A model generated the notes under the pieces. It searched no databases. It was given only the letters and a program-made list of their open reading frames with translations, and was not told the DNA's origin. The position numbers and the translations under genes are program-made. This document shows positions 1-48,539 of a stretch of 48,539 nt of DNA, one piece after another (the stretch's first letter is position 1; each line of letters starts with the position of its first letter). The stretch comes from Acidobacteriota bacterium (GTDB lineage Bacteria; Acidobacteriota; Vicinamibacteria; Vicinamibacterales; UBA2999), in NCBI GenBank assembly GCA_021730945.1, contig JAKFYH010000057.1, positions 1 to 48,539 on the forward strand. The letters run 5' to 3'.

Positions 1-174
1 AAACGCCATCATCGACGGCGGCGTCGGCATCATGCCGGTCGCCATCAGCGGTACGATTACCAAGGCCGCAACCACCGTCGCCTGGATCAACATCGTCAGT
101 GGCACCGTGTACCACATCTTGTTGCCCATCTTGATCGACGGTTCGACGACATCACCAAACATGTCGCGTGGCAC
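1..174 (-). CDS. TonB-like energy transducer, N-terminal fragment
   Basis: The 58 visible codons run off the left edge. They encode a short cytoplasmic tail (FGDVVEPSIK), one hydrophobic segment at about residues 21-45 and a proline-containing exit (PTPPSMM). I recall this arrangement from acidobacterial energy transducer TonB proteins, where an inner-membrane anchor precedes a periplasmic Pro-rich arm and a C-terminal TonB domain that contacts outer-membrane receptors. None of the later parts is visible, so the call rests on the N-terminus alone. The GTG at 174 is chosen because AGGAGG lies 4 nt upstream. An in-frame ATG at 162 is the alternative, but it sits 16 nt from that ribosome binding site. 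Confidence 0.5.
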   Translation of the reverse strand, partial: MPRDMFGDVVEPSIKMGNKMWYTVPLTMLIQATVVAALVIVPLMATGMMPTPPSMMAF

Positions 175-198
175 TGTTCCTCCTGCTCCCTAACTGCG

Positions 199-221
199 GG
201 ACAAACCCCGCAGGCTTGTCC
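199..221. repeat. Short stem-loop in the TonB 5' region
   Basis: Arms GGACAAACC (199-207) and GGCTTGTCC (213-221) pair with one mismatch around a 5-nt loop. The element lies 25-47 nt upstream of the TonB-like start, so it is probably in the 5' UTR or promoter zone. A similar ACAAACC/GGTTTGT hairpin precedes accD at 15441-15464, which suggests a small repeated element rather than a gene-specific regulator. Confidence 0.45.
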
Positions 222-381
222 GTGCGCAAAAACCTGACGCCAAAAGAGCGCCGATTATCCCAGTGGCGAACTACGACTGTCAACGTCCGAACCGGGCGAC
301 TTACGGGTCGCTCGTGTTCAATTAGACACCGGTTCCCGGGATCGGCTCCCTGAAAACGGCTCGGTACGGTCAAAAACACGA

Positions 382-424
382 AGGGGTCAGCCCCTGCAGC
401 CCAAGCCCGTAGGGTCTGACCCCT
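382..424. repeat. REP-like palindrome
   Basis: Two 14-nt arms, AGGGGTCAGCCCCT (382-395) and AGGGTCTGACCCCT (411-424), are inverted copies with 13 of 14 positions matching, separated by 15 nt. The AGGGGTCAG/CTGACCCCT core looks like a repetitive extragenic palindrome. The rest of the 175-614 spacer holds no convincing coding sequence: the open frames across it have no family resemblance. Confidence 0.6.
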
Positions 425-530
425 CACAGAATGCCCGGCGATTCTAGTCGGGCGGCAATCCCCGCGTCAACGGCCGACACCGATGAAATGGCCGCGATTA
501 CCAACATTTACAAGCACACCGATGGTGGTC

Positions 531-605
531 ACCAGGGCCGCGGATGACACCGATAACACAGATAAATGAAGTTTCTGAGTTATCGGCGTCATCTGTGGCC
601 CTGGT
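531..605. repeat. Large inverted repeat downstream of hppA (family A repeats)
   Basis: Arms 531-562 and 574-605 match at 28 of 32 positions around an 11-nt loop. Each arm is a copy of the CAGGGCC(A/G)CAGATGAC-type repeat found elsewhere in the window (23004, 26651, 26773, 29912, 31574). It begins 10 bp past the hppA stop codon and could act as a 3' stem-loop of the operon transcript. It lacks a T-run, so it is not a standard intrinsic terminator. Confidence 0.7.
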
Positions 606-614
606 CCACCGGTC

Positions 615-3081
<2,467 letters not shown>

Positions 3082-3104
<23 letters not shown>

Positions 3105-3705
3105 CGTTTCCTGTCCTCGTACTGATCTGCGAGGGCAGCGCCATGCCGCCCGTTAAGAAAATCCGCACGCCATCTTCAACCGACAAATCCGGGAAGGAGG
3201 CCTGGGCCCGCGGGTAGACGACGACGTCACCGAGATACAGGTGATTGGTCGGCACATACACCGCCACCAGCGCCTCCGGCCCATTCCCACGATCGAGCGT
3301 GAATTCGCGGGTCAGGAAGCCCAGCACCAGCCCCCGCCGCGCGTCATCCACAATCACGACTTTCTTGAAGCCCGTCTCGCTGTCAGGCGAGAAGGCCGCC
3401 ACCAACTGTTTCACCGGTGCATACACGGTCTTGAACAGCGGCACATTCAAGAGCCAGGCTTCTCCCTGCCGAAGGATCCGCCGGCCCAGCACGTTGGTCG
3501 CCAGCGCCCCCACCAGCAGGATTACCGCGCCGGTAATCAGCACGCCCAGCCCGGGCACTTCCCGGCCAAACAGGCTGGTCGACAGCGGGATGGCGACTGC
3601 GTCGATGAACCGGAACAACCAGCCCAAGGCGACCACCGTGATGAACAGCGGTACCGTCACCACCAAGCCGGCCAGGAAACTCCGGCGCAGCCACTGCATC
3701 ATCAC
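3082..3705 (-). CDS. DUF502 family membrane protein
   Basis: A 207-residue protein with two strongly hydrophobic segments near the N-terminus (SFLAGLVVTVPLFITVVALG, about 9-28, and a second near 55-75) followed by a soluble domain with the family motif LVAVYVPTNHLYLGDVVVYP. DUF502 proteins are conserved bacterial membrane proteins of unknown biochemical role. The start region is GTG ATG ATG directly after the uppP stop codon, so translational coupling is likely and the exact start among the three codons is uncertain. It overlaps hppA downstream. Confidence 0.85.
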
Positions 3706-4521
3706 CTAGACCGCTCGCATCAGCAGCCACGCGAACGTGACCGCCGCCAGGACCAACCGGTAGTACGCAAAAACCGCCAACGAGTGCCCCGCAAGATACC
3801 GCAGAAAATACTTCACCGTTACGTAGCCGACGACCGCCGAGACGACCAGGCCAACCGCCATCAGGGTGACCGGCACGCCCTCGAGGCCAATCTTCGACAG
3901 CTCGTAGGCCTCCTTGACCGCCACCGCAAACACCGCAGGCAGGCTCATCAGGAAGACGAAACGGGCGGCGGTATCGCGGCGCAGGCCCTGGAACATGCTC
4001 ACGATCAGGGTCGACCCCGACCGCGACAACCCGGGCGCCAGCGCCGCCGCCTGGGCCACGCCAATGGCCAGGGCCTCGCCGTAGCCGAGCGATCGGGCTT
4101 CGCGGTTCTGCCGCCCCACCCGTTCCACCCAAATCAGCCCGATGCTGCCGATGACGAGGTTCACCGCCACCACCAGCGGCGTGCGGATCCGCGCCTCGAT
4201 CACGTCACCGAAGAGCCCGCCGACGATTACGACTGGGATCGTCCCAATCACAATCAGCCGGCCCATCCGCTCCCACTCGCCATCGCGACCCGTGAGCGCT
4301 CCCGGCGCGGCCAGAATCAACTGCGCGACATCGGCACGAAAGTAAGCGACGACGGCCAGCAACGTGCCGACGTGGCAGGCAGCGTCAAACGGGATGCCGA
4401 AACGGCCGGCGTCCCAGCCAAAAAATGCCCGCGCCAGGATCAGGTGGCCGGAACTGGACACCGGAAGGAACTCGGTGAGTCCCTGCACGACGCCCAGCAG
4501 CGCGGCCGCGAACAGATCCAC
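3706..4521 (-). CDS. uppP: Undecaprenyl-diphosphate phosphatase
   Basis: UppP/BacA removes a phosphate from undecaprenyl diphosphate so that the lipid carrier for peptidoglycan and O-antigen can be reused. The 271-residue protein has both family signatures: TEFLPVSSSGHLIL at about residues 17-30, including the catalytic Glu and the Ser-rich loop, and LAPGLSRSGSTL near 160-170. Multiple membrane segments and the length are typical. The GTG start lies 3 nt after the secF stop, so the gene is embedded in the export operon. Confidence 0.96.
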   Translation of the reverse strand: MDLFAAALLGVVQGLTEFLPVSSSGHLILARAFFGWDAGRFGIPFDAACHVGTLLAVVAYFRADVAQLILAAPGALTGRDGEWERMGRLIVIGTIPVVIVGGLFGDVIEARIRTPLVVAVNLVIGSIGLIWVERVGRQNREARSLGYGEALAIGVAQAAALAPGLSRSGSTLIVSMFQGLRRDTAARFVFLMSLPAVFAVAVKEAYELSKIGLEGVPVTLMAVGLVVSAVVGYVTVKYFLRYLAGHSLAVFAYYRLVLAAVTFAWLLMRAV

Positions 4522-4524
4522 GCG

Positions 4525-5460
4525 CTACGAGGTCTTGCGCGCGCCGGTCGGACGGCCCTTGGCCTGCTTGGCGCCCAGGACCGTCGCGATCGCCGCGGCA
4601 ATGAAGATGGTGGAATAGGTGCCGCTCAGGATGCCCACCAGCATCGTGAAGGCAAACCCTTCAAGTACTTCGCCGCCGAACAGGAAAAGCGAGAGCACGG
4701 CCAGGAACGTGGTGCCGGCGGTGATGATGGTGCGGCTGAGGGTCTGGTTGACGCTCAGGTTGATCACCGTATCGAGAGAGTCCCGGCGCTTGTGCTTGAG
4801 GTTCTCGCGCACGCGGTCGAAGATCACGATGGTGTCGTTCACCGAGTAGCCGGTGATGGCCAGGATCGCCGCCACCACGTTCAGCGACAGGTCGTAATTG
4901 AAGTAGAACAGGAACGCCAGCGTCACCAGCACGTCGTGCAGCGTCGCCGCGATCGCGCCAATCGCGAACGCAAACCGGAAACGCAGGCCGATGTAGATGG
5001 TGATGCCAAGGATCGAGGCCAGCGTGGCGTAGATGCCCTTGCGCTGCAGGTCGGCACCGATCACCGGACCGACGATTTCCTGGCTGCGCACCTCAAAGGT
5101 GCCGAGGTTGGCCTTGGTGATCGAATCGACAATCGCGCGCGCGTTCTGCTCGAGCGCGGCCCCCTCCTCGGCCACCAGTTGCGGCACCCGAATCAGGATC
5201 TCGTTGTTGGCCGCCTCGCCGTAACTCTGGATGACGTTCTCGCCCGACATGCCGGCCGCCAGCGCCGTTCGCACCTGGTCGACACTGACCGACTGCTCGA
5301 ACTTGACCACGACGATGGTGCCGCCCGAGAAGTCGATGCCGAGCGGCACGCCCTTGGTCGCCGCAAAGCCGATGCCGGCCAGCACGATCAAAGTCGAGAA
5401 CGCGAGCGCGTGCCAGCGCCACTTGATGAAGTCGTAGTTGGTGTTATCGAAGATGGCCAT
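4525..5460 (-). CDS. secF: Protein translocase subunit SecF
   Basis: SecF works with SecD to use the proton motive force to complete Sec-dependent export. The 311-residue protein shows the N-terminal membrane helix, the LGIDFSGGT motif (about 35-43), the periplasmic P1 head and the C-terminal five-helix membrane bundle with ITGYSVNDTIVIFDRVREN. It starts 4 nt after secD ends, the usual order. The C-terminus is short and basic (AKGRPTGARK). Confidence 0.97.
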   Translation of the reverse strand: MAIFDNTNYDFIKWRWHALAFSTLIVLAGIGFAATKGVPLGIDFSGGTIVVVKFEQSVSVDQVRTALAAGMSGENVIQSYGEAANNEILIRVPQLVAEEGAALEQNARAIVDSITKANLGTFEVRSQEIVGPVIGADLQRKGIYATLASILGITIYIGLRFRFAFAIGAIAATLHDVLVTLAFLFYFNYDLSLNVVAAILAITGYSVNDTIVIFDRVRENLKHKRRDSLDTVINLSVNQTLSRTIITAGTTFLAVLSLFLFGGEVLEGFAFTMLVGILSGTYSTIFIAAAIATVLGAKQAKGRPTGARKTS

Positions 5461-5464
5461 ATGA

Positions 5465-7021
5465 CTAAATCGAAAGCTTCGCGACCTGGCGTTTTGACAG
5501 CGTCAGCTCGAACAGGGTGCGGGAAACGAAGTATGCGGTGAACACGTTGCACAAGAGGCCGATGGTCAGCGTCATCGCAAACCCGCGGATGGGACCGGTG
5601 CCGAACTGGAACAGAAAGGCCGCCGAAATCAGCGAGGCCACGTGAGTGTCGAGAATGGTCAGCAGCACGCGATCGAAGCCCGCCGCCACCGCCTGCTTGA
5701 CGCCCTTGCCGGTGCCAAGCTCTTCCTTGATGCGCTCGAAGATCAGGACGTTCGAGTCAACGCCCATGCCGATGGTGAGAATGAAGCCGGCAATGCCGGG
5801 CAGCGTCATGGTGGCGCCGACATAGGCCATCAGGCCAAGCAACAGCACCAGGTTGATCCCGATCGAGATGAGCGCATTGAAGCCGGCCAGCCGGTAGTAG
5901 AACAGCATGAACAGCGTGACCAACAGCAGGCCGCCCGAGGCCGCCATCACGCCGGCACGAACCGAGTCGGCGCCAAGCGAGGGCCCCACGGTCCGTTCTT
6001 CGAGGTAGGTCAACGACGCGGGTAGCGCGCCCGAGCGCAGCACCAGCGACAGGTCCTGCGCCTGCTGGTTGCTGAAGCTGCCGCTGATGCGGCCCTCGTC
6101 ATCAATCCGGCTCTGAATGGTGGCGGCCGAATACACGCGGGCGTCCATGATCACGCCGAGCATGCGGCCAATGTTGGCCTGGGTAAAGGTGCCGAACTTG
6201 CGCGCGCCTTCGTTGTTGAGCGAAAAACTGACCGCCGGGCGGTTGTTCTCGTCGAGGGTCGGCCGCGCGTTGCGCAAGTCGCGGCCGGTCACCGCGGCGA
6301 CCCGGCGCACGGCGTAGTAGCCGGTGCTGGCGGGCTGGCCGGGGCCGCCGTCAATCGTGCCGGGCAGAATGTGGATATCGGGCGGCACGTTGCCGGCATA
6401 CGCCTGGCGCGCCGAGGCCTCATCCGGGAACGGCCCCTGCTCGACCAGCTTCAACTCCAGCAGCGCCGTCGAGCGGATGATTTCCTTCGCCCGGTTCACG
6501 TCGGTCACGCCCGGCAACTGCACCAGAATCTGATCGGCCGCGCTGTGGCGGGCCACGATCGGCTCGGCCACGCCAAGCTCGTTCACACGGCGCTCAATCG
6601 TCTGCAGCGCCTGGTTCACGGTGTCCTCACGCAACTGGACCACGACGTTGGGCTTGAGCGTGAAGGTGTAGCCCGCGGCCCCGGATGAGCGGTCGTAGTT
6701 GACCTCCACCTCGGTGAGCGCGCCGCGGAACGCCGCATCCTGGTCCGCCGTCACGCCGGCGACGCTGAACGAGGTCGGCCCGGGAACGGTGATGGGGCCG
6801 ACCGCGATGTTCGCCGTCTTCAACTGCTCAGCCAGGCGATCGGCGGCAGTCTGCGTTTCGAGACGCAGCGCGTCATCGGTCTGGACGCGCATCACCAGGT
6901 GCACGCCACCCTTCAGGTCCAATCCCAACCTGACCTTCTGATCGGGCGGATAGAACGACCAAACGGCCAGGGCGGTGACGCCAAGGATGACAAGGACTTT
7001 CCAACGAAGATTCTTCGACAT
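5465..7021 (-). CDS. secD: Protein translocase subunit SecD
   Basis: SecD is the large partner of SecF. The 518-residue protein has the N-terminal membrane helix, LGLDLKGG (about 32-39), a periplasmic P1 domain, LGADSVRAG and the conserved GMGVDSNVLIFERIKEE in the membrane bundle. Length and order are normal. The gene begins 3 nt after yajC, consistent with one transcript for the accessory translocase complex SecDF-YajC. Confidence 0.97.
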   Translation of the reverse strand: MSKNLRWKVLVILGVTALAVWSFYPPDQKVRLGLDLKGGVHLVMRVQTDDALRLETQTAADRLAEQLKTANIAVGPITVPGPTSFSVAGVTADQDAAFRGALTEVEVNYDRSSGAAGYTFTLKPNVVVQLREDTVNQALQTIERRVNELGVAEPIVARHSAADQILVQLPGVTDVNRAKEIIRSTALLELKLVEQGPFPDEASARQAYAGNVPPDIHILPGTIDGGPGQPASTGYYAVRRVAAVTGRDLRNARPTLDENNRPAVSFSLNNEGARKFGTFTQANIGRMLGVIMDARVYSAATIQSRIDDEGRISGSFSNQQAQDLSLVLRSGALPASLTYLEERTVGPSLGADSVRAGVMAASGGLLLVTLFMLFYYRLAGFNALISIGINLVLLLGLMAYVGATMTLPGIAGFILTIGMGVDSNVLIFERIKEELGTGKGVKQAVAAGFDRVLLTILDTHVASLISAAFLFQFGTGPIRGFAMTLTIGLLCNVFTAYFVSRTLFELTLSKRQVAKLSI

Positions 7022-7024
7022 GGC

Positions 7025-8595
<1,571 letters not shown>

Positions 8596-8608
8596 TTATT
8601 ATCACTGA

Positions 8609-9778
8609 GTGAAGAAGTTGCGCGTGGGTGTCATTTACGGCGGCCGATCCGGGGAGCACGAAGTCTCGGTGACCTCGGCGGCCTCGATCTTCAAGTCGAT
8701 TGACCGGACCCGCTACGAACCGGTGCCCATTCGCATTGAGAAGGACGGCCGGTGGACGCTGGCGGATCGGCCGCCCACGGCGTTGTCGGCGGCCGAGGTG
8801 ATTCAGCAGGCCCGTCAGTCAGCCGCCCGGCCGGTGCGGGCGGGCCGCGACTCGTTGTTTGTCCCCTACCCGTCCGGCGACACGCTGATCACGGTCGAAC
8901 GCCGCGGCTCGTCCGATGGCAGCACGCCGGCCGATGTCGACCGCGCGGTGGTGACAGGGCTCGGACTCGACGTGGTGTTCCCGGTGCTGCACGGACCATA
9001 CGGCGAAGACGGCACCGTCCAGGGGCTGATGGAACTGGCCAACGTGCCGTACGTGGGCCCTGGCGTGCTGGCGTCGGCGGCTGGCATGGACAAGGCGGTG
9101 ATGAAGGTGCTCTTTGCCGCCGCCGGGTTGCCAATCGTCGCCTCGCACGCGTTCGTGCGCGCGGACTGGACGCGCGATCGCGCTGGCGTGCTGTCGGCCC
9201 TGGCGGCGCTCGGACTTCCGCTATTTGTGAAGCCCGCCAATCTCGGATCGAGCGTCGGTATCTCGAAAGTCAAGGCCAACGCCGAATTGGTGCCGGCAAT
9301 CGAGACCGCCCTGGAGTTCGATCGCAAGGTGATTGTCGAGGCCGGCGTCGCCAACGCGCGTGAGGTGGAGTGCGCGGTGCTCGGCAACGACGACCCCGAA
9401 ACGTCGGTCCCCGGCGAGATCGTGCCGTCGCGGGAGTTCTATGACTACGAAGCCAAGTACCTGGACGAGGGATCCAAGAGCCTGATTCCGGCCGAGCTGC
9501 CGGCGGCGACCGTGGCTGAAGTTCAGCGACTGAGCGTGGCGGCGTTTCGCGCCATCGATGCGGCCGGCCTGGCCCGCGTCGACTTCCTGCTGGCGCGCGA
9601 CACTGGCAACCTCTACGTCAACGAGATCAACACCATGCCCGGCTTCACCAGCATCAGCATGTTCGCCAAGATGTGGGAGGCCAGTGGCGTCAGCTACCCG
9701 GCGCTGGTCGACCGGCTGATTCAACTGGCCCTGGCCCGGCACGGCGAGAAGCAACGGCTGCGAACCAGCGCGCTATGA
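8609..9778 (+). CDS. ddl: D-alanine--D-alanine ligase
   Basis: Ddl makes the D-Ala-D-Ala dipeptide for peptidoglycan. The 389-residue ATP-grasp protein shows the N-terminal VIYGGRSGEHEVS, the LHGPYGEDGTVQG segment, the NLGSSVGISK loop, EFYDYEAKY, and the metal-binding C-terminal YVNEINTMPGFT. It starts with GTG, has no Shine-Dalgarno, and has TATTAT (8597-8602) 6 nt upstream, so a leaderless message is plausible. It is divergent from tgt and overlaps the next gene by 4 nt. Confidence 0.96.
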   Translation: MKKLRVGVIYGGRSGEHEVSVTSAASIFKSIDRTRYEPVPIRIEKDGRWTLADRPPTALSAAEVIQQARQSAARPVRAGRDSLFVPYPSGDTLITVERRGSSDGSTPADVDRAVVTGLGLDVVFPVLHGPYGEDGTVQGLMELANVPYVGPGVLASAAGMDKAVMKVLFAAAGLPIVASHAFVRADWTRDRAGVLSALAALGLPLFVKPANLGSSVGISKVKANAELVPAIETALEFDRKVIVEAGVANAREVECAVLGNDDPETSVPGEIVPSREFYDYEAKYLDEGSKSLIPAELPAATVAEVQRLSVAAFRAIDAAGLARVDFLLARDTGNLYVNEINTMPGFTSISMFAKMWEASGVSYPALVDRLIQLALARHGEKQRLRTSAL

Positions 9779-10872
9779 CGAGGGCGCACCTGTCCTGGTG
9801 CCTAGGGTGCTTGTGGTGCCTATGGTGCCTAGGGGTGGGTGCGGGTGCCGGTGCCGAGGGACGGGGGCTCAGGGCCGACCAGGCGCGGCGCGGCATCACG
9901 GCCGCGCCCCTCGTAGCGAGTGCCTACGACCTCATTCTTGACGCACAGTTTGACCGCGTGCGGGCAGTACTGCCGGCCACTTGCGGCCCGCCTTCGATCC
10001 AGGGCCTCGACGCGACAAGTCTGGCGCCGCCGGTCGCCTGCCTGGGCCTTGAAGCCCTGAACCTGTGGTGGCAGATCCAACTGGATCCCACAAACCGCGC
10101 CCTTGATCCCGCCTTCGTCGCCAAGGTCGGCGCGGCCATCGCCGAGGCCGGGCGCATGACGGTGGCCGAACCCGAGCGTGCCGAAGCGTGGTTCTACCTC
10201 GGCGCCGCCTACGGGGTGCGTGCCCAGTGGCGGGTCCTGCGCGGCGAACGCCTGGCGGCCGCGCGCGACGGCAAGCGCATCAAGGAATCGCTCGAACGGG
10301 CACTGGCGCTCGACCCGGCGATGCACGATGCCGAGTTCGGGGTCGGCCTCTACCGCTACTACGCCGATGTCGCGCCGGCTGCCCTGCGCTTCCTGCGGTG
10401 GCTGTTGCTCCTGCCGGGCGGCAATCGCGTCGAGGGGCTGGCGCAACTGGAACGCGCTGCCAGCCTGGGCCAACTGGTGCGCGGCGAGGCCCAGTTCCAG
10501 ATTCACCAGGTCTACCTCTGGTACGAGCATCGCGATCGCGAGGCGCTCGCCATCATCCAGGCGCTGCAGCAGCGCTACCCGCATAACCCGGTGTTCCACC
10601 ACGTCGAAGCGGAGATCCTGGACACTTACCTGCACGACGCCGAAGCGAGCCTCCGTGCATCAGAGCGGCTGCTGGCCCTGGCGCGCGCCGGCGCGGTGAG
10701 CCAGCCGGAACTGGCCGAGACGATCGCCCGCCTGAACATGGCGCGTCAGCTCGGCGCGCTCAAGCAGAACGCCGCCGCGATCGCGCAACTCGATCTGATC
10801 ATCGCGTCGCAGGCGGCCCGGCCGGCCGGCGCGCTCGCGCAGGCCGAGCGCCTGCGGCGCCAACTGCGCTAG
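9775..10872 (+). CDS. Secreted TPR-like protein of unknown function
   Basis: The ATG overlaps the ddl stop codon (ATGA), giving 365 residues. A signal peptide (about residues 1-27) is followed by a helical region with tetratricopeptide-like features: AEAWFYLGAAYGVRAQW, LERALALDPAMHDAEFGVGL and an alternating AIAQLDLII segment. TPR proteins usually scaffold other proteins; no enzymatic motif is seen. The signal-peptide core, W-C-L-G-C-L-W-C-L-W-C-L-G, is encoded by a nonamer array (9796-9840), so this part of the protein looks repeat-derived. Coupling to ddl may reflect only shared transcription. Confidence 0.75.
   Translation: MTRAHLSWCLGCLWCLWCLGVGAGAGAEGRGLRADQARRGITAAPLVASAYDLILDAQFDRVRAVLPATCGPPSIQGLDATSLAPPVACLGLEALNLWWQIQLDPTNRALDPAFVAKVGAAIAEAGRMTVAEPERAEAWFYLGAAYGVRAQWRVLRGERLAAARDGKRIKESLERALALDPAMHDAEFGVGLYRYYADVAPAALRFLRWLLLLPGGNRVEGLAQLERAASLGQLVRGEAQFQIHQVYLWYEHRDREALAIIQALQQRYPHNPVFHHVEAEILDTYLHDAEASLRASERLLALARAGAVSQPELAETIARLNMARQLGALKQNAAAIAQLDLIIASQAARPAGALAQAERLRRQLR
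9796..9840 (+). repeat. Nonamer array encoding a signal-peptide core (family B)
   Basis: Four or five consecutive 9-nt units of the type TGGTGCCTA: TGGTGCCTA, GGGTGCTTG, TGGTGCCTA, TGGTGCCTA, then a degenerate GGGGTGGGT. The array is in frame with the TPR protein gene and each unit adds W/G-C-L. Related GGTGCT arrays encode the signal peptides at 24230 and 47890. Confidence 0.75.
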
Positions 10873-10950
10873 CCGTCCTACAGATCCGCGCGCGTCGATC
10901 CGACACGTCTCCATGAGGGTGTGAGTGGAGGAGCGCGATCGGGGCGTTTG

Positions 10951-11002
10951 TTGACAATCACAAACGCTTTGTGCTTGACAAGCAGATTTTCTCATCCATA
11001 AT
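10951..11002 (+). promoter_or_regulatory. Sigma70-type promoter with adjoining palindrome
   Basis: TTGACA (10975-10980), a 16-nt spacer and CATAAT (10997-11002) form a near-consensus promoter reading towards the two Lys/Ala peptide genes. Immediately before the -35 is the perfect palindrome CACAAA-CGC-TTTGTG (10959-10973), and a second TTGACA sits at 10951-10956. The palindrome is placed like an operator or activator site. The predicted transcript has a 5' UTR of about 98 nt. The flanking 10873-10950 and 11003-11106 hold nothing else I recognise. Confidence 0.7.
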
Positions 11003-11106
11003 CTACATCTGGTATGAGGGCGCACGGCTCAGGCCACTGATTGTGAACACGTTAAAACATTCAGCGGCTGCCATCAGGCAGAGTCACCCCCCATCAGGAG
11101 AGAACA

Positions 11107-11163
11107 ATGGCGAAGAAGGCAAAGAAGGCGGCCAAGAAGGCCAAGAAGGCCAAGAAGCGCTAG
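11107..11163 (+). CDS. 18-residue Lys/Ala-rich peptide 1
   Basis: The complete product is MAKKAKKAAKKAKKAKKR: ten lysines, one arginine and six alanines after Met. AGGAG lies 6-7 nt upstream of the ATG. It closely resembles the second peptide at 11352 and the KAAKK repeats in the tails of bacterial histone H1-like proteins, so binding to DNA or RNA is a reasonable guess. A near-consensus promoter lies upstream and an intrinsic terminator downstream of the pair. The gene is too short for sequence statistics; the duplicated design with separate ribosome binding sites is the main support. Confidence 0.65.
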   Translation: MAKKAKKAAKKAKKAKKR

Positions 11164-11351
11164 GCCGCTACAGGGGCGGTTCTCAACAAACTGCCCCACC
11201 CTTTTCACCAAGACCGCGCGCGTGAATAACTCACGTCGCGTAACGAAGCGCGAGAACGCCGGCATGGACACGCCGAGTGCCAGGCGGCAGAGGCAAGTCG
11301 TGCAGCGGCTAGGTTCTTACGCATAACCCAACCTGAAGGGGGGGATTACAG

Positions 11352-11405
11352 ATGGCAAAGAAAGCAGCTAAGAAGAAGGCAGCCAAGAAGGCGAAGAAGC
11401 GCTAG
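11352..11405 (+). CDS. 17-residue Lys/Ala-rich peptide 2
   Basis: The complete product is MAKKAAKKKAAKKAKKR, sharing the MAKKA start and AKKAKKR end with the peptide at 11107 but rearranged inside, so the two look like paralogues kept by selection. An AAGGGGGGG ribosome binding site lies 6-7 nt before the ATG. A strong intrinsic terminator starts 27 nt after the stop. The 188 nt between the two genes contain no recognisable gene. Function is unknown; a nucleoid- or ribosome-associated basic peptide is the simplest hypothesis. Confidence 0.65.
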   Translation: MAKKAAKKKAAKKAKKR

Positions 11406-11431
11406 TCGCTTCGTCAGCCAGAAGATCGGAA

Positions 11432-11458
11432 GGGAGGCGCAGTCGCCTCCCTTTTTTA
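11432..11458 (+). terminator. Intrinsic terminator
   Basis: Perfect 8-bp GC-rich stem GGGAGGCG (11432-11439) / CGCCTCCC (11444-11451) with a 4-nt loop, followed by TTTTTT. It ends the transcript carrying the two Lys/Ala peptides. Confidence 0.9.
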
Positions 11459-11460
11459 TT

Positions 11461-11514
11461 GGGCTTCGCCCGAGATCAGGGCTTCGCCCGAGATCAGGGC
11501 TTCGCCCGAGATCA
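11461..11514 (+). repeat. Three perfect 18-bp tandem repeats
   Basis: GGGCTTCGCCCGAGATCA is repeated three times without change (11461-11478, 11479-11496, 11497-11514). Each unit contains the small palindrome GGGC-TTC-GCCC. The array lies between the terminator and the 3' end of the convergent HEAT-cyclophilin gene. Confidence 0.9.
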
Positions 11515-11537
11515 GGAGGCGGGGAGATCAGGAGATT

Positions 11538-13622
11538 CTACTGGCCGATCCAGTCGACGCCGTCCCAGATCCGGATGCGCTCGATGGTGTCCCACTGCTG
11601 CAGCCGATCGACCACGTCCATGCCTGAGATCACCTGGCCGAACACCGTGTAGCGGCCATCGAGGTGCGGCTGCGGCGAGTGGGTAATGAAGAACTGGCTC
11701 CCGCCGGTATCGGCCCAGTCGAGCGCCATGCCGACGGTGCCCCGCACATACGGCCGCTGGTTGATCTCGTCGCGAATGGTGTAGCCGGGCCCGCCTTCAC
11801 CGTCGCCGCGCGGGTCGCCGTCCTGCACCACGAAATCGGAAACGACCCGGTGCAACTGGACGCCACGAAAATAGTTCTTCCGCGCGAGGGCAATGAGGTT
11901 GGCCACCGTCCGGGGGGCATCAAGCACGGCCAGTTCGATCTGGATCGTGCCCTTGCTGGTGTCGATGTAGGCCGAGGGCGAATACTCCGGCGACACGAAC
12001 GTGTCGACCGCCGCCAACTCAGGCGCCAGCGGCGGCGGCGCGGGCCGCATGGCCGAAACGTCGGCGCCCGGATCGAGCTTCTTCAGTTGCTCGGCCGCGC
12101 GCAGGCGTACCGCCCAATCCTTGTCGGCCAGGGCCGCCACCAACAGCGGGCGGGCGGCACCCGGGTCGACCGCGGTCAGCGCGTCGAGCGTGGCGGTGCG
12201 GGCCACGTAGAGCCCGTCTCGCTGTGACAGCGCCAGCGCCTCGGTCAACGCCGCAGTCACGCCCGGTGCCTTGAGCGTGGCGAGCGCGCGGGCCGCCGCC
12301 GCTCGAACCACCTGGTCGTCGGCCTTCAGTCGTGCCAGCAAATCGGGAATCGCCCCGGCCGCGCCGACCTTGGCCAACGCATCGATCGCCGCGGGAATCA
12401 CCCGCTGGTCGGGATCCCTCAACAAACTGGTCAGGGGCTGCTCGCCGCGCTCCCTGCCCAATTCCCCCAGCGTGGTCGCCAACGCCGCCCGCACGGACCA
12501 GTGGTCGTCCAGGTCGAGCCCGGAAATCGCCGTGATGAACGTGTCGGGGTCGGTGCGCGCCAGCGCTTGCAGCGCCGCGGAGCGCGCCGACGGCCACGAT
12601 GCCGACACCAGGTCGATCAATAGATCCACCGCGCCGGGATGGCGAAGCTGCCCCAGCGCGACAATCGATTCAAGCTGCAGGTTCTGGTCGACCTGGTTGG
12701 TGGCAATCAGACGCATCAGCACCGGGGCGGCGCGAGCATCGTCCAGCCGCGCCAGGCCGCGGACGGCCTGAATGCGCACGGCCAGCGGTTCACTGGTGTT
12801 GCCGGCAATGGCGAGCAAGGGTGTGGCGGCGCGCTGGTCCTTGAGCCCGGCCAGCCCGCGGACGGCAAAGGAACGCGTCAACTGGCCATCGCCCGCCAGC
12901 AGCGCCAGAAGCGCCGGCGCCGCGCGAGGGTCATTGATACGCTGCAGTGCGTAAGCCACCGGCCACCAACGGCTGCGCGGCTGTCCGTCGCGATCGATCA
13001 CGGCGGCAGCCAACGCATCGTAGGAGCCAAGCCGCACCAGGGCGTAGACACCCAGGCGGATCGCCTCTACCGGCGGCGGTTTCGGCGCGCCCATGTCGTC
13101 GGCATTGAGGCCATTGAGCGCGCCCGTGGCGACGTGGGCGGCGACCATGGCGCCCACGGCCGGCGCCGCCGGCGTGTGCGCGATCAGGCCCAGCGCCTCG
13201 GCGGCTCGCCCCTGGATCGTCGGGTCGGAGTCGGCCAGTGCCGTCAGCAGCGCCGGCGCGGCGACGGCGTCGCCGATCAAGCCCATGGCAAACGCCGCCA
13301 TCTGCCGCACTTCCAGGTCCGTGTCACTCTCGAGCAGCCTGACCAGGCCGGGCACGGCAGCGGGCAATCGAACGCGGCCGGTGGCCAGCGCCGCCCGCCG
13401 ACGCACGCGCGCTTCGGGATCATTCAAGAGGGCGAGCAGATCGCCGCCGCCGCCCTGCAACTGCCGTTCGTCTTCGAGTTGCAGGATCCACCGCATCTTC
13501 TGGTGGTAGGCGGTGACGGGCGGGGTCGGGCTGATCTGCGGCGTGACCGCGGGTCCGCACGCGCCGGCGGCCAGCAACGCGGCAAACGCGATCAGCACCC
13601 GGGGAGACAGCGGTTGGCTCAT
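11538..13622 (-). CDS. HEAT-repeat/cyclophilin peptidyl-prolyl isomerase, probable lipoprotein
   Basis: The 694-residue protein has a signal peptide ending in a possible lipobox (AAGAC, Cys near 22), then more than ten HEAT-like helical repeats (e.g. DPEARVRRRAALATGRVRLP and DPDQRVIPAAIDALAKVGAA) to about residue 500. A cyclophilin domain follows at about 535-690. Its active-site segments LHRVVSDFVVQDGDP and GGSQFFITHSP keep the catalytic Arg and the Gln/Phe positions. The HEAT array is likely a binding scaffold that presents envelope proteins to the isomerase. The ATG at 13622 is chosen because it begins the signal peptide and has GGGGAG upstream; the longer reading adds 30 unconserved residues. 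It follows the enolase-family gene by 16 nt. Confidence 0.88.
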   Translation of the reverse strand: MSQPLSPRVLIAFAALLAAGACGPAVTPQISPTPPVTAYHQKMRWILQLEDERQLQGGGGDLLALLNDPEARVRRRAALATGRVRLPAAVPGLVRLLESDTDLEVRQMAAFAMGLIGDAVAAPALLTALADSDPTIQGRAAEALGLIAHTPAAPAVGAMVAAHVATGALNGLNADDMGAPKPPPVEAIRLGVYALVRLGSYDALAAAVIDRDGQPRSRWWPVAYALQRINDPRAAPALLALLAGDGQLTRSFAVRGLAGLKDQRAATPLLAIAGNTSEPLAVRIQAVRGLARLDDARAAPVLMRLIATNQVDQNLQLESIVALGQLRHPGAVDLLIDLVSASWPSARSAALQALARTDPDTFITAISGLDLDDHWSVRAALATTLGELGRERGEQPLTSLLRDPDQRVIPAAIDALAKVGAAGAIPDLLARLKADDQVVRAAAARALATLKAPGVTAALTEALALSQRDGLYVARTATLDALTAVDPGAARPLLVAALADKDWAVRLRAAEQLKKLDPGADVSAMRPAPPPLAPELAAVDTFVSPEYSPSAYIDTSKGTIQIELAVLDAPRTVANLIALARKNYFRGVQLHRVVSDFVVQDGDPRGDGEGGPGYTIRDEINQRPYVRGTVGMALDWADTGGSQFFITHSPQPHLDGRYTVFGQVISGMDVVDRLQQWDTIERIRIWDGVDWIGQ

Positions 13623-13638
13623 TGGTAGCGGCTCCCCG

Positions 13639-14754
13639 TCAGGTGGTGGCCGGCAGCGCGAGGTGACGCAGGGTGGCCTGGTCAATCCGTGCGCGCACGA
13701 TGTTGACGCCAATTCCCGGCCCGGTCGGCACGGAAATAGTGCCGTCGGCCGCGACCTCGATCGCCGGCTCGATCAGATCCTGCTGGTAGTACCGTTTGCT
13801 GGCGGAGATGTCGCCCGGCAGGGTGAAGTTCGGCAGGCTGGCCAGGTGGATGTTGTGGGCGCGGCCAATACCGCTTTCGAGCATGCCGCCATGCCAGACA
13901 GCAATGCCGTGCGCCGCGCACAGGTCGTGCAGTTCGATCGAGGCACGATGTCCGCCGACCCGGCCGGGCTTGATGTTGATGATCTTGCAGGCCCTGGCCT
14001 CAATCGCATCGCGGGCGATGCGAACCGTATGAATCGACTCATCCAGGCACACCGGAGTCGTAATCCGCTGCTGCAACACCGCATGGTCCATCACATCGTC
14101 GTAATCGAGTGGCTGCTCAATCAGCAGCAGGCCGAAGGGGTCGAGGCGGGCGAGCAGGGCGGCATCGGCGAGCGTGTAGGCGGCGTTGGCGTCGACCTGC
14201 AGCGGAATGTCGCCGAACCTGGCCCGGATGCGCTCGACCGCTTCAATGTCCCAGCCCGGCTTGATCTTGATCTTGATGCGCTGGTAGCCGGCCGCCAGTT
14301 CGCGTTCGACCTTCTCCAGTAACTGGTCGAACGAATCCTGGATGCCGATCGAGACGCCCGAGGCGATGCGGTCGCGGGTGCCGCCCAGCACCGCGGCCAG
14401 CGGCTGGCCGGTGATGCGCGCGTAGAGATCCCAGGCGGCCATCTCGACGCCGGCCTTGGCCATGTTGTGGCCGCGGATGCGGGCGAGCGCGGGGAACACG
14501 TCGCGCGGGTGGCTGAAGTCCTGCCCAATCACCAGCGGCGCGATGAACCCCTCGGTGATGTGCCATACCGTCTCGGTAGTTTCGCTGCTGTAGTACGGAT
14601 TGGCCTCGGCGACCGACTCGCCCCAGCCTTCGTGTCCGTCGCCTTCGACCCGCACCAGCACAAACGTGCGGTCGTAGCTTCGCCCGAAGCTGGTCTCGAA
14701 GAAGTGGACCAGCGGCAGCCGGCAGAGGAACAACTCGATCTTTTCGATTCTCAC
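13639..14754 (-). CDS. Enolase-superfamily enzyme: o-succinylbenzoate synthase / N-succinylamino acid racemase type
   Basis: The 371-residue protein has the muconate lactonizing enzyme fold. The catalytic Lys pair lies in IKIKIKPGW (about 176-184) and IINIKPGR. Metal ligands are in VDANAAY, LIEQPL and LDESIH. GGMLESGIGRAHN is characteristic of the MenC/NSAR subgroup. No other menaquinone genes are nearby, so N-succinylamino acid racemase activity or a related dipeptide/acyl-amino acid reaction is as likely as MenC. It starts with GTG without a Shine-Dalgarno. TATAGT lies 8 nt upstream and overlaps the divergent promoter of the kinase gene. Confidence 0.85.
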   Translation of the reverse strand: MRIEKIELFLCRLPLVHFFETSFGRSYDRTFVLVRVEGDGHEGWGESVAEANPYYSSETTETVWHITEGFIAPLVIGQDFSHPRDVFPALARIRGHNMAKAGVEMAAWDLYARITGQPLAAVLGGTRDRIASGVSIGIQDSFDQLLEKVERELAAGYQRIKIKIKPGWDIEAVERIRARFGDIPLQVDANAAYTLADAALLARLDPFGLLLIEQPLDYDDVMDHAVLQQRITTPVCLDESIHTVRIARDAIEARACKIINIKPGRVGGHRASIELHDLCAAHGIAVWHGGMLESGIGRAHNIHLASLPNFTLPGDISASKRYYQQDLIEPAIEVAADGTISVPTGPGIGVNIVRARIDQATLRHLALPATT

Positions 14755-14762
14755 AGCTACAA

Positions 14763-14770
14763 ACTATACT
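14763..14770. promoter_or_regulatory. Overlapping divergent -10 elements
   Basis: TATACT on the plus strand (14765-14770) serves the kinase GTG at 14781. TATAGT on the minus strand (14768-14763) serves the enolase-family GTG at 14754. The coding starts are only 26 bp apart, so both -35 regions would lie inside the opposite gene. The -35 boxes are weak. Confidence 0.55.
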
Positions 14771-14780
14771 CGCCAGCGCA

Positions 14781-15422
14781 GTGGCCTTTCACTATCTCGC
14801 CATCGAAGGCCCGATCGGGGTTGGCAAGACGCGCCTGGCTGAACGCCTGGCGACCCGCCTCGAGGCAACGACGATTCTCGAAGACGCCGAGAACCCGTTT
14901 CTCACCGACTTCTACGCCGATCGGCCCGGCTCGGCGCTGCAGACGCAACTGTTCTACCTGCTGAACCGCCACCGCCAGCTCACCAGCAAGCGCCAGGCCG
15001 ATCTCTTCCTCCAGTCCAGCGTGTGCGACTACGTCTTCGACAAGGACAAGATTTTCGCCTACCTGAACCTGGACGATAACGAGCTGTTCATCTACCAGCG
15101 GCTGTTCGACCTGTTGGCCAAGGACGTGCCGCCACCCGATCTGGTCGTCTACCTCCAGGCGCCCACCGAGCTGCTGCTGAAACGGCTCCGTGACCGGCCG
15201 GTGGATCCCGACGCCGACGCGCGGCCGGTGCCAGACGAGGACTACCTGCGCGAACTGAACGAGGCCTACCAGCATTTCTTTTTTCACTACTCGGCCACAC
15301 CGCTCCTGGTGGTCGAAACCTCGGAGTTCGACCCCGAATCGGACGATGCGGCGCTGGACGAGCTGGTGCGGCAGATCAAGGGGATGGGCAAGGGCACGCG
15401 TTACTACATCGCGCGCAAGTAG
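14781..15422 (+). CDS. Deoxynucleoside kinase family protein
   Basis: The 213-residue protein begins with a P-loop (IEGPIGVGKT, about 7-16) and has the family's helical substrate region (LLNRHRQL, DLFLQSSVCDYVFDKDKIFA) and the base/phosphate-binding LVVYLQAPTELLLKRLRDR, with an LID-type Arg-rich loop. It would phosphorylate deoxyadenosine, deoxyguanosine or deoxycytidine for salvage. The DRS motif of the canonical family is replaced by CDYVFDKDK. It starts with GTG and has no ribosome binding site. It is divergent from the enolase-family gene and followed by a hairpin before accD. Confidence 0.88.
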   Translation: MAFHYLAIEGPIGVGKTRLAERLATRLEATTILEDAENPFLTDFYADRPGSALQTQLFYLLNRHRQLTSKRQADLFLQSSVCDYVFDKDKIFAYLNLDDNELFIYQRLFDLLAKDVPPPDLVVYLQAPTELLLKRLRDRPVDPDADARPVPDEDYLRELNEAYQHFFFHYSATPLLVVETSEFDPESDDAALDELVRQIKGMGKGTRYYIARK

Positions 15423-15440
15423 CCCGCCGGCACCGCCGTG

Positions 15441-15464
15441 ACGACAAACCGGAGGGTTTGTCGT
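15441..15464. repeat. Perfect 10-bp stem-loop upstream of accD
   Basis: ACGACAAACC (15441-15450), loop GGAG, GGTTTGTCGT (15455-15464). No T-run follows, so it is not a standard terminator for the kinase gene. It ends 13 nt before the accD ATG. A related hairpin lies at 199-221. Confidence 0.6.
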
Positions 15465-15477
15465 AAGCTGGTCGGAT

Positions 15478-16344
15478 ATGGCTTGGTTCAAGAAGGCGCG
15501 CAAGCCGATCGCCACGCCCGAGAAGTCCAGCCGTGTCCCGGAAGGTCTGTGGGTCAAGTGTCCCGAGTGCGACACCATCATCTACACCAAGGATCTCGTC
15601 AAGAACCTGCACGTGTGCGGCAAGTGCGCCCACCACTTCCGGCTCTCGGCCACCGAGCGCCTCAAGACCCTGTTTGACGGCGAACGGTGGGAGGAACTGG
15701 CACCCAACCTCACCTCGAACGATCCGCTGAAGTTCACCGATACCAAGCCGTACAAGTCGCGGCTGGCGAACACGCAGAAGGCCACCGGCCAGAAGGACGC
15801 GGTGATTGTCGGCGTCGGCCGCATCAATGGTGTCGAGGCGGTGGTGGCGTCGATGGAGTACAGCTTCATCGGCGGGTCGATGGGGGTGGTCGTGGGCGAG
15901 AAGATCGTCCGCGGTATCGAGTTGGCGCTGGCCCGCCGGGCGCCGGTCGTCATCGTGTCGTGTTCGGGCGGCGCTCGCATGATGGAAGGCGCGTTGTCGC
16001 TGATGCAGATGGCCAAGATCTCGGCGGCGTTGGCCCGCCTGGATCGCGCCAAGCTGCCCTACATCTCGCTGCTCACCGATCCGACTACCGGCGGCGTGAC
16101 GGCGAGCTTTGCCATGCTCGGCGACCTCAACATCGCCGAGCCCAAGGCCCTGATCGGTTTTGCCGGTCCGCGGGTGATCGAACAGACCATTCGCCAGAAG
16201 CTGCCTGACGGTTTCCAGCGCAGCGAGTTCCTGCTCGAACGGGGCATGCTCGACCTGGTCGTGGATCGGCGCGAACTCAAGGCGATCCTGGAGAAGACGA
16301 TCCGCTTCATGAGCAGCAGCCCCGTCACCCAGCCCGAGGGCTGA
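15478..16344 (+). CDS. accD: Acetyl-CoA carboxylase carboxyltransferase subunit beta
   Basis: AccD forms the carboxyltransferase with AccA and makes malonyl-CoA for fatty acid synthesis. The 288-residue protein has the N-terminal zinc ribbon C-P-E-C ... C-G-K-C (about 22-44), LFDGERWEEL, the oxyanion-hole segment SCSGGARMMEG and TDPTTGGVTASFAMLGD. Length and motifs are complete. accA is not in the window, which is common. No clear Shine-Dalgarno precedes the ATG. The stop overlaps the folC start by one base, and accD-folC is a widely conserved pair. Confidence 0.97.
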   Translation: MAWFKKARKPIATPEKSSRVPEGLWVKCPECDTIIYTKDLVKNLHVCGKCAHHFRLSATERLKTLFDGERWEELAPNLTSNDPLKFTDTKPYKSRLANTQKATGQKDAVIVGVGRINGVEAVVASMEYSFIGGSMGVVVGEKIVRGIELALARRAPVVIVSCSGGARMMEGALSLMQMAKISAALARLDRAKLPYISLLTDPTTGGVTASFAMLGDLNIAEPKALIGFAGPRVIEQTIRQKLPDGFQRSEFLLERGMLDLVVDRRELKAILEKTIRFMSSSPVTQPEG

Positions 16345-17600
16345 TGGGCGCGCTCGAACGGCTGTTCGCGCTCGAACAGTTCGGCATCAAGCTGGGGCTC
16401 GACAACATCGGCGCCATCATGGCGGCGCTCGACCATCCGGAACGGGCGTGGCGCTCGGTCCATATCGCCGGCACCAACGGCAAGGGATCGGTCGCCGCGA
16501 TGGTCGAACGGGGCCTGCGGGCGGCCGGGCTCAAGACCGGCCGCTACACCTCGCCACACCTCGACAGCATTGAAGAACGGGTGGCGATCAACGGCGAGCC
16601 GGTCGACCGCGAGACCTTCGTCGCCGCCACGGGCGTGGTGTTCGAGGCAGTGGATCGCGCCACCACGGCGGGCACGCTGACGGTCGTGCCGACCTTCTTC
16701 GAGGTGTCCACCGCGGTAGCTTTCGAGATTTTCCGCCAGGCGCGGGTGGACGTCGCGGTGGTCGAGGTCGGCCTGGGCGGGCGCTTTGACGCCACCAACG
16801 TGCTGGCGCCGGAGATTACCGCGATCACGTCGATCGCGCTCGACCACGAACGCCATCTTGGCAGCACGCTGTCGGCGATTGCCTTCGAAAAGGCCGGCAT
16901 CGCCAAGGCCGGCACGCCGCTTGTGATTGGCCGGCTGCCTGGAGAGGCGGCGCGCCGGATCGTCACGGTGGCGGCCGCGGCCGGCGCGCCGGTGATCGAC
17001 GCGCACGCGACGACCAATGATCGGGTCTACCCGCCGCTGAAACTGGCGTTGCCAGGGCGCCATCAACTGGAGAATGCCGCCGTGGCGATCGCGATACTCG
17101 AGGCGTGGTCGGCCCGCGTGTCGCTGGTGCCGACGAGCGCGGTGATCACCGGCTTGACCGAATGCCGGTGGCCGGGGCGCCTCGAGTGGCTGCGCCTGCC
17201 GGACGGCGGGGAGCTGCTGATTGATGCGGCGCACAACCCGGCCGGGGCCGCGGCGCTCTCCACGTATCTCCAGGACACCAGCCTGGCGCCGATCCCGATC
17301 GTGCTGGCGGTGATGGAGGACAAGGACCTGGCGGCCATGGTGGCGCCCCTGGCCGCGGTCGCCGCGTCGTGGGTCGCGACCACCGTGCCGCACACGCGCG
17401 CCCGGCCGGCCGACACCCTGGCCGAGGCATTGAGGGCGCTGACACCGGCGGTCGACGTTCGGGCAGCAGCGGATCCGGAAACAGCCGTCGCGCTGGCGCT
17501 GTCGGGTTCAAAGCGGGCGGTCGCCGCCGGATCGATCTACCTGATCGGCCCGCTCCGCTCGCGCCTGCTCGCAAGCGGCGCCTCGATTATGAATCTGTAA
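16344..17600 (+). CDS. folC: Folylpolyglutamate synthase / dihydrofolate synthase
   Basis: FolC adds glutamates to folates and often also makes dihydrofolate from dihydropteroate. The 418-residue Mur-ligase-like protein shows the P-loop AGTNGKGSVAAM (about 41-52), the TSPHL segment, GLGGRFDATN, the DHERHLGSTL/FEKAGI region and the C-terminal domain signature LLIDAAHNPAGA. Translation is coupled to accD through TGATG. A hexamer repeat starts in its last codons. Confidence 0.96.
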   Translation: MGALERLFALEQFGIKLGLDNIGAIMAALDHPERAWRSVHIAGTNGKGSVAAMVERGLRAAGLKTGRYTSPHLDSIEERVAINGEPVDRETFVAATGVVFEAVDRATTAGTLTVVPTFFEVSTAVAFEIFRQARVDVAVVEVGLGGRFDATNVLAPEITAITSIALDHERHLGSTLSAIAFEKAGIAKAGTPLVIGRLPGEAARRIVTVAAAAGAPVIDAHATTNDRVYPPLKLALPGRHQLENAAVAIAILEAWSARVSLVPTSAVITGLTECRWPGRLEWLRLPDGGELLIDAAHNPAGAAALSTYLQDTSLAPIPIVLAVMEDKDLAAMVAPLAAVAASWVATTVPHTRARPADTLAEALRALTPAVDVRAAADPETAVALALSGSKRAVAAGSIYLIGPLRSRLLASGASIMNL

Positions 17601-17680
17601 CTGCAACTGCAACTGCAACTGAAACTGCAACTGAAACTGCAACTGAAACTACCAACTTTCAACTTTCAACTTTCAACTTT
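17595..17680 (+). repeat. Hexamer and heptamer tandem repeats between folC and lptD
   Basis: Nine hexamers of the type CTGCAA/CTGAAA (17595-17648; the first, CTGTAA, contains the folC stop) are followed by four perfect CAACTTT heptamers (17653-17680). The block is clearly A-richer than its surroundings and lies just upstream of the putative lptD promoter. Confidence 0.9.
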
Positions 17681-17712
17681 CAGCTCCCCGTTCTGATATT
17701 CTCGCTCTATCC

Positions 17713-20010
17713 GTGCGGTATCGCCTTTCCATCGTCCTGGCGTGCGCAGTCATGAGCCTCGTCGCGCGGCCGGCCGCGGCCCAGATTGTGCCCGGCTGGA
17801 ACACCAAGCAGTTCGCGCTCGAACGCATTGATGCCGACCGCGTCCGCCTGATGCGCGAAGTGGAGATCGAGGGCGAGACCGGCAGCGCCAATGCGGGGCA
17901 GAAGTTCTTCGCCGACGATCTCGAAATGAATCTGAAGACGGGCGAGCTCACTGCCCGCGGCAATGTGGTCTTCCAGACGCCGACCGCGCGGATTGCCGCC
18001 GAGACCGTGGTGTTCAACACCAAGACCAGGCTCGGCACCTTCACCAGCGCCACGGGCATTGCGCAACTAGGCGAGCGCGGGAAGCAGAACCAGAGCATGT
18101 TCGGGACGCTCGAACCCGACGTGTATTTCTACGGCGCGGAGATCGAGAAGATTGCCGCCGACAAGTACCGGATCAACAAGGGCGGCTTCACGACCTGTGT
18201 GCAGCCGACGCCCCGTTGGGAGATCGTCAGCGGCCGCGCCACGGTCAACCTGAACGACTACGTGGTGATGCGTAACGCGGTGGTGCGGGTCAAGAACGTG
18301 CCGGTGTTCTACCTGCCGATTCTCTACTACCCCATCCAGGAGGACGACCGCGCCACCGGCTTCCTGTTGCCGACTTACGGCGTTTCGACCTACGCCGGCT
18401 CGTCGATCAGCAACGGCTTCTTCTGGGCGGTCAACCGCAGCCAGGACCTGACGTTGTTTCACGACTGGTTCTTCACCGGCAGCACCGGCGTGGGCAGCGA
18501 GTATCGCTACCTGTTTGGACCGGCCTCGCAGGGAAATTTCCGGGCTTATTGGCTGAACGAGACCGAGTCGTTGATCAATGGCAGCCTGCGGCCGGCCCGC
18601 AAGAGCCAGATCTTCACCGGCGGGTTGAACCAGGGCCTGCCGGCCGGCCTGACCGCGCGAGCCAACGTCAACTATTCCACCGACGTCACCACTCAGCAGT
18701 TGAACAGCAACGACTTCCTGGCCGCGACCACCAGCCAGCGCACGCTGAATGGCGCGGTCTCCGGCGCGTGGGGCGGGCTCAGCCTGAATGCCGCCTACGA
18801 CCGCATGGAGTATTTCTACAACGCGACTGACTCGCAGGTGACCGGACGCGGGCCCGGGTTCACGGTTTCCTATAGCGGCCGCAAGCTGCCGGCGGTTCCG
18901 GCCTACCTGTCCCTTAACGTCGACGCGGCCAACATGCTGTACATCGGCCACTCGGTCGACAAGACCAGCGGCGTCAAGACCACGGTGGACAAGAGCTTGA
19001 ATCAGGTGGACGTGCTGCCGTCGCTGCGCGTGCCGCTCAGCACGCTGCCGTTTCTCACGGTCAACGCCACGGTGGCCTACCGCACCACCTATTTCAGCGA
19101 GAGCCTGGCCGCCGACCAGCGCACGCAACTGGACGAGGCGGTGACGCGCTCCTACGCCGACCTGCGGGCGGACCTGGTGGGTCCGGTGTTCTCGCGCGTC
19201 TTCTCCCCGAACAACGCGTTTGCCGAGCGCATGAAGCACGTGATCGAGCCCACGTTCTCGGTCCAGCGGCGGACCACGATCGAGAACCAGGAGCGGGTGC
19301 CCAACGTGCAGGGCCGCTACGACACGGTGATCGGCGGCACGACCCAGTTGTCCTATGGACTGGCCAACCGCCTGCTGGTGCGCAAGCGGGCGGCGGAGGG
19401 CGCCCAGGCCGGCGCGCCGCAGGAACTGCTGAACGTCTCGGTCCGCCAAAGCTATTACTCGGACGAGCGGGCCAGCCAGTACGACCCTGCCTACGGCTAC
19501 AGCCAGGGCCGGCCGGCCAGTCCGTTCTCGCCGATCTCGCTGTCGGCTCGCGCCATTCCCACCCGGCCGATGGCGGTTGACTTCCGGCTCGAGTACGACC
19601 CGCGCACGGAGGCTACCTACAAGGTGATCGGCTACGGCCTGAACGGCGTGTTCCGGACCAACATGGTGGAAACCTCTGCCGGCTGGAGCAAGCAGAACTA
19701 CGGCGCCTCGTCGGCCGGCCGATCGAACAACTACCTGCAGCAGAGCACCCAGTTGCGCTTCGGCGGCGGCCGTTATGGCGGCACGGTCTCGCTCAACTAC
19801 GACATCGCGCGGTCGACCCTGCTTAACCACCGCTACATTGCCTTCTACAACGCCCAGTGCTGCGGGATCTCCTTTGAGTACCTGGCGTACAACTACGGCT
19901 CCGGCACGAACCTGCTGATCGCCCAGAACCGGCGGTTCAACATGTCGTTTACGCTGGCCGGGGTCGGGTCGTTTTCCAACTTCTTCGGGGCGTTCGGTGG
20001 CGGGTCGTAA
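17713..20010 (+). CDS. lptD: LPS-assembly protein LptD
   Basis: LptD is the outer-membrane barrel that inserts lipopolysaccharide. The 765-residue protein has a signal peptide (to about AAAQ24), an OstA-like beta-jellyroll (MREVEIEGET ... FQTPTARIAAETVVFNTKT, about 48-115), then the barrel with PVFYLPILYYPIQEDDRATGF. Cys residues typical of the family's disulfides are present: the C in FTTCVQP and the paired CC near the C-terminus (NAQCCGISF). Its presence shows an LPS-bearing diderm. It starts with GTG, lacks a Shine-Dalgarno, and has TATTCT (17697-17702) 10 nt upstream. Confidence 0.95.
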   Translation: MRYRLSIVLACAVMSLVARPAAAQIVPGWNTKQFALERIDADRVRLMREVEIEGETGSANAGQKFFADDLEMNLKTGELTARGNVVFQTPTARIAAETVVFNTKTRLGTFTSATGIAQLGERGKQNQSMFGTLEPDVYFYGAEIEKIAADKYRINKGGFTTCVQPTPRWEIVSGRATVNLNDYVVMRNAVVRVKNVPVFYLPILYYPIQEDDRATGFLLPTYGVSTYAGSSISNGFFWAVNRSQDLTLFHDWFFTGSTGVGSEYRYLFGPASQGNFRAYWLNETESLINGSLRPARKSQIFTGGLNQGLPAGLTARANVNYSTDVTTQQLNSNDFLAATTSQRTLNGAVSGAWGGLSLNAAYDRMEYFYNATDSQVTGRGPGFTVSYSGRKLPAVPAYLSLNVDAANMLYIGHSVDKTSGVKTTVDKSLNQVDVLPSLRVPLSTLPFLTVNATVAYRTTYFSESLAADQRTQLDEAVTRSYADLRADLVGPVFSRVFSPNNAFAERMKHVIEPTFSVQRRTTIENQERVPNVQGRYDTVIGGTTQLSYGLANRLLVRKRAAEGAQAGAPQELLNVSVRQSYYSDERASQYDPAYGYSQGRPASPFSPISLSARAIPTRPMAVDFRLEYDPRTEATYKVIGYGLNGVFRTNMVETSAGWSKQNYGASSAGRSNNYLQQSTQLRFGGGRYGGTVSLNYDIARSTLLNHRYIAFYNAQCCGISFEYLAYNYGSGTNLLIAQNRRFNMSFTLAGVGSFSNFFGAFGGGS

Positions 20011-20027
20011 TAAGATCGTCTGCTGAC

Positions 20028-21056
20028 ATGAAGGGACAGATGACCGCAATCAAGGTGCTGGTGACCGGCGGCGCCGGGTTCATCGGCAGCAACTTCGTGC
20101 GCTACGGCTTGCAGGCGCATGCCGACTGGCACGTCACCAACCTGGACAAGCTGACCTACGCGGGGCGCAAGGAGAACCTGCACGACGTGATGGACAATCC
20201 CCGTCACACCTTCGTGCATGGCGACATCCTGGACGCCGCCGTCGCCGGTCCGCTGGTCGAGGCCGCCGACTACGTGGTGCACTTCGCCGCCGAGACCCAC
20301 GTCGACCGCTCGATCATGGCGGCCGGCGACTTCATCAAGACCGACGTCGAAGGCTCGTTCGTGCTGCTCGAGGCGGCCCGGCGCAACCCCGGCCTGAAGC
20401 GCTTCATCCAGATTTCCACTGACGAGGTCTACGGCAGCGTGGCGGAGGGCTCAAGCACCGAGACCGATGAACTGCGGCCGCGCAATCCCTATGCGGCCAG
20501 CAAGGCCGGCGCCGACCGGCTGGCCTACAGCTACTGGGCCACGCACGACGTGCCGGTGATCGTGACGCGCGCGTCGAACAACTACGGGCCGTACCAGTTC
20601 CCCGAGAAGATCCTGCCGCTGTTTGTCACCAACCTGACCGACAACATGCCGGTGCCGCTCTACGGCGACGGCGGCAACATCCGCGACTGGCTGCACGTGC
20701 TTGACCATTGCCGCGCGCTCGACCTGCTGCTGCACACCGGCACCAACGGCGAGGTCTACAACATCGGCGGCGGCAACGAGGTCAAGAACCTCGACCTGAC
20801 GCACGCGGTGCTGAAGTTGATGGGCAAGGGCACCGACCTGATCAAGCCGGTGGCCGACCGCAAGGGCCACGACCGCCGCTACAGTCTCGGCACCGCGAAG
20901 CTCGAGGGCATGGGGTGGAAGCCGCAGGTGCCGTTCGAACAGGGTCTCGCCGAAACCGTGGCGTGGTACCAGGCCAACGAGTGGTGGTGGCGGCCGATCA
21001 AGCAAGGCGATCCGGCCTACAAGGCCTACATCGAAGCGCAGTACGGCAAGCGCTGA
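20028..21056 (+). CDS. rfbB: dTDP-glucose 4,6-dehydratase
   Basis: RfbB/RmlB converts dTDP-glucose to dTDP-4-keto-6-deoxyglucose for rhamnose and related sugars. The 342-residue SDR protein has TGGAGFIGSNFVRY (NAD binding), HFAAETHVDRSI, the TDE catalytic triad part (STDEVYGS), YAASKAGADRL (Tyr/Lys) and RASNNYGPYQFPEK. A second in-frame ATG at 20040 is preceded by AAGGGA and gives the more usual N-terminus, so the true start may be 12 nt later. The stop overlaps the next gene (TGATG). No rmlA, C or D is nearby. Confidence 0.93.
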   Translation: MKGQMTAIKVLVTGGAGFIGSNFVRYGLQAHADWHVTNLDKLTYAGRKENLHDVMDNPRHTFVHGDILDAAVAGPLVEAADYVVHFAAETHVDRSIMAAGDFIKTDVEGSFVLLEAARRNPGLKRFIQISTDEVYGSVAEGSSTETDELRPRNPYAASKAGADRLAYSYWATHDVPVIVTRASNNYGPYQFPEKILPLFVTNLTDNMPVPLYGDGGNIRDWLHVLDHCRALDLLLHTGTNGEVYNIGGGNEVKNLDLTHAVLKLMGKGTDLIKPVADRKGHDRRYSLGTAKLEGMGWKPQVPFEQGLAETVAWYQANEWWWRPIKQGDPAYKAYIEAQYGKR

Positions 21057-22000
21057 TGCCCGCGCCCGTCCTCGTCACCGGTGCGGCGGGGTTTGTCGGC
21101 AGTCACTTGCTGGAGCTGCTCGCCGCCGATCCGCCGGAGATCGTCGCCTGGCTGCGGCCGGGCACCGAGCCCCTGCTCAGGGGGACCGGCGTGCACTGGG
21201 TTACCGTCGAACTGCACAATCGCGATGAAGTGCGCGCAGCAATCGCCGACGCGCAGCCCTCGGCGATCTATCACCTGGCCGGCGTCCCGCACGTGGGCGA
21301 CTCGTGGGGCCACACGCGCGAGACCTTCGCCGGCAATGTGCTGGGCACCCACCACCTGTTCGAGAGCCTGCGCCGCTCGGCGCTGTCGCCGCGCGTGCTG
21401 GTGACCAGCTCCGCCACCGTCTACTCGCCGGCCGATCACGCCTTGCGCGAAAGCGATCCGGTGTGTCCCAACAACCCCTACGGCACCAGCAAGCTGGCGC
21501 AGGAAATGGTGGCGATGAGGGCGTGGGAAGACGATGGGATCCCGGGGTTGATTGCGCGGGCCTTCAACCATGTCGGGCCGCGGCAGGCGCCGTCGTTTTT
21601 GGCGCCGAGCATTGCGAAACAGATCGCCGCGATCGAAAGCGGCAAGTTTGAACCGGTCCTCAAGGTCGGCAATCTCGAGCCCCGGCGCGACATCATGGAC
21701 GTGCGCGACACGGTGCGGGCCTACCGCGCGATGATGCAATCGGCCACACCAGGCGTGCCCTACAACGTGTGCTCGGGCCAGGCAGTGCGGGTCAAGGACC
21801 TGATGGACGCGTTCATCCAACACGCGAAGGTCCCGATCCGCGTGGAGCAGGACCCCGCGAGGTTCCGGCCCAACGACACGCCGCTGCTGCTCGGCGACGT
21901 GACCCGGCTGCGCACCGATACCGGGTGGCAGCCGGAGATTGACCTTGGCCAGACGGTGGAAGACCTCCTGGAATACTGGCGCCACCAATTAGCGGCTTGA
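21056..22000 (+). CDS. NAD-dependent epimerase/dehydratase, GDP-4-keto-6-deoxy-mannose reductase-like
   Basis: A 314-residue extended SDR with VTGAAGFVGSHLLE (dinucleotide fold), IYHLAGVPHVGDSW, SSATVYS, the catalytic NNPYGTSK Tyr/Lys, and ARAFNHVGPRQ...VGNLEPRRDIMDVRD, which is typical of the Rmd reductase branch. It would reduce or epimerise a nucleotide 4-keto-sugar for surface glycans. It is translationally coupled to rfbB, so the two likely act on the same glycan, although Rmd normally uses GDP- and RfbB dTDP-sugars. The exact substrate is therefore open. Confidence 0.85.
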   Translation: MPAPVLVTGAAGFVGSHLLELLAADPPEIVAWLRPGTEPLLRGTGVHWVTVELHNRDEVRAAIADAQPSAIYHLAGVPHVGDSWGHTRETFAGNVLGTHHLFESLRRSALSPRVLVTSSATVYSPADHALRESDPVCPNNPYGTSKLAQEMVAMRAWEDDGIPGLIARAFNHVGPRQAPSFLAPSIAKQIAAIESGKFEPVLKVGNLEPRRDIMDVRDTVRAYRAMMQSATPGVPYNVCSGQAVRVKDLMDAFIQHAKVPIRVEQDPARFRPNDTPLLLGDVTRLRTDTGWQPEIDLGQTVEDLLEYWRHQLAA

Positions 22001-22026
22001 CGGGCGAACAAAGAGCGAAATAATAG
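21997..22026 (+). promoter_or_regulatory. Sigma70-type promoter giving a leaderless mRNA
   Basis: TTGACG (21997-22002), an 18-nt spacer and TAATAG (22021-22026). The expected start point, about 7 nt further on, falls at the GTG of the radical SAM gene (22032). The -35 overlaps the stop codon of the preceding gene. Confidence 0.65.
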
Positions 22027-22031
22027 TCGCC

Positions 22032-23006
22032 GTGGCGACTTTTCCCCTGCTCTTTGACCTCGGGCGCTCGCCCACCACCCGCGACGTCGCCCGGTTGGTG
22101 AAAGACGGCGGCCTTGAGGCGCTCCCCGATGCCCGCCGCCGGGGTGATGCCGCCACCTACCAGGAAATCCGCTGCCGCTCGGCGCTCAACCGCGTGAAGG
22201 GGATGCCGTTCTTCAAGTGGACGCTCAATCCCTATCGCGGCTGCACGCACGGCTGCCACTACTGCTTCGCGCGGCGCTACCAGTCCCAACTCGAGCTCAA
22301 CGCCGGCGATCACTTCGCCTCGGTGATCTTCGTGAAGACCAACTTCGTGGAGGTCTTGCGCCGGGAGTTGGACAAGCCGTCTTGGACGAAGGAGCTGGTC
22401 GGATTCGGCACCGCGACCGACCCCTATCAACCCATCGAAGGCACCTACAAACTGTCGCGCGGCGTGCTCGAAGCGCTGCGCGACGCCGCTTCGCCGGTGG
22501 GCATCGTGACCAAAGGTCCGATGATCGTGCGCGACATCGACGTGCTTCAGGACCTGTCGAAGCGCACGTCGTGCCGCATTCACATCAGTGTGCCGACGGT
22601 GGACGAGGAGGCGTGGGAGCAGCTCGAGCCGGGCGTGGCCCATCCGCTGCAGCGCTTGAAGGCCGTGCGCCAGTTGGTGGACGCCGGCCTCGACTGCGGC
22701 GTATTGATGGCGCCGATTGTGCCTGGGTTTTCGACGCACCCGGCCAAGATCGAGCGGACGATCAAGGCCATTGCCGACTCGGGCGCCCGCTCGGTGGGCG
22801 CGATGGTGATGCACCTGCAGGGCGGCACGCGCGATCACTTCATGGCGTTGCTGGCGCGGGAGTATCCACACCTCGCCGATCGCTACGAGCATCTCTACGC
22901 AGGAAAGTATCCGCCGAACAACTACACCAGGCAGGTTGATGAGGTCGTGTCGCTGATGTGGGCTCGCTACTTGGCCGAACGAAGGCCACAGCCTGTCGGT
23001 CTGTAA
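22032..23006 (+). CDS. Radical SAM protein, Rv2578c/SplB-like family
   Basis: The 324-residue protein has the iron-sulfur cluster motif GCTHGCHYCFAR (CxxxCxxC, about 72-83), preceded by WTLNPYRGC and followed by FVKTNFVEVLRREL, GTATDPYQPIEG and RIHISVPT, all typical of the Rv2578c-like radical SAM group related to spore photoproduct lyase. The substrate is unknown; family members have been proposed to act on nucleic acids. It starts with GTG and appears leaderless. The stop codon lies in a copy of the family A repeat that also supplies the stop of the convergent M20 gene. Confidence 0.9.
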   Translation: MATFPLLFDLGRSPTTRDVARLVKDGGLEALPDARRRGDAATYQEIRCRSALNRVKGMPFFKWTLNPYRGCTHGCHYCFARRYQSQLELNAGDHFASVIFVKTNFVEVLRRELDKPSWTKELVGFGTATDPYQPIEGTYKLSRGVLEALRDAASPVGIVTKGPMIVRDIDVLQDLSKRTSCRIHISVPTVDEEAWEQLEPGVAHPLQRLKAVRQLVDAGLDCGVLMAPIVPGFSTHPAKIERTIKAIADSGARSVGAMVMHLQGGTRDHFMALLAREYPHLADRYEHLYAGKYPPNNYTRQVDEVVSLMWARYLAERRPQPVGL

Positions 23007-23030
23007 TCTGCGCCTAATCTGCGGCTGTGG
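23004..23030. repeat. Family A repeat copy at two gene ends
   Basis: A degenerate copy with AATCTGCG (23007-area) and AATCTGCGGCTGTGG units in the TCTGCG orientation. It begins at the stop codon of the radical SAM gene (23004-23006) and contains the minus-strand stop of the M20 gene (23014-23016). Confidence 0.55.
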
Positions 23031-24198
23031 CGTCTGCGGCAAGGCGCTGAAGTAAGCCGGCAATCACCGCCGCGCGCGGCACGAGCGCCTCGATCTCGAC
23101 GTGCTCATGCAGTGCGTGGGCGCCGTCGCCGATGGCGCCGAAGCCATCGAGCGTCGGCACGCCGAGCGCGGCGGTGAAGTTGCCGTCGGAGCCGCCTCCC
23201 GCGCTGCCCTCTTCCAGGGCCACCCCGATGTCCTTCGCGGCCAGCCGCGCTTGTTCAAAGAGCGCCATCACCGCGGCGGTGCGCTCGAGCGGCGGCCGGT
23301 CGAAGCCGCCGGTCACCGAAACCTCAGTGCCGGCGATGTGCGGTGACAACGCCGCCATGGCCCGTCCGACGCGTTCGGCGTCGGCGCGCGTCACGGCCCT
23401 GGCATCGATAATGGCACGCGCCTCGGCCGGCACCACGTTGGCGCGGGTGCCGCCGGCAATGACTCCGACCGTGACGGTAACGCCGCGCGCGGGATCCTGC
23501 AGCTCGTCGATGGCGATGATCTGGCGCGCCAGTTCGCGGACCGCGCTGACGCCCTTGCCCGGGTCGAGCCCGGCGTGTGCCGACACGCCACGGACCACCA
23601 TCTCGAACTGACCCACACCCTTGCGACTGGTCTTGAGCGCCCCGCCCGGCAATGACGGCTCAAACACGAGGACGGCTGCGCTCCGCCCGGCCTCCGCCTC
23701 GATCAGGGCGCGCGACGTGGTGCTGCCCACTTCCTCGTCTGTGGTCCACAGCATCACCACCCGGCAGTCCTGCAATAGCCCGGCATCCATGACCGCGCGC
23801 GTCGCGAGCGTAGCGAGGCCAATGCCCGCCTTCATGTCGAACACGCCGGGGCCGTAGAGCCGGCCGCCTTCGCGCTTGAGCGGCATGGTCGCCAGTTGCC
23901 CGATCGGCCACACCGTGTCGAAGTGGCCGAGGAGCAGAATCTGCCGCGATCCCGAGCCAAAGCTCGCCCGAAGGTGGTCGCCCACCTTCGCCAAGGCTAC
24001 GGCGGGCACGCCAGGAATTGAGGGCGGCAGGCGCGTCACCTCGCCTCCGAGCGCGGCGAGCCGCGCCGCCAGCTCCGCACCGCACCGGTTGACGGCCTGC
24101 GGGTCGTCGCTGGGCGATTCGATGGCCACGAGCGCCTCAATGAAGTCGAGCAGCCAGTCGCGGCGAGCTGTGCAGTAGTCGAGGAACGTGGTGGGCAC
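23014..24198 (-). CDS. M20 family metallopeptidase, carboxypeptidase G2-like
   Basis: The 394-residue protein has the di-zinc motifs of the M20 CPG2 group: LLGHFDTVWP (His, Asp), GVFDMKAG (bridging Asp), TTDEEVGS (catalytic Glu and ligand), SAHAGLDPGKG in the dimerisation lid, and the last His in GDGAHALHEHVE. It would remove a C-terminal amino acid such as glutamate, or deacylate an N-acyl amino acid. No signal peptide is evident. The GTG at 24198 gives the best N-terminus; an upstream TTG would run into the divergent gene. TATTAT lies 10 nt upstream. The segment AVALAKVGDHLRAS is encoded by a palindromic repeat (23969-24005). Confidence 0.9.
   Translation of the reverse strand: MPTTFLDYCTARRDWLLDFIEALVAIESPSDDPQAVNRCGAELAARLAALGGEVTRLPPSIPGVPAVALAKVGDHLRASFGSGSRQILLLGHFDTVWPIGQLATMPLKREGGRLYGPGVFDMKAGIGLATLATRAVMDAGLLQDCRVVMLWTTDEEVGSTTSRALIEAEAGRSAAVLVFEPSLPGGALKTSRKGVGQFEMVVRGVSAHAGLDPGKGVSAVRELARQIIAIDELQDPARGVTVTVGVIAGGTRANVVPAEARAIIDARAVTRADAERVGRAMAALSPHIAGTEVSVTGGFDRPPLERTAAVMALFEQARLAAKDIGVALEEGSAGGGSDGNFTAALGVPTLDGFGAIGDGAHALHEHVEIEALVPRAAVIAGLLQRLAADATAAD
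23969..24005. repeat. REP-like palindrome inside the M20 gene (family E)
   Basis: A perfect 9-bp stem CGAAGGTGG (23969-23977) / CCACCTTCG (23982-23990) with a 4-nt loop, followed by CCAAGGCTACGGCGGG. It encodes part of the N-terminal region just before the first zinc motif. The GAAGG and CCTTCG elements with a GGCGGG end resemble the palindromes at 26558-26594 and 32432-32460. Confidence 0.55.
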
Positions 24199-24207
24199 GA
24201 TGGGTTC

Positions 24208-24214
24208 TATAATA
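24208..24214. promoter_or_regulatory. Shared palindromic -10 element of a bidirectional promoter
   Basis: TATAATA gives TATAAT on the plus strand (24208-24213), 6 nt before the GTG at 24220, and TATTAT on the minus strand (24214-24209), 10 nt before the M20 GTG at 24198. Predicted start points are about 18 bp apart, the spacing known for symmetric bidirectional bacterial promoters. Confidence 0.65.
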
Positions 24215-24219
24215 AGCCG

Positions 24220-24804
24220 GTGATGCAAAGGTGCTTGGGTGCTGGAGTGCTGAGGTGCTGGGGTGCTTGTGCATTCGTGCTGCTGATGAGCGTCGCCGCG
24301 CAGGCGCAGGTCCCGCAGCCATTTCCGCGTCCTAACACGCCATCGACCCAGAAACCCCCGGCACCGGCACCCGAGGCACCGGCACCCACCCCGGCACCCC
24401 AGGCACCCTTGGCACCAGCACCGTCAGGTGCGGCGAGCGAAGCGAGCGGTGCCCCAAGCGAAGCCATGTTGGGCGCACCGCTCTATCCGTCGGCGGTCTA
24501 CCTGACCTCGTACGACGCCGGCCGTGGCCAGCGCTTCTACCTGTTCGGGGTCACTGTGCCGTATGCCGATCTGGTGGGGTACTACAAGACGGTGCTGAAG
24601 ACCAAGGGCGATGAACTGTTCGAGGCGCCGCCCACACACCAGTTCGAGATCGCGCGTTACCGCGACGAGTCGATGGCGTTTGCGCCGAGCGTCACGATCA
24701 AGGACTACACCTACGGAGGGGCAGCCGGCTTCCCTAATCCAAGGCCAGGGGCAGAGCCGGCACGCTTCCCGACCGTGATTCAGATCGTGCCGGCACCTCG
24801 CTGA
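24220..24804 (+). CDS. Secreted hypothetical protein with repeat-derived N-terminus
   Basis: A 194-residue protein of unknown function. A signal peptide (MQRCLGAGVLRCWGACAFVL, ending near AQAQ) is followed by a Pro/Ala linker (about 40-75) and a compact domain of about 110 residues containing LYPSAVYLTSYDAGRGQR, VGYYKTVLKTKGDE and HQFEIARYRDESMAFAP. I recognise no named family. The signal peptide is encoded by a GGTGCT octamer array and the linker by inverted GGCACC repeats, so only the C-terminal domain looks ancestral. GTG 24220 fits a leaderless start; ATG 24223 is equally possible. Confidence 0.75.
   Translation: MMQRCLGAGVLRCWGACAFVLLMSVAAQAQVPQPFPRPNTPSTQKPPAPAPEAPAPTPAPQAPLAPAPSGAASEASGAPSEAMLGAPLYPSAVYLTSYDAGRGQRFYLFGVTVPYADLVGYYKTVLKTKGDELFEAPPTHQFEIARYRDESMAFAPSVTIKDYTYGGAAGFPNPRPGAEPARFPTVIQIVPAPR
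24230..24269 (+). repeat. Octamer array encoding a signal peptide (family B)
   Basis: Five consecutive octamers of the type GGTGCTTG/GGTGCTGG (24230-24237 onward, ending 24269). The array lies in codons 3-17 of the secreted protein. At about 24363-24420 the same gene carries the inverted form (GGCACC every 6-9 nt) encoding its Pro/Ala linker. Confidence 0.8.
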
Positions 24805-24828
24805 CCAGCCTTACCCGCCCGACCAGCC

Positions 24829-26610
<1,782 letters not shown>

Positions 26611-26650
26611 GCTGTCCAACTTATCACGCTGAGATGGCGGCAGGCCTTCC

Positions 26651-26832
26651 CAGGGCCGCAGATTACGCGGATGGCGCAGACCAGCGGGCCGGCGGCGGCG
26701 AAGCCGCCGCAGACGAGGCCGGAGGCCGGTCCGAGTCGCGCGCGACGCGCGCGGCGCCGGCCCTCGTGCACTATCTGCGTCATCTGTGTCATCTGTGGCT
26801 CTGAAATCCAGTCTGTGGCTCTGAAATCCAGG
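26651..26832. repeat. Composite repeat block between thiC and the kinase gene
   Basis: An inverted pair of family A copies (26651-26680 in the CAGATT orientation; 26773-26810 in the ATCTGTG orientation) encloses about 90 bp of very GC-rich palindromic sequence, including GCGGCGGC-GAA-GCCGCCGC and runs of GCGCGC. The right copy consists of the nonamers ATCTGCGTC, ATCTGTGTC and ATCTGTGGC. A 20-bp direct repeat follows at 26793-26812 and 26813-26832. No gene is visible in it. Confidence 0.75.
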
Positions 26833-26866
26833 CCGGCGGCAGCACTGCATCTGAGTTAGACTGCCC

Positions 26867-29800
26867 GTGCCTCGCCCCCCACCCATGGAACTGACCGGCC
26901 GCTCGCTCGGGCACTACCGCGTCGAGGAAGAAATCAGCCGTGGCGGCATGGGTGTTGTCTATCGGGCCACCGACACGCGCCTCAACCGCGATGTCGCCCT
27001 CAAGGTCCTTCCGCAGGAAGTCACCAGTGATGAGGATGTCCGCCGCCGCTTCCTGACAGAAGCGCAAGCGGCATCGGCGTTGGAGCATCCGCACATTGCC
27101 GTGATCCACGGCGCCGACGAAGTCGACGGCGTCGCCTACATTGCGATGGAGCTGATTCGCGGCGAAAAGCTCAGCGACCTGCTGACGCGAAGCAAGTTGC
27201 CCGCCGCGCGAGCGTTGGAACTGGCCGCCGAAATTGCCGCCGGCCTGTCGCGCGCTCACGAGAAGGGCATCGTCCATCGCGACCTGAAGCCCGCCAACGT
27301 GATGGTCACAGACGAGGGCCACGCGAAGATCATCGACTTCGGCATCGCGAAGCTGATCGAGGTGTCGTCAACGGCCGGCGCGCATACCAAGACCAGCCAC
27401 GACACCGGCGTCGGCGTGGTGCTCGGCACCATGACCTACATGTCGCCCGAGCAAGCGCGGGCCGAGACGGTCGATCACCGCAGCGACATCTTTTCCTTCG
27501 GCATCCTGCTGCACGAAATGCTGGCCGGACAGCCGCCGTTCCGCGGCAAGACCGGGATTGAGACCGCCAGCGCGATTCTCCATGCGACGGCGCCGCGGCT
27601 GCCGTCTCTTGGCCCCGCGGTGATCGCCGAAGCCGGCGCCGACATCCAGCGCATTGTCGACAAGTGCCTCGCGAAGGATCCCGCCGATCGTTACCAGGGC
27701 ATGAAGGATGCGGTGGTCGACATCCGCGCCGCAAGACGACGACTCGACACGGGTCCGCAGGCCGCTGCCGCACCGGCGGCACCCGCGGCAATGCGAGTAC
27801 CGACGTGGGGCTGGCTCGCCGCCGCTGTCGTCGTGGTGGCGATTGCCGGCATCGTGCTGTTCACGCGAGCCGGCAGCACGGCGAGTGAATCGGTGGCCAC
27901 GGGTGGGTCGGGCAAACCTTCGGTCGCCGTCCTCTATTTCGACAACACCACCGGCGACAAGGAACTCGACTGGATGCGCACCGGCATTACCGAGATGGTG
28001 GTGACCGACCTGTCGCAGTCGCAGGGCCTTGAAGTGGTCGGCACCGACCGCCTTTACGGCATCCTCGCCGAGCTCAATCGCCAGGACGACCGCATGCTGT
28101 CGCCAGAGGCCATCAGCGAGGTCGCGGCACGCACGGGTGTGACCAACGTCGTGGTGGGCAGCTACGTACGATCGGGTGATGCCATCCGGATCAACGTGCG
28201 CGTGCAGGACGCCAAGACCGGCCGCGTCATCTCGTCGGAGCGCGTCGATGGCACGAGCACTTCGGCGCTGTTCTCCATGATCGATGACCTGTCGAGCCGT
28301 ATTCGAACGAAGTTCGAAGGTCTGCGGGCGGAGGCGTCACTTCTGACCGCGCCTGGGACCAACTCGGCACGGGGGGCAGAGTGGCGCGGCGTGGAGGGGG
28401 TGACCTCGTCCTCGATCGAAGCGTTCCGCTTTTACTCGGAGGGCATCGTCTTTCATAACCGCGGCCAGGGGGTCCCGGCCCTGGCCCTGTTCGAAAAAGC
28501 CGTCGCCATCGACCCGTTGTTCGCGATGGCCTACTTGAAGATGGCCGTCATCGAGCAAAACCGGGGTGAACTGGCCCGACGGAATAAGTACAGTGCCGAG
28601 GCTTTGAAGCTGGCGGACCGCCTGACACCGCGGGATCACGCCTACATCGAGGCCGTCTACTACCAAGGTGTCCCGGGGGCTACGGCAAAGACGATTGCGG
28701 CCTATGAACGGTGCGTCAGTATCGATCCGACTCACGACGGGTGTCGCAACAACCTGGCGCTGCAGTACAACGGACTCGAACGGTACGCCGAAGCCGTGGC
28801 GCAGTTCGAACCAATGGTTCAAGCCGGTGTCGCCCTCATCAACCCCTACCCCAATCTTGCTGGAGCTTATCGGGCGCTGGGCCAACCTGAAAAGGCAGTG
28901 GCGGTGATGGAGGGGTACGTGAAACGTAACCCCGAGAACCCAGCCGCGCTGGGCCCACTCGGCGCCGCGTTGATTGGCGCCGGGCGGCTGGACGAGGCGA
29001 TTCGAGTGCTGGACAAGGCCCGGATGCTTGACCCGACCGAGCAAGGTTTCGTCAGCACCACTGTGGTTACACACCTTTTGCGCGAGGACTGGAGCGCAGC
29101 GAGGACCGCCGGAGACACGCTGGCAAGGTTTACGACGGACGTCGGCCGTCATAATGGAGCGCTGGCGCACGCCGCCTTGAATGGATTCCTCGGCCGAGCT
29201 GCCGAAGCGGTGAGCTGGGCGGAGCGCGCGGCCCAGGCCGACAAGGCCAACGGATCGAGAAGCTCCGTTGGCTATCAGATCCTGGGGCAGACGCTGTTGG
29301 CGCGTGGGCAGAACGCTGCCGCGGTGGCTGCCCTGACGAAGGCCGTGGCCGAAGGCAAGGGGGCGCCCGAAGAGGGGAACGCCCTCGTCTACCAGGCGTG
29401 GGCGCTCTCTGCAGCTCGCCGGCCCGCGGAGGCCGAGGCCGCCATCGCCGCGCTGGTATCGAAGGCCGAGCCGCTAGCTCCAGTGCGGGATGGAAGGCAG
29501 GCCAACTTTGCGCGTGGTCTCGTCATGCTTGCCCGCGGCGAAGCCGCCGCGGCGGTCCAGCCGCTGCAGGATGCCGCGGCCGCCCTGACCCCGCGATCGG
29601 GCGGACCGAACGCACGCAGCTGGCACTTGCCGATCTGGTCTGCGCTTGGTCAGGCGCTGCTCGAGTCAGGCAGGGCCGACGAAGCCAGACCGTGGTTCGA
29701 GAAGGTGGCGGGCAGCGGTTACGAGCGTGCTCGCCAGCCCATCGACTTCGTCCGCAGCTTCTACTTCCTCGGCCGCATCTACGAACAACAGGGCGATGCC

Positions 29801-29902
29801 GCCAAGTCGCGCGAGGCCTATCGCCGCTTCGTCGGCTACTGGAAAGACGGCGACCTCGACCGCGAGCGGATCGCGGAAGCGCAGAGAAAAATCGCCAATT
29901 AG
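26867..29902 (+). CDS. Transmembrane Ser/Thr protein kinase with periplasmic FlgO/TolB-like and TPR domains
   Basis: This 1011-residue protein combines signalling and scaffold parts. The N-terminal Hanks-type kinase (about 15-290) is complete: ISRGGMGVVYRA loop, ALK lysine at 46, HRDLKPANVM near 140, IDFGIAK, MSPEQ. One membrane helix lies at about 314-332 (WLAAAVVVVAIAGIVLF). Next comes a TolB N-terminal/FlgO-like domain (KPSVAVLYFDNTTGDKE ... VGSYVRSGDAIRINVRVQDA, about 348-480). From about 520 to the end there are many TPRs. It probably senses periplasmic state and phosphorylates cytosolic targets. GTG start; TAGACT (26857-26862) lies 4 nt upstream and no ribosome binding site is seen; ATG 26885 is an alternative. 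Confidence 0.92.
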   Translation: MPRPPPMELTGRSLGHYRVEEEISRGGMGVVYRATDTRLNRDVALKVLPQEVTSDEDVRRRFLTEAQAASALEHPHIAVIHGADEVDGVAYIAMELIRGEKLSDLLTRSKLPAARALELAAEIAAGLSRAHEKGIVHRDLKPANVMVTDEGHAKIIDFGIAKLIEVSSTAGAHTKTSHDTGVGVVLGTMTYMSPEQARAETVDHRSDIFSFGILLHEMLAGQPPFRGKTGIETASAILHATAPRLPSLGPAVIAEAGADIQRIVDKCLAKDPADRYQGMKDAVVDIRAARRRLDTGPQAAAAPAAPAAMRVPTWGWLAAAVVVVAIAGIVLFTRAGSTASESVATGGSGKPSVAVLYFDNTTGDKELDWMRTGITEMVVTDLSQSQGLEVVGTDRLYGILAELNRQDDRMLSPEAISEVAARTGVTNVVVGSYVRSGDAIRINVRVQDAKTGRVISSERVDGTSTSALFSMIDDLSSRIRTKFEGLRAEASLLTAPGTNSARGAEWRGVEGVTSSSIEAFRFYSEGIVFHNRGQGVPALALFEKAVAIDPLFAMAYLKMAVIEQNRGELARRNKYSAEALKLADRLTPRDHAYIEAVYYQGVPGATAKTIAAYERCVSIDPTHDGCRNNLALQYNGLERYAEAVAQFEPMVQAGVALINPYPNLAGAYRALGQPEKAVAVMEGYVKRNPENPAALGPLGAALIGAGRLDEAIRVLDKARMLDPTEQGFVSTTVVTHLLREDWSAARTAGDTLARFTTDVGRHNGALAHAALNGFLGRAAEAVSWAERAAQADKANGSRSSVGYQILGQTLLARGQNAAAVAALTKAVAEGKGAPEEGNALVYQAWALSAARRPAEAEAAIAALVSKAEPLAPVRDGRQANFARGLVMLARGEAAAAVQPLQDAAAALTPRSGGPNARSWHLPIWSALGQALLESGRADEARPWFEKVAGSGYERARQPIDFVRSFYFLGRIYEQQGDAAKSREAYRRFVGYWKDGDLDRERIAEAQRKIAN

Positions 29903-29911
29903 TGAGGCCTG

Positions 29912-29947
29912 AAAATCTGCGTAATCTGTGTCATCTGCGGCCCTGAT
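29912..29947. repeat. Family A repeat between convergent genes
   Basis: Nonamers ATCTGCGTA (29915-29923), ATCTGTGTC (29924-29932) and ATCTGCGGC (29933-29941), then CCTGAT. It fills almost the whole 44-bp spacer between the convergent kinase and M1 peptidase genes and touches the M1 stop codon. Confidence 0.8.
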
Positions 29948-31641
29948 TACTTGACGGGCCTTCCATCGGCGTCGAGGATGGCGACGTTGACGTAGAACCG
30001 GTCGGTCGCGACCTTGAACGCGTCCTTGCCCGCGCCCCACGCCATCGACTTCCAGTCGGTCGTTGGCTGAATCATCTGCCACTTCGCCGGATCGCCAGCC
30101 TTGATCGACATCGCGAACCCGCGCTCGTCGGCGTTCCAGCGGTATGACACGCGCTTTGCGGCATCGTCAAACGTCAGCTCGAGCGCCGGCAGGTTCGCGC
30201 GACGCAGGTACTGATCGAAAATCGGCGTCAGGTCCTGCTTCAACTCGGCGTTGAAGAAGCGGACGATGTCCTCGGTCATGATGTTCTGGTACTTGAAGCG
30301 TTCGAACGTGCCCTGGATCAGCTTCCACCACCGGGCATCGTCGTTGACGGCGTTGCGCAGGGTGTCAAGGAACAGCGCGCCCTTGAAGTACATGTCCTGG
30401 TTTGGCGTGCGATGGATGCCGCGCTGGGTGATGATCGGCTCCTTGTTGCCGACTTTGGATTTGTAGCCCCCGGCATACTTGATGGCATCCTCGCGCCCGA
30501 ATAGCGCCTCGACGTAGATGAATTCGAGGTAATTACACCAGCCCTCCTGGATCCACATGTCCGAGACGTCGGCGGCGGAGATCGCGTTGCCGAACCACTC
30601 GTGGCCGCTCTCGTGGATGATGATGAAGTCGAACTTGAGGCTGACGCCAACGCCGGTCCAGTCGCGTTCGAGGTAGCCGTTCGCATAGCGATTGCCGTAG
30701 GTGACGGCGCTCTGGTGTTCCATGCCCGAGTACGGCACCTCGATCAGCTTGAAGCCGTCTTTCGGGAACGGGTACTTGCCGACGTACTTCTCGAAGGCCT
30801 CCATCATCGGCTTGGCCTGGGCGAACTGGACCTTGGCCTTCTCCAGGTTCCCCGGCAACACGAAGTAGTCCATGGTCAGATCGCCGAAGGTTTCGGAGAA
30901 ATGCGCGTACTCCGCGATGTTGAGCGAGACGTTGTAGGAGTTGATCGGGTAGTGGACCCGGTAATCCCAGCGCGTGTAGCCGTCGCCGAGGTCGGTTTTG
31001 CCCATGAAGCGGCCGTTCGAGACGTTGGTCAGGCCGTTGGGAACGGCAACACGTATGTCAGCACCCTCGGGCTCGTCGCGCCACTGGTCCTTACTCGGCC
31101 ACCACGACGCCGAGCCCTCGCCTTCGTTCGCGGTGTTGATCCAGTGCTTGCCGGTAGGATCGGTCCGGAAGGCCAGGGCGCCAAACCGTCCTTCTTCCCG
31201 CGGCGAGCCGGAGTAGTGAAACTCGATTGAATAGGTTCGGCCTGCCCGCAGGGTTGCTGGAAAGTCGACATAGACGGTGTTGTGATCGCGCTCGTACTTC
31301 AGCGCCTTTGCCTCCATCTCGATCTTCTCGATGGTGTAGTTCGCGAACAGCTCCAACTGGATGCGGGTGTCGTCCTTCAGCATCTTGAAGCGGATGGTGT
31401 TCTTGCCCGAGATGAACTTCTTCTCGGGATCGACCCTGATGTCCAGGTCGTAGTGCAGCAGGTCGTTGTTGGCGCGATAGCGGCCGTACTCGCCACGCAG
31501 AATGTCGGTGCGCGTCGGCGCCCTCAACGTTGATGGCGGCTCGCGCCGCGGCGCCGCAGATTGCGCCAACACAGATCCAGGGCCACAGATGACACAGATG
31601 ACGCAGAGCAAACTTCTCAAGGTGCTAAGGCGCGGGGTCAT
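29947..31641 (-). CDS. M1 family metallopeptidase (aminopeptidase), secreted
   Basis: The 564-residue protein has the gluzincin zinc site HESGH with the third ligand Glu in WIQEGWCNYLE 18-19 residues later (about 350-380), preceded by a GMEHQSAVTYGN segment that corresponds to the GxMEN exopeptidase motif. It probably trims amino acids from the N-terminus of imported or environmental peptides in the periplasm. The signal peptide (residues 1-27) has the core L-C-V-I-C-V-I-C-G-P-G, encoded by a family A repeat copy. It starts with ATG only 20 bp from the divergent hrpB start; TATGAT (31655-31650) lies 8 nt upstream. Confidence 0.92.
   Translation of the reverse strand: MTPRLSTLRSLLCVICVICGPGSVLAQSAAPRREPPSTLRAPTRTDILRGEYGRYRANNDLLHYDLDIRVDPEKKFISGKNTIRFKMLKDDTRIQLELFANYTIEKIEMEAKALKYERDHNTVYVDFPATLRAGRTYSIEFHYSGSPREEGRFGALAFRTDPTGKHWINTANEGEGSASWWPSKDQWRDEPEGADIRVAVPNGLTNVSNGRFMGKTDLGDGYTRWDYRVHYPINSYNVSLNIAEYAHFSETFGDLTMDYFVLPGNLEKAKVQFAQAKPMMEAFEKYVGKYPFPKDGFKLIEVPYSGMEHQSAVTYGNRYANGYLERDWTGVGVSLKFDFIIIHESGHEWFGNAISAADVSDMWIQEGWCNYLEFIYVEALFGREDAIKYAGGYKSKVGNKEPIITQRGIHRTPNQDMYFKGALFLDTLRNAVNDDARWWKLIQGTFERFKYQNIMTEDIVRFFNAELKQDLTPIFDQYLRRANLPALELTFDDAAKRVSYRWNADERGFAMSIKAGDPAKWQMIQPTTDWKSMAWGAGKDAFKVATDRFYVNVAILDADGRPVK
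31574..31608 (-). repeat. Family A repeat encoding the M1 signal-peptide core
   Basis: On the minus strand the units TCTGCGTC, ATCTGTGTC, ATCTGTGGC and CCTGGATC cover residues 12-23 of the M1 peptidase. The same units occur in noncoding DNA at 26773-26810 and 29915-29947. Confidence 0.8.
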
Positions 31642-31648
31642 GGTCTGA

Positions 31649-31655
31649 CATCATA
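31649..31655. promoter_or_regulatory. Overlapping divergent -10-like elements (M1/hrpB)
   Basis: TATGAT on the minus strand (31655-31650) lies 8 nt from the M1 ATG. CATCAT on the plus strand (31649-31654) lies 7 nt from the hrpB GTG. The spacer is only 20 bp. The plus-strand hexamer matches the consensus at four of six positions, so this side is weaker. Confidence 0.45.
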
Positions 31656-31661
31656 AGGGAG

Positions 31662-34103
31662 GTGCCGCCGATCCCCCTCCCTGTCGATGCGTTCATCGAC
31701 CCCATTCGCCAGACGCTCGACCGCCATCGCGCGGCCGTGCTGACGGCGGCGCCGGGGGCGGGCAAGACCACGAGGGTGCCGCCAGCGTTGGTGGACCAGG
31801 GCCGGGTGCTCCTGCTGCAGCCGCGCCGGGTGGCCGCGCGGGCCATGGCCCGGCGGATTGCCGAGGAGCGGGGCTGGACGCTGGGACAGGAAGTGGGATG
31901 GCACATCCGCTTCGACCGCAAGGCGACCTCCGACACCCCATTGCTGGTCGTTACCGAAGGCATCCTCACGGCCTACCTGCAGGACGATCCCCTGCTCAGC
32001 AACATCACCACCCTGATCGTCGACGAGTTTCACGAGCGCAGCATCCACGCCGACCTGGGGCTGGCCCTGGCCCGCCAGGCGTGGCTGGCGCGGCCCGACC
32101 TGCGCATCCTGGTGATGTCGGCGACGCTCGAGACCAGGCCGGTCTCGCGCTTCCTGGGCGACTGCCCGGTGATCGATGTGCCGGGCACAATGCATCCGCT
32201 GACCATCGACTACGCGCCCGGGCAGTCGGTGGCCGAGGCCCTCGGCGACCTCCTCCCGACTTCGCGCGGCAGCGTGTTGTGCTTTCTGCCGGGCGCCGGC
32301 GAGATTGCCCGCGCGTTGCGCGAAAGCGAAGCGGTCGCAGCCCGGCACGGCGTCGAGTTGCTGTCGCTGCACGGCTCGATGGAGCCGGCCGAGCAGGATG
32401 CGGTACTCCAGTCTGACGACGGCGCGCCTGGCCCGCCGAAGCGCCTGGCGCGAAGGCGGGTGATCCTGGCCACCAACATCGCCGAGACTTCGCTGACAGT
32501 GCCCGGCGTGTCGACCGTGATCGATACCGGCCTCCACAAGGTGGCGCGCTACAACGGCGAACGCGGTGTGGACAGCCTGACGCTCGAACGCATCACGATG
32601 GACTCGGCGGATCAGCGCGCCGGCCGGGCTGGCCGACTGGGACCGGGAACCGTGAGGCGGCTGTGGGACCAGCGTGACCGCCTGCGGCCGCACCGGGAAC
32701 CCGAGGTTCAGCGCATCGACCTGGCGCAACCCGTACTGTCGATCCTCGGATGGGGCGGCGATCCGGCCACGTTCGAGTGGTTCGAGCGGCCGTCGGACGA
32801 TCGCCTGGCCGTCGCACTCACGCTGCTCGAACGGCTCGGCCTGGTGCGTGACGGCCGCGCGACCGAGCAGGCGCAACTGCTGCGGCGCCTGCCCCTGCAC
32901 CCCCGTCTCGCGCGCATTCTGGTCGACGGCCTCGGGTCGTTCGAGGCCGCGGCCGCGTGCGCCTGGCTGTCGGAACCAGGGCGCACCGAAGCCAGTGACC
33001 TATCAACTTCGTGCGACCTGCTGCCGATTATTGACCAGTGGCCGCGGATGCCTTTTCACCTGAAGCGCGTCGCCGAGAATCTGGAACAAAGCGCGGCGGC
33101 GCTACTCAAGGGGCGCCAGGTCAAGCATCTCGACGAAACCGACTTTCGGCGGGCCGTGTTCGCGGGCTACCTGGATCGGGTGGCCAAGCGCCGAACCGGC
33201 AACGCCGTGAAGGGGTTGCCTCCACCAGATGGCCATCGCGTGACGCTCGCGACCGGTCATGGCGCAGTGATGGGACGAGAAAGCGGCGTCCGCGATGGCG
33301 AATGGCTGGTGGCGCTCGATGTGGCGTCCGGCACGGTCCGCCTAAAGGCGGACGCCACATCTTCAAATGTAGTGTCCGGCTTTAGCCGGACCATGGCCAC
33401 AGAGGCAACGGTGCGCTCGGCCTGCCGGATCGAGCCTGAGTGGCTGACGCCGACTCGCAGCGAAGTGGTTCACAGTCTCGATGCCGAATCCGGCGCGGTC
33501 AGTGCGCATGCCACCGACTGGTACGACGCGCTGGTCCTGCGTGAGCGGCGTGTGCCGGTCGATTCGGAGATCGCCGCGGCGCTGCTGGCCCAGGCCTGGC
33601 TCGACCGCGAACCCGACCCCGAGACGGCGCGCCTGTTGCTGCGCGCCGCCTTTGCCGGGCATTCGTTGGACGTGACCGCACTCGCGACCGCGGCGGCGAC
33701 AGGAGCGCGAAGCTTCAAGGATCTCGACCTGATCGCGCAACTGCCGTGGGCCACCAGGCAGGCGATCGATCGCGAGGCACCCGACATGCTTGCAGTGCCC
33801 AGCGGCCGGTCGATGCGCCTGGATTACGCAGCCGACGGCTCGGTGTCAGTCTCAGTCAAGCTGCAGGAACTCTTCGGCCTGGCCGAGACACCTCGCCTCG
33901 GTCCGAAGCAGCTACCCGTCACCTTTCACCTGCTGGCGCCCAACGCCAGGCCGGTGCAGAGCACGCAAGACCTCAAGAGCTTCTGGACGACGGCGTATCA
34001 AGAGGTTCGCAAGCAGCTGCGTGGCCGTTATCCCCGGCACCCCTGGCCCGAGGATCCGTGGACCGCGACGCCGACGCACCGGACGACACGTCGCCCGCGG
34101 TGA
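31662..34103 (+). CDS. hrpB: ATP-dependent helicase HrpB
   Basis: A DEAH/RHA-type helicase of 813 residues; HrpB proteins are presumed RNA helicases of unclear cellular role. Motifs: Walker A TAAPGAGKTTRVP (about 28-40), IVDEFHERS (DEFH box), MSATLE, ILATNIAETSLTVPGV and motif VI QRAGRAGRLGPG, then the HrpB-specific C-terminal domain ending in RGRYPRHPWPEDPW. Two palindromic repeats are embedded in frame: 32432-32460, encoding about GPPKRLARRR just before motif IV/V, and 33321-33391, encoding about TVRLKADATSSNVVSGFSRT in the C-terminal half. Neither is expected from the family, yet the frame is intact. GTG start, no good ribosome binding site. Confidence 0.93.
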   Translation: MPPIPLPVDAFIDPIRQTLDRHRAAVLTAAPGAGKTTRVPPALVDQGRVLLLQPRRVAARAMARRIAEERGWTLGQEVGWHIRFDRKATSDTPLLVVTEGILTAYLQDDPLLSNITTLIVDEFHERSIHADLGLALARQAWLARPDLRILVMSATLETRPVSRFLGDCPVIDVPGTMHPLTIDYAPGQSVAEALGDLLPTSRGSVLCFLPGAGEIARALRESEAVAARHGVELLSLHGSMEPAEQDAVLQSDDGAPGPPKRLARRRVILATNIAETSLTVPGVSTVIDTGLHKVARYNGERGVDSLTLERITMDSADQRAGRAGRLGPGTVRRLWDQRDRLRPHREPEVQRIDLAQPVLSILGWGGDPATFEWFERPSDDRLAVALTLLERLGLVRDGRATEQAQLLRRLPLHPRLARILVDGLGSFEAAAACAWLSEPGRTEASDLSTSCDLLPIIDQWPRMPFHLKRVAENLEQSAAALLKGRQVKHLDETDFRRAVFAGYLDRVAKRRTGNAVKGLPPPDGHRVTLATGHGAVMGRESGVRDGEWLVALDVASGTVRLKADATSSNVVSGFSRTMATEATVRSACRIEPEWLTPTRSEVVHSLDAESGAVSAHATDWYDALVLRERRVPVDSEIAAALLAQAWLDREPDPETARLLLRAAFAGHSLDVTALATAAATGARSFKDLDLIAQLPWATRQAIDREAPDMLAVPSGRSMRLDYAADGSVSVSVKLQELFGLAETPRLGPKQLPVTFHLLAPNARPVQSTQDLKSFWTTAYQEVRKQLRGRYPRHPWPEDPWTATPTHRTTRRPR
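32432..32460. repeat. REP-like palindrome inside hrpB (family E)
   Basis: The nested palindrome CCCGCC-GAA-GCGCC-T-GGCGC-GAA-GGCGGG occupies 29 bp with symmetric GAA bulges. It lies in frame immediately before the conserved VILATNIAETS motif. The same arms occur in the thiC riboswitch (26558-26594). Confidence 0.7.
33321..33391. repeat. In-frame REP doublet inside hrpB
   Basis: Two adjacent hairpins with complementary loops: GTCCGCC-TAAA-GGCGGAC (33336-33353, extended by GTGGCGTCCG at 33321 and CGGACGCCAC at 33349-33358) and GTCCGGC-TTTA-GCCGGAC (33374-33391), separated by 20 nt. The layout is that of paired REP sequences, but it is read through as coding sequence. Confidence 0.8.
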
Positions 34104-34187
34104 TAGACCGAGAGTCAAGCATTCAGGAGAACCTGATTCTTCTGACCTCCTGATCTTCCAACCTCCTGTTAATGGTTATCATCAGGA

Positions 34188-35555
34188 ATGCGATTTTTTC
34201 GACTCACCATCCTGGCCGTCGTGGTTGTCGGCGCCACCGGCCTGGGTGTTGGCTGGTACCAAGCCGGCAGCGCGGCCGGACCCGAGATCACAATCACCTC
34301 TCCCGATCAGTTCCTCGGGCGTAGCGGCTCACTGCTCGCCTCAGTCAAAGCCCCCTCGGCAGTCGTGACCGCGGTTGCCACGCTTCAGCAGAACGGCCAG
34401 ACGGCCAGGGTGGCGTCGTACGCTGATGACGGCAGCAGCCCGCACGAAGTGACTCTCTCGGGAGCGCTCGGCAAGGGCGCGCAACCGGCGCTCGTCAGCG
34501 GCCCGGCGACGCTCGTGGTCACGGCCTCCCGTCAAGTGTTCTTCGGACTGCGAACCGCCGAGTCCACGGTGACACGCGAATTGCAGGTCCGGCTCGACCC
34601 GCCTCGTATTGCCGTGGTCTCCCTTCACCACTTCATCAACCTGGGTGGCGCCGAGTTCGCGGTGCTGCGAGCCACACCCGAGGATGCCGCGGCCGGCATC
34701 CGGGTGGGCGAGGTCGAATACCCGGCCTATCCGGGCGCGGCGGTCGGATTGTCCGACCCCGCACTGCGCGTCGCCTTCTTCGCCCTGAAGCACGATCAGG
34801 ACCTGAACGTGCGCATGGTCGCCTATGCCACCGACCTGGCGGGTAACGACGTAACGACGCCGCTCGAGCATCAACCGATAAACAAGAAGTTCCTGCAGTC
34901 GAAGATTCCGATCGACCAGCGGTTCCTGGACCGCGTGGTGCCGGCGATCGCGTCGAACACTCCAGGCCTCACTATCGACACCGGCTCGCCGGAAGGCCTG
35001 CTCAAGGGCTTTCTTGCGATCAATGGCGACCTGCGCAAGAGAAACGGCGACACCATCACTGCCCTGGCGGCGAGCAGCCGGCCGAAGATGCTCTGGACCG
35101 AGGCGTTCGCGCAGATGGGCAACTCGCAGGTGGAGTCGCGCTTCGCCGATCGCCGCACCTACTACTTTGAGGATCAGGAGATCGATCGCCAGGTCCACCT
35201 GGGCTTCGACCTCGCGTCGGTGCAGCAGGCACCGGTTCGCGCCTCCAATGCCGGCGTCGTGGTGTTTGCCGACTTCCTGGGCATCTACGGCAACTGCGTG
35301 ATCGTTGACCACGGCCTGGGCGTGCAGTCGCTTTATGCGCACCTGTCGTCGATCGAGGTAAAGGTTGGTGACGCGGTGACCAAGGGCCAGGACCTGGGTC
35401 GCACCGGCGCCACCGGCCTGGCCGGGGGCGACCACCTGCACTTCACCGTCCTGCTGCAGGGCGTGCCGGTGAATCCCGTCGAGTGGTGGGACGCGCACTG
35501 GTTGCAGGACCGGGTGTGGCGGAAGATTAAGCAGGCCGGCGGCGGAGCTCGCTGA
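34188..35555 (+). CDS. M23 family metallopeptidase, membrane-anchored or secreted
   Basis: The 455-residue protein has an N-terminal hydrophobic signal/anchor (about 4-22), an Ig-like or beta-rich region and a C-terminal LytM/M23 domain (about 330-430). The zinc ligands are in HLGFDLAS (H-x3-D) and the final HLHF, with YAHLSSIEVKVGDAVTKGQ between them. It would cut peptidoglycan cross-bridges or regulate an amidase. TATCAT lies 5 nt before the ATG and AGGA directly abuts the ATG, so initiation could be leaderless. The spacer 34104-34187 carries short CTGATC/CTCC-rich repeats. Confidence 0.92.
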   Translation: MRFFRLTILAVVVVGATGLGVGWYQAGSAAGPEITITSPDQFLGRSGSLLASVKAPSAVVTAVATLQQNGQTARVASYADDGSSPHEVTLSGALGKGAQPALVSGPATLVVTASRQVFFGLRTAESTVTRELQVRLDPPRIAVVSLHHFINLGGAEFAVLRATPEDAAAGIRVGEVEYPAYPGAAVGLSDPALRVAFFALKHDQDLNVRMVAYATDLAGNDVTTPLEHQPINKKFLQSKIPIDQRFLDRVVPAIASNTPGLTIDTGSPEGLLKGFLAINGDLRKRNGDTITALAASSRPKMLWTEAFAQMGNSQVESRFADRRTYYFEDQEIDRQVHLGFDLASVQQAPVRASNAGVVVFADFLGIYGNCVIVDHGLGVQSLYAHLSSIEVKVGDAVTKGQDLGRTGATGLAGGDHLHFTVLLQGVPVNPVEWWDAHWLQDRVWRKIKQAGGGAR

Positions 35556-35667
35556 CGAGCCCCGCCAGCCTTCCCACTCTGGCTCTGACTCCGGCGGTAC
35601 AATGCGGCCACTTGAGTGCCTGCCTCGCCGTGGGTCAGGTCGACGGCACTTGTGCCAAAGGAGACCG

Positions 35668-36573
35668 ATGAACCGCTCACTTCCCGCGCTGATGGCCGCA
35701 GCCCTGGTCGCCGCCGCGACGGCCTTTCCCCAGGCACAGGCGCCCAAGCTCAAGGTCCACATCTCGGTCGACATGGAAGGCGTTGCCGGCGCGGTCACCG
35801 GCGATCAGCTCGGGCCGACGGGCTTCGAGTACGGCCGCTTTCGCGAGTTCATGACGCGCGAGGCGATGGCCGCCGTCACCGCGGCGAAGGAGGCCGGCGC
35901 CACCGAGATCGTGGTGGCCGACGCTCATGGCAACGGTGAGAACCTGCTGATCGAACAGTTTCCCCCAGACGTGCGCATTGTCCGCTCGTGGCCACGCAAG
36001 CTCACCATGATGGCGGGAGTTGACGAGACGTTCGATGCGGCCATCTTCATCGGCTACCACGCCTCCACCACCAATCCGACCGGCGTGCGCGCGCACACGT
36101 TCTCGAGCGCCACGCTCACCCGGGTGGCGCTCAACGGCGTCGAGATGACCGAGGGTTCCTGGAACGCTGCCATCGCCGGGCACTTCAACGTGCCGGTCGT
36201 GATGATCTCCGGCGACGATGCGGCGATTGCCGAGGTGAGGAGCGTGATCGGCAACATCGAAGGGGCCGAGACCAAGAAGAGCCTCGGGTTCCATTCGGCC
36301 CTCACGCTGACGCCGCAGGCGGCGGTGGATCTGATCGGGCGCCGGGTGAAGGCCGCGTTAGCCCGCCGGGGGGAATTCAAGGCCTATCGTCCCGCCGGAC
36401 CGGTGACGGTCGATGTGAGCTTCAAGCACTACCGCCCGGTGGAGGTGTTGGCCTACCTGCCGATGTTCGAGCGCACCAGCGCGCACTCGATCCGCTTCCG
36501 CGCGAAGGACATGGTGGAGGCGTCGTCGGTGATGGAGTTCATCGGCGAGTATGAACCCGGCCTGACCCCGTAG
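35668..36573 (+). CDS. M55 family D-aminopeptidase (DppA-like), secreted
   Basis: DppA-type peptidases release D-amino acids from D-aminoacyl peptides, for example during peptidoglycan turnover. The 301-residue protein has a signal peptide (to about residue 24) and the M55 zinc ligands: SVDMEG (Asp, Glu), ADAHGN (His), GYHAS (His) and MTEGSWNAAIAGHFNVPV (Glu). The start has an AAAGGAG ribosome binding site 5 nt upstream, so initiation is conventional here; TACAAT at 35598-35603 is a possible -10. The secreted location is unusual compared with the cytosolic Bacillus enzyme. It precedes the lyase-like gene by 16 nt and may share a transcript with it. Confidence 0.9.
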   Translation: MNRSLPALMAAALVAAATAFPQAQAPKLKVHISVDMEGVAGAVTGDQLGPTGFEYGRFREFMTREAMAAVTAAKEAGATEIVVADAHGNGENLLIEQFPPDVRIVRSWPRKLTMMAGVDETFDAAIFIGYHASTTNPTGVRAHTFSSATLTRVALNGVEMTEGSWNAAIAGHFNVPVVMISGDDAAIAEVRSVIGNIEGAETKKSLGFHSALTLTPQAAVDLIGRRVKAALARRGEFKAYRPAGPVTVDVSFKHYRPVEVLAYLPMFERTSAHSIRFRAKDMVEASSVMEFIGEYEPGLTP

Positions 36574-36589
36574 GGAGCCTGACTACATC

Positions 36590-37561
36590 ATGACGATTCG
36601 CATCCTCGCCGTCGCCTTGCTGCTGCCCCTCTGGCTGCAGAACGCCAACCAGACCCCGCCTGCCGAGCAGGCGCGCATGGATGCGCAGAACGCCGCCCTG
36701 CGCGAGATGGTCAAGAACGCACCGGCGCTGCCGCTGGCTCAGGGCGCGCTGCCGATTGTGGCGCCGGCGCAGGCCGGCTGGGCCACGGGCATGGTGTCGT
36801 GGGTAGCGGCCGATCGCTCGGGCCTCGTCTACCTGCTGCAACGGGGCGAGCAGGCCGATCCCGTGATCGTGCTCGATCGCACCGGCCGCGTGGTCCGCTC
36901 GTGGGGCAAGGGTCTCTACACGACACCGCATGCGATTCGGATCGATCCGCAGGGGAACGTCTGGACCACCGACGCCGCCAGCTCGATGGTCTACAAGTTC
37001 TCGCCCGAGGGAAAGACGCTGTTGCAGATCGAGGTGGGCGGGCAACCGACGCCCTGTGGCGCGTTCTGCAGCACCACTGACGTGGCGTTCGCGCCCGACG
37101 GCCACGTGTGGATCGCCGACGGCTATCGTAACGCGCGCATCCTGGAATACTCTCCCGACGGAAAGAAGCTGCGCGAGTGGGGCAGCGCGGGGACCGGGCC
37201 GGGACAGTTCCGGCTGCCGCACTCGATCCAGGTCGACGCTGACGGTCTTGTATATGTGGCGGATCGCGAGAACGGACGCATCCAGCGCTTCGACCGCGAC
37301 GGTACGTTCCGCGGAGAGTGGTCGCAGTACGGCAAGACGTTCGGCCTCGCGCTCGACGGCGAGGCGATCTGGCTGTCGACGATTCCACGCGGACCCAACA
37401 GCGCGCCTGGGTGGCTGCTCAAACTGAATCGACGGACCGGCAGCCTGCTCGGGTATGTGAACTCACAGGGAAACCACGGCATGGACGTGATGGCGAGCGG
37501 CGACCTGCTGTTGGCGCCGGGGCCGGACCTGATTCCGCAGGTGTATCGCGCGAAGCCCTAG
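36590..37561 (+). CDS. Secreted NHL beta-propeller, peptidyl-alpha-hydroxyglycine alpha-amidating lyase-like
   Basis: The 323-residue protein has a signal peptide and about five NHL-type blades. It aligns by eye with the lyase (PAL) domain of animal PAM: PHAIRIDPQGNVWTTD, FCSTTDVAFAP, IADGYRNARI and LPHSIQVDA...VADRENGRIQ. The three zinc histidines appear as His114, His211 and His296, with the catalytic Tyr at 179 (DGY) and an Arg at 85 (QRGE) in the expected place. PAL cleaves peptidyl-alpha-hydroxyglycine into an amidated peptide and glyoxylate. The bacterial substrate is unknown; many NHL proteins are not enzymes, but conservation of the full active site favours lyase chemistry. Confidence 0.78.
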   Translation: MTIRILAVALLLPLWLQNANQTPPAEQARMDAQNAALREMVKNAPALPLAQGALPIVAPAQAGWATGMVSWVAADRSGLVYLLQRGEQADPVIVLDRTGRVVRSWGKGLYTTPHAIRIDPQGNVWTTDAASSMVYKFSPEGKTLLQIEVGGQPTPCGAFCSTTDVAFAPDGHVWIADGYRNARILEYSPDGKKLREWGSAGTGPGQFRLPHSIQVDADGLVYVADRENGRIQRFDRDGTFRGEWSQYGKTFGLALDGEAIWLSTIPRGPNSAPGWLLKLNRRTGSLLGYVNSQGNHGMDVMASGDLLLAPGPDLIPQVYRAKP

Positions 37562-37564
37562 GGG

Positions 37565-39028
37565 TCAGCGCGTGGCGCCGAGCTTGCGCAGTAGATCTTC
37601 GGCCGCCTTGATGCCGGTTCGGGGTGACGGCCGTCCGTCGGGCAGGGGTGGTCCCGGCAGCGTCAGCGAGAGCGGCGTCTGGCCGTCGCGGTTCACCAGG
37701 TCCAGCGTCGCGCCCCGCTCCGCCAGCAATTGAATCACCGTCGTCAGTCCCGCACCGGCGGCGGCGTGCAGCGCCGTGTCGCCGGTCAGGCTCACGTGGT
37801 TGACGGCGGCGCCGGCATCGAGCAACAGCGCGGTGGCGGCGTAGACGTCGGCCTCGGCTCGCGGGACAATCGGCTGGTCGACGTTGACGACGTTCCAGCG
37901 TTCGAGGTCGGATGGCCTGACCTCCCTCTCGACCGCAGCGCCAGCCGCGGCCAGCAGCGGCGTGGTTCCGTTGGGCAGGCCGAGTGAGACGTCCGCACCG
38001 CCGGCCACCAGCGCGCGCATGATGTCGAGTTCCAGGTAGATCGCCGCCACCGTCAGCGGCGTGGCGCCCATGAGGGTGCGGGGCAACGCCCACTGCGCCC
38101 CGAAGCGGCGGACCGGGCTGCCGTTGGTAAGCGCGAGGTCAGGATTGGCGCCCCGCCGGAGCAGCGCCTGCACCGTTGCCAGGTCGCCCCTCAAGACCGC
38201 ACCATGCAGCGCCGAGTAGCCGGCACCGGCCGCGTCAGGATTCGCGCCCGCCTCGATCAGCACCCGTGCCGCCGAAGGGTGGCCGGCGAAGGCCGCCACG
38301 ACCAGGGCGCTCTTGCCGTCAGCGGCCTGGTCGTTCTTGTCGGCGCCGGCGGCGAGGAGCCGCGCTATCACTTCGGCATGGCCCTCCTGGGCAGCGAACA
38401 GCAGCGCCGTGAGGCCACCCGCATCGATCTGCTTCGCATCGGCAGCGGATGTCTTCACGGCGCGCCGGGGTCCCTGGTCCAGCATCACGGTGACAGGGCG
38501 CACTCGCGAGCGCGCGTCGATCTTCGCGCCATGCTCCAGGAGTGCGGCCACCACCTCGGCGTGTCCGCGGGCGGCCGCCCACATCAGCGCGGTCTGATCG
38601 CGTTCGCCCTCGCGGGTGTTCGCGTTGGCGCTGTGTTTCAGCAAGGCGCGCACGACCGCGACGTGGCCGCCGCGAGCGGCTTCCATGAGCGGCGTGACCC
38701 CGGCCTCGGACACCGCGTCCGCGGTGGCGCCCCTGGCCAGCAAGGCAGACACGATGGTTGCGTTGCCGTTCGCACTGGCCAGGTACAGGGGGGTGATCGA
38801 GAGGTCGTTGGCGACGTTGACCCGAGCGCCGGCGGCGAGCAACAGGTCGACCAGGTCGGCGCGGTCCCCGTAGGCTGCCCAATGCAGCGCCGTGGCGCCG
38901 TCGCCTTCAGGCGCGTTGACGTCGACCTTTTGCTTCAGGAGCGCGCGAACGGCGTCGGCGTCCTGCTGTTTCACCGCGTCCACGAGGGGCACCGCGGTCA
39001 ACAACAGCGCGAGCGCCCACGCGGTCAC
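37565..39028 (-). CDS. Secreted ankyrin-repeat protein
   Basis: A 487-residue protein with a short signal peptide (to about residue 18) followed by about ten ankyrin repeats (e.g. DGATALHWAAYGDRADLVDL, AGVTPLMEAARGGHVAVVRA, DQTALMWAAARGHAEVVAAL) with a few inserted loops. Ankyrin arrays bind other proteins; no catalytic motif is present. It starts with GTG, GGAG 8 nt upstream. It lies 52 bp downstream of the DUF1552 gene on the same strand, so it may belong to the DUF1592-DUF1552 transcription unit, as often seen in these bacteria. Confidence 0.92.
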   Translation of the reverse strand: MTAWALALLLTAVPLVDAVKQQDADAVRALLKQKVDVNAPEGDGATALHWAAYGDRADLVDLLLAAGARVNVANDLSITPLYLASANGNATIVSALLARGATADAVSEAGVTPLMEAARGGHVAVVRALLKHSANANTREGERDQTALMWAAARGHAEVVAALLEHGAKIDARSRVRPVTVMLDQGPRRAVKTSAADAKQIDAGGLTALLFAAQEGHAEVIARLLAAGADKNDQAADGKSALVVAAFAGHPSAARVLIEAGANPDAAGAGYSALHGAVLRGDLATVQALLRRGANPDLALTNGSPVRRFGAQWALPRTLMGATPLTVAAIYLELDIMRALVAGGADVSLGLPNGTTPLLAAAGAAVEREVRPSDLERWNVVNVDQPIVPRAEADVYAATALLLDAGAAVNHVSLTGDTALHAAAGAGLTTVIQLLAERGATLDLVNRDGQTPLSLTLPGPPLPDGRPSPRTGIKAAEDLLRKLGATR

Positions 39029-39080
39029 GACTGGTGCTCCCGGGCGGCCGGCCGCGCGAGATGGGTGGCGACGGGTGTCA

Positions 39081-40412
39081 TCAATCCAGGCTGATCGGTC
39101 CCGTGCTGTTGCCGTGGCTCTCGACCGGGACGCCCAGCTTGTCGAGCAATCCCAGGTGGAAGTTCGCCAGCGGCGTGCCCGCGGCGTATTTGATGTGCCG
39201 GCCGCCGTTCAGGCGGCCGTTGGCGCCGCCGACCAGCAGAATGGGGAGATTGCGCGGCACGTGGCCGTTGCCCTCGCTCATGCCGGCGCCGTAGATCATC
39301 GCCGTGTGATCGAGGAGCGAGCCGTCACCGTCGGGAGTGGCCCGCATTTTCTCCAGGAACCTGGCGAACAGCGAGACGTGGTAGTGGTTGATCCGGGCGC
39401 ACTTTTCCATGCGGACCGGATCGCGCTGGTGGTGGGAGATCGGGTGATGCGCGTCGGGCACACCGATTTCCGGATAGGTGCGGCCACTGAACTCGCGGCC
39501 CAGCATGAACGTGACGACGCGGGTCATGTCGCCCTGGTAGGCGAGCAGTTGAATGTCGAACATCAGCGCGGCGTGCTGTTCGAAGGTATCGGGCACGCCG
39601 GCCGGACGGTCGAAGACCGGCAGCTCGGCATTGTGCGCGACCGCCAGTTGAATGCGCCGTTCGACATCGCGCACGCTCTCCAGGTATCCCGAGAGCCGCA
39701 GCCGATCGGCTGAGGCCACCTGGTTGCGCAAGCCGGCCACTTCGCCCATGAGCGAGTCGAGGATGCTGCCCTTGTGCTGCATTCGCGCCCGCCGGGCGGC
39801 GGCGTCGCTGTTGGCGCCGTCGCCGAACAAACGGGTGAACGCCGCGCTCGGATCGTGTTCCATGGGCAGCGGCGAGGTGGGGCCGGCCCAGGCGATGGTC
39901 CCGGTGTAGACGCAACTGCGGCCAAAGTCGCACGAGGTGCCCGAATCCACCGATTCGAGCGCCAGCTCGAGCGACGGCAGCACCGTGCCGGTACCGAGCA
40001 CCCTGGCCGCGATCTGATCGACCGAGACGCCGGCCCGCAGATTGCGGCTGGGGGTCACGTCGGTCAGGAACCGCGTGCTGGCGTCGGCGTGGTTGTTGTA
40101 CTGCCGCTCGCCCGGCGGCGGCGGCGGCACGCTGTCAAGACCGCTCACCACGAGCAGGCGGTCGCGAAACGCCTCCAGGGGCTTCAACGTCGGCGAGAAC
40201 TCGAACCCGGCGCCCTCGGCGGTGGGAAACCACTGGCCGGGAATCACGCCGTTGGGGACGTAGACGGCGCCGAAGCGCAGCGCCGGCGTGGCGGCCGTCT
40301 TCTCCAATGCCGTGAGCGCCGGCACCATCGCGTCGAGCAGGGGCAGCGACAGCGACACCCCCAGGCCCTTCAGCACCGTGCGCCGGGACAACGCCTTCTT
40401 CATGATCATCAT
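39081..40412 (-). CDS. DUF1552 family protein with Tat signal
   Basis: The 443-residue protein starts with a twin-arginine signal (SRRTVLKGLGVSLSLPLLDA) and has the family features RFGAVYVPNGVIPGQWFP, the YNNHADASTRFLTD region, and GGRHIKYAAGTPLANF near the C-terminus. DUF1552 proteins are exported, resemble DUF1501/sulfatase-like folds and are of unknown activity. Its ATG overlaps the DUF1592 stop codon. These two families are almost always adjacent in Planctomycetes, Verrucomicrobia and Acidobacteria. Which of the three Mets at the start is used is uncertain. Confidence 0.9.
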   Translation of the reverse strand: MMIMKKALSRRTVLKGLGVSLSLPLLDAMVPALTALEKTAATPALRFGAVYVPNGVIPGQWFPTAEGAGFEFSPTLKPLEAFRDRLLVVSGLDSVPPPPPGERQYNNHADASTRFLTDVTPSRNLRAGVSVDQIAARVLGTGTVLPSLELALESVDSGTSCDFGRSCVYTGTIAWAGPTSPLPMEHDPSAAFTRLFGDGANSDAAARRARMQHKGSILDSLMGEVAGLRNQVASADRLRLSGYLESVRDVERRIQLAVAHNAELPVFDRPAGVPDTFEQHAALMFDIQLLAYQGDMTRVVTFMLGREFSGRTYPEIGVPDAHHPISHHQRDPVRMEKCARINHYHVSLFARFLEKMRATPDGDGSLLDHTAMIYGAGMSEGNGHVPRNLPILLVGGANGRLNGGRHIKYAAGTPLANFHLGLLDKLGVPVESHGNSTGPISLD

Positions 40413-42850
40413 GACGGGGTCTTCCTCATCTGAAACGGCGCGCTCTGGACGATCGACAGGATGATGGCCGACCAGCGATAGTCACCGGCCGACGATTCCC
40501 GCATCATCGCACGGATGGCGGGCTGATCCTGGTAGCCGACGTGGCGGCCCAGGGCATAGGTCAGCAGCTTGCTGATGAAGGTATGGACGTAGTTCTCGCG
40601 GTGGGTCAGCAGGAACGTGCGCAGGCCCTGCCCGCCGTCGATCGGCGTCCCGTCCGCGAACACCGCCGCGGCGTCGATGGCAACCCCGCTGGCCCGGGTC
40701 CGCCACCGGCCGATGGCGTCGAAGTGTTCGAGGGAAAACCCGAGCGGATCCATCCGGACGTGGCACACCGCGCAGGCCGGGTTGCGCCGGTGCGTCTCCA
40801 TCTGCTCGCGCATCGACAGCGCGCGGCCGTCGGCGCCAGTGGATTCCAGCTCCGGAATGTTAGGTGGCGGTGGCGGTGGCGGCATGCCGAGCAGGTTGTC
40901 GAGCACCCAGAAGCCCCGCAGCACCGGTGCCGTGCGATCGGGATAGGACGTCACCATCAGAATGCCGCCCTGGCCCAGCAGTCCGCCGCGCGCCGGATCC
41001 GTGAACCTCACCTTGCGAAAGCGTTCCCCGTGCACGCCCTCGACGCCGTAGTGCTCGGCCAGCCGCTCGTTCAGGAACGAGTAGTCGGCGCTCAAGAGAT
41101 CCACGACGCTGCGGTCCTCGCGGAACTGGTCTTCGAGAAAGAGCGACGTCTCGCGCAGGAACGCCTGGCGGAGATTCTCGTCGAACTCGGGGAAGATGTC
41201 CGGGTTGGGTTGCCAGCTCACGGCCTTGCGCACGCCGAGCCACTGGCTGCCGAAGTTGTCGACCAGCGCCGTCGCGCGGGGATCGGCCAGCATCCGCCGC
41301 ACCTGCCGCGCCAGCACGCCGGCATCGGCCAGTCGTCCAGCTTCGGCGAGGTCCAGCAGCTCCGCGTCGGGAAGGCTGCTCCAGAGAAAGAACGACAGGC
41401 GCGACGCCAGCTCGAGATCGCTGATCCGGTGCACGGAGCCCGGGCGCGCATCGGTGGGTTGCTGTTCGACTCGGAACAGGAAGTTGAAGCTGACGAGCAG
41501 GCGCTCGATCGCGGATTGGATGCCGGCCTCGAATCCTCGCTCGCGCCGGCCAGTCTCGTAGAACTCAAGCAGGGTGCGCAGTTCATCCTGTGTGGCCGGC
41601 CGGCGATACGCCCGGCGCGCCAAGGTCGACAGAATGGTCCTCGCGCACGCCGTCTCGTCAGCGGCGCGAGCGGGCCGGCACGAGAAGATGGCGCGACGAC
41701 TGGCCGTGTCCCCGGCGCTACCCGCCCGGTAGGGCCCGGCAATGGTGAGTGCGTCGACCGCGGCGTAGCCGTCGTATTGCTCGTCGGCGCCGCGTCCGAA
41801 GTCCACCTGCAGCGGCTGGGCCACGCCTTCCGGCTCCCACGGGCTGTCCACGAACGCGGCGGTGACCATGCGGGCGCCGGCGGCTACCGCCGCGCGCACT
41901 TCGATGCCGGCATCAGCCGCGTGCATGTAGAGCTCCCACGGTGTGTCGCCGACGATCTCACCGTTCCACGTCATCGGCCCCGGCGTGCCCTTTGCCTCCC
42001 CGCCCACGGTGAATCGATGGACGCGGGCGCCGTCAATCCGGACATCGAGGTGCTGGGGCTGCCCCATCCCGATGATGTAGTCGTAGACCTGCCGGCGCAG
42101 GCGCACGGTAAAGACGTACTCGCCTTCGAGCGGGAAGAAGTGGCGAACGGCGACGCCGCCTCGCGATCCGAACGGCATGGCCTCGCCGACGCGAACATCC
42201 TGCTCCAGCAGTTTGGGCACGCGGTAGGTCGACGAACCGGGTGCCGCGCCGAAAGACGAATCGCCGACGGCAAGCTGGCTGATGTGCCGGGCAGCGTTCA
42301 GGTAGCGTTCCAGGTGGGCCGGCGAGAGGGCGAGGCTGGCGGCGACATTATCGAACCCCTCGTCAGCTTCGTCCGGCAGCAACAGCGAGGGCGTGTCGAT
42401 ATCGAGTTGCAGCAGGTCGCGGACCGCGTTGGCGTATTCGGCGCGGTTCAGGCGATGCAGGCCGACGCGGCCAGGATTCGGGTTGGCGGCCGCCGCGCGG
42501 TCGAGCGCCGTGGCGAGCGTCGACATCATGACTGTCAGCGCGGCGGGATCCGGCCGCGGACGTCCCGCCGGCGGCATCTGTCCCGTCCGCAGCTTCTGCA
42601 GCACGGTCTCCCACAGTTCGGCACGATCGCCGATGTCCGCCGGGTCCAACCCGTCGAGCGACAGCCCGGCCGTACGCGCGCGGTCGTTATGACAGGCGGC
42701 ACAGTGCGTGTCGATGAAGCTACGAGACGATGCCGCAGCCGCCGCCTGTGCAGCCGGCGGCGACGACGTCCCGGGACGAGCCGTCGAGGCGGAACCAGCA
42801 AAGACGAGCGACCAAACCAAGAGAAGCGTCGGAAACGCCGCTCTGCCCAT
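40409..42850 (-). CDS. DUF1592 multidomain protein with cytochrome c motifs
   Basis: The 813-residue exported protein has a signal peptide, a haem c site CAACH at residues 50-54 (planctomycete-type cytochrome), then the usual order DUF1587 (LNRAEYANAVRDLL), DUF1595 (ARRAYRRPATQDEL), DUF1592 (ASRLSFFLWSSLPDAELLDL), DUF1588 (GILMVTSYPDRTAPVLRG) and DUF1585 (FISKLLTYALGRHVGYQD). A second CAVCH motif lies in DUF1588. The role is unknown but the haem motifs suggest redox chemistry together with the DUF1552 partner. The ATG at 42850 follows GAGGAGG by 8-9 nt; a longer reading is an Arg-rich artefact. Confidence 0.93.
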   Translation of the reverse strand: MGRAAFPTLLLVWSLVFAGSASTARPGTSSPPAAQAAAAASSRSFIDTHCAACHNDRARTAGLSLDGLDPADIGDRAELWETVLQKLRTGQMPPAGRPRPDPAALTVMMSTLATALDRAAAANPNPGRVGLHRLNRAEYANAVRDLLQLDIDTPSLLLPDEADEGFDNVAASLALSPAHLERYLNAARHISQLAVGDSSFGAAPGSSTYRVPKLLEQDVRVGEAMPFGSRGGVAVRHFFPLEGEYVFTVRLRRQVYDYIIGMGQPQHLDVRIDGARVHRFTVGGEAKGTPGPMTWNGEIVGDTPWELYMHAADAGIEVRAAVAAGARMVTAAFVDSPWEPEGVAQPLQVDFGRGADEQYDGYAAVDALTIAGPYRAGSAGDTASRRAIFSCRPARAADETACARTILSTLARRAYRRPATQDELRTLLEFYETGRRERGFEAGIQSAIERLLVSFNFLFRVEQQPTDARPGSVHRISDLELASRLSFFLWSSLPDAELLDLAEAGRLADAGVLARQVRRMLADPRATALVDNFGSQWLGVRKAVSWQPNPDIFPEFDENLRQAFLRETSLFLEDQFREDRSVVDLLSADYSFLNERLAEHYGVEGVHGERFRKVRFTDPARGGLLGQGGILMVTSYPDRTAPVLRGFWVLDNLLGMPPPPPPPNIPELESTGADGRALSMREQMETHRRNPACAVCHVRMDPLGFSLEHFDAIGRWRTRASGVAIDAAAVFADGTPIDGGQGLRTFLLTHRENYVHTFISKLLTYALGRHVGYQDQPAIRAMMRESSAGDYRWSAIILSIVQSAPFQMRKTPS

Positions 42851-42893
42851 GTGCGGGCCTCCTCGGGTGGACTGTATCAAATAGCGCCGCCGC

Positions 42894-45065
42894 CTACTTG
42901 ACCACCTGCTGCAACGCCTGCGTCGCCTGCTCCACCTGCGCCGCCAGTGCATTCACTGCGGCCGACACGGTGCGCACGCCGCCCTGCGCCTCGGTGAAGC
43001 GGCCTTCCTCCAACCCTTCGCGGATCTGAGGCATCGTCTTAACGCCGTAACCCGTGTAGAAACCAGGCGCGTAGATCTGATGCTTGAACCACTCGCGCCG
43101 CGGCAAGCCTTCGGTGTTGCCCAGCTTGCGCTCCGAGGTGAGCAACAACTGGTTGAGCGCCTGCAACTCCTTGCGGCCAAGCAGCGACGCCGTGTTGGCC
43201 CGGCCAAGCGATCCGTACGCCTTCTCGAAGGCGCGGCCGGCATCACGCAACTTCTCCACCGCCGCCCGCACCGGCCTCATGTCCACCTTCGCGTCCTTCT
43301 TGGTGTCCGAAAGCTTCTCGAGTTCGACGACGTATCGCATCAGGGTGTCGGCGGTGTCGGTGAACTGGAACGGCAGGACCGGCGCATCGGCGAGGCGCAT
43401 CACGAGTGTCCCGGTCAATTGCGACAAGGTCCGGCCGTAGCTGTAGTCGGTGTCGGAGTAGGTCTGGTACCACTTCACCGTGTCGTAGGCCGAGTGATAC
43501 ACGCCACCCGGGCTCTCGCCGCCAAAGCCGACATTGAGGGCCGACAGCGTAAGGTGTTGCAGGAACGGCGTGAAGTCGGAACCGGATCCGAGCGGCGAAA
43601 TCCTCAGCGACGGATCAGTTTCGGCGGCCTTGCGATCGGCTTCCGCCTCGCCCAGGACCGCGCGGCGGCGGGCCTCGTCGAACACCGGCTTGCCGGTGCG
43701 CGGGTCCATCACGTCTTTGGCGACCTCGCCAAGAAACTGCTGCAGCCCATGCGACCCGCCGGCATTGAGCCAGCCCTTACCGGTGCCGTCGGTATTGATA
43801 TAGACGGCGGCCTTCTGCTTAAGCTCGGCGTCGTGTTTCTCCGCCCACTCCGTGGATCCGAGCAAGCCCCACTCCTCGCCGTCCCACAGCGCCAGCTTGA
43901 TGGTGCGCGACGGACGCCACCCGGTCTTTAACAGCTCTCCCAGGCCGCGCGCCGTCTCCAGCAGCGACGAGGCGCCGCTGATGGGATCGTCGGCGCCCAT
44001 CACCCAGGCGTCGTGATGGTTGCCGAAGATCACCCACTCGTCGGCGCGGGTCGTGCCGGGGATGGTGACCATCACGTTGTAGAGCGGTCGGTTCTTCCAC
44101 TCGAACGACAGCTTCATGTGCAGTTGCGCCGGCCCGGGGCCGAGGTGATAGGTCACCGGCAAGGCGCCGCGCCATTCCACCGGTGCCACCGGCCCCTTGA
44201 GCTGCTTCAGGATCGGCAACGCGTCGCCGTAGGAGATCGGCAGCACCGGGATCTTCAGGATGGTCTGCGAGTCTTCGCGGCGATTCTTCCGGCCGCCCGC
44301 CTCGCTGCCCCACCCGGGCGTAATGGGATCACCCGGATGCACCGGCATGTCCATCACGCTGCCGCGCTGGGCGCCAAACTCCGGGCGATACGGACCCCCC
44401 GGATACACATCGCCGGCGAAGTAGCCGTCATCCCTGGGATCGGAGTAGATCAGGCAGCCGATGGCGCCGTTTTCGTAAGCCACCTTCGGCTTGATGCCGC
44501 GCCAGCCGGCGCCGTAGCGCGCCAGCACAATCTTGCCCTTCACGCTGATGCCAAGCTCCTTGAGGCGCGCGAAGTCCGCCGGCATGCCGTAATTGACGTA
44601 CACCACCTCGCCGGTGACGTCGCCGTCGGCGGAATAGGCGTTGTAGAGCGGCGTCTGATCGCCGGAGTCGGGGTCCTCCGGCAGCACCGGCTCCTTGAGC
44701 AGCAGGGTGTATTTCTGCGGCGCCACCAGCTCGACGCTCGTCTCGAGCGGCCACGGCATCATCGCCTCGAACTCTTCGATGCTGGCGTCGAGACCAAACG
44801 ACTTGAACTTGGCCAGGGCCCAGTCCGCCACCCGTTTTGATGACGGCTGACCGGCGACGTGCGAATCGCCGGCCATGGCCTCCATGTATTCCTTGAGCCG
44901 CGCCGAGTCGGGAACCTTGCGGAATTGCTCCTCGCGCTGCCGCTGTGCGGCGACCGCATCGTCGGGAAATCCCCGCAGACCTGGTGATTGTGCGGTCGCG
45001 GGCACCTGAAACGCGATCGGAGCAAGAACGGCCAGCAGTGCAAGAATGCGAATCAAACGGCTCAT
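42894..45065 (-). CDS. M28 family metallopeptidase, glutamate carboxypeptidase II-like
   Basis: The 723-residue secreted protein has a signal peptide, a protease-associated domain (about 120-280), a zinc peptidase domain with NHHDAWVMGADDPISGAS, ALWDGEEWGLLGSTEWAE (catalytic Glu pair), YINTDGTGKG and YHSAYDTVKW, and a C-terminal TFR-like dimerisation domain. Homologues release C-terminal glutamate or aspartate from peptides. TATAAA (45078-45073) is 7 nt before the ATG with no ribosome binding site. It is divergent from the thioredoxin gene and upstream of the DUF1592 gene on the same strand. Confidence 0.94.
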   Translation of the reverse strand: MSRLIRILALLAVLAPIAFQVPATAQSPGLRGFPDDAVAAQRQREEQFRKVPDSARLKEYMEAMAGDSHVAGQPSSKRVADWALAKFKSFGLDASIEEFEAMMPWPLETSVELVAPQKYTLLLKEPVLPEDPDSGDQTPLYNAYSADGDVTGEVVYVNYGMPADFARLKELGISVKGKIVLARYGAGWRGIKPKVAYENGAIGCLIYSDPRDDGYFAGDVYPGGPYRPEFGAQRGSVMDMPVHPGDPITPGWGSEAGGRKNRREDSQTILKIPVLPISYGDALPILKQLKGPVAPVEWRGALPVTYHLGPGPAQLHMKLSFEWKNRPLYNVMVTIPGTTRADEWVIFGNHHDAWVMGADDPISGASSLLETARGLGELLKTGWRPSRTIKLALWDGEEWGLLGSTEWAEKHDAELKQKAAVYINTDGTGKGWLNAGGSHGLQQFLGEVAKDVMDPRTGKPVFDEARRRAVLGEAEADRKAAETDPSLRISPLGSGSDFTPFLQHLTLSALNVGFGGESPGGVYHSAYDTVKWYQTYSDTDYSYGRTLSQLTGTLVMRLADAPVLPFQFTDTADTLMRYVVELEKLSDTKKDAKVDMRPVRAAVEKLRDAGRAFEKAYGSLGRANTASLLGRKELQALNQLLLTSERKLGNTEGLPRREWFKHQIYAPGFYTGYGVKTMPQIREGLEEGRFTEAQGGVRTVSAAVNALAAQVEQATQALQQVVK

Positions 45066-45106
45066 CTGTTGGTTTATATCGCAGTTCGGGCCGGGTCAGC
45101 TAAAGC

Positions 45107-45135
45107 TTGCCCCGAAGTAGTGGGGGCGATATCCT
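45107..45135 (+). promoter_or_regulatory. Promoter of the thioredoxin-like gene
   Basis: TTGCCC (45107-45112), a 17-nt spacer and TATCCT (45130-45135). The expected transcription start coincides with the ATG at 45142, implying a leaderless mRNA. Confidence 0.6.
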
Positions 45136-45141
45136 CGCCGG

Positions 45142-46122
45142 ATGATTCGCACTGCCTCGGCGCTGATGTTGTCTCTGATTGTCGCCTCGCCAGGCCTGGC
45201 GCAGGACACGGCGAAGCCCGCGGCACCGCCGCCGCCGACCATCGTGCAGAAGGTGCGCGAAGCGATTGGCCAGAACGACTTCGCGAAAGCCGAGAAGCTC
45301 GTGCTCGATGACATGGCCGCCAACGGCACCACACCGATCGCGGTGGAGGCCTTCTCGTGGCTGGGCCGCGGCGCGGTCGCCGCCAAGAATTACGACGCGG
45401 CCATGACCTACGCCGCGCGCGCCTATGAAATCGTCGAGGAGCAACTGAAGACGCGGAAACTCGATGCCGAAGCCCGGCTGCCGATCGCCCTGGGCGCCGC
45501 CATTGAAGTCACGGCGTTGGCCACGGCGGGCCAGGGTGGCCGCTCCGACGCCATCCTCTACTTGCGACGCGAACTCGACACTTACAAGGGCACGTCGATC
45601 GTCGAGCGCCTGAACAAGAACGTCAACCTGCTGAGCCTCGAGGGCACGGCGGCGTTTCCGGTCGAGAGCGCGAAGTGGATTGGCGCCGCGCCGCCGTCGC
45701 TGGCCAGCCTCAAGGGCAAGCCGGTGATCGTGTACCTGTGGGCGCACTGGTGCCCCGACTGCAAGATCCAGGGGCCCGTGCTGGAAGCCATGCTCGACAA
45801 GTACAAGAGCACCGGCCTCACGCTGGTCGCACCCACCAAGTTTTACGGCTACGTGGCGCGGCGGGCACCGGCCGGACCTGACGAGGAATTGGTGTACCTC
45901 ACGAGCATTCGCGACACTGTGTACCCGTGGATGAAGGCCTATTCGGCGCCGATCAGTGACCGGATTTTCGAGCAGTACGGCGTCTCGACCACGCCGACGC
46001 TGGTGCTGATCGACCGCGCCGGAAACGTTTCCCGCTACAACCCGGGGCAGCTCACCGTCGAGCAGCTCGAACCGTTGATTCAGAAGATCGTCGGCGCGCC
46101 CGCGACGGCGAGCCAGCAGTAA
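45142..46122 (+). CDS. TlpA-like periplasmic thioredoxin with helical N-terminal domain
   Basis: The 326-residue protein has a signal peptide (to about residue 20), a helical TPR-like region (about 33-150) and a C-terminal thioredoxin fold (about 180-315) with the active-site WCPDC (AHWCPDCKIQGPVLEAM), the cis-Pro loop VSTTPTLVLIDRAG and a standard beta-alpha-beta core. It probably reduces or exchanges disulfides in exported proteins, possibly cytochromes. It is convergent with the copper monooxygenase gene. Confidence 0.9.
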   Translation: MIRTASALMLSLIVASPGLAQDTAKPAAPPPPTIVQKVREAIGQNDFAKAEKLVLDDMAANGTTPIAVEAFSWLGRGAVAAKNYDAAMTYAARAYEIVEEQLKTRKLDAEARLPIALGAAIEVTALATAGQGGRSDAILYLRRELDTYKGTSIVERLNKNVNLLSLEGTAAFPVESAKWIGAAPPSLASLKGKPVIVYLWAHWCPDCKIQGPVLEAMLDKYKSTGLTLVAPTKFYGYVARRAPAGPDEELVYLTSIRDTVYPWMKAYSAPISDRIFEQYGVSTTPTLVLIDRAGNVSRYNPGQLTVEQLEPLIQKIVGAPATASQQ

Positions 46123-46135
46123 CACGAGCCGACCG

Positions 46136-47953
46136 CTAGCGCGGCCGGCGTTTCAGGTACACCTCGCGCCTGGCGAGTACCTGCTCAGCCAGTGCGGCGG
46201 GCATTGGCAGCTTGATTGCGCGATCGAGCGTCTCCACGGCCAGGTCGAACGATCCAACCGCGGCATACACCTCGGCCAGCCCGAAGAGCGCCTGCGGATT
46301 GGCGGCATCGAGGAGCACCGCTTCCTGCAGTTGCTTGAGCGCCTCGCCCGTCTTCCCCTGTGCGAGCAACACCTGTCCCAGATTATTCAGCGCCAGCGCA
46401 TAGGCAGGCCGGCGCGACAGGGCGGCGCGAAACGCGGCCACGGCCTCGTCGAGGCGGCCCGCCTGCGCCAGCGCGGTGCCCAGGTTGAAATGCGCGGCAG
46501 GCGATTCCGGTCTGAGCGCCACCGAGGCCTCGAAGTGCCGCACCGCCGGCGCCAACTGCCCGACCCCCATATACAACAGCGCGACATCGTCGTGCAGTTC
46601 GGCATCGGTCGGATCGACCCGCAACATGGTTTCGTAGCCGGCAATGTCTTCCACTGACATCTTGGTGGCGATCTGATCGCTCATCAGTTGCCGGTCACGG
46701 TCGTTGGTCGCCAGCAGCTGGAACCACAGGTCGCCCATTTCGTCGTGTGAGCGCTGTCCCCAATAGACGCGCGCGGGCGGCAACTGCGGGTTGCGGACGT
46801 TCGCGGCGGAGTTGTCGTAGGTGTACTCCATGGTCAACCGCGTCCCCTTCGGCAGGCGAATCGGCGTGACCTGGCGATACACGTGCTGCCAGCGAAAGTC
46901 CCAGTCGGTGATCTGCATCACCACGCGCGACGAGCCGTCGGGAAACTCCGCGCTGCCGCGAATCTCGCGCGCGCGGTAGTGCGCATGGGGCTGCACGGCC
47001 AGGAGGTCAGCATCCACCGGCAAGGTGTAGTCGTCGCGAATCACGTAGCGCGGCTCTCCGGGCGGGATCTCGATCGACTGCGAGCCAAGGCGCAGGATGG
47101 TCGGCGTGCGGGTCGGCGGGCGGTCGCTGAAGAACAGCCCAATCTCGGGGAGCACTTGTTCGACGGCGCCGCTCGGCTGCAGGTGCAACTGCACGACCAG
47201 GTCGCTGCCGGGCTCGAGCGTCCACGCCAGGTCGGACGGCACCAGCGGGGCCACCTGGCCCGGTGTCCAGCCCAGGAAATGGCCGTCGGGATACTCCGCC
47301 GATCGCGGCATCAGGCCGTCGTAGCCCGGCAGGGGATCGGCGTCATCGAGCAGCCGGGTGGCCGGCGTGCGATCGATCCGGATGTTGGCGTGATGCACGA
47401 CCCGCGCGTTGCCGGGATGAAACTCGATGCCGCGCACATAGGTTCGCTTCGTCACCGGCAGCCGGATGGCAAAGATGCGGAAGGCGTCGGACGGTTGGGC
47501 CTGGAGCGTGAACGGCTGCGACGGTTTGACAACCAGGTCCGGCCGGCCGAGCAGCCACCCGCTGGGCAGGTTCGGCAGCGGCGGCTGCGCGGCCGCGTCG
47601 CCTTGCGGCGTGCCGCTGCTGGCCCATTCGTCGATCAGCGCAATCTGCCGGTCACTCAGCGGATCCTGGCCGACGAAGTGGCCGACGCCGGGCTCGACCT
47701 TCCACGGCGGCATGAAGCGGCTGCGAGTGACGATGGCAATCTGGGTGGCGCGGCGGCGAACCTCATCGTAGGTCGTCAGGCTGAACGGCGCCGGCCCACC
47801 GCTCCGGTGACACGACACGCACGACGTGAAGACGATGGGCGCGATGTCGCGGGCAAACGTCACCTCCTGCGCACCGGCCGGCGTGCACATGAGCACCGCA
47901 GCACCAAAGCACGCCAGCACTTCAGCACCCCAGCACCTCAGCACCTTCTTCAT
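46136..47953 (-). CDS. Cytochrome c / copper type II monooxygenase-like / TPR fusion protein
   Basis: The 605-residue secreted protein has three parts. After the signal peptide, a haem site CVSCH (45-49) lies in a small cytochrome domain. The middle (about 150-420) resembles the PHM/dopamine beta-monooxygenase fold and keeps all six copper ligands: His-His in VVHHANI (about 186-187), His in VVQLHLQ (about 254), H-A-H in QPHAHYRA (about 320-322) and Met in DEMGDLW (about 402). The C-terminal 160 residues are TPRs (AHFNLGTALAQAGRLDEAVA). The haem could deliver electrons to copper. The ATG overlaps the redoxin stop codon, so the two are co-translated. Seven GGTGCT octamers encode the signal peptide. 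Confidence 0.88.
   Translation of the reverse strand: MKKVLRCWGAEVLACFGAAVLMCTPAGAQEVTFARDIAPIVFTSCVSCHRSGGPAPFSLTTYDEVRRRATQIAIVTRSRFMPPWKVEPGVGHFVGQDPLSDRQIALIDEWASSGTPQGDAAAQPPLPNLPSGWLLGRPDLVVKPSQPFTLQAQPSDAFRIFAIRLPVTKRTYVRGIEFHPGNARVVHHANIRIDRTPATRLLDDADPLPGYDGLMPRSAEYPDGHFLGWTPGQVAPLVPSDLAWTLEPGSDLVVQLHLQPSGAVEQVLPEIGLFFSDRPPTRTPTILRLGSQSIEIPPGEPRYVIRDDYTLPVDADLLAVQPHAHYRAREIRGSAEFPDGSSRVVMQITDWDFRWQHVYRQVTPIRLPKGTRLTMEYTYDNSAANVRNPQLPPARVYWGQRSHDEMGDLWFQLLATNDRDRQLMSDQIATKMSVEDIAGYETMLRVDPTDAELHDDVALLYMGVGQLAPAVRHFEASVALRPESPAAHFNLGTALAQAGRLDEAVAAFRAALSRRPAYALALNNLGQVLLAQGKTGEALKQLQEAVLLDAANPQALFGLAEVYAAVGSFDLAVETLDRAIKLPMPAALAEQVLARREVYLKRRPR
47890..47945 (-). repeat. Octamer array encoding a signal peptide (family B)
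   Basis: Seven consecutive octamers on the minus strand: GGTGCTGA, GGTGCTGG, GGTGCTGA, AGTGCTGG, CGTGCTTT, GGTGCTGC, GGTGCTCA. They encode residues 3-21 of the copper monooxygenase-like protein. The product shares V-L-R-C-W-G-A with the repeat-encoded signal peptide at 24230. Confidence 0.85.
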
Positions 47954-48519
47954 TTCACCAGGTCCGCGAGGATGCATCCGATCGCCTGGGTTTCGCTGAC
48001 GGCGATCGGCCGGCCGTGCGCGACCGCGTCGAGCGCGCGTTCGAGCGTACGCTCGGTTGGCTGCGGGCGGTCGACACCAAAAGCAACGTAGCGATCGTCG
48101 ATGCGGCCACGATAGAGGACGCGGCCGGCGGCGCCGATCACGGCCACTTCCGGCGTCACGCGCACCCCAGTGTGCTTGACCAGTTCCTGGGCGGTATCCC
48201 GCACGGCGGGCAGGGCGTAGCCGAACTTGTGCAGATGCTCGCGAATAGCGGCCGGTGTGTCACTGCCCACCGGATAGACGAGCGTGAACCCAATGCCTTG
48301 TTTTGCGAACTTCGCCGCCAGCGACTGGATATCTGGCGCGTATCGGTTGGAGATGGGGCAATCGGGGGTTGTGAAGACGAGGACGGAGGCGATGCTTCCC
48401 GCCGGGAGCACCAGCGGATCGACGACTTTGCCGTCGAGATTGACCACGCGCACCTGACCTGCGTCGGCCGAGGCAACCGTCAGCAACAGGGCTGTGAAGA
48501 ACAGGAGCTTGCGGCCCAT
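47950..48519 (-). CDS. Redoxin (AhpC/TSA-like thiol protein), secreted
   Basis: A 189-residue protein with a signal peptide (to about residue 21) and a peroxiredoxin/thioredoxin-like fold containing TTPDCPISNRYAPDI (single active-site Cys followed by Pro), TPEVAVIGAAGRVLYRGRIDD and a C-terminal Cys in AIGCIL that may form a disulfide or bind a cofactor. Relatives are often fused to the cytochrome/copper monooxygenase module; here the genes are separate but overlap by 4 nt. TATACT lies 6 nt before the ATG. Confidence 0.88.
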   Translation of the reverse strand: MGRKLLFFTALLLTVASADAGQVRVVNLDGKVVDPLVLPAGSIASVLVFTTPDCPISNRYAPDIQSLAAKFAKQGIGFTLVYPVGSDTPAAIREHLHKFGYALPAVRDTAQELVKHTGVRVTPEVAVIGAAGRVLYRGRIDDRYVAFGVDRPQPTERTLERALDAVAHGRPIAVSETQAIGCILADLVK

Positions 48520-48525
48520 GAGACC

Positions 48526-48531
48526 AGTATA
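48526..48531 (-). promoter_or_regulatory. -10 element of the redoxin-monooxygenase operon
   Basis: TATACT on the minus strand (48531-48526), 6 nt before the redoxin ATG, with no Shine-Dalgarno. The -35 would lie at or beyond the right edge of the window. Confidence 0.5.
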
Positions 48532-48539
48532 GGGCGGGT

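Follow-up and report, generated by a model that had tools for sequence, protein, structure and literature searches.

Why should the signal peptide of a bacterial protein be written in tandemly repeated DNA? The question is raised by one gene in a 48,539-nucleotide stretch of an Acidobacteriota genome (contig JAKFYH010000057.1 of assembly GCA_021730945.1; "the window" in what follows is the whole of this stretch). Seven GGTGCTNN octamers at 47890-47945, on the minus strand, make up the predicted signal peptide core of the protein encoded at 46136-47953 on the same strand: codons 4-21 lie entirely within octamers, and the peptide reads MKKVLRCWGAEVLACFGAAVLMCTPAGA, followed by QEV. The stop codon of a redoxin-like gene (47950-48519, minus strand) overlaps the start of this gene. 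The protein has a CxxCH motif, noted by eye, and TPR repeats according to Pfam; an earlier note on this DNA had called it "copper monooxygenase-like", a name that finds no backing, there being no copper monooxygenase domain at a Pfam threshold of E<=0.001.

The same note had listed four genes of the window with octamer or nonamer cores, and the three other arrays, with TRF scores between 41 and 55, are indeed there. A GGTGCCTNN-type nonamer array (9796-9831, plus strand, TRF score 51) forms the predicted core in the gene at 9775-10872 (plus strand), supposed to be a TPR protein and without any Pfam family at E<=0.001, so that this name, too, stays unconfirmed. A GGTGCTNN octamer array (24230-24267, plus strand, score 55) does the same in a hypothetical protein gene at 24220-24804 (plus strand, starting at GTG 24220 or ATG 24223; hereafter the 24 kb gene), where a GGTGCC-type array in reverse orientation (24356-24416, minus strand) encodes a Pro/Ala linker directly after the signal peptide. 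An ATCTGYGTC nonamer array (31584-31607, minus strand, score 41) lies in the predicted signal peptide (LLCVICVICG) of an M1-family peptidase gene (29947-31641, minus strand, assigned by Pfam). The nonamer of the peptidase is also, as had been pointed out, that of two noncoding arrays located by the repeat finder, one at 26773-26797 and one at 29914-29939, the latter flanked by convergent genes (both intergenic, plus strand). It is likewise correct that V-L-R-C-W-G-A is common to the unrelated proteins of 46136-47953 and the 24 kb gene, and that its residues derive from the repeat.

(Other repeats of the window can be noted in passing. A perfect 20-bp tandem duplication, TCTGTGGCTCTGAAATCCAG, at 26792-26831 extends one of the intergenic nonamer arrays, and a related stretch running in the opposite direction lies near 26655-26690. 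CTGCAA/CTGAAA and CAACTTT tandem arrays at 17595-17682 stand immediately 5' of a gene starting at 17713 or 17752; CAACTTT, or AAAGTTG, is a further dispersed short repeat of this genome. A perfect tandem repeat of an 18-nt unit, GGGCTTCGCCCGAGATCA, occupies 11461-11516 in 3.1 copies. A search of Rfam at gathering scores finds nothing in the window.)

The octamer and nonamer arrays are dispersed repeats, not products of chance. In the genome (4.73 Mb) there are 65 matches to three consecutive octamers and 296 to two consecutive nonamers; the reversed controls match in neither case. Three-octamer matches occur in nine of the 396 genomes of the phylum that were sampled: 65 in this genome, nine in G017, six in G007 and one to six in each of six others; in G148, which belongs to these six, the reversed control has more matches than the octamers do. 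G007 is one of the five other members of the genus sampled, and nonamers are present in 15 of 43 genomes of the family. Most sites lie between genes. In this genome that holds for 23 of 33 octamer sites, for 15 of 22 GGTGCC-type sites and, among the matches listed on contigs C1-C10, for 32 of 39 nonamer sites; in G006, another species of the genus, where the stretches were chosen among the matches listed (100 of 103), 47 nonamer sites divide into 31 intergenic, eight coding and eight flagged as signal peptides. (These lists leave out one nonamer site, C7:92686, and five GGTGCC-type sites, C9:21, C28:51431, C29:40030, C42:5677 and C51:18535. Four loci from records titled Cyanobacteria, Acidimicrobiia or Bifidobacterium breve, L166, L167, L170 and L205, are 58-74% identical to an acidobacterial gene of our own genome, and because of that identity the titles look wrong.)

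How do such repeats come to encode signal peptides? The reading that we favor, at a probability of roughly 0.6, is that lineage-specific repeats turn over in signal peptide segments because they are tolerated there, and that a filter for hydrophobicity decides which strand and frame persist; the result would have export as its predicted function. Dispersed short-period repeats peculiar to a lineage would reside chiefly between genes. Beyond a start and a cleavage site, a signal peptide should need little except a hydrophobic stretch and some positive charge, and because these requirements are so few, repeats would be much better tolerated in this segment than in the rest of coding DNA. Selection would then retain the strand and frame that yield a usable peptide: forward GGTGCTNN, GGTGCCTNN and ATCTGYGTN would supply a core of Val/Leu/Ala/Cys/Ile or of Ser/Ala/Leu/Val, and the reverse strand a Pro/Ala linker in the GGTGCC type and, in the nonamer, an ATG start together with the n-region MTQMTQ. 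As the repeat family of a lineage shifts, the array in the slot between start and mature protein would be replaced or homogenized, presumably by exchange with other arrays of the genome, and orthologous signal peptides would therefore be rewritten around a conserved mature protein.

The slot of the 46136-47953 gene illustrates the point. The overlap with the redoxin stop recurs in five orthologues of the genus, which are all of those in which both genes are readable; in the six readable genomes, our own included, this overlap and the start of the mature protein are fixed, and the intervening 50-95 nt differ widely. The slot holds octamers in our genome (G000) and pyrimidine-rich period-7 arrays in G004 and G005; G001 and G007 have a palindrome there, and G002 has no obvious repeat. 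(The comparison left out G008, where the gene meets a contig edge, G003, which has no match, and G006, where it is fused to the upstream protein.) The palindrome is itself dispersed, in eight of nine genomes of the genus. Signal peptide identity to our genome averages 24%, the level of shuffled sequence (24%), against a range of 69-82% over the first 150 residues of the mature protein. As to the G006 fusion (L076), the orthologue shares a single open frame of 1088 amino acids with the upstream protein, which by eye resembles an exported dehydrogenase, and the signal peptide slot is gone.

Two other slots tell a similar story. That of the 24 kb gene contains GGTGCTNN in G000 and G008 (in arrays of different length), GGTTCAGG in G001, GGTTCACTG in G007 and GTGTTTCN in G005 and G006; there is no array in G002 or G004, and in G003 an array is present only upstream of the start. 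The slot of the 9775 gene contains GGTGCCTNN in G000 and G002, two opposite arms of AAGGCAG in G001 and G006, two opposite arms of GGAAAAA in G005, AAGTGAG at the start in G004 and a palindromic repeat in G007, no repeat being seen in G003. In the opposite-arm cases (G001, G005 and G006) the n-region, rich in Lys/Arg, is encoded by the purine arm, and the hydrophobic core by the opposite arm. (In the G002 locus, L326, the array signal peptide is out of frame with most of the mature protein: either a frameshift or an assembly error.) The peptidase has a clear array in only one, G007, of seven relatives with a readable signal peptide. Arrays can also persist, because the signal peptide of a DUF5916-family gene keeps a nonamer-like sequence in G000, G008, G040 and G042; it is absent from G012 and G031. 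Mean signal peptide identity to our genome, with the shuffled value in brackets, is 27% (22%) for the 9775 gene, 44% (31%) for the 24 kb gene and 35% (23%) for the peptidase; two control genes keep recognizable signal peptides (45% and 54%, against shuffled values of 29% and 28%), and a third, the redoxin, for which there was one relative to compare, does no better than shuffled sequence (33% against 31%). The orthologous signal peptides are unrelated to the repeat of our genome, save that some close relatives share it, such as G008 for the 24 kb gene and G002 for the 9775 gene. Orthologues without an array thus have different residues; the outcome that the earlier note had named as damaging to its proposal, the same residues without nucleotide periodicity, is not what is found.

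One can think of these slots in a more radical way. In a concerted rewriting, array positions would be kept and the units swapped genome-wide to the current unit of the species, signal peptide and intergenic slots in step, by exchange between dispersed arrays or by a templated writer. This suggestion arises because the 24 kb and 9775 slots hold different units in different species, and also because opposite arms of one repeat furnish n-region and core in G001, G005 and G006; we regard it as tentative and rather unlikely. Just 3' of the M1 stop in G007 (L104) there is a different palindrome where our own genome has the 29914 nonamer array, so that intergenic slots, too, may swap repeats.

The reading of the slots as sites of tolerated turnover also makes a statement about where arrays are found in the genome, and that has to be counted. 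Gene calls come from a plain dicodon gene finder whose training set was our own genome, and signal peptide calls from a crude rule of our own making in place of SignalP. Such a rule can be tripped by a hydrophobic array that happens to lie near a start, so that the signal peptide count rests partly on hand curation and only the five genes compared among orthologues are largely free of this bias. Might the arrays simply be intergenic, the true starts lying downstream? The octamer contains GTG codons that resemble starts, and something of the kind seems true of four octamer sites (C1:164437, C2:158968, C3:83257 and C55:926, out of seven flagged as signal peptides), which were reassigned to "other" since a better start is found downstream of the array, and of one of the eight flagged sites of G006 (L262), which was moved likewise. 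As a general account this annotation artefact is unlikely: the start of the 46136-47953 gene overlaps the redoxin stop in the readable orthologues of the genus, array-free orthologues of that gene have a predicted signal peptide at the same place, and the 24 kb and 9775 orthologues retain a start and a hydrophobic stretch there. (Further technical notes: one plausible octamer signal peptide without a script flag, C10:64826, went uncounted; the GGTGCC-type site at 24393 was scored intergenic by the script though inside the 24 kb gene; and the starts are uncertain at the counted sites C60, with TTG, and L266 and L287, with GTG.)

Pooling the four hand-curated site lists gives 141 sites among the matches listed in our genome and G006: 15 in signal peptides, 101 intergenic and 25 elsewhere. 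Set against the sizes of these zones in a 400 kb sample plus the window (2.1%, 5.8% and 92.1% for signal peptides, intergenic and other coding DNA), array density in signal peptides exceeds that of other coding DNA 26.6-fold (P=3e-15 for the sites within coding DNA) and reaches 0.41 of the intergenic density. Removal of the window's own sites leaves 13, 100 and 25, and a 23-fold excess over other coding DNA; with ATG-start signal peptides only, the numbers are 12, 101 and 28, and the excess is 19-fold. The rule is lenient (it flags 131 of 392 genes), and the enrichment is conservative for that reason. A k-mer repeat library applied to the unbiased 400 kb sample, which has too little power for signal peptides, contains no array within one, its single signal peptide match being a chance 12-mer; that sample has 11.7 intergenic against 0.35 coding sites per 10 kb. 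The enrichment in signal peptides that the earlier note had proposed to look for exists relative to other coding DNA and turns into a deficit relative to intergenic DNA, the pattern to be expected from tolerance combined with a filter for hydrophobicity.

That note had also spoken of ready-made export signals. Part of this survives: array-built cores occur in several unrelated genes, and signal peptides are replaced between species. Do the arrays, then, amount to dedicated modules, delivered to the 5' ends of genes, or positively selected there, as good export signals? The enrichment over other coding DNA and the recurrence of the same slots across species would suit such modules, and the cores are of ordinary hydrophobicity, nine array signal peptides falling between the 32nd and 97th percentiles of 110 signal-peptide-like genes. 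Such modules are nonetheless improbable: the density in signal peptides is lower than that between genes, and intergenic arrays between tandem genes have no clear direction (octamers five in the same and three in the opposite sense, nonamers seven and ten). We infer that signal peptides tolerate rather than attract arrays, because they hold them at about 27 times the density of other coding DNA but at 0.41 times that of intergenic DNA.

A second functional idea is a phase-variable switch, in which gain or loss of an octamer would shift the frame and turn the exported protein off, nonamers altering the length of the signal peptide only. The octamer is not a multiple of three and sits between start and mature protein, and the arrays of the 24 kb gene in G000 and G008 are unequal, as a switch would have it. 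Its units, however, are not nearly identical: they vary at positions 1, 6, 7 and 8, and slippage should be slow because of this imperfection. Nonamers, which are frame-neutral, are found in signal peptides as well. A switch of this kind is very unlikely. (The imperfection has a pattern: among intergenic imperfect units, L011-L038, position 1 varies in 29 of 41 and position 6 in 14 of 41, and the GTGC core is nearly invariant, with changes in 0-3 of 41 units per position. Plain or random decay would not yield variable flanks around so stable a core.)

Is the periodicity a property of the DNA in its own right? In windows of 99 nt compared with codon-shuffled controls (p<0.01), 11 of 23 orthologue windows outside our genome are periodic, against 4 of 114 unselected signal peptides of our own genome (Fisher 2.4e-7), although the orthologue windows are not independent of phylogeny. 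Five further windows yielded no boundary in this comparison, and two met contig edges. In two of the 11 (the 24 kb gene of G003 and the 9775 gene of G004) the array precedes the start or coincides with it; within the signal peptide proper the comparison is 9 of 23 against 4 of 114 (P=1.1e-5). The five windows without a boundary, when added from separate runs (periodic for the 9775 gene of G001, G005 and G006 and not for the peptidase of G005 and G002), bring the count to 14 of 28, or 12 of 28 within the signal peptide proper. Other signal peptide genes in the fetched relative loci are periodic in 2 of 36 cases once the target rows L322, L103 and L112 are dropped (3 of 39 with them). Of 23 windows in the mature part of the genes compared among orthologues, 5 are periodic, four of these being the Pro/Ala linker, and the difference between signal peptide and mature windows is not significant (P=0.12). 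That periodic DNA is a mere by-product of periodic hydrophobic residues, as a 9-nt period (three residues) and low-complexity cores might suggest, is scarcely credible when the periodicity exceeds that of codon-shuffled versions of the same peptide codons, when periods of 8 and 7 nt are not bound to codons, and when these same DNA repeats occur also between genes and are translated in more than one frame.

Orientation fits the filter for hydrophobicity that belongs to the tolerated-turnover reading. Every one of the 12 counted arrays from which a hydrophobic core is built is read in the hydrophobic direction; the three signal peptide arrays that run the other way supply an ATG start and an n-region of MTQMTQ or MTQITQ. 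Several frames of one nonamer are used: VICVICVICG at C8:129221 and FASSVSSAALVLLSVSSVALVLSAS at C8:140762, for example; SSVSSAALV and SASSAALVIS are among the readings. The assumption that octamers run free of stops in all frames is wrong as a rule: of the 69 forward frames of the 23 octamer arrays lying between genes, 40 are free of stops, and 19 of the 23 arrays have at least one such frame. By the crude rule the counted cases have Sec-type features (a positive n-region, a hydrophobic core and small residues at -3/-1), and these peptides, each built from a repeat dispersed elsewhere in the genome, probably work in export.

Signal peptides diverge quickly, and the source of a new one is rarely visible. 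Here the DNA source can be traced across sister species: dispersed short repeats fill the signal peptide, and the requirement for a hydrophobic core accounts for the strand retained. The origin and turnover of signal peptides thereby become countable and testable. There is also a caution: signal peptides that look alike in unrelated proteins (VLRCWGA, VICVIC) can stem from a common repeat, and not from ancestry or function.

Among known systems, the short tandemly repeated repetitive (STRR) sequences of heterocystous cyanobacteria are dispersed, mostly noncoding tandem arrays of short, heptanucleotide units. Our arrays are similarly dispersed and mostly noncoding (101 of 141 sites intergenic, among the matches listed), with heptamers in relatives (AAGGCAG, GGAAAAA and AAGTGAG) and CAACTTT in the window; they differ in that the main units of our genome, those of the window's signal peptide arrays among them, have 8 and 9 nt and the host is an acidobacterium. 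We know of no description of STRR that includes use in signal peptides.

The palindromic elements of Rickettsia, which are longer and are kept in frame in various genes (Ogata et al. 2000, as outlined in PMC2229807), also place dispersed repeats in frame inside protein genes; as that outline has them, they stand apart from ours, which are mainly tandem arrays and mainly in signal peptides, yet a palindrome does form the signal peptide of the 46136-47953 orthologue in G001 and G007. Gain, loss and turnover of signal peptides in Enterobacterales (PMC5952966) and turnover in the GDF/BMP family (PMC2717928) likewise pair unrelated orthologous signal peptides with conserved mature parts, and the relevant passages of these two papers, in contrast to the present case, name no dispersed repeats as the source. 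In the open-licence PMC literature, a scope that most subscription journals fall outside, repeat-derived signal peptides appear only in the papers of Delihas, and no earlier description of slot-wise rewriting of signal peptides within one genus was found there.

It is the case described by Delihas that comes closest. The predicted signal peptide of Yersinia YPO1552 is partly a dispersed RU-2 element (Delihas 2007, PMC2759123; review PMC2229807), and related proteins of other genera have predicted signal peptides unrelated to RU-2. As in the relevant passages of those papers, a mainly intergenic dispersed repeat forms a predicted signal peptide, and the orthologous signal peptides are unrelated to it. 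RU-2 is a 168-bp element and YPO1552 the one case featured in those passages; the repeats described here are not MITE-like elements of 100-170 bp, but units of 7-9 nt in short tandem arrays, in many genes. And, unlike RU-2 as presented there, different units fill one and the same slot among the species of a single genus.
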